This document shows, piece by piece, positions 1 through 32,686 of a DNA stretch of 32,686 bases. Source of the DNA: Myxococcales bacterium (lineage in GTDB: Bacteria; Myxococcota_A; Polyangia; Haliangiales; Haliangiaceae); contig SXJR01000544.1 of assembly GCA_005779305.1 (NCBI GenBank), positions 1 to 32,686 of the forward strand, written 5' to 3'. Position 1 is the stretch's first letter; each line of letters starts with the position of its first letter. Made by a program: the position numbers and the translations under genes. Below the pieces are notes generated by a model. The model was not told where the DNA came from. It made no database searches and saw only the letters and a list, made by a program, of their open reading frames with translations.

Positions 1-2
1 CG

Positions 3-281
3 CCGCCACCGCCACCGCCGCCACCACCGCCGCCGCCCGGCGATGCGTCGGTGCAGGGCGTGGTGTACGTGGCGCCCGACGGCGCCAACCGCATCGGGGC
101 CGCGACCATCACGCTCTCGAGTGGGCAGACCGCGACCGCGACCGCGAGCGGCTACTTCCGCATCGACGGGCTCCAGCCGGGACCGATCACGATCACGGCG
201 TCGGCGCCGGGTCGCACCGCGCGCTCGGTGACGCGGGCGCTGGTCAGCGGCGAGGTGACCTGGGGCAGCGTCGGGCTCTGA
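3..281 (+). CDS. C-terminal end of a secreted protein with poly-Pro linker and carboxypeptidase-regulatory-like domain (partial)
   Basis: The open frame enters from the left edge, so the start codon lies outside the window. The first 12 codons encode an unbroken proline run, a linker, followed by about 75 residues beginning QGVVYVAPDGANRIGAATIT. That part has the pattern of a carboxypeptidase-D regulatory-like / transthyretin-like beta-sandwich: a GVV strand, a GA-x-ITL strand, a GYFRIDGLQPG turn and a final ITASAPG strand. Such domains are common at the ends of exported or surface proteins, and the lipoprotein at 7515-8867 carries a similar segment. The frame ends in TGA at 279-281. Function of the whole protein cannot be told from this fragment. 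Confidence 0.7.
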   Translation, partial: PPPPPPPPPPPPGDASVQGVVYVAPDGANRIGAATITLSSGQTATATASGYFRIDGLQPGPITITASAPGRTARSVTRALVSGEVTWGSVGL

Positions 282-300
282 CCGGACGGCCCCGAGGCGG

Positions 301-552
301 TCAGGTCAGGCCGAGGAACTTCTTGATCTCGAACGTCGCGTCCTCTTCGCGATCCTGCAGCGGCCGCAGCCGCCACGACATCGAGAGGCCACAGGCGCCG
401 CAGACGTCGATGTCGCGGCCGCCGCCCTTGCCGCGCAACACCCAGACCTCGACCGCGCGCTCCTTGCACTTGGGGCACTCGTGAGGAAGCGGATCGTCGA
501 GCTTGAAGCCCTTCTTGGCCAGCGCGCGCCGGATGTCCTCGTGGTTGCTCAT
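301..552 (-). CDS. small zinc-ribbon protein, unknown function
   Basis: This 83-residue protein begins MSNHEDIRRALAKKGF and has two CxxC pairs, C26/C29 (CPKC) and C51/C54 (CGAC), about 22 residues apart. That spacing is typical of a zinc ribbon. Between the pairs is a short beta-like stretch (VEVWVLRGKGGG), and the C-terminus is acidic then basic (REEDATFEIKKFLGL). No signal peptide is present, so it is probably cytoplasmic. The frame stays open further upstream to 606, but that would run across the dyad at 580-598 and into the divergent gene, so the ATG at 552 is preferred. I do not recognise a specific family. A nucleic-acid-binding or scaffold role would be a guess. Confidence 0.7.
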   Translation of the reverse strand: MSNHEDIRRALAKKGFKLDDPLPHECPKCKERAVEVWVLRGKGGGRDIDVCGACGLSMSWRLRPLQDREEDATFEIKKFLGLT

Positions 553-579
553 CGCCCCGAGTATCGCATGGCTTCGCTG

Positions 580-598
580 TCGTACCCATGCGGTACGA
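580..598. promoter_or_regulatory. perfect 7-bp dyad TCGTACC-N5-GGTACGA, operator candidate
   Basis: The arms TCGTACC (580-586) and GGTACGA (592-598) are exact inverted complements around CATGC. They sit in the 52-base gap between two divergent start codons (552 minus, 605 plus). A third copy of the half-site GGTACGA occurs at 641-647. This looks like a transcription-factor site. No regulator is identified. Confidence 0.45.
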
Positions 599-604
599 GC
601 AGAC

Positions 605-856
605 ATGGCTCGCAGCGTGCATCAGATCCTGGGCTTGCTCGGTACGAAGGATCCGGCAGAGGTGCTGGTGTATCCGCTGGTCCCGGCGTCACCGCCGCCG
701 CCGCCGCCGGCGCCGGTGAGCACCGCCGCTGCCGCTCGCGCCGCGGCGTGGGTCGACGTCTGGGGCGCCGACTTCGGACGGCTCACCGCCTCGGTGACCC
801 TCGCCGAGAAGGACGCCCTGGTCGCCGCAGGCGCCCGCGAGCAGCCCGAGCGCTGA
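605..856 (+). CDS. small hypothetical protein with Pro-rich linker
   Basis: This 83-residue protein starts MARSVHQILGLLGTKDPAEV. A compact N-terminal part is followed by a run of proline (VPASPPPPPPAPV), an alanine-rich linker and a C-terminal segment with two aromatic motifs (AAWVDVWGADFGRLTASV). No transmembrane segment or signal peptide is evident. Codon third positions are strongly GC, supporting a real gene. It is divergent from the zinc-ribbon gene and ends 6 bases before the convergent acetyltransferase gene. I do not recognise a family and assign no function. Confidence 0.55.
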   Translation: MARSVHQILGLLGTKDPAEVLVYPLVPASPPPPPPAPVSTAAAARAAAWVDVWGADFGRLTASVTLAEKDALVAAGAREQPER

Positions 857-862
857 CCCGGT

Positions 863-1537
863 TCAGACCGGCTCGACCTTGCCGGCGACCTGATCCCTGA
901 ACGTCGAGAACGCGCCGAAGCCATGGGCGCGCAGCCGTGGCGTCAGGGTCGCCAGGCCGCAGCGCAGCTCGTAGGCCGCCAGGTGCTCGGGGTTGTGGAA
1001 GTAGCGGAGAATGATCGACATCCCGGCCATGGGGTCGACCTCCATGGCGTAGATACGGAACCCGGCGCGCATCTTGGCGATGAGCACGTTGTTGTTGCAC
1101 GGCGCGTGCTCGCTCGTGATGGTGTCGAAGCCGAGCGCCCGCGTGTAGGCGATCGTGCCGCGCACGATGAGCCCGTAGATGCCGCGCCGGCGGTGCTCGC
1201 TGTGGACGTTGGTGTGCCACATCCGGTACATGCCGTCGGTCTTCTGCTCTCCGGAGAACATGGCGACGAGCTCGCCGTCGCGGCGCACCACCGTGAAGTC
1301 GCGCAGCGGCTCGCCGGCCCGCGTCGCCGCCAGCCGGGCCTGGCCGTCTTTCTCGTGCGCGCTGCGCAGCGCGTGCAGCTCGAAGAACACCTCGGGCGGG
1401 AAGTGCTCGCGCATCTCGGCCTCGTGTTGCTTCCAGTAGCTCGGTGCGTCGGGCAGCCGCCCGAGCTCGTAGCCGGCCGCGCGTAGCGGCTCGAAGTGCT
1501 CGTCGAAGAGGTCGCGGGCGTAGCTCCAGCGGTCCAT
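863..1537 (-). CDS. GNAT-family N-acetyltransferase
   Basis: This 224-residue protein has the acetyl-CoA-binding motif A of GCN5-related N-acetyltransferases: a strand WHTNVHSEH followed by the P-loop-like RRRGIYG (residues 116-122) and a helix. The second half (GFDTITSEHAPCNNNVLIAKMRAGFRIY, given here by its key features N148-N150 and the GF turn) matches the region where GNATs carry a conserved Asn and aromatic. The N-terminal 60 residues are charged and helical. The substrate cannot be read from the sequence. The ATG at 1537 lies two bases from a perfect inverted repeat (1540-1554) and no clear Shine-Dalgarno is present. Confidence 0.8.
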   Translation of the reverse strand: MDRWSYARDLFDEHFEPLRAAGYELGRLPDAPSYWKQHEAEMREHFPPEVFFELHALRSAHEKDGQARLAATRAGEPLRDFTVVRRDGELVAMFSGEQKTDGMYRMWHTNVHSEHRRRGIYGLIVRGTIAYTRALGFDTITSEHAPCNNNVLIAKMRAGFRIYAMEVDPMAGMSIILRYFHNPEHLAAYELRCGLATLTPRLRAHGFGAFSTFRDQVAGKVEPV

Positions 1538-1539
1538 GG

Positions 1540-1554
1540 CGCGGTTGTACCGCG
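1540..1554. promoter_or_regulatory. inverted repeat abutting the acetyltransferase start
   Basis: CGCGGT (1540-1545), TGT, ACCGCG (1549-1554) forms a perfect 6-bp dyad with a 3-base centre. On the minus strand it ends two bases before the start codon at 1537, where a ribosome-binding site would be expected. It could be an operator or an RNA hairpin limiting translation. The rest of 1538-1754 holds a second dyad (CTCGAC/GTCGAG, 1613-1629) and no gene that I can support. Confidence 0.3.
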
Positions 1555-1754
1555 GGCCGTCGGCTATCGAGTGCTACTCGTTCCGGGAACCGGTGTCCCC
1601 GGGCGGTGTCGACTCGACATACCGTCGAGGGTGTCGTTCCAGGAGCTGTTCGCGGCTTCATCCGGGCAATGACCTCGACGATGCCGACGTCATCGACCAG
1701 GCCCTTGGCCGGTTGGATCCTCTCCGTGCCGGGTCGACCTCGGGGTTCCCGGTC

Positions 1755-2315
1755 CTAGTGGAGCTGCTTTTCGACGATCGGCACCAGCTTCTGCACCAGC
1801 GCCGCGAACGCGACCGCGTCGATCTCCTCCTGCGTCGCGTACGAGACGATCACGTCCTCACCGTCGCGGCGCCAGGTGGCGCGGAAGTGGCGGGCGTAGC
1901 CGATCCCGTGCAGCGACGTCGAGGCCGACTCTTCGTAACCGACCGTGACGTCGCCGACCCTCACGTGCGGCATGGCGGCCAGCCTGGCGGCGTGACTGCC
2001 CGAGGCGCCGGTGCGCGTGATGTCCAGGTCGTAATCGCGCTCGCTCTTGTAGACCTTGTCGAGCTCGGCCTTCACGGTGCGGGCCAGGCCGGTCGCGTCG
2101 CGCGCGGTCGCTGCGGCGCGGTCGACGGCGGCCTCGGCGCCACGCCGGGCCGCGGCAGCCTTGCGCTCGGCGGCTTCGGCCTGGCGGGCGGCGGTCTCAC
2201 GGGCCTGGCGGGCGGTCTCGGCGGCCTGTTCCGCCTTGTCCTTGCAGGCCGACAGGAGTGCGACGGTGAAGGCGAGGGTGAGAACCAGGGCGACCCGCAC
2301 CCCGAGGTGACGCAT
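1755..2315 (-). CDS. coiled-coil lipoprotein, unknown function
   Basis: This 186-residue protein has a type II signal peptide, MRHLGVRVALVLTLAFTVALLSAC, with lipobox LSAC and Lys at +2. Residues 25-75 are an Ala/Arg/Glu-rich helix with heptad-like repetition (AAETARQARETAARQAEAAER), a probable coiled coil lifting a C-terminal domain from the membrane. The C-terminal 100 residues (KVYKSERDYDLDITRT to VEKQLH) are mixed alpha/beta and end in an amphipathic helix. The gene is divergent from another lipoprotein gene starting at 2417. The family is not recognised. An envelope location is well supported by the lipobox. Confidence 0.75.
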   Translation of the reverse strand: MRHLGVRVALVLTLAFTVALLSACKDKAEQAAETARQARETAARQAEAAERKAAAARRGAEAAVDRAAATARDATGLARTVKAELDKVYKSERDYDLDITRTGASGSHAARLAAMPHVRVGDVTVGYEESASTSLHGIGYARHFRATWRRDGEDVIVSYATQEEIDAVAFAALVQKLVPIVEKQLH

Positions 2316-2416
2316 CCCTCGATGCTGCCACGACTGCCGACCCCGTGCATCGACCCGTCAGCGGCGGTCACTGGCCGGACATGGAAACCCGATTCGACGG
2401 CGCCTAGCATCGACGG

Positions 2417-3175
2417 ATGTCGTGGGGGACTCGCGGTTGGGTCGTGATGGTGTTGGTGGTCGTCGCGTGTGGTGGCGACGACGACGTGACTCCGCTCGGG
2501 CACGATGCCGCGACGTCGTGGGGCCCGGTCACCTATCGCGCCGTCGTGTTCCCGCGCGACACGCTGGGTGAACTGGCCTCGCGCATCGACGGCGAGCTCG
2601 ATACCCGGATCACCCGGCCGTTCACCGACGAGTCGGCGTTCGCGGCGGCGCGCATCCGCTTCGAGCTCCTCGACGGCGACGAGGTCGTCGACTCGATCGA
2701 GCTTTCACCCGCCGAGGACGCAGAGGGCTGTCAGTACGCCGGCAACGCCGCCGAGATCCGCCACGAGGTCTGCGGCTTCGAGCACGGCGAGCTCCGCTTC
2801 GCCGCGATCAGTGTGGTCTCGCCGAGCAACGGTTGTGTCGGCGATGCCTTCTGCCTGTCGCGCTGCGAGCAGTCGCTTTGCACCGGCGGCCTGAAGTGCA
2901 GCAGCTCGTTCAACTCGGGTGCGCTGCGTTACTCGCGCCTCGAGTGCGTCGACCCCGGGTCGCGGCTGATCGGCGAGACCTGCAGCTACAGTCCGCGCGG
3001 CGACGGCCGCTGGATCGACGACTGTGCCAGCGACACCCTGTGCGTTGGCGGCACCTGCCGCCGCCAGTGCTTCGAGGGCGTGTGCCCGACCGGCGAGACC
3101 TGCAGCCGCGTCCCCGGCCACTCGGCCGAGATCGGCGCCTGCGTCCTGACCTCGCCCGCGGTCCGCACCCGCTGA
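2417..3175 (+). CDS. Cys-rich lipoprotein, unknown function
   Basis: This 252-residue protein begins [20 protein letters not shown], a short lipoprotein signal with lipobox VVAC, followed by an acidic linker ([10 protein letters not shown]). The first half is a beta-rich domain ([18 protein letters not shown] onward). The second half is strongly Cys-rich, with motifs such as [36 protein letters not shown] and [12 protein letters not shown]. This is the disulfide-rich pattern common in myxobacterial surface proteins. It is probably exported and disulfide-stabilised. No enzymatic motif is seen. The ACGG-D/N-DVTP beginning closely resembles that of the lipoprotein at 7515-8867, suggesting a shared sorting tail. 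Confidence 0.75.
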
Positions 3176-3224
3176 GCCGCGTCGATGGTTGTGCCCGCGC
3201 GGCGCGTTGGCCACACTGCCGGCC

Positions 3225-5039
<1,815 letters not shown>

Positions 5040-5048
5040 CCTCTCGCC

Positions 5049-6194
5049 ATGGCAGCGCGGCCTCGGGTCGGGTTCGTGGTCGGCGTCATCGTGGCGGGGC
5101 TGGTGCTGTTCCTCGTGCCCAGCGCGTGGTTGCACGCCCGCGGCATGCCGTACGCGGTGTGCCTCGTCGCTGGTCTCCTGGCGTTCCCGCTCCTGCCGGT
5201 CGGCTGGCACGTCTGGGCCGAGCGCAAGCGCGGCGTCGCCGCCGCCAGCGCCAAGCCCGCCGCCAAGGTCGCGAGCAAGAGCGCGACTAGCTCGCTCAGC
5301 GGCGGGGATCGCTTCACGATGCGCTTCGCCGCGGTCGCGCTGCTCGCGCTGGGCCCGCTCCTGTTCTTCCGCCCCGGCCAGACCTGGCGGGCGGTGCGCC
5401 ACGACGCCACCTGGTTCATCCCGACCTCGCCGCCCGGGCCGCGTTCGCTCGCCGGCGATCCTCGCCTCCTGGCCCAGGTGCCCGGCGACGCCGAGGTGGT
5501 GGTGTGGATGCGTGCGCTCGACGCGCTTCAGGCCGGCGCCGGCGGCGACGCCAGGCGCGACGCCGATCAGCCCGACGAGGCGCTCATCGCCTTCCGCGAC
5601 GGCGAGCTCATCATGGTGGTGCGCGGGCCCGACAAGGCGTTGTCGGGCGTCGACCTCGACGACGTCAACCGCCAGCTCGACAAGGTGCCGGCGTGGATGC
5701 CGATCAAGGGCAAGTTCGTGGCCCGCCGCCGCGGCAAGGACCTGCTGGTCATCGTCACCGAGGGCTGGGCCGCGTCGGCCGACGATCGCGACGCCGGCAA
5801 GAGCACCGGCCCGACGACGCTCACCGAGCGCCTGAACGGCGCGCCTCGCGACGCTGTCATCATCGCCGCCGCCGCGCCGTCGCGGCCCATCTCCGGGATC
5901 ACCGTCAATGGCGCCCAGTCGTGGCTGCGGGTGTCCAAGAACGACATCCGCCTCGACGGCGAGATGTTCGTCTCCGACAAGACCGCCGCCCTCGCCATCG
6001 TGGCCACGCTGCGCGCGTCGCAGAAGGACCTCGAGGGCAAGGTGCCGAGCGAGTGCAAGCAGCCCATGTCGCGCCTCCTGTCCCGCATCGTGATCGACAG
6101 TGGCGAGACCTCGGTGCGGCTCAGCGCCCGCTGGGATCCCAAGGAGATCGGCGAGGCGATGATGTGCGGGCTGGCGGCGGCGATGAAGGAATAG
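5049..6194 (+). CDS. membrane-anchored protein of unknown function
   Basis: This 381-residue protein has two N-terminal membrane segments (VGFVVGVIVAGLVLFLVPSA and AVCLVAGLLAFPLLPVGWHVW) and an Ala/Lys-rich loop. A third hydrophobic segment follows near residue 95 (RFAAVALLALGPLLFF). Then comes a soluble domain of about 270 residues, probably periplasmic. That domain contains DAEVVVWMRALDAL, a pattern resembling myxobacterial proteins that compute over repeated beta units, but I do not recognise a family. The gene follows the acyl-CoA dehydrogenase by 9 bases. Its TAG stop lies in one arm of a hairpin shared with the stop of tyrS. Confidence 0.75.
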   Translation: MAARPRVGFVVGVIVAGLVLFLVPSAWLHARGMPYAVCLVAGLLAFPLLPVGWHVWAERKRGVAAASAKPAAKVASKSATSSLSGGDRFTMRFAAVALLALGPLLFFRPGQTWRAVRHDATWFIPTSPPGPRSLAGDPRLLAQVPGDAEVVVWMRALDALQAGAGGDARRDADQPDEALIAFRDGELIMVVRGPDKALSGVDLDDVNRQLDKVPAWMPIKGKFVARRRGKDLLVIVTEGWAASADDRDAGKSTGPTTLTERLNGAPRDAVIIAAAAPSRPISGITVNGAQSWLRVSKNDIRLDGEMFVSDKTAALAIVATLRASQKDLEGKVPSECKQPMSRLLSRIVIDSGETSVRLSARWDPKEIGEAMMCGLAAAMKE

Positions 6195-6201
6195 CCCGCG
6201 G

Positions 6202-6205
<4 letters not shown>
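6191..6205. terminator. short symmetric hairpin containing both convergent stop codons
   Basis: ATAGCC (6191-6196), CGC, GGCTAT (6200-6205) is a perfect 6-bp dyad. The TAG stop of the plus-strand gene (6192-6194) is in one arm and the TAG stop of tyrS (6204-6202 on minus) in the other. There is no U-tract, so bidirectional termination is only a possibility. Confidence 0.3.
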
Positions 6206-7497
<1,292 letters not shown>

Positions 7498-7514
7498 GGA
7501 GAGCGCAGGCTACC

Positions 7515-8867
7515 TCAGTTCAGGACGATCGACTCGCCGGCCAGGCGCTCGATGCTGTCGATGAGCGTCTCGACCTCGAAGTTCCGCGGGTCGAACTCGG
7601 GCGCGTCGAAGGCGTTGGCGCGCACGGTCAGCGGACCACTGGGCAGGGGCGCGAAGTCGACCGGCAGGGTGATCGTGTTGCTCGCCCCTCCGAGCATGAT
7701 GATGCTCATCGCACGGTTGCCTTGGCCCGTGGTCGGCTTGGTGTCGATCTCGACGATGTTGACGATGGCCTCGGCGCTGGGCACCAGCGACACCGTCATG
7801 CGGTCCGAGGCCAGCCCGGTGGGCGCGGCCAGCCACGCGCCGGCCGCGATGCTCGACGGGCTGGTGATGGCGCGGCGGATCACGATGCTCTGCCCGGCGG
7901 TGCCGTCGGTGACATCCTCCTGCGAGAAGGCAAGGAGCTCGTAGCCGGTGGCGCTGCTGATCGCCGACAGGCTGGGCACGGTGACCGTGTTCATGGTCGG
8001 CGAGACCTGGGCCAGGCGCAGCACGCCGGTCGATCCCAGGTCGACCCCGACGATGCCCGCGACCTCGGTGTACGTCGCCGGCGGTGTGCCGAAGTTGACC
8101 GACGCGGTGGTGGTGCTGCCGCCGGCGAGGAGGTCGAGGGTCAGCCCGGTCTGGTTGGCGCCGTCGACGACGGTGATGGGCTGCTTGATGGCGAAGTTGT
8201 TGATGGTGATGGTGTCGTCGGCCTCGGTCGGCGTGTTCTTGCTGTCGTAGTCGGCGATGGCGGCGGCCACGGCGATGGTGCCGGCGCGGGCGTTGATGCG
8301 CCAGTTGCACGGCGCCGGCTGCGGCCCGCGGATGCACACGTTCGAGTTCATCGCCGGGGGCGGCAGGTCGTTGCCGTCGTCGTCACCGATCTCGCGGCTC
8401 TGCGAGTACATGACGATCGCGACGTTGGCGTGGCCAGTGGCCGGCGCCGGCAGCGTGTCCCAGCCGGTGATGGTGCCGCCCAGCTCGGCCTGGGGGACGT
8501 CGGCCGGGTTGGTCGTGGTCGCCTTGGTCATCGGGACGGTGACGTTGGCGCCGTCGACGCCGAGCCACACCGACGCGGCGTAGTTGGTGGCCTTGACCAC
8601 GAGGTCCTGACGGCCGACCAGATCCTCGGAGGCGGCGGTGAACAGGCCAGTGGCGTCGGTCGTGCCCTCGATGGTGCCGACCCGGACGGTGGCGCCGGTC
8701 AGCGGCGCGTCGGTGTCCTCGTCGATGACGTAGACGTTGACCTCGCCGTCGATGCCGGGGTCGTGGACGCCGCCGCCGACGATGATGGTGGGGGTGACGT
8801 CGTTGCCGTCGCCACCGCAGGCGCCGAGACCGAGGGCGAGTAGACTCGCCGCGCAGAGCTTACGCAT
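7515..8867 (-). CDS. large lipoprotein with Ig/carboxypeptidase-regulatory-like domain
   Basis: This 450-residue protein has a type II signal, MRKLCAASLLALGLGACGG, with lipobox LGAC. Residues 40-105 (GEVNVYVIDEDTDAPLTG, TTDATGLFTAA, VVKATNYAASVW) match a carboxypeptidase-regulatory/Ig-like beta-sandwich. The rest is Thr/Ala/Val-rich beta structure with no catalytic motif that I recognise. It probably sits at the outer membrane or cell surface. A strong Shine-Dalgarno AGGGAGGA (8871-8878, minus strand) is three bases from the ATG and fixes the start. tyrS follows 17 bases downstream and may be read through from this gene. Confidence 0.8.
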   Translation of the reverse strand: MRKLCAASLLALGLGACGGDGNDVTPTIIVGGGVHDPGIDGEVNVYVIDEDTDAPLTGATVRVGTIEGTTDATGLFTAASEDLVGRQDLVVKATNYAASVWLGVDGANVTVPMTKATTTNPADVPQAELGGTITGWDTLPAPATGHANVAIVMYSQSREIGDDDGNDLPPPAMNSNVCIRGPQPAPCNWRINARAGTIAVAAAIADYDSKNTPTEADDTITINNFAIKQPITVVDGANQTGLTLDLLAGGSTTTASVNFGTPPATYTEVAGIVGVDLGSTGVLRLAQVSPTMNTVTVPSLSAISSATGYELLAFSQEDVTDGTAGQSIVIRRAITSPSSIAAGAWLAAPTGLASDRMTVSLVPSAEAIVNIVEIDTKPTTGQGNRAMSIIMLGGASNTITLPVDFAPLPSGPLTVRANAFDAPEFDPRNFEVETLIDSIERLAGESIVLN

Positions 8868-9021
8868 GGATCCTCCCTAAGCTTTGTGAACTACAGATCG
8901 ATCGTACCAAAGGTCGTGAGCCAACCCAGCATTTCGCGTGCCGGCTCCGATCAGCGTCACAGCGCGTACTTGCGACCCCACTACCGTGGACGGATCCAGC
9001 ACCGTGGCGGTTTCCGTCGGT

Positions 9022-9041
9022 GGCGAGGTGTGGGCCTCGCC
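9022..9041 (-). terminator. 7-bp hairpin just after the epimerase stop
   Basis: GGCGAGG (9022-9028) and CCTCGCC (9035-9041) pair perfectly around a 6-base loop, 9 bases past the TAG of the epimerase gene on the minus strand. There is no U-tract. The remainder of 8868-9021 shows the lipoprotein ribosome-binding site and nothing else recognisable. Confidence 0.35.
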
Positions 9042-9050
9042 TACACGGCC

Positions 9051-10043
9051 CTAGATCATGCCGCGGCGGCGAAACCAGTCGAGCGCGTCACGGATGGCGC
9101 CGTCGATCGGGCTCTTGCGGTAGCCGAGCTCGGCCTCGGCGCGCGCGCTCGAGAACTGGAACCGATCGGTGTACGCGTAGCGGGCCTCGACCGAGCCGAA
9201 GACCGGCTCTTTGCCGGTGAGGCGCTGGTAGAGGTCGCCGGCTAGCCCGGCGGCGATGGCGGCGGCGCGCGGCGCCGGCAAGCGTGGCGGCTTCACGCCG
9301 GCGGCGCGGGCGATGCGCTCGAACAGATCGCGGTAGGCGAGGTTGTCACCGCCGAGGATGTAGCGCCGGCCGCGCTGGCCGCGCTCCCAGGCTGCGATCG
9401 CGCCGCGGGCGACATCGCGCACGTCGACGAAGCAGTTCTTGCCGCCGGGGTAGATCGGGATCCTGCCCTTCACCAGATCGACGATCACGCGCCCCGACGA
9501 CGGCCGCGCGTCGCGCGGGCCGATCAGGAAGCCGGGGTTGACGATCACCGCGTCGATGCCGCCGCGCACCGCCGCATCGACGAGCTGCTCGGCCTGGTGC
9601 TTGGTGGTGCAGTAGCCGTCGTCGAGCTTGTAGTCGCCGAAGTTCCACGGCGCGCGCTCGTCGACCGGCTGGCCGTCGGTGGACAGACCGACGGCGACCA
9701 CGCTCGACACATGGACCAGCCGCCGGGCGCCGGTCTTCTCGAAGGCGCGCAGCACCGCCGCCGTGCCATCGACGTTGGCCTTGCGCAACGCCGACGTCAC
9801 CGTCGGCGAGACGCCGACGGCCGCGGCAGTGTGGAAGACGACGTCGGCGCCCTTGAAGGCGTGCTCGAGCGACGGCGGATCGTCGAGGTCGCCGAACACC
9901 CACTCGATGTCCAGGTCAGCGAGGTGATCGACCTTGCTGGTGCGGCGGCGGATGGCGCGGACCTGGACGCGGCGCGCGCGTAGCTCGGCGGCCAGGTTTC
10001 CCCCGAGCAGACCCGAGGCGCCGGTGATGACCGCGATCGGCAA
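9051..10043 (-). CDS. NAD(P)-dependent epimerase/dehydratase, extended SDR (dihydroflavonol reductase-like)
   Basis: This 330-residue extended short-chain dehydrogenase/reductase has the Rossmann motif TGASGLLG (7-14) at the very N-terminus. Asp at GDLDDPPSLEHAFKGADVVFH follows, then HTAAAVG, the active-site Ser region HVSSVVAVG (113-114), and the catalytic YxxxK pair Y144/K148 (YCTTK). NPGFLIGPRD is the usual post-catalytic strand. The family acts on nucleotide sugars, sterols or flavonoid-like ketones, and the substrate here is not evident. The start codon lies only 26 bases from the divergent repeat-protein gene, so the two genes' promoters must overlap coding DNA. Confidence 0.9.
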   Translation of the reverse strand: MPIAVITGASGLLGGNLAAELRARRVQVRAIRRRTSKVDHLADLDIEWVFGDLDDPPSLEHAFKGADVVFHTAAAVGVSPTVTSALRKANVDGTAAVLRAFEKTGARRLVHVSSVVAVGLSTDGQPVDERAPWNFGDYKLDDGYCTTKHQAEQLVDAAVRGGIDAVIVNPGFLIGPRDARPSSGRVIVDLVKGRIPIYPGGKNCFVDVRDVARGAIAAWERGQRGRRYILGGDNLAYRDLFERIARAAGVKPPRLPAPRAAAIAAGLAGDLYQRLTGKEPVFGSVEARYAYTDRFQFSSARAEAELGYRKSPIDGAIRDALDWFRRRGMI

Positions 10044-10069
10044 CGCCGGTTGATGCTACCTTTGCCGGC

Positions 10070-10408
10070 ATGACGCGGACAATGTTCGCCGCCGTGCTCC
10101 TGGCCGGAACCTACGCGCTCGCCGCGGCCGGCCCGGGCGCGGCGCCCTACGCCAAGGTCGGCAGCGACTGCTCGCTCGGCGGCAAGAAGCTCCACGGCAA
10201 GGTGAAGGTGGTCGAACACTTCCCTGACTTCAAGGTGAAGGTCGTGGAGCACTTCCCCGATCTCAAGGTGAAGTTCGTCGAGCACTTCCCCGACTCGTGC
10301 GGCGAGTGGCAGCTCGTCGAGCACTTCCCTGACTTCACGATCCAGTACGTCTCGCACTTCCCCGACTTCGAGATCCAGAAGGTCTCGCACTTCCCCGGCG
10401 TCCCCTGA
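10070..10408 (+). CDS. small secreted protein of six HFPDF tandem repeats
   Basis: This 112-residue protein has a signal peptide (MTRTMFAAVLLAGTYALAAA), then about 20 residues with C34, then six tandem units of about 11 residues. The units are KVKVVEHFPDF, KVKVVEHFPDL, KVKFVEHFPDS, CGEWQLVEHFPDF, TIQYVSHFPDF and EIQKVSHFPG. Each pairs an alternating hydrophobic/charged beta-like strand with an invariant HFP turn. C34 and C77 could form a disulfide. Units 1 and 2 differ at six codons, five of them silent, which shows selection on this reading frame. The mature protein would be about 90 residues, periplasmic or secreted. I do not recognise a characterised family. A short beta-solenoid or repeat-array binding protein is possible, but function is unknown. 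Confidence 0.85.
   Translation: MTRTMFAAVLLAGTYALAAAGPGAAPYAKVGSDCSLGGKKLHGKVKVVEHFPDFKVKVVEHFPDLKVKFVEHFPDSCGEWQLVEHFPDFTIQYVSHFPDFEIQKVSHFPGVP
10199..10399 (+). repeat. in-gene tandem repeat region (six 33-39 bp units)
   Basis: The six HFPDF-coding units occupy this span. They share the core CAC TTC CCC/CCT GAC/GAT and vary mainly at third positions. The unit carrying C77 is two residues longer than the others (CGE before W). Confidence 0.85.
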
Positions 10409-10424
10409 GCTCGGGGCGTCGTCG

Positions 10425-12317
10425 CTAGGAGACGTTCCACCGCCGGGCCAGCACCGGCGCCTTGAGCCCCTTCACCGGCACGCTCACCTCCTCGAGCTCG
10501 GCGCCGCGCTCGGTCAGGTGCGCGGCCACGCCCGGCGCGGCGTAGGTGCTCGCCGACACCACGACCTGGCCGGCCTCGACGACGTTCTGGAGCTTGGCGG
10601 CCAGGTTCACGGCGTGGCCGAAGTAGTCGAGGTTGGCGTTGAGCTTGACCGCGATGCAGTTGCCGGTGTTGAGCGACACCCGCAGCCGCAGCCCGCTCGG
10701 GTCGGCGAAGTACGTCTGGATGGCGACGGCGGCTCGGACGGCGTCGACCGGATCCATGAACGCGCCCATGGCGGCGTCGCCGATGGTCTTCACCACCGCG
10801 CCCCGGTGCCGGGCGATGGTGCCGAAGACCTCGGTGAAGTGGTGACGGACCGCCACGAAGGCGTCGGGGTCGCCCTTCTCGGCGTACATCGCGGTCGAGC
10901 CGACGATGTCGGTGAACAGGATGGTCTGCTCGCCGACCGCGAGCCGTACGTCGGCACCGAGGAACTCCTCGCTGAACAGGTCGCGGAACTCCTGGTGGCT
11001 GAGCAGGCGGCCGGGGCGCAGCGCCAGGTCCGACGGGGTGGCCTGCTCGAGGATGAAGGTCCGGGGTTCGGACGAATCGTTGACCAGCGACAGCGCCGCG
11101 TGCGGCGGCGCCGCCTGCTCACCCGGCGGCGCGCTGGCCCGCCACGACACCGGCTCGCCGCCCTCGCCGGGCGCGCCGGGCTCGCCGCGACCGCTGCGTT
11201 CCATCACGTCGAGGAAGCCGGCCGGCGCTTCCTGACCACGGTTGCGCAGGCGGTAGCGGCCGGGTGCGAGGTCGACCTCGATCGCCGTGCCGCCGCCGGG
11301 CTGGAGCGCGCGCTGGACCCGGATGTGGGTCTTGGTCGACGGCTCGGCGCTGCAGTACAGGCGCTGCTCGACCTGTCGGATCGACGGGTGCACGCGGAAG
11401 CTGACCTCGACGGCGTCGGCGGTACCGAACTGGATCGCGCACACCTCGCACTCGCTCTGGGCCGACACGTCGCCGAGCCGGGTCTCGGTGTCGCGCACGC
11501 CGCGGCAGTGCGGGCACACCACGTCCCACGCCAGCTCGAGCAGGCCGGCGCGGGTCGCATGCAGGAACACGCGCAGGAGCGCGTCCTCATCGATGCTCCA
11601 CGCCCGCGCTCGCTCGCGCACCTGGATCCGGCACACGTCGAGCTCGTCGCCGGTCTTGACCAGCTCGACCACCTTGTCGACGCTGGCCGCATCGAGCCCC
11701 TTCTCGCGCAGCTGCTCGCCGATCGTGCGCAGCCGCTCCTCGGCCTGGGGCCCGAGCGCCGGCGGCGGCACCGACAGCGCCGCCGCCTTGGCCGCGCGGG
11801 CGGCCGCCGCCAGCTCGGGCAACACCTTCCGGTAGCCGCGCCCGATCGCCGCAAAGTTGATGCGCATGATCGGCGCCAGGAGCGGCCAGCGCGGCACCGC
11901 CCCGAAGTAGAGGTAGAAGCGCGAGCCGCCGGCGCCGTCCGGTTCGATGCGGTTGATCGTCCATAGCGCCTTCATCGCGCCCTTGCTGAAGACGCGCAGG
12001 AACGAGAACCAGCGCCCGGCCACCCAGTCCCACGGCACTTCGTGCCAGGCGTGGAACACGCCGCCGTAACGGGCGCTGCCGTAGCGCAGGCCGTCCTTCT
12101 CGCTGAACTTCATCTCGGGGTTGCCCACGGCGCGATTCATCCGCGACATGTCCGAGATCAGCGGCCACAGGTCCTCGGGCGGCAGCGCCACGTCGATGAC
12201 CCACAGGAAGTCCAGGTGTCGATCGCGTGCGTGCGGGTTTGGCCACGGGTGCTCGCGCAGCAGGTCCTGGACGCTCAGGCGTCCAGGCGCGGGGAGGCGC
12301 GCGGAGTCAGCAGACAC
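10425..12317 (-). CDS. multidomain class III adenylate cyclase (START-like + DUF5939 + cyclase)
   Basis: This 630-residue protein is predicted to make cAMP in the cytoplasm. Residues 35-175 resemble a START/SRPBCC ligand-binding fold (DVALPPEDLWPLISDMSRMN, WFSFLRVFSKGAMKALWTI). Residues 200-440 match the DUF5939-type region, including a zinc-ribbon-like CPHC and CEVC. Residues 465-630 are the class III cyclase. Metal-binding D470 (FTDIVGST) and D514 (KTIGDAAMGAF) are present, as are adenine-selecting K510 and D564 and transition-state N571. The usual Arg four residues after the Asn is Lys (K575, VNLAAKLQ). The GTG at 12317 is chosen because the alternative ATG at 12389 lies inside the divergent lipoprotein gene. 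A lipid or hydrophobic ligand may control activity through the START-like domain; this is inference. Confidence 0.88.
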   Translation of the reverse strand: MSADSARLPAPGRLSVQDLLREHPWPNPHARDRHLDFLWVIDVALPPEDLWPLISDMSRMNRAVGNPEMKFSEKDGLRYGSARYGGVFHAWHEVPWDWVAGRWFSFLRVFSKGAMKALWTINRIEPDGAGGSRFYLYFGAVPRWPLLAPIMRINFAAIGRGYRKVLPELAAAARAAKAAALSVPPPALGPQAEERLRTIGEQLREKGLDAASVDKVVELVKTGDELDVCRIQVRERARAWSIDEDALLRVFLHATRAGLLELAWDVVCPHCRGVRDTETRLGDVSAQSECEVCAIQFGTADAVEVSFRVHPSIRQVEQRLYCSAEPSTKTHIRVQRALQPGGGTAIEVDLAPGRYRLRNRGQEAPAGFLDVMERSGRGEPGAPGEGGEPVSWRASAPPGEQAAPPHAALSLVNDSSEPRTFILEQATPSDLALRPGRLLSHQEFRDLFSEEFLGADVRLAVGEQTILFTDIVGSTAMYAEKGDPDAFVAVRHHFTEVFGTIARHRGAVVKTIGDAAMGAFMDPVDAVRAAVAIQTYFADPSGLRLRVSLNTGNCIAVKLNANLDYFGHAVNLAAKLQNVVEAGQVVVSASTYAAPGVAAHLTERGAELEEVSVPVKGLKAPVLARRWNVS

Positions 12318-12364
12318 GTGCCCTCGAGTATATCGGGCAACCGTGCCCGCCGCGCGCTGCTCCA

Positions 12365-12769
12365 ATGGCTGTGATAGCGCTCCGCTCATCCGTCGTAGTC
12401 GTGCTCGCGGTCGCCGTGACGGCCTGCGCCCACGACCTCCATGCCCGCTTCCCCGCTCCCCCCGACGCCCCCACCGGCACCGTCGAGCTGGTCTTCACCG
12501 CCCCCGCCTCCGATGTCTCCGTGGCCGTCAACGGCAAACTCGTGGTCCACGACGAGCGCACCGAGAGGATCCGCATCGACGACGTCCCCACCGGCTACGC
12601 CGACCTCGCCATCGCCGCAGGCTCCGGCGAGAAACAGATCCGGGTCTGGGTCGAGTCCGACCACATGACCACGATCCCGCTCGGTGCACCCGGCGAGGCG
12701 CCGATGTCGGCCATCCGCGCCCTGGCCACGTCGCTGGCGTCGATCGCGCTCTACGCGCTCCTGAACTGA
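12365..12769 (+). CDS. small lipoprotein, unknown function
   Basis: This 134-residue protein begins MAVIALRSSVVVVLAVAVTAC, a lipoprotein signal with lipobox VTAC. The mature part contains one beta-sandwich-like domain (PTGTVELVFTAPASDVSVAV, then NGKLVVHDE and IDDVPTGYADLAIAAG, a PEGA-like pattern of short strands). It ends with a hydrophobic stretch, AIRALATSLASIALYALL, that may be a C-terminal membrane or packing helix. It is divergent from the cyclase and convergent with the P450. A carbohydrate- or peptidoglycan-contacting role is possible from the PEGA-like look, but unproven. Confidence 0.7.
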   Translation: MAVIALRSSVVVVLAVAVTACAHDLHARFPAPPDAPTGTVELVFTAPASDVSVAVNGKLVVHDERTERIRIDDVPTGYADLAIAAGSGEKQIRVWVESDHMTTIPLGAPGEAPMSAIRALATSLASIALYALLN

Positions 12770-12790
12770 CCCGCGCCGTCGCCGACGCGC

Positions 12791-14113
12791 TCACCGCGCC
12801 TTGATCCGTGCGCGCAGGCCGTCGCGCGGCAGCGGGCCGAGGCCGCCGGCACCCGGCGCCAGATCCTGGCTCGGCAGCTCGACGTCGTGGCCGCGCAGCA
12901 GGAGCGCCGCGAACAGCGGCAGCATCAGGTCGGTGAGCGCCTCGCCTGGGCAACGATGTCCCTCGCGCGGCCCGCCGCCTTGCGGCACGTACGCGTTCTC
13001 GGGCAGACCCTTGAAGGCGTCGTCGGCCATGCGCTCGGGCGTCAGCGTGGCCGGGTCCTTGAACGTGCTGCCGTCCTGGAGCGTGCTCCAGATCGCGCCC
13101 ACCGCCTGCCAGCCCTTCCTGATGACGTGACCGTCGTGCTCGAGGTCCTTCTTCGCGATCCCGAAGAACGTCGCCGGCGCGATCGGGTACGCGCGCCGGA
13201 CCTCGCGGCCCACCGCCGCGGTGTAACGCATGCCGGCCAGGTGCTCGAGGGTGAGCGGGCCTGCTGGCAGGCCCTTGACCTCGGCGCGCATGCGTTCGGC
13301 GATCTTGGGGTGCTGACCGAGGACGACGATCAGCCACGCCAGCACGGCGGCAATGCCGGCGTGCGCCGCCGAGAAGAAGTGGAGGAGCTCGATCTCGAGC
13401 TCGGCGGTCGACAGCGCCTCGCCCTTGGGGCCGCGCGCGGACTTGAGCACACCCAGGGCCACGCCGGCGCCACCCTTGGTGGCGGCCGCGTCCTTGATGT
13501 ACGCGCGCAGCCGATCGCGCGCCTTGAGGGCCTTGCCATAGGCGGTGAACGGCAGCTTCACCGGCGGCGCGAACAGCCCGCGGACCATGATGTCGAAGTC
13601 GGCGGCGGTGGCCTGGTCGGAGGTGTTCGGGTCGGCGGCGGCGAAGAGCACGTTGGCCAGATCGAAGGCGAGCTGGTTGAGCTGGCCGTTCAGACGCAGC
13701 TCGCCGCCCTTGCTCCAGGCGGTCACGTAGCGCGTGACCAGCTGCTCGAGCGCCGGCACGTAGGTGGCCAGGGCCTCGGCGGTGAACGCGGCCAGCAGCA
13801 AACGCTTGCGGGCGCGGTGGCGGTCACCGTCGAGGAACGGCACCGCGTCGGGGTGGAGCAGCTCGCGCAGGTGGGGCGGCGAGCCGTTCTCGCGGGTGAA
13901 GTTCTCCGGATCCATGAAGAAGGAGAAGCCCTTGGGTCCGTTGAAGAAGACCACGGTGTTGCCGAGGAAGCGGGTCTTCCAGACCAGTCCGTGCTGCCGG
14001 GTGCGGTCGGCCTGGAAGGTGAACGGGTCCTTCAGGAACTTGAAGATCTCGCCGAAGAACGGCAGGCCCATCGACCCGGGTGGCGGCTGCGACTGCGGCT
14101 GCGGCTGTCCCAT
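12791..14113 (-). CDS. cytochrome P450, CYP152-like, lacking the acid-alcohol pair
   Basis: This 440-residue heme enzyme has C388 as proximal ligand in PQGGGPREGHRCPGEAL, ExxR as E304-R307 (EVRR) in the K helix, and the C-helix LDGDRHRARKRLL. The heme loop PQGGG-x-GHRCPGE and the ENGSPPHL/LDG segments resemble CYP152 peroxygenases. In the I helix (SAAHAGIAA, 248-256) the conserved acidic-Thr pair needed for O2 activation is replaced by A252-G253. The Arg-Pro typical of CYP152 is also absent. No ferredoxin or reductase gene is adjacent. There is no N-terminal membrane anchor; the start is Pro/Gln-rich, so it is probably soluble. The substrate is unknown; a fatty acid is a reasonable guess from family resemblance. 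Confidence 0.9.
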   Translation of the reverse strand: MGQPQPQSQPPPGSMGLPFFGEIFKFLKDPFTFQADRTRQHGLVWKTRFLGNTVVFFNGPKGFSFFMDPENFTRENGSPPHLRELLHPDAVPFLDGDRHRARKRLLLAAFTAEALATYVPALEQLVTRYVTAWSKGGELRLNGQLNQLAFDLANVLFAAADPNTSDQATAADFDIMVRGLFAPPVKLPFTAYGKALKARDRLRAYIKDAAATKGGAGVALGVLKSARGPKGEALSTAELEIELLHFFSAAHAGIAAVLAWLIVVLGQHPKIAERMRAEVKGLPAGPLTLEHLAGMRYTAAVGREVRRAYPIAPATFFGIAKKDLEHDGHVIRKGWQAVGAIWSTLQDGSTFKDPATLTPERMADDAFKGLPENAYVPQGGGPREGHRCPGEALTDLMLPLFAALLLRGHDVELPSQDLAPGAGGLGPLPRDGLRARIKAR

Positions 14114-14194
14114 GGGGGGATGGTACGCGGGAGCCAGGCAACCGGATCGGCCGGACCCGGCGATCTGGGCCCGTCCCGATGGTATCAACAGGCC

Positions 14195-14989
14195 ATGAAG
14201 CACGTCGTGTTCGCCGTGGTCATGACCGCGGCGCTCGCCCTCTCGGGCTGCCTGGTCAAGAAGTCCACCCACCAGAAGGCGCTCGATCACATCGCCGAGC
14301 TCGAGGGGCGCATCGCCAAGCTCCAGGAGGAGGAGGCGGCGCGCAAGAAGAAGCTCGACGAGCTCGACGCGGCGATCAACGCCCTGCGCGGAGACCTCGA
14401 TTCGACGACCAAGACCAAGGACGAGGAGCTGACCCGCGTGCGCGGCGAGAAGGAGGCCACCCAGGCCGAGCTCGACGAGCTGCGCCGCCAGCGCGACGCC
14501 CAGGAGAAGCGCCTGGCCGCGTACCGCGATCTGCAGTCGAAGTTCCGGGCCCTGGTCGACAGCGGCAAGCTGCAGATCGGCTTTCGCAACGGCCAGATGG
14601 TGGTGAAGCTGCCGTCCTCGATCCTGTTCGCCAGCGGCGCGTCGGAGCTGTCGAGCGCCGGCCAGACCGCGCTCGGCGACGTGGTGAAGGTGTTGCTCGA
14701 GTTCAAGGACCGCCGCTTCCTCATCGCCGGCCACACCGACAACGTTCCGATCAAGACCCGCAAGTTCCCCAACAACTGGGTGCTGTCGACGGCGCGTGCG
14801 GTCTCGGTGCTCGAGTTCATGCTCTCGCAGGGCATGCCGCCGTCGAGCGTCGCCGCCGCCGGCTACGCCGATCAGGATCCGGTCGCGGCCAACGACAGCG
14901 AGCCCAACAAGGAGCTCAACCGCCGCATCGAGATCATCCTGGTGCCGAACCTGTCCGAGCTGCCCCAGCTGACCGTCGACGCGCCGTGA
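14195..14989 (+). CDS. OmpA-family lipoprotein with long coiled coil
   Basis: This 264-residue protein has lipoprotein signal MKHVVFAVVMTAALALSGC (lipobox LSGC). Residues 25-120 are a heptad-rich coiled coil (IAELEGRIAKLQEEEAARKK onward). Residues 140-260 are a peptidoglycan-binding OmpA/MotB-like domain. That domain has LFASGASELSSAG, FLIAGHTDNVPI, NWVLSTARAVSVLEFM, GYADQDPVAANDSE and the terminal NRRIEII. The Asp and Arg (HTDN and NRRIEI) are the residues that contact diaminopimelate. It should tether the outer membrane, or a lipoprotein complex, to peptidoglycan. It is divergent from the P450 gene and overlaps the next gene by four bases (GTGA). Confidence 0.92.
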   Translation: MKHVVFAVVMTAALALSGCLVKKSTHQKALDHIAELEGRIAKLQEEEAARKKKLDELDAAINALRGDLDSTTKTKDEELTRVRGEKEATQAELDELRRQRDAQEKRLAAYRDLQSKFRALVDSGKLQIGFRNGQMVVKLPSSILFASGASELSSAGQTALGDVVKVLLEFKDRRFLIAGHTDNVPIKTRKFPNNWVLSTARAVSVLEFMLSQGMPPSSVAAAGYADQDPVAANDSEPNKELNRRIEIILVPNLSELPQLTVDAP

Positions 14990-15381
14990 CCTACCGCGAT
15001 GCCGGCCGATCGCCCTTGGGCGAGGTCCGCCATCGCTTTGCGATCGGCCGCCGCACGCGCTACCTGGGCAGCGCCAACGCCGCGGCGCGCTGGTCGCCGA
15101 TCGGGCCGGGCGACCTGGTGCTGCCGTCGTCGGGCCGCGCGCCGTCGTTGCCGGCGACGCGGCGTGCGCCCAGCGGCATCATCGAGTTGTGCGACGGCGG
15201 CCTGCGGGTCAGCACCGCCGATGGCGTGCTCGAGCTGCTCTGGGACCAGGTCACCGAGGTGCGCCCGGTGCACGACGACGCCGGGCTGGTCGCGATCGTG
15301 GTGGGTGGGGTCCACGGCGAGTCCGTGAGCTTCGACCGCTCGGTCCGCGGCCTGGCCGAGTTGCTTCGTCTTCTCGACGAG

Positions 15382-15408
<27 letters not shown>
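14986..15408 (+). CDS. hypothetical protein translationally coupled to the OmpA-type gene
   Basis: This 140-residue protein starts at a GTG that overlaps the OmpA-type stop codon as GTGA, so coupling of translation is likely. Its mid region is Arg/Ala/Ser-rich (LGSANAAARWSPIGPGDLVL), and the C-terminal 60 residues look beta-rich (GGLRVSTADGVLELLWDQVT, GLVAIVVGGVHGES), ending in a Leu-rich helix. The 3' end overlaps the end of convergent uvrC by 27 bases. No signal peptide or known motif is visible, so function is unknown. The alternative, non-coding DNA, is less likely given the uninterrupted frame and GC-rich third positions. Confidence 0.6.
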
Positions 15409-17277
<1,869 letters not shown>

Positions 17278-17294
17278 GACGCCTGTTCCGGCGC

Positions 17295-18413
17295 CTAGAA
17301 CATCGCCCGGCACTCCTTCACGGTCACCAGCACGAGCACGACCATGAGGATGAGGATGCCGACCATGTGAACGGTGGTCTCGACCTTGGGGTTGGCGCGC
17401 CGCCGCGTCACCAGCTCGTAGCCGAGGAACGCCAGCCGGCCGCCGTCGAGGCCGGGGAGCGGGAACAGGTTCATGATCGCGAGCAGGACGTTGAGCAGCA
17501 TGAGGAGCTTGAGCGCGGTGATCCAGCCCTCCTCGATCGCCTGCTTGATGAACGTGGTCATCCCGACCGGCCCCTTGACCTCGGCCTTCTCGGTGCCCTG
17601 GATGACCTTGATGATGCCGGAGAAGTAGCTGATGGTCGTCTCCACCGGGTAGGCCACGGCGTGGCCGGCGGCGGTGAAGAGGCCGACCTCGACGCGATCG
17701 GTCTGGATCTGCCAGCCCTCGATGCCAAGCCGCCAGCGCGGGCCGCGGCACACCGCCGGCACGCTGGGGTCGTTCCTCTCCTTCTCGCTCAGGCCCTTCA
17801 GGTCGTCGAACTTGGTCTGGACCTCGACCGTCATCGGCTTGCCGTCGCGCAGGATCGACAGCCGGGCGATGCCGTCGCCGATCTTGGCGGTCGCGACGCA
17901 CATCTCGGTCTTCTTGCCGTCGGGGCCACGGTAGTAGAGGGGCTGGTCGTTGATGGCGAGCAGGCGATCGCCGGGCTTGAGCTTCTTGGCCGCGTCGAAG
18001 TCCTTGTGGAGATTGGCGACGCCGTAGTAGCGGGTGTAGTGCTCGACGCCGGCACAGTTGAAGAGCACGAACGCCAGCACCACCGCGGTCAGGTAGTTGG
18101 TGCCGGGGCCGGCGAAGATGGTGGCGATGCGCTGCCACACCGGCCGGTTGGGGTACGCGGCCTTGTCGTCGGGGTCGACGTCCTCGGCGATGGCCATGCC
18201 CTTGATCTCGACGAAGCCGCCGAACGGGATGGGCGCGATCTGGAACAGCGTTCCGCCCTTCGAGCGCCAGCGCAGCACGCCAGGACCGAAGCCGATCGAG
18301 AAGCGCTCGACGCGCATGCCGCACAGACGCGCGACGACGAAGTGGCCGGCCTCGTGGACGACGATCAGGAGCCCGAGGCCCAGGATCGCGCCGGCGATGG
18401 TGAGCGCATCCAT
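17295..18413 (-). CDS. rseP: site-2 intramembrane metalloprotease, RseP family
   Basis: This 372-residue membrane zinc protease has HEAGH at residues 20-24 in the first transmembrane helix, the beta-loop FGGFVEIKGM, and FAGPGTNYL. A PDZ region follows (LKPGDRLLAINDQPL), then the third zinc ligand in FPLPGLDGGRL in a C-terminal helix. RseP/SpoIVFB-type enzymes cut membrane anti-sigma factors after a first cleavage, releasing envelope-stress sigma factors. Only one PDZ is obvious, where E. coli RseP has two. The start is supported by the family N-terminus, which puts HExxH about 20 residues in. A TATAGT -10-like box lies 9 bases upstream, so the message may be nearly leaderless. uvrC is 17 bases downstream. 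Confidence 0.95.
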   Translation of the reverse strand: MDALTIAGAILGLGLLIVVHEAGHFVVARLCGMRVERFSIGFGPGVLRWRSKGGTLFQIAPIPFGGFVEIKGMAIAEDVDPDDKAAYPNRPVWQRIATIFAGPGTNYLTAVVLAFVLFNCAGVEHYTRYYGVANLHKDFDAAKKLKPGDRLLAINDQPLYYRGPDGKKTEMCVATAKIGDGIARLSILRDGKPMTVEVQTKFDDLKGLSEKERNDPSVPAVCRGPRWRLGIEGWQIQTDRVEVGLFTAAGHAVAYPVETTISYFSGIIKVIQGTEKAEVKGPVGMTTFIKQAIEEGWITALKLLMLLNVLLAIMNLFPLPGLDGGRLAFLGYELVTRRRANPKVETTVHMVGILILMVVLVLVTVKECRAMF

Positions 18414-18421
18414 GTGCGCCG

Positions 18422-18427
18422 ACTATA
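18422..18427 (-). promoter_or_regulatory. rseP: -10-like box TATAGT upstream of rseP
   Basis: The minus-strand hexamer TATAGT (5 of 6 to consensus) lies 9 bases before the rseP ATG. No -35 is recognisable; its expected place is covered by the palindrome at 18436-18449. A nearly leaderless transcript is implied. Confidence 0.35.
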
Positions 18428-18435
18428 GCAGCGGG

Positions 18436-18449
18436 GGCTCGATCGAGCC
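18436..18449. promoter_or_regulatory. 14-bp perfect palindrome upstream of rseP
   Basis: GGCTCGATCGAGCC is its own reverse complement across all 14 bases. It starts 9 bases upstream of the TATAGT box, over the expected -35 position of rseP, and is placed as an operator for a dimeric regulator would be. Confidence 0.4.
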
Positions 18450-18464
18450 GGCGACCGGCGAGAA

Positions 18465-19049
18465 TCAGCTCGCGCGCGGGGACGGCGCGCCCGCGCGGCG
18501 GGGCGCCAGTAGCCCGAACAGACGGGCACGAGGCGGCGGCGCGGCGCCGATCATCTGCACGTCGAGGCGCAGGCCGTGGGCGGCCAGCCGACGGGCGAGG
18601 CGGCGGCGGCGGGCGTCGCGGCTGCCGCGCAGACCGGCGATCGACGGCAGCGCACGCACGCGATTGGCGATGATGAAGTGCCCGTGCACGACCACCGCGT
18701 CGACGGTGCCGGCGGTGACGAGGTCGACGGCGGGACCGGCGGGCGCGAGCGTGCCCAGCGCGACGTCGGGATCGATGATCCACAGGACGCGGCCCTGGGC
18801 GCGCGAGGCGCCGGCGTCGGTGCCGCGGCCGCGGCCGGGGGCGTGGACGACGCGCAGCTCGGGCACCTGCGCGCGCAGCAGCGCGAGCACGGCGTGCGAG
18901 TTGTCGCAGGAGTCCTCGTCCACCGCGAGAATCTCGAATGGGCGATCGAGATTCCTCAGGTGCTCGGCGATCCGCTGAATGGCGGTTCCGATCGCCTCTT
19001 CGTCGTCGGCAAACGGCACCACGACCGAGATCTCGTAGCGAACTTCCAT
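18465..19049 (-). CDS. short GT2-like glycosyltransferase
   Basis: This is a compact GT-A-fold protein of 194 residues (up to 210 if translation starts at 19097). It opens with ISVVVPFADDEEAIGTAIQR and FEILAVDEDSCDNSHAVLAL, the nucleotide-sugar-binding part of polyprenyl-phosphate hexose synthases. It also has the DxD-like WIIDPDVALG. The usual acceptor-side half is shortened: after about residue 140 it becomes an Arg-rich tail (RDARRRRLARRLAAHGLRLD) without membrane helices. It may be a minimal or partly degenerate transferase. It follows the GT4 gene and precedes rseP on the same strand. Confidence 0.75.
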   Translation of the reverse strand: MEVRYEISVVVPFADDEEAIGTAIQRIAEHLRNLDRPFEILAVDEDSCDNSHAVLALLRAQVPELRVVHAPGRGRGTDAGASRAQGRVLWIIDPDVALGTLAPAGPAVDLVTAGTVDAVVVHGHFIIANRVRALPSIAGLRGSRDARRRRLARRLAAHGLRLDVQMIGAAPPPRARLFGLLAPRRAGAPSPRAS

Positions 19050-19108
19050 GAGCGCCGCCCGAGAGAGCAGCATCCGTGCCGCGACGGTGCCTCCCATGTG
19101 TCCAAGTT

Positions 19109-20449
19109 CTACCAGTCGGGTCTGATGGACAAATCTCCGGAATGACTCACAGAGTCGACCGAATCGGCCGGGCGGCTCGACCAATGAGTCTCGTTCGGTT
19201 GCGCATCGAAAGGCGCAGGTGCGTAACCCGGTTCGCGCCGCCAGTGCCGATCGAGCACCGAGCCGACGCGGTTCCACCCGAGCTGGGTCCGGATGGGTTG
19301 GCCCGGGTGCTGGGCCTGGTGCCGGTCGTGCTGTGTGGGCCGGTCGTCCTGAGCCGGGCGAGCGTGAGCGAGCCCGTTTCGAAGAGCGCATTCCACCGAG
19401 CGCGCGAGCGCACGCTCATCCCGCGGGCTCACCAGTAGCGCGCCATGTCGCCCCAGCTCTCGCAACCCACCCGACGCCGACGCCACCAGCGGCACACCGG
19501 CAGCGAGGGCCTCGAGAGCCGCCATCGGCATGCCCTCGCTCCGTGCATTCGGGCCCACGGGCGCCGACGGCACCACCACGACATCCGCGCTGGCGAGCAG
19601 CGCATCGCGCGCATCTCCGTCGATCCAGCCGAGAAACTGCACGCGATCCCCGAGCGGTGCCGCGAGCGCCGCCAGCGCCGAACGCTCGGGCCCATCACCC
19701 GCGATCACCAGCCGCGCCGAGGCCGGCAGGTGGCGCATCGCCGCGATCGCCGTCTCCACGCCCTTCACCGGCACCAGTCGCGCCAGCACGACGATGGTCG
19801 CGGCCGCAGCCGGCTCCGTCGCCGCCGCCGCAGCAGCCCGCGTCTCGACGATCGCCGCGGTCCGCACGTCGTCGACGCCCATCGGCTGGACGATCGACCG
19901 CGCCATCACGCGCTCGCCGAGCCACCGCGGCAGCGCATCCATCGCCCGCCGCCGCAGCTCGTCGGAGACGAACACGAGCCGCGCATCGCGCGCGACCAGC
20001 AGCGCCATCACCGGCGCCAGCAAGCGCATCCGCGCCAGCAGGTGCACGTCGCCGCCATGCGCGATCGCCAGCATCGGCACGCGCCGCGGTGCCAGCGCCG
20101 CCGCCACCGCAGACGGCACCAGCCAGTGGGCGGCGATCGCATCCCAGCGCCGCACGCGCCGCACGACCGTCGCGACCATGTCCGCCGAGAACCCGAGCGC
20201 GCGCACCAGCGTCATCGGCTGCGCCGCGGTCAGCGCCGATTCGATCGCCTCGGGCGCGCCGCCGTCGAAGAACAGCCCACTTGGCGCGGGCAAGCTGTGC
20301 CCGGCCGCCACGACCTCGACCTCGGCGCCACACCCGCGCAGATACCGCACGTGCCCCTCGACGAAGCCGCCGGCGCCGTCGCCGGGCCAGCGCGGGTAAG
20401 AGGTGGCGACGACGCCGATCCGCCCCGGTCGCGTCGCCATCGACGCCAT
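19109..20449 (-). CDS. GT4-family glycosyltransferase
   Basis: This 446-residue GT-B-fold retaining transferase starts MASMATRPGRIGVVATSYPR, with the N-terminal acceptor domain (GGFVEGHVRYLRG). AHGGDVHLL follows, then the donor-binding half (VVLARLVPVKGVETAIAAM, LVIAGDGPERSALAAL, VVVPSAPVGPNARSEGMPMA). The Glu of SEGMPM is the family's conserved donor-site residue. The ATG shares one base with the upstream gene's stop codon (TGATG), so translation is coupled. An unusual Gln/His/Asp-rich stretch (QDDRPTQHDRHQAQHPGQP) replaces the usual C-terminal helix. A recognisable closing helix (LGWNRVGSVLDRHW) and a 40-residue tail follow in the same frame. It probably builds an envelope or exported glycan. 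Confidence 0.9.
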   Translation of the reverse strand: MASMATRPGRIGVVATSYPRWPGDGAGGFVEGHVRYLRGCGAEVEVVAAGHSLPAPSGLFFDGGAPEAIESALTAAQPMTLVRALGFSADMVATVVRRVRRWDAIAAHWLVPSAVAAALAPRRVPMLAIAHGGDVHLLARMRLLAPVMALLVARDARLVFVSDELRRRAMDALPRWLGERVMARSIVQPMGVDDVRTAAIVETRAAAAAATEPAAAATIVVLARLVPVKGVETAIAAMRHLPASARLVIAGDGPERSALAALAAPLGDRVQFLGWIDGDARDALLASADVVVVPSAPVGPNARSEGMPMAALEALAAGVPLVASASGGLRELGRHGALLVSPRDERALARSVECALRNGLAHARPAQDDRPTQHDRHQAQHPGQPIRTQLGWNRVGSVLDRHWRREPGYAPAPFDAQPNETHWSSRPADSVDSVSHSGDLSIRPDW

Positions 20450-21195
20450 CAGGCTCTCCAGCGCGCGCGCGCTTCGCTGGCCAGCCGCGAGCTCCACGAG
20501 CGCAAGAGGACCCACGGGATGGGATGGAAGGCGGTGCCGAGGTTGATGCCGCTCTTCCACGCCGGCCCGTAGACCGGCCGCACCGGCACGTCGACGACGC
20601 GCTGCCCCGCCACGTGCAGGCGCGACAAGAGGTCATTGGGATAGCCGTAGCGCGGGAACACCGAGTCGAGATCGAGCGCCAGGAGCGCGGCCGCGCTGAT
20701 CGCGGTGTAGCCGCACTGCGAGTCGAAGACGTGGCGATAGCCCGAGGTCACCCGCGTCGCCGCCGACAGCACCAGGTTGCCGACGATGCGTGCCGGCGGC
20801 ATCGCCCGCCACACTTCGGGATGGAGGAAGCGGTTGCCCTTGACGTAGTCGGCGCTGCCGTCGGCGATGGGCCCGATCACCGACGGTAGATCGGCGGGAT
20901 CCATCTGGCCGTCGCCGGCCATCACCGCGACCACGTCGCAGCCGAGCTCGAGCGCGCGCCGGTAGCCGGTGACGATCGCCGCCCCGACGCCGCGGTTGTG
21001 GGCGTGGGTGATGACGTCGGCGTCGCCGCGCGTCTCGCCCGCGGTGGCGGCGACCGCGGCGGTGTCGTCGCCCGATGCGTCGTCGACGACGATCACCTGG
21101 TCGACGAAGTCGGGCACCGCGGCGACGGCCGCACCGACGGCAGCCTCCTCGTTGAACGCGGGGATCACGACGGCGACGCGCAACTGCTGGTACAT
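20449..21195 (-). CDS. GT2 polyprenyl-phosphate sugar transferase (dolichol-phosphate-mannose-synthase-like)
   Basis: This 248-residue protein begins MYQQLRVAVVIPAFNEEAAV. It carries VVDDASGDDT, the NRGVGAAIVTGYRRAL helix, and the metal/nucleotide motif MAGDGQMDPADLP. The acceptor-side region follows (DYVKGNRFLHPEVWRAMPPA, DSQCGYTAISAAAL). These are hallmarks of the DPM/DPG-synthase-like GT2 group, which load a hexose onto a lipid phosphate at the membrane. A hydrophobic C-terminal segment (INLGTAFHPIPWVLLRSW) may associate with membrane. The start at 21195 is chosen by family alignment over the upstream ATG at 21252. The stop overlaps the GT4 start (TGATG), pointing to a common glycan pathway. 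Confidence 0.9.
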   Translation of the reverse strand: MYQQLRVAVVIPAFNEEAAVGAAVAAVPDFVDQVIVVDDASGDDTAAVAATAGETRGDADVITHAHNRGVGAAIVTGYRRALELGCDVVAVMAGDGQMDPADLPSVIGPIADGSADYVKGNRFLHPEVWRAMPPARIVGNLVLSAATRVTSGYRHVFDSQCGYTAISAAALLALDLDSVFPRYGYPNDLLSRLHVAGQRVVDVPVRPVYGPAWKSGINLGTAFHPIPWVLLRSWSSRLASEARARWRA

Positions 21196-21213
21196 CGGCC
21201 GTGTTTGTACAAC

Positions 21214-21275
21214 AGGAACGCGCTCCCGTCGAAACCACGTGAGACCTGTCATAGGAACGTGCTACAGCCCGTTCC
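21214..21275. promoter_or_regulatory. three GGAACG half-sites between the GT2 and ssb genes
   Basis: AGGAACGCGCT (21214-21224) and AGGAACGTGCT (21253-21263) are direct copies with one difference. A third GGAACG is inverted as CGTTCC (21270-21275), making a GGAACG-N10-CGTTCC dyad that ends 2 bases before the ssb Shine-Dalgarno. Also present is the 8-base palindrome TTGTACAA (21205-21212). Confidence 0.4.
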
Positions 21276-21277
21276 GT

Positions 21278-21283
21278 AAGGAG
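21278..21283 (+). promoter_or_regulatory. ssb: ribosome-binding site of ssb
   Basis: AAGGAG is five bases before the ATG at 21289. It is one of the few strong Shine-Dalgarno sites in the window and fixes the start. Confidence 0.8.
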
Positions 21284-21288
21284 AATCC

Positions 21289-21783
<495 letters not shown>

Positions 21784-21814
21784 TCAACGCGTCCTGGGCT
21801 GCTAAGGTTGCGGC

Positions 21815-22420
21815 GTGTTGGTGCGCGTCACCCTCGCCCTCGCCCTTGGGGCTCTCGGCTCGGCGACCCTCGCGGGTGTCGCCCATGCCGAACCTCCGGC
21901 CGACGGAGACGGCGACGTCGAGCAAACGCCTCACGCGCCCTACCGCGTGAACCTGCGCGTCGGCCAGGCGTCGACCGATCGCAACGGCATGCCGACGGTA
22001 TGCGCCGAGGTCCGGATCTGGGCGGATCTCAACGTCGAGAGCTGTGGCACCGGTGCCGATCTATGGCACCAGAGCGACGGTCCCGAGATGATGCACGTGC
22101 GGGTGTCGTGGGAGGTGTTCGATCGCTCGACCCGGCGCGGGCGCGGCGGGCTCCGACTCGGCGGCGGCTTCGCCGAGCTCTCGGTCGGCGACGACAAGCT
22201 CGGCTTCGAGTTCGGCGATCCCGACGACCTCGATCCGGTCTCGGTCGCCGGGCCCGAGGTGATGATGAGCGCGCAGTGGACGGTCCCGCTCGGCAAGAAG
22301 CTCGAGGCGGTGGGCACGTTCACCGGCGGCGTCGGTTACTTCGCCGGTGCGCCCAACCTGCTCCTCCCCCGCGACGAGGTCCAGCCCTTCGCGTCGATCG
22401 ATCTCGGCGTCGGCTGGTAG
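21815..22420 (+). CDS. exported outer-membrane-type protein, unknown function
   Basis: This 201-residue protein starts at GTG with signal peptide VLVRVTLALALGALGSATLA and a cleavage site near VAHAEPP. The mature protein has alternating beta-strand-like segments (YRVNLRVGQAS, MMHVRVSWEVFD, VMMSAQWTVPLGKKLEAVGT) and a C-terminus SIDLGVGW ending in an aromatic residue, as in outer-membrane beta-barrels. Two Cys (in PTVCAEVR and VESCGTG) could form a disulfide. It starts 31 bases after ssb. Function is unknown. Confidence 0.7.
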   Translation: MLVRVTLALALGALGSATLAGVAHAEPPADGDGDVEQTPHAPYRVNLRVGQASTDRNGMPTVCAEVRIWADLNVESCGTGADLWHQSDGPEMMHVRVSWEVFDRSTRRGRGGLRLGGGFAELSVGDDKLGFEFGDPDDLDPVSVAGPEVMMSAQWTVPLGKKLEAVGTFTGGVGYFAGAPNLLLPRDEVQPFASIDLGVGW

Positions 22421-22454
22421 GTCCGGCGCGCCCGCCCCGAGCCGACGTCGCGCT

Positions 22455-22480
22455 GGCAAGGCCGAGCGGCCGGTCTTGCC
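22455..22480. terminator. strong 10-bp hairpin downstream of the exported-protein gene
   Basis: GGCAAGGCCG (22455-22464) pairs with CGGTCTTGCC (22471-22480), with one G-U pair, around AGCGGC. It lies 34 bases after the stop at 22420. No U-tract follows, so it is either a non-canonical terminator or a structured leader element for the gene at 22571. Confidence 0.5.
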
Positions 22481-22524
22481 TCGATGGCACATCCTGGCCG
22501 CCGGCCCACCAAGGATCGAGGATC

Positions 22525-22557
22525 TGCAGCGCGCGCGGCCGTGGCCCGCGCGCTGCA
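22525..22557. promoter_or_regulatory. 14-bp hairpin in the leader of the receiver-like gene
   Basis: TGCAGCGCGCG (22525-22535) pairs perfectly with CGCGCGCTGCA (22547-22557). A single bulged C and three more pairs close on loop CGTG. It ends 13 bases before the ATG at 22571, so it could control translation or form part of an operator. Confidence 0.5.
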
Positions 22558-22570
22558 AGACCCACCTGGC

Positions 22571-23056
22571 ATGAGCACCTCACCGTGGCGCCGCGACGCC
22601 CTCCGCACCGATCCGCGCGATCCGGCGCGACCCACGTCACGCTCGACCACGCCGCGTACCCCGCTCCTGCGCCCGACGCCGCTGATCGCCGTCGTGGCGA
22701 TCACGCCCCCGCGCCTGCGCGAGCTGATGGTGCTCGGCCTGCGCTCGTTCTCGATCCGCCAGCAGTGCGCGTCGAGCCGGATCGGCCTGTTCGAACAGCT
22801 CGTCGGCAAGCCCGACTTGCTGGTGCTCAGCGATCCCTTCGACGGCGCCGACGCGGTGACGCTGTTGGCCATCATCCGCACCGCCGGCTACCGCAATCCG
22901 GTCGTCGTCATCGGCCATGCCAGCCGCGCCCTGCGCGCGCGCGCCAACCTGCTCGGCCCGCTCACCCTGGTTCCCGATCCCGCCCGCGCCGACGCCGCCC
23001 GCGGTGAACCCTGGCTCCGTCGCTGCGTCACTGCCGCCGCGACGGCGGTTCGCTAA
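22571..23056 (+). CDS. degenerate receiver-domain protein
   Basis: This 161-residue protein has a 40-residue Arg/Pro/Thr-rich start and then a fold pattern like a CheY receiver (LIAVVAITPPRLRELMVLGL, KPDLLVLSDPFDGADAVTLL, NPVVVIG). The phospho-acceptor Asp position after PDLLVL is Ser, with an Asp next to it. The acidic pair after strand 1 is missing (AVVAIT). The Thr/Ser after strand 4 is Gly/His, and the Lys of strand 5 is absent. It is therefore unlikely to be phosphorylated in the normal way and may act as a constitutive or ligand-sensing pseudo-receiver. An upstream ATG at 22484 would read through the 22525-22557 hairpin; the ATG at 22571 is preferred. The end overlaps ppc by four bases. 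Confidence 0.6.
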   Translation: MSTSPWRRDALRTDPRDPARPTSRSTTPRTPLLRPTPLIAVVAITPPRLRELMVLGLRSFSIRQQCASSRIGLFEQLVGKPDLLVLSDPFDGADAVTLLAIIRTAGYRNPVVVIGHASRALRARANLLGPLTLVPDPARADAARGEPWLRRCVTAAATAVR

Positions 23057-25776
23057 CCGGCGGTCTGCAGCCCAGCCGCGATGCCGCTGATGGTCGTGAA
23101 GATCGCGGCGGACAGGCGCTCGCGCTCGCCGGCGTCGGCGCCGCGCTGCTCGGCGGCGCGCAGGCGGCGCAGGAGCTCGACCTGGGCGTGCGAGAGCACG
23201 TCGATGTACGGGTTGCGCCGCCGCACCGACGCCGCCAGGTGCGGGCGATCGGCGAGGCTCTGATCGAGCCCGGCCAGGCGCGCCAGCGCGGCCCGGGTGC
23301 GTGTGTGTTCTTCCTCGATGATCGCGAACACCGCGCGGTCCTCGGGGTCAGCGAGGGAGGCGTACTCGCGGGCCACGTCGATGTCGGCGCGTACCAGCGC
23401 CATCTCGCCGTTGTGCACCAGCGCGCGCAGGAAGCGAGTCTGCATGACCAGCGTCGGCACCGCGTCGGCGCCGACCTCCTCGGCCAGCCCCTCGAGCGCG
23501 CTGCCCAGCCCGAACCAGCCCGGAACGCCGTGTCGGCTCTGGTTCCACGAGAACACCCACGGGATGGCGCGCAGGTCGGTGAGGGTGAAGCCGGCCTTGC
23601 GTGACGCCGGCCGCGAGCCGATGGGCAGCTTGCCGACCTGCTGGATCGGCGTCGCCGCCAGCGTGTAGCGAGCCAGGCGATCTTGGTCGCTGGTCAGCCG
23701 CCGGTAGGCGGCGTACGCCGAGGCCGCGGTGGCATCGAGCGCGCCGTCGAGTGCCGGCTCGGTGGTGGTCCGTTCGTCGGCGGCGGCGCGCAGCACCGCG
23801 CCCAGCGTCAGCTCCAGATCGCGGTGGGCGATCTCGGGGCGGCTGTAGCGCGCGTTGATGGTCTCGCCCTGCTCGGTGACGCGGACGCGGCCGCGTAGCG
23901 CCGCGATCGGCTGGGCGCGGATGGCCTCGCCGGCCGGTCCGCCGCCGCGGCCGATGGCGCCGCCGCGACCGTGGACCACCGTGAGCTCGACGCCGGCCGC
24001 GCGCGCAACCGCCGCCAGGTCGATCTGGGCGCGACGCAGCGCCACCGCCGACGCGACGTACCCGACCTGCTTGCCCGAGTCGGAGTAACCGATCATCACC
24101 TCGAGCTCGCCGCCCAGCTCGTCGCGCACCACCGGATGGGCGAGCATGGCGCGGGCCAGCTCGCCGCCGCGCTCGAGATCCTCGAGCTGTTCGAGCAGCG
24201 GCACCGGTCGCAGCTCGCCGGGGGCGAGGCCAGCGGCGCGGGTCAGGAACACCACCTCGAGCAGATCCGAGAGCTGGCTGGTGAAGCTGACGATGTAGCG
24301 CTCGCAGGCGCGCTCGCCGAGCTCGCGGCAGGCGCGGCCGACCATGTCGAGCGTGCCGAGCAGATCCTGCGTGGTCTCGCTGCGGGCGGTGCGATCCCAT
24401 TCGGGCTGGACCGGCCGGGACAGCAGCTCGGTCAGCACGCGGACCTTGGATTCCTCGTCGAACGCGGCGTAGCCGGGGCGGCCGCCGGCGGCGAGCAGCT
24501 CGTCGACCACGCGCTCGTGCACGTCCGAGTGCTGGCGGATATCGACGGTGGCGAGGTGGAAGCCGAAGACCTCGACCCGGCGCTGGCAGCGACGGACCAG
24601 CCCGCGGGCCAGCCGGCCAAAGCCTGCGCCGTCGAGCGCGCGCTCGAGCAGCGTGAGGTCGCGCAGGTAGCCGGCGGCGTCGATGTAGCCGTCGTCGCCG
24701 CGGGTGAGGGTAGCGCGCAGGCGCGCGGCCACGTACCAGAGCTTCTCGCGCCACGGCTCGTGGGGCGCCCGCGGCATGGCCCGGGCCGCGACCTCGGGCA
24801 TGCGCTCGCGATCGCGGACCAGGCTGCGGGCCAGCTCCTCGATGCCGTTGGTGAGCGACGTCGAAGGGCCGTTGGGCTGCGATGGCGCCGCGCGCCGGGC
24901 CGACACCGACAGCGCCCGGCCCAGGGCGGCGACGTCGGCGAGGTGGCGCTCCAGTGCGACCGTGCGCTGACGCTCGAAGACGGCGCGGGTGACGTGGGCG
25001 GTCACGTTGGGATTGCCGTCGCGATCGCCGCCCACCCACGTGCCCCAGCGGAAGAACGCAGGCACCCGCCAGCTCCGCTCGGGCCAGGTCTCGGCCAGGG
25101 CGTCGTCGAGATCGTCGTAGACGTCAGCGGTGACCTCGAACAGCGTGCGGCGGAAGACCTCGATCGTGGCCTCGAGCTCGTCGTGCGGCGTCGGCTTGCG
25201 CGCGCGCGACTCCTCGGTGCCGAGCAGCGCCAGCACCTCGGCGATCACGTCGGCGTCGGCGTCGCGCCGGGCCGGGCCGCCAAGTGGACGTTCGAGCAGG
25301 TCGAGCAACTCGGCGATGGCGCTCAGGTGATCGAGCACCGAGCGGCGTCGCGATTCGGTGGGGTGCGCGGTCAGCACCGGCATCACCAAGGCGCGGTCGA
25401 AGAACGCGGCCGCATCGTCGGCGGTCATGCCGGCGTCGCGCATGGCGCGCACCGCCGCGGCCACCCCGTCGGCGTCGCTGTCGCGGCCGCGCAAGGCGCG
25501 GATGCGTTGCTGCTCCTCGGCGGTGTTGAGCAGGTGGCACCAGTGGGTGAAGGCGCGGGTGACGTCCTCGAGATCGTCGACGTCGAGCGCCGCGATCCGG
25601 GCCGCGAGCGCGGCCCGGCCGCCGGTCAGCTCGCCGCGGCGCAGCGCGGCGGCGTCGTCGCGCAACCCGCGCAAGAGCTCGACCGTCCGCTCTCCGGACA
25701 GCTCGCGTGCCGCCGTCGCCAGGGCGTCGCCCAGGCGGTCGAGGTCGGCCTCGAGCAGCGCGGGATCGGGGTGCAC
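23053..25776 (-). CDS. ppc: phosphoenolpyruvate carboxylase
   Basis: This 907-residue cytoplasmic enzyme adds bicarbonate to phosphoenolpyruvate to give oxaloacetate, refilling the TCA cycle. Key motifs are in order. [17 protein letters not shown] carries catalytic H138. [16 protein letters not shown] follows, then [31 protein letters not shown] (glycine-rich active-site loop) and [20 protein letters not shown]. The C-terminus is [10 protein letters not shown], close to the conserved NTG end. The start is GTG ([12 protein letters not shown] after initiation). Length is close to the E. coli enzyme (883). The gap between this start and the next gene (25777-25917) holds no gene. Confidence 0.97.
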
Positions 25777-25917
25777 GGATCTCTTGTATCACCTGAGTCC
25801 GGCTCGAACTCGCGCCCGGACCACGACAGCGGTGTCTGGATTCGCTCGGCGGCATCGATCACACGGCCAACCGTCGCGGGCACTTCCGGCGGCACGTCGC
25901 TCGCACCTGTCGAGCCC

Positions 25918-26469
25918 GTGCGCCTCGCTGCCGTCCGCTCCGCCGCCCGCTCGTACGTCGCCGTCCTCGCCGCCACCGCCGCCGCGGCCGTCGTCACCGC
26001 GCCGGCGCCGGCCCACGCCGGCAGCTGGTTCGTCGACGTCGAGCCGCTGGCCATCCGCCGCGGCGACGACCACCAGCTCCCGAGCCTGATGACGGTCAGC
26101 CTCGGCCGGGCCCGCGAGCGCGGCAACCTGCGGCCGTTCGTCGCCCTCGGCAGCGGCTTCATCAACCTGCAGGTGCGGGCGGGCGTGCTGGTGCTCGCCC
26201 GCGGCTCGAGCGCCGACGGTCCCACCATGCTGGTGCAGGTGCGGGCCATGCACTCGATCGTGTGCGGCGAGCAGGGCGCCTTCGGTGGCCTCGGCCTGGG
26301 TTACCGCTGGTGGCGCCACGGTGCCAGCGCGGTCGGGCTGATGGCCACCGTCGAGGCCGGTCCCGCGCTGCTCCGGCCCACCTGCGGACCCGAGATGGGC
26401 ATCGCCGACTCGGCCGTGGTGCGCGACTGGCTCGGCGGCGGCAGCATGAGCCTCACCGTCGGGTTCTGA
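25918..26469 (+). CDS. exported outer-membrane-type protein, unknown function
   Basis: This 183-residue protein starts at GTG. Its signal peptide (LAAVRSAARSYVAVLAATAA) has a cleavage site APAHA|GS. The mature protein has repeated beta-strand patterns (SWFVDVEPLAIR, SLMTVSLGRARER, MLVQVRAMHSIV, GLGLGYRWWRHGAS) and ends SMSLTVGF, a terminal Phe typical of outer-membrane barrels. Two Cys (VCGE and PTCGP) may be disulfide-bonded. The frame is open far upstream across ppc, but only this part has the signal peptide and export features. Function is unknown. Confidence 0.65.
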   Translation: MRLAAVRSAARSYVAVLAATAAAAVVTAPAPAHAGSWFVDVEPLAIRRGDDHQLPSLMTVSLGRARERGNLRPFVALGSGFINLQVRAGVLVLARGSSADGPTMLVQVRAMHSIVCGEQGAFGGLGLGYRWWRHGASAVGLMATVEAGPALLRPTCGPEMGIADSAVVRDWLGGGSMSLTVGF

Positions 26470-26485
26470 GCGGTCTTCGCGGGTC

Positions 26486-27310
26486 TCAGCGCAGCGTCCA
26501 GCCGGTCACCGACGGTGACCCGGTGAGCGACAGCTCGTAGTAGGCGCCGCCGCCGGTCAGCCACGGCGTGTGGCCGATGGGCACGAGGTCCTTCCACTCG
26601 TTGCCGGCGGCACCGTTGACCACGTGCAGGGCGAGGCGCAGCGCCAGCGGACAGGAGCCGAGCGCTGTCCAGGGCGTGCGCACCGAGAGTGTCCGGTTGT
26701 CGGACGAAGCGTACACGCTGGTGCCGGGCACCAGGTCCAGCGTCCTCGTGGCCCACGGCGCCGCGCCGGCCGGACTGTAGACGCCGTCGTAGGGGCCGTT
26801 GCCGAAGTCGTTGGTGCGGCGGACCGCGATCAGGTGGCTGGGCGAGAACGGCAGCTGCGGTGTACGCCCGCCGTACTCCTTGCCGGTGGTAGGCGCCGAG
26901 GCCCCGAGCGTGTCCGCGCTCTCGACGTAGACGTGGAGCGGCTTCGACGCATCGAGGAAAGCCTCGCTGGTGACCGTGACGTAGAGGTACGTCGCGTCCC
27001 ACGTGACGGCGACCTCGTCGGTCGCGGCCATGGTGGCGCCCGGGGTGAGGCGCTGCGAGGTGACGTAGTCGGCGAGGTCACCGACGCCGTCGAGCGTGGG
27101 CGCAGGGTTGGCGGAGATGGGGCAGGGCGGCGCGTCGGCGGTGGCGGTGGCCGCGTCCGTGGCTGCGGCCGCATCGGTCGCCGCATCGGGAGTCGCCACC
27201 GCATCGGTCGCCGTGGCAGCGTCGGCGGACTCGGCACCGTCGATCCCGCTCGAGACGTGCGCCGTCGAGCAGGCGGCCATGGCTACGGCGATGGTGGCCA
27301 GCGTGCGCAT
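26486..27310 (-). CDS. lipoprotein with CBM9/DOMON-like domain
   Basis: This 274-residue protein begins MRTLATIAVAMAAC, a short lipoprotein signal with lipobox MAAC. An Ala/Asp/Thr-rich linker of about 45 residues (TDAVATPDAATDAAAATDAA) follows. The C-terminal 200 residues (APTLDGVGDLADYV, AVTWDATYLYVTVTSEAF, ESADTLGASAPTTG, AYYELSLTG) match the family-9 carbohydrate-binding / DOMON-like beta-sandwich, where TWDATYLYV is the typical strand pair. It probably binds sugar, heme or a surface ligand outside the cell. The ATG at 27310 is chosen because it begins the signal peptide directly; a TTG at 27325 is an alternative. Confidence 0.75.
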   Translation of the reverse strand: MRTLATIAVAMAACSTAHVSSGIDGAESADAATATDAVATPDAATDAAAATDAATATADAPPCPISANPAPTLDGVGDLADYVTSQRLTPGATMAATDEVAVTWDATYLYVTVTSEAFLDASKPLHVYVESADTLGASAPTTGKEYGGRTPQLPFSPSHLIAVRRTNDFGNGPYDGVYSPAGAAPWATRTLDLVPGTSVYASSDNRTLSVRTPWTALGSCPLALRLALHVVNGAAGNEWKDLVPIGHTPWLTGGGAYYELSLTGSPSVTGWTLR

Positions 27311-27334
27311 CGAACCCGTGAACAAGCATCAAGC

Positions 27335-27351
27335 GTGCCCTGAGCGGGCAC
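27335..27351. other. hairpin GTGCCC/GGGCAC
   Basis: A perfect 6-bp stem around TGAGC in the 181-base gap upstream of the CBM9-like lipoprotein. Its role is unknown. Confidence 0.3.
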
Positions 27352-27390
27352 CTGCAACTCATCGGGATCGCGAGAGGGACGCCAGGGTGA

Positions 27391-27407
27391 CGTTGCGGAT
27401 CGCAACG
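27391..27407. other. hairpin CGTTGCG/CGCAACG
   Basis: A perfect 7-bp dyad around GAT in the same gap, about 80 bases upstream of the lipoprotein start. It could be an operator. Confidence 0.35.
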
Positions 27408-27474
27408 CTCGGCCTGTGAATCCCGTGTCGAGCACCGACAGATGGAGCTCGTGGGTGGGACCCTGCGAACCCGT

Positions 27475-27491
27475 CCGGACCGTGAGTCCGG
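27475..27491 (-). terminator. hairpin directly after the molybdoenzyme stop
   Basis: CCGGAC and GTCCGG form a perfect 6-bp stem around a 5-base loop. On the minus strand it begins at the base after the TGA at 27494-27492. No U-tract follows. Confidence 0.4.
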
Positions 27492-29732
27492 TCAGGAAGG
27501 AACGATGGTCACCGGCACGCCGTTGAAGGCGGCGTTGCCGCTGGGCACGTCGACGAAGGCCTCGTCCGACACCAGGTTCACGTTGACGCCGGCGTGGGCG
27601 CGGGCGACGCCCATCCGCACGCCGGGCAGGTCGTGACCGAAGCCGTGGGGCAGCGACACCACGCCCGGCCGCAGCTCGTCCGAGACCTCGACCGGCGCCA
27701 CCACCTCGCCGGCCCGGCTGGTGACGCGGGCGCTGCCGCCGTCGGCGAGCCCGAGCCGCGCGGCGTCGGTGGGGTGGACGCGGAGCGTGCAGCGGTCCGG
27801 GCCCTTGATGAGCGGCGTGAGGTTGTGCATCCAGGAGGTGTTGCTGCGCAGGTCGCGCCGGCCGACCAGCACCAGGTCGGGCGGCGCCACGTCGAGCGCG
27901 GCCTCGAGCCGCGGCAGGTCATCGACCACCAGCGCCGGGGCCAGGTCGACGAGCCCGTCGCCGGTGCGCAGTAATCCAGGCAGGCGCGGCTCGAGGGCAC
28001 CGAGATCGATGCCATGGGGATGGTCGCGCTCGAGCACGTCGAGCGTGAGCCCGCCCGGTCGCGCGCCGAACCCGTCGCCGTACGGGCCGAGGCGCAAGAG
28101 CGCGTCGACCACGCGGGCGGGACCGCGGCGGGCGCCGAGCGCCGCCAGCGCGCCGGCCGCGTCGACCGGCGCCGGCGTACCGGCCTCGGTCAGATCGGCC
28201 AGCTCGCGGGCCACCAGCTCGCGTACCGCGAAGTCGTCGGCCATCGCCAGCGGCGCCGCCGCCATGCCCATCATGCCCTTGGCCAGGGTCAAGAGGATCT
28301 CCCACTCCGCCGGCCGGCCCGGCGTCGGCGCGAACGTCGGCGCCGAGTAGCGCGCCACGTTGCGCACCGCGAGCTGGTAGAGCGCGACGTCGTAGTGTGA
28401 GCGCTCGAGCGGCGACGGCGGCGGCAGGATCACGTCGGCCAGCCGGGTGGTGGCGTTGACGTACGGATCGACCGCGACCCGGAATTCCAGCGCCGCGAAG
28501 GCCCGCGCCATTCGTCCGGCGCCCGGCGCCGACACCAGCGGGTTGCCGGCGATCGTCACGATCGCGCGCGGCCGCGCCTCGTCGCTCGACTCGATCTCGT
28601 CGGCCAGCGCGGCCACCGGCAGCTCGCCGAACATCTCGGGCAGGCCCTTCACCTTGCTGACGAACCGGCCGAAGCGCGCGTCGCTGCGCTTGCGGTTGCG
28701 CCCGGTCATCGCCGCCGGCGTGGTGAACATGGCACCACCGGCGCGGTCGAGGTTGCCGGTGAGCACGTTGACCAGGTCGACGGCCCAGCTCGCCAGCGTG
28801 CCGAACTCCTGGCAGGTGGTACCGATGCGCCCGTAACACGCCGCCGCCGGCGCCGCGGCGTGGGCGCGCGCCAGCCGCCGGATGATGGCGGCGTCGATGC
28901 CGGTGCGGGCCGCGACCCGCTCGGGCGCGAAGCGGGCGGCGATCGCCTTCACCTCGTCGAGGCCGCGGACCCGGCCTTCGCACGCGCCGAGCCGGACCAG
29001 CCCCTCGGCGAACAGCACGTGCACGATGGCGAGCAAGAAGGCCGCGTCACCGCCGGGCCGGATCGCGACGTGCTCGTCGGCTCGCTCGGCGGACTCGGTG
29101 CGCCGCGGATCGACGACGACGATGGTGCCGCCGCGGGCGCGGAGCTGGTCGAGTCGGCCCGACACGTCGGGCGCCGTCGTCAGGCTGCCGTTCGACGCCA
29201 GCGGATTGGCGCCGAGCACGAGCAGGTGCTGCGTGCGATCGAGATCGGGCACCGGGATGGTGAGTGCGCCGCCGAACATCAGCGCCGCCGTCACCATCTT
29301 GGGCAGCTGGTCAGCCGAGCTGGCGCTGTAGCGCTGTTTCGAGCCCAGCGTGCGCAGGAACACCTGGCCGTAGATCATGGCGTCGAGGCTGTGCGCCGAC
29401 GGGTTGCCCAGGTACACGGCGATCGCGTCGGCGCCGTGCTTGGCCTTGATCGCGCCGAGTCGCTCGAGCGTCACCGCGAACGCGTCGTCCCAGCTCGCCT
29501 CGTGTAGCTCGCCATCCGTGCCGCGCACCAGCGGCATGCGCAGGCGATCGGGATCCTCGTGCAGGGCCTTGAGCCCGTAGGCCTTGGGGCACAGATACCC
29601 GCGCGAGAACGGGTCGGCCTCGTCGCCTCGCACCCCGCGCACCTCGCGCCCGTCGTCGCCGCCGAGGTCGATGGCCAGCCCGCACGTCGCCTCGCACAAG
29701 GGACAGGTCCGGTACGTCCGCGTGGTGCTCAC
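27492..29732 (-). CDS. molybdopterin oxidoreductase with [4Fe-4S] site (formate-dehydrogenase/DMSO-reductase superfamily)
   Basis: This 746-residue protein starts at GTG (VSTTRTYRTCPLC). C10, C13, C17 and C48 form the N-terminal [4Fe-4S] site, and K50 after the last Cys matches the Lys that links cluster and cofactor in formate dehydrogenases. Molybdopterin-guanine-dinucleotide-binding segments are clear (LLVLGANPLASNGSLTTAP, GGTIVVVDPRRTESAERAD, VNVLTGNLDRAGGAMF). The C-terminal molydopterin-dinucleotide-binding barrel follows (DRCTLRVHPTDAARLGLADG, VSLPHGFGHDLPG). No Cys or Sec lies where many relatives carry the metal ligand; the region reads YSASSADQLPK (135-145). No twin-arginine signal is present, so it is probably cytoplasmic. 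A 17-base gap links it to the membrane protein upstream. Confidence 0.9.
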   Translation of the reverse strand: MSTTRTYRTCPLCEATCGLAIDLGGDDGREVRGVRGDEADPFSRGYLCPKAYGLKALHEDPDRLRMPLVRGTDGELHEASWDDAFAVTLERLGAIKAKHGADAIAVYLGNPSAHSLDAMIYGQVFLRTLGSKQRYSASSADQLPKMVTAALMFGGALTIPVPDLDRTQHLLVLGANPLASNGSLTTAPDVSGRLDQLRARGGTIVVVDPRRTESAERADEHVAIRPGGDAAFLLAIVHVLFAEGLVRLGACEGRVRGLDEVKAIAARFAPERVAARTGIDAAIIRRLARAHAAAPAAACYGRIGTTCQEFGTLASWAVDLVNVLTGNLDRAGGAMFTTPAAMTGRNRKRSDARFGRFVSKVKGLPEMFGELPVAALADEIESSDEARPRAIVTIAGNPLVSAPGAGRMARAFAALEFRVAVDPYVNATTRLADVILPPPSPLERSHYDVALYQLAVRNVARYSAPTFAPTPGRPAEWEILLTLAKGMMGMAAAPLAMADDFAVRELVARELADLTEAGTPAPVDAAGALAALGARRGPARVVDALLRLGPYGDGFGARPGGLTLDVLERDHPHGIDLGALEPRLPGLLRTGDGLVDLAPALVVDDLPRLEAALDVAPPDLVLVGRRDLRSNTSWMHNLTPLIKGPDRCTLRVHPTDAARLGLADGGSARVTSRAGEVVAPVEVSDELRPGVVSLPHGFGHDLPGVRMGVARAHAGVNVNLVSDEAFVDVPSGNAAFNGVPVTIVPS

Positions 29733-29749
29733 GCGGGGAGCGTACGCGA

Positions 29750-30442
29750 TCACGCGGTGCTGATGCGGACGATCAGGTGCAGGGTGCTGGCGACGATGGT
29801 CGCGATCTCCCATCTCGACGCCTCGCGCACGTGATAGAGCATCACCCGCACGGGCACGTAGTCGACCAGGACGCCCAGCGGCAGCCCGACCTCGGCCAGC
29901 GGCCCGCCTTTGGCGGCGGCCACCAGCATCAGCGTCTCCATCCACAGGAGGTAGCCCCAGGCCAGGAGCGCGAGCAGCTGCACCTTCCACCACGCCTTCT
30001 GCTCTCCCACCCGCGCCGGCGCGATCCATCCCCGCTTCTCGGCCAGCACCAGCGCGAACATGCCCACCCCGATCCCCACGAACGGTCCGAACACCGTTGC
30101 CATCAGCACCCAGAGCTGCGAATCGACCGCGAGGCCGAGCACGCCGGGCACGATGAAGCTACAGCCCAGGAACAGCGCGACCGCCCAGCCGATGACGCCG
30201 ATGCCGGGCTGGCGCATCGCCTCCTCGCTGCGACCGTAGCCGGACACCACCGCGATCAAGATCGCCGGCACGGTGATGACGTGCAGCGCCGACACGCCGT
30301 AGTAGAGCTCGCGTGGGTGCACCAGCAGCCAGGCCTGGACCTCGTCGCTGCTCACCATCACCACCGCGGCGACGAGCAGGCAGTCGAAGACGATGCCCTC
30401 GACCTTCTCGGCCTGCGCGCGGCGGCTCGGACGCGGCGTCAC
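29750..30442 (-). CDS. multi-pass integral membrane protein, unknown function
   Basis: This 230-residue protein begins at GTG and has about five or six hydrophobic segments: GIVFDCLLVAAVVMV, LHVITVPAILIAVVSGY, GVIGWAVALFLGCSFIVPGV, LWVLMATVFGPFVGIGVGMF, LLALLAWGYLLWMETLMLV, and a weaker last one. No haem-coordinating His pair is placed as in cytochrome b subunits, so a redox membrane anchor is not supported. It is 9 bases after the CotH-type gene and 17 bases before the molybdoenzyme, so the three are probably co-transcribed. Function is unknown. Confidence 0.75.
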   Translation of the reverse strand: MTPRPSRRAQAEKVEGIVFDCLLVAAVVMVSSDEVQAWLLVHPRELYYGVSALHVITVPAILIAVVSGYGRSEEAMRQPGIGVIGWAVALFLGCSFIVPGVLGLAVDSQLWVLMATVFGPFVGIGVGMFALVLAEKRGWIAPARVGEQKAWWKVQLLALLAWGYLLWMETLMLVAAAKGGPLAEVGLPLGVLVDYVPVRVMLYHVREASRWEIATIVASTLHLIVRISTA

Positions 30443-30451
30443 CGCGTCATC

Positions 30452-31762
30452 TCACGGCGTGACGCGGGCCCGCAGCACCGGGATGTCGGCCCGCAGGTCG
30501 GCGACGCCCTGGCGCCAGGCCGTGATCCCTGGACCCTTGGTGTCGGTCATCACCTCGGGCATGAGCAGCGCCTCCATTTGCACGATCTCGGCCTCGAGCG
30601 CCGCCGCCGAGGCCGGGCCGGCGAGCAGCTCGGTGGTCCGGGCCTGGTAGTCGGCCCACAGCACCTGCGCCATGAGCCCGATGATGCGGTCGCACGCCGG
30701 AGGCCGGCCGTAGAAGCCGAGGAAGACCATGCGCAGCGTGCAGTCGCTGGGCGATGCGTTCCAGTCCGGCATGTTGTACGCGGTGCGGATCGGGCTCGGG
30801 ACCATCATGGTGTTGTCGAGATCCCACGGGATGAGCCACATCCGATCGCTGCCGACCTGCTCGTACCAGAAGTAGTTGTGGTTGATGCACGCGCCCTGCT
30901 GGTTGCAGTACCAGCCCACGATGCCGTCCCAGCTGTCGATGAGCCGATCGACCGCCAGGTAGCTGACCACCGTCGGCACGTCCGTCCACTGACCGAGCAC
31001 GGCGCGGAACGTCGAGGCGTTGGCCGCCTGCATCGCGGCGGCGAACCGGACCATGCGATCGACCGACGGATTCTGATCCTCGTTGGTCTCGAGCGCGTTG
31101 AGGTACGGCTGCGCCACGTTGTAGACCGGCCACACCTCCTTGTAGAGGTTGCCCTCGCCCGAGCCGTCGAGGTCGCGGAAGTGATCCTCGACGAACTCGC
31201 CGTCGATCTCCTCGATCAACGCGTACACGCCCAGGTCCATGCCGTTGATGATGAGCCGCGCGTGCGCCGCCCGCGGGGCCGGCACGCCGGCGGCCCGGAA
31301 CAGCCCGTAGCCGAGGCGGTCCTTCATCATCGACGGGTCGCGGTTCATGTGGTGGAAGTTGAGCCGCTTGAGCCCGGCGAAGCGCTGCCCCTGCACGTAC
31401 TCGTCGAACTTCAGCTTCATCGACAGCTTGGGGCACGTGCGATTGCCGCTCTGGTCGAAACACGTCGCCAGCGATCCGATGCCGCCCTTGTAGCGCACTG
31501 CGATGTTGCCGAGCGCGAAGTCGCCGTAACGCAGGTCGGCCGGCACGTACGTCTCGGCGCGCGGATCGGCCTCGAGCGTGTTCCACGCCTCCGGCGTCAT
31601 CGTCAGCTCGAACCGCCGCACCACCGTCGTGTCGAACACCTCCGACGATCCCGGTCCCGCCGGCGCATCGATGCCCGCGTCCCCGCTGTCGTCAGCGCCA
31701 CCTCCGCCGCCACACGCTGCACACACCACGACCAGCGAAAGGACCTCTCGAAGACCACGCAT
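30452..31762 (-). CDS. CotH-kinase-family lipoprotein
   Basis: This 436-residue protein has a lipoprotein start, MRGLREVLSLVVVCAACGG (lipobox CAAC), and an acidic Gly/Asp linker (GGGADDSGDAGIDAPAGPG). The rest matches the CotH kinase family. It has VRYKGGIGSL, KLSMKLKFDEY, FHHMNRDPSMMKDRLGYGLF, ARLIINGMDLGVYALIEEID and the metal-binding IPWDLDNT (D314/D316). CotH proteins are atypical kinases that phosphorylate surface proteins, first known from Bacillus spore coats. Several Cys (KLATCFDQSGNRTCPK, WYCNQQGACINH) suggest disulfides and an extracytoplasmic place. The ATG at 31762 starts the lipoprotein signal. The message may be nearly leaderless, with TACAAT 6 bases upstream. Confidence 0.9.
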   Translation of the reverse strand: MRGLREVLSLVVVCAACGGGGGADDSGDAGIDAPAGPGSSEVFDTTVVRRFELTMTPEAWNTLEADPRAETYVPADLRYGDFALGNIAVRYKGGIGSLATCFDQSGNRTCPKLSMKLKFDEYVQGQRFAGLKRLNFHHMNRDPSMMKDRLGYGLFRAAGVPAPRAAHARLIINGMDLGVYALIEEIDGEFVEDHFRDLDGSGEGNLYKEVWPVYNVAQPYLNALETNEDQNPSVDRMVRFAAAMQAANASTFRAVLGQWTDVPTVVSYLAVDRLIDSWDGIVGWYCNQQGACINHNYFWYEQVGSDRMWLIPWDLDNTMMVPSPIRTAYNMPDWNASPSDCTLRMVFLGFYGRPPACDRIIGLMAQVLWADYQARTTELLAGPASAAALEAEIVQMEALLMPEVMTDTKGPGITAWRQGVADLRADIPVLRARVTP

Positions 31763-31768
31763 CTCGTC

Positions 31769-31774
31769 ATTGTA
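31769..31774 (-). promoter_or_regulatory. -10-like TACAAT before the CotH-type gene
   Basis: The minus-strand TACAAT lies 6 bases before the ATG at 31762. No -35 is recognised, and no Shine-Dalgarno is visible between it and the ATG, so leaderless translation is possible. Confidence 0.3.
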
Positions 31775-31809
31775 CAGGCTGGCGCGTCTCCATGTATCTC
31801 GACTTCGCG

Positions 31810-32457
31810 TCAGTACCAGGACCGGATCCCGAGCAGGTACCGCAGCGCCCCCACCGGCTCCGTCTCCACGCCCAACGTGGCCGACCACAACCGCGGGTCG
31901 TCGACCGCGCGCGTCCACGATGCGACCAACCGCACACCGATCATGTAGTGCTTCTTCGACGCCCGTGAACCGTACAGGTCCCACGGCGCCCGGTACCCGT
32001 ACGACACCGCGCCCGTCCGGAGCTCGCGGTTACCACCCACCCGTGCGATCAACACGCCCTCGCCCGCATACCAGAACATGTCGAGCTTCTTCGGCGACCC
32101 CGTCAGCATGATCTCCGCGCCCGCCACCGCATCGCTCGACGTCCGTGCCTCGATCCACGGCCCGATCCGCAGGTCCCCGCCCTTCGCGATCCCCAGCGTC
32201 AGATCAGCCCCACCCGCCACCTCCCAGCCCTGATCCCTCGTATCCGGATCCCCGACCGGACTCGTCACCCTCGGCCTCGCCTCCGTCGGCGCCGGCGCCG
32301 CCCCGTACGCAACCCGGACCCACGTCGACCACTCCACCGCCGGCCGTTCGTCCTCTGCGATCTGCGGATCGTCATCCGGCGGCGGCGGACGCCCCCACGC
32401 ATCGGTCGCTCCCAGCGCCGTCAGGACACCAGCCAGCATGAACCCTTGGATCCGCAT
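31810..32457 (-). CDS. exported outer-membrane-type protein, unknown function
   Basis: This 215-residue protein starts at ATG 32457, fixed by a strong GGAGGA at 32466-32461. The signal MRIQGFMLAGVLTALGATDA has a cleavage site near AWG|RP, followed by a Pro/Asp-rich linker (RPPPPDDDPQIAEDERPAVE). The rest is strand-rich (VRVAYGAAPAP, GWEVAGGADLTLGIA, DLRIGPWIEART, MFWYAGEGVLIARVGG, HYMIGVRLVASW) and ends GIRSWY, an aromatic terminus as in outer-membrane barrels. It is the most upstream gene of the minus-strand run that continues into the CotH-type gene 47 bases downstream. Function is unknown. Confidence 0.75.
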   Translation of the reverse strand: MRIQGFMLAGVLTALGATDAWGRPPPPDDDPQIAEDERPAVEWSTWVRVAYGAAPAPTEARPRVTSPVGDPDTRDQGWEVAGGADLTLGIAKGGDLRIGPWIEARTSSDAVAGAEIMLTGSPKKLDMFWYAGEGVLIARVGGNRELRTGAVSYGYRAPWDLYGSRASKKHYMIGVRLVASWTRAVDDPRLWSATLGVETEPVGALRYLLGIRSWY

Positions 32458-32550
32458 CTCTCCTCCAACGCCCACGCCTCACCTCCGGTCTGCCCTTGCG
32501 GCCGTCCCGAGCGAGGCCGTCCGGCCGCATTCCGCCACATCTTCCGCTCC

Positions 32551-32579
32551 TTGACAGCCCCGACCCCGGCTGGTACCTA
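32551..32579 (+). promoter_or_regulatory. sigma-70-type promoter of tRNA-Ala
   Basis: TTGACA (32551-32556, perfect -35) is followed by exactly 17 bases and TACCTA (32574-32579, -10). The tRNA begins 33 bases beyond the -10. This is the clearest promoter in the window. Confidence 0.8.
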
Positions 32580-32612
32580 ACCCGCCTGCGTCGCCAGGAC
32601 GCCTGACAACTC

Positions 32613-32686
32613 GGGGCTGTAGCTCAGCTGGGAGAGCGCTAGAATCGCACTCTAGAGGTCTGGGGTTCGATCCCCCACAGCTCCAC
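32613..32686 (+). tRNA. tRNA-Ala, anticodon CGC (3' CCA cut by window end)
   Basis: The cloverleaf is complete. The acceptor GGGGCTG (32613-32619) pairs with CAGCTCC (32678-32684). The D-stem is GCTC/GAGC, and the anticodon stem CTAGA/TCTAG encloses loop ATCGCAC with anticodon CGC at 32646-32648. The T-arm is TGGGG-TTCGATC-CCCCA. The acceptor has the G3-U70 pair (32615/32682), the alanine identity element, and A73 follows at 32685. The last base of the window is the first C of a probable encoded CCA. It decodes GCG, a heavily used Ala codon in this GC-rich genome. Confidence 0.97.

Follow-up and report, generated by a model that had tools for sequence, protein, structure and literature searches.

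A small gene in a Myxococcales genome encodes a protein in which the same short turn recurs six times, and the question it raises is what kind of protein this is and what it might do. The gene lies in a 32,686-nucleotide stretch of contig SXJR01000544.1 (assembly GCA_005779305.1), which is hereafter called the window. An earlier note, made from the sequence alone, had taken the product for a secreted protein of a possibly new repeat family and had named a small beta-solenoid, a metal-binding array and a surface adhesin as candidates. Our analysis leads to a more specific answer: in identity and fold, the window gene is almost certainly a member of the family of Q9PR55, a Ureaplasma protein described as a torus knot. 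The kind of protein is already known (the Q9PR55 knot family) and its fold is largely explained. New here are the rigid layout of six units, the variation in cysteines, an apparent export signal and, for some relatives, a setting among phage baseplate genes.

The gene and its six units

In a program-made list of open reading frames (ORFs), the gene is a plus-strand frame that begins with ATG and encodes 112 residues, exactly the frame claimed in the earlier note (Table 1). HFP occurs six times in the protein, with His at residues 50, 61, 72, 85, 96 and 107, i.e., at spacings of 11, 11, 13, 11 and 11. The protein had been described as six near-identical HFPDF units. The six HFP turns are indeed there, but near-identity is confined to units 1-3: compared with unit 1, units 4, 5 and 6 differ at 4, 5 and 7 of 11 residues, keeping the turn and strand pattern of the first three. 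HFPDF is also a loose description, as the unit ends read, in order, HFPDF, HFPDL, HFPDS, HFPDF, HFPDF and HFPGV. Two further details were reproduced as given, namely the six codon differences between units 1 and 2, five of them silent, and the cysteines at residues 34 and 77.

The repeat stands out clearly from chance. Self-identity of residues 26-112 peaks at a shift of 11 residues with a value of 34 (best over shifts 5-24), versus a mean of 10.1 and a maximum of 18 in 10,000 shuffled controls (best of 20 shifts), and the HFP array has the top tandem-repeat score in the window (150). Two antisense frames stay open through the whole repeat (window 10147-10440, minus strand, 97 aa, and 9797-10390, minus strand, 197 aa), which we take as mechanical, arising from high-GC repeat DNA.

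Table 1. Features of the gene and its two neighbors, in window coordinates
Feature	Position	Strand	Basis
Divergent neighbor, NAD-dependent epimerase family	9051..10043	-	PF01370, E 2.5e-32
Whole gene, 112 aa, relative of the Q9PR55 torus-knot protein and of phrog_6462	10070..10408	+	sequence and profile matches
Signal-peptide-like N-terminus, residues about 1-22 (end approximate)	10070..10135	+	hydropathy; cleavage site by eye
Cys34, putative disulfide partner	10169..10171	+	co-occurrence with Cys77 in 61 sequences
Unit 1: strand 43-47, turn EHFPDF, His50	10196..10231	+	sequence and model
Unit 2: strand 54-58, turn EHFPDL, His61	10229..10264	+	sequence and model
Unit 3: strand 65-69, turn EHFPDS, His72	10262..10297	+	sequence and model
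Cys77, putative disulfide partner	10298..10300	+	co-occurrence with Cys34 in 61 sequences
Unit 4: Gly78, strand 79-82 with Trp80, turn EHFPDF, His85; preceded by a junction longer by two residues	10301..10336	+	sequence and model
Unit 5: strand 89-93, turn SHFPDF, His96	10334..10369	+	sequence and model
Unit 6: strand 100-104, terminal turn SHFPGVP, His107	10367..10405	+	sequence and model
Convergent neighbor, guanylate/adenylate cyclase catalytic domain and DUF5939	10425..12389	-	PF00211, E 1.5e-15

Relatives and their distribution

Only one solved relative was found, PDB entry 8iwa of Ureaplasma UU089.1 (Q9PR55), at E 1.1e-8 in a phmmer search with the single window sequence and at E 1.2e-15 with a profile of 24 family sequences. 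The window protein also matches phrog_6462, a PHROGs family of unknown function, at E 2.8e-32, and so do all 61 non-redundant family sequences, the window's included (E<=0.001). Homology to Q9PR55, which has solved structures, refutes the idea of a new repeat family, since the repeat had already been characterized in structure, though not in function. Our literature search, covering the family, the knot and the phage link, found no functional study.

The domain libraries were of little help. Pfam gave no match to the window protein at E<=1, and no Pfam family was matched by more than two of the 24 family sequences (best E 0.0013); NCBIfam gave two weak matches to the window protein, far below the cut-offs, and none to the 61 family sequences at E<=0.001. 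One candidate, PF19647, considered as a family named for the 7_1 knot, was dropped: the entry bears the name DUF6150 and gave no match to the window protein at E<=1, nor is it among the Pfam families matched by the 24 family sequences (E<=0.1). It was likewise absent from the window's own genome and from 10 genomes holding relatives, a scan in which no positive control matched.

A pattern scan of genome contigs returned 24 loci from Myxococcales, Kofleriaceae, Nannocystaceae, Myxococcota, Spirulina, cyanobacteria, several families that we take to be Negativicutes, Bacteroidetes, Lysobacterales, Rhodospirillales and Desulfovibrio. Among genomes near the window's own, 12 of 56 have a match (own genome included), as do 5 of the 6 other genomes of the same genus. 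The distribution is patchy in a phylum-wide sample, with matches in 19 of 282 genomes (own included). Viral contigs yielded 24 loci, and three further viral-contig scans gave no new contig; two queries of INPHARED phage records found no match, and plasmid records gave three (two from Leptospira weilii and one from Burkholderia stagnalis). From 84 matches we removed 4 short ones (<70 residues; L024, L025, and one each in L078 and L079) and 19 near-duplicates, which left 61 sequences including the window's. Of these, 59 keep the spacing 11, 11, 13, 11, 11, whereas L043 and the first of the two L020 domains are incomplete; selection of the set by profile may favor the six-unit layout. Judged by these sequences, the family proves to be widespread but patchy across phyla, with six units at a rigid spacing where ordinary tandem repeats would drift.

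Some loci hold unusual copies. In a Bacteroidales MAG, L020, two family domains stand in tandem within one open frame (3698-3940 and 3977-4240), with a signal-peptide-like stretch upstream in another frame, and in a Desulfovibrio MAG, L014, paralogues lie side by side (220-573 and 601-921). One copy is collapsed, with unit 1 running straight into the last unit (L025, around 4001-4147), and another leaves the frame after unit 3 (L024, around 4001-4302); either may reflect assembly error or decay.

Genomic context

Between the listed start of the epimerase ORF and the ATG of the window gene there are 26 bases (10044-10069). Promoter and terminator scans returned nothing, including no sigma-70-like promoter in this gap. 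Both neighbors are kept in three same-genus relatives, each present twice (L002/L028, L003/L027 and L004/L026). In L029 and L034, the remaining same-genus relatives that carry the gene, it stands at a different place, with neighbors common to the two, so the position of the gene varies even within the genus. The turns of L029 and L034 read DAFPD rather than HFPD, as might be seen in a paralogue or after relocation or transfer. Clustering of neighbors found none common to the window's lineage and other lineages, and this confinement of the window gene's recurring neighbors to its own genus counts against the reading preferred below. Elsewhere, a CoA transferase gene (PF01144) adjoins the family member in L005 (Nannocystaceae), L064 and L071. 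By eye, a macrodomain-like gene lies near L008, L022 and L037, and there are neighbor pairs within lineages, e.g., L010/L062.

The viral loci suggest a different account of the family, in which it is phage-borne cargo (a moron) that acts at the cell envelope when phages enter or are released, e.g., to stop a second injection; the window gene would then be a chromosomal copy retained to that end. In three viral loci (L043 3938-4228, L044 4001-4351 and L060 4004-4366), the gene sits on the opposite strand with a baseplate-hub gene on either side, one of phrog_4930 and the other of phrog_5233. In L048, which represents the near-identical L046-L054, it belongs to the tail module and directly precedes a baseplate-wedge gene, an order repeated in a Leptospira weilii plasmid record whose next gene is annotated baseplate J/gp47. 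By eye, the copies in L043, L044, L060 and L048 have a hydrophobic N-terminus. A phrog_4930-like hub gene was found in 12 of the 24 viral loci (four lineages) and a phrog_5233-like one in 11 of 24, with L080 (family copy at 5956-6270) in addition; however, nine of the 12 hub-positive loci are one lineage, and the hub models were built from L043, L044, L048 and L060, which therefore match by construction. Neither model matched at any of 55 loci from cellular genomes, but this control is weak, as several of the 55 are duplicates and in 31 the flanks extend no further than about 1.5 kb. In the remaining 12 viral loci, flanks of up to 4 kb contain no hub gene. Nor does the window copy adjoin baseplate genes, as judged by the hub models and a scan of its two neighbors, both of which look chromosomal. 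On balance, we consider the cargo account quite improbable.

Two by-eye observations on the viral loci may be recorded here. Some of those free of hub genes have lysis-type genes (L041, L055 and L059), and the copies in L040, L041 and L045 may start just before the domain, with no obvious signal peptide.

Structure model and probable knot

A first structure model, built from 24 sequences, had a mean pLDDT of 85.2, with a wide spread over the five models (85 to 43). Where it matched the PDB significantly, the target was Q9PR55 and the superposition poor, with TM-scores of 0.28/0.38-0.39 and an rmsd of 10.2 for three crystal chains and 0.43/0.53 for the NMR model. The second model, of the mature protein and built from 61 sequences, reached a mean pLDDT of 91.3 (87.6-91.3 over the five models) and has six strands. 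Foldseek returned four PDB matches for it at E<=0.001, all of them Q9PR55, with TM-scores (query/target) of 0.56/0.62 for 8iwa_A, 0.56/0.63 for 8iwb_F, 0.53/0.53 for 8jrm and 0.31/0.35 for 8iwa_D. The rmsd was 3.3 at a TM-score of up to 0.63, and 8iwa_D still superposes badly. A viral structure library gave no match at E<=0.001, and the 3_1 Knotted Solenoids are absent among the five matches listed for the second model. As the second model matches the Q9PR55 structures, the fold is common to the two proteins. The database search and the structure prediction proposed in the earlier note yielded relatives in many genomes and an ordered, confident beta model.

We regard a torus knot in the window protein as quite likely, with the caution, raised in PMC10672856, that AlphaFold can mis-assign topology. 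Three alignment columns are invariant (V25, V60 and D76 in mature numbering), and the near-invariant ones are G, F, D, V, W and P. The conserved residues look structural rather than catalytic, which makes an enzyme unlikely.

The beta-solenoid of the earlier note came close, in that the protein is made of strand repeats, but published accounts of the solved relative speak of a torus knot. Could the window protein still be unknotted, a small beta-solenoid or adhesin of the ordinary kind whose resemblance to the Q9PR55 family is only local? The repeat-strand architecture would suit such a protein, as would the poor superposition of the first model and, with the second, of one crystal chain. It is hard to reconcile with homology to Q9PR55 over residues 43-102 and with a TM-score and rmsd as good as those of the second model, which has no other PDB match at E<=0.001. 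An unknotted solenoid would also tolerate a varying number of repeats, whereas the 59 complete sequences all keep six, albeit in a profile-chosen set that may favor this layout. We therefore judge it very unlikely.

Turn residues and possible homogenization between units

At the position of the window's His, unit pairs within a protein carry the same residue at a rate of 0.64, versus 0.27 for the same unit between proteins; in 1,000 linkage-breaking shuffles, the value never exceeded 0.31. The residue before the His behaves similarly (0.43 within and 0.24 between proteins; shuffle maximum 0.28), and strand positions -6 and -4 from the His are also above the shuffles (0.45 and 0.51; maxima 0.39 and 0.41). 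Positions -7, +1, +2 and +4 are slightly above the shuffles, and -5, -3, -2 and +3 are not. Within-protein uniformity is thus strongest at the His position, yet not confined to the turns.

This pattern speaks for like-on-like stacking of turn residues, partial homogenization of the units, or both. Between units, the same-codon rate is 0.594, whereas local codon use, crudely estimated, would give 0.474 (55 of 61 genes), a modest excess that makes some homogenization at the DNA level possible. Gene conversion as the sole cause of the uniform turns was rejected because the codon excess is modest; it may have contributed in part.

The turn residues also bear on the metal-binding array proposed in the earlier note, in which the repeated His and Asp would serve as ligands. 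In the window protein, six His and five Asp do stand in register, but a conserved ligand His was not found among the relatives: all six units have Ala at this position in L031 and L034, Thr in L067, Ser in L030 and Asn in L077. A turn residue that is uniform within but variable between proteins argues against a conserved metal site, and we consider the array a very distant prospect.

Selection, probable export and cysteines

Over residues 40-112, dN/dS (NG86) against three relatives is 0.46, 0.18 and 0.20, lower than over residues 1-39 against the same three (0.80, 0.93 and 0.43), which independently supports the selection on protein sequence argued in the earlier note. A low-complexity or mechanical ORF with no protein product would fit the high GC content and the long frames that are open on either strand, but it deserves practically no weight given the match rate within the genus, the lower dN/dS over the repeats and, already sufficient to refute it, the homology to the solved protein Q9PR55.

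A strongly hydrophobic N-terminus, defined as a 10-residue stretch with mean hydropathy of at least 1.8 within the first 37 residues, is found in 22 of the 24 members of set A1, the window's included, with start codons picked by a simple rule; the two members without it by this measure are L030 and L036. The signal peptide of the earlier note stands as a signal-peptide-like start that makes export probable, on the basis of hydropathy and a cleavage site placed by eye.

Cys34 and Cys77 come as a pair. Among the 61 sequences, the window's included, 34 have both, 26 have neither and one (L011) has Cys34 only (Fisher p 2e-16, uncorrected for shared ancestry). This co-occurrence implies a disulfide, and we infer one between Cys34 and Cys77. 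Six of the 26 sequences without the pair (L035, L036, L073, L074, L075 and L077) instead carry a pair of Cys in the N-terminal segment and a third in a terminal FPGC, so placed that a covalent closure of the chain is conceivable in these relatives.

Proposed role

The reading that we prefer, and consider likely, is that the window gene encodes an exported member of the Q9PR55 (7_1-knot) family, a disulfide-stapled torus-knot beta protein acting as a binding or scaffold module. For the role itself, non-enzymatic binding or scaffolding, we see about an even chance, by inference. The signal peptide would send the protein to the periplasm or outside, where winding of the strand-turn units would give a knotted beta fold of torus type, held by the conserved V, F, D, G, P and W columns. 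The turn residues would stack like on like, which would account for their uniformity within proteins and change between them, and the Cys34-Cys77 disulfide would staple the N-terminal segment to the junction of units 3 and 4. We would expect a small, highly stable protein that shows no sign of an active site and would most likely serve in binding or as a scaffold in the cell envelope or secretome.

A bolder version, which strikes us as rather unlikely, extends this to an exported torus-knot family across phyla with covalent stapling (Cys34-Cys77 in 34 of 61 sequences, end Cys in 6 of 61), the knot of the phage copies, kept beside baseplate-hub genes, serving as armor at the envelope during injection. 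If this is true, the end Cys, once bonded, would give a natural protein whose torus knot is genuinely and permanently closed. The sixth unit, one more than in Q9PR55, might even permit a knot other than its 7_1.

In the literature covered, the 7_1 protein knot had been described from one Ureaplasma protein and a homologue. The family offers natural members that are stapled, unstapled and equipped with Cys near both ends, and so provides material on why proteins keep costly knots. The phage baseplate modules, in turn, suggest where function may be sought.

Comparison with known systems

The closest known system is Q9PR55 (PDB 8iwa, 8iwb, 8iwc, 8jrm and 8w68), which is homologous over window residues 43-102 and has the same strand-and-FPD-turn units. 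As read from the alignments, Q9PR55 has five F turns spaced 11, 13, 13, 11, whereas the window protein has six spaced 11, 11, 13, 11, 11, i.e., one extra unit and a shorter junction ahead of unit 3. Since the six-turn spacing is kept in 59 of the 61 sequences that match phrog_6462, we take this departure as variation within the family rather than as grounds for exclusion. The signal-peptide-like start and the co-varying Cys pair are features of the window protein, set against a Q9PR55 whose first residues lie outside the comparison.

Q9PR55 was identified as a 7_1 knot in AlphaFold models (PMC9278004), its structure is described as the most complex protein knot, and X-ray confirmation is stated in citing papers (PMC13352647, PMC11223836, PMC11184937). 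Its homologue P73136, 48% identical to it, was predicted from an AlphaFold model as 5_1 instead of 7_1 (PMC9278004); by its description, P73136 has 112 residues, the same length as the window protein. We count this 5_1 prediction and the difference in unit number from Q9PR55 as points against the preferred reading. phrog_6462 differs in setting, being a family of virus proteins by design of its library, whereas the window copy sits among chromosomal-looking genes. The 3_1 Knotted Solenoids (PMC13123833) are likewise repeat-built knotted beta proteins of bacteria; compared by description, they are triangular coils nearest to pentapeptide repeats, with a skip-and-backtrack shift.
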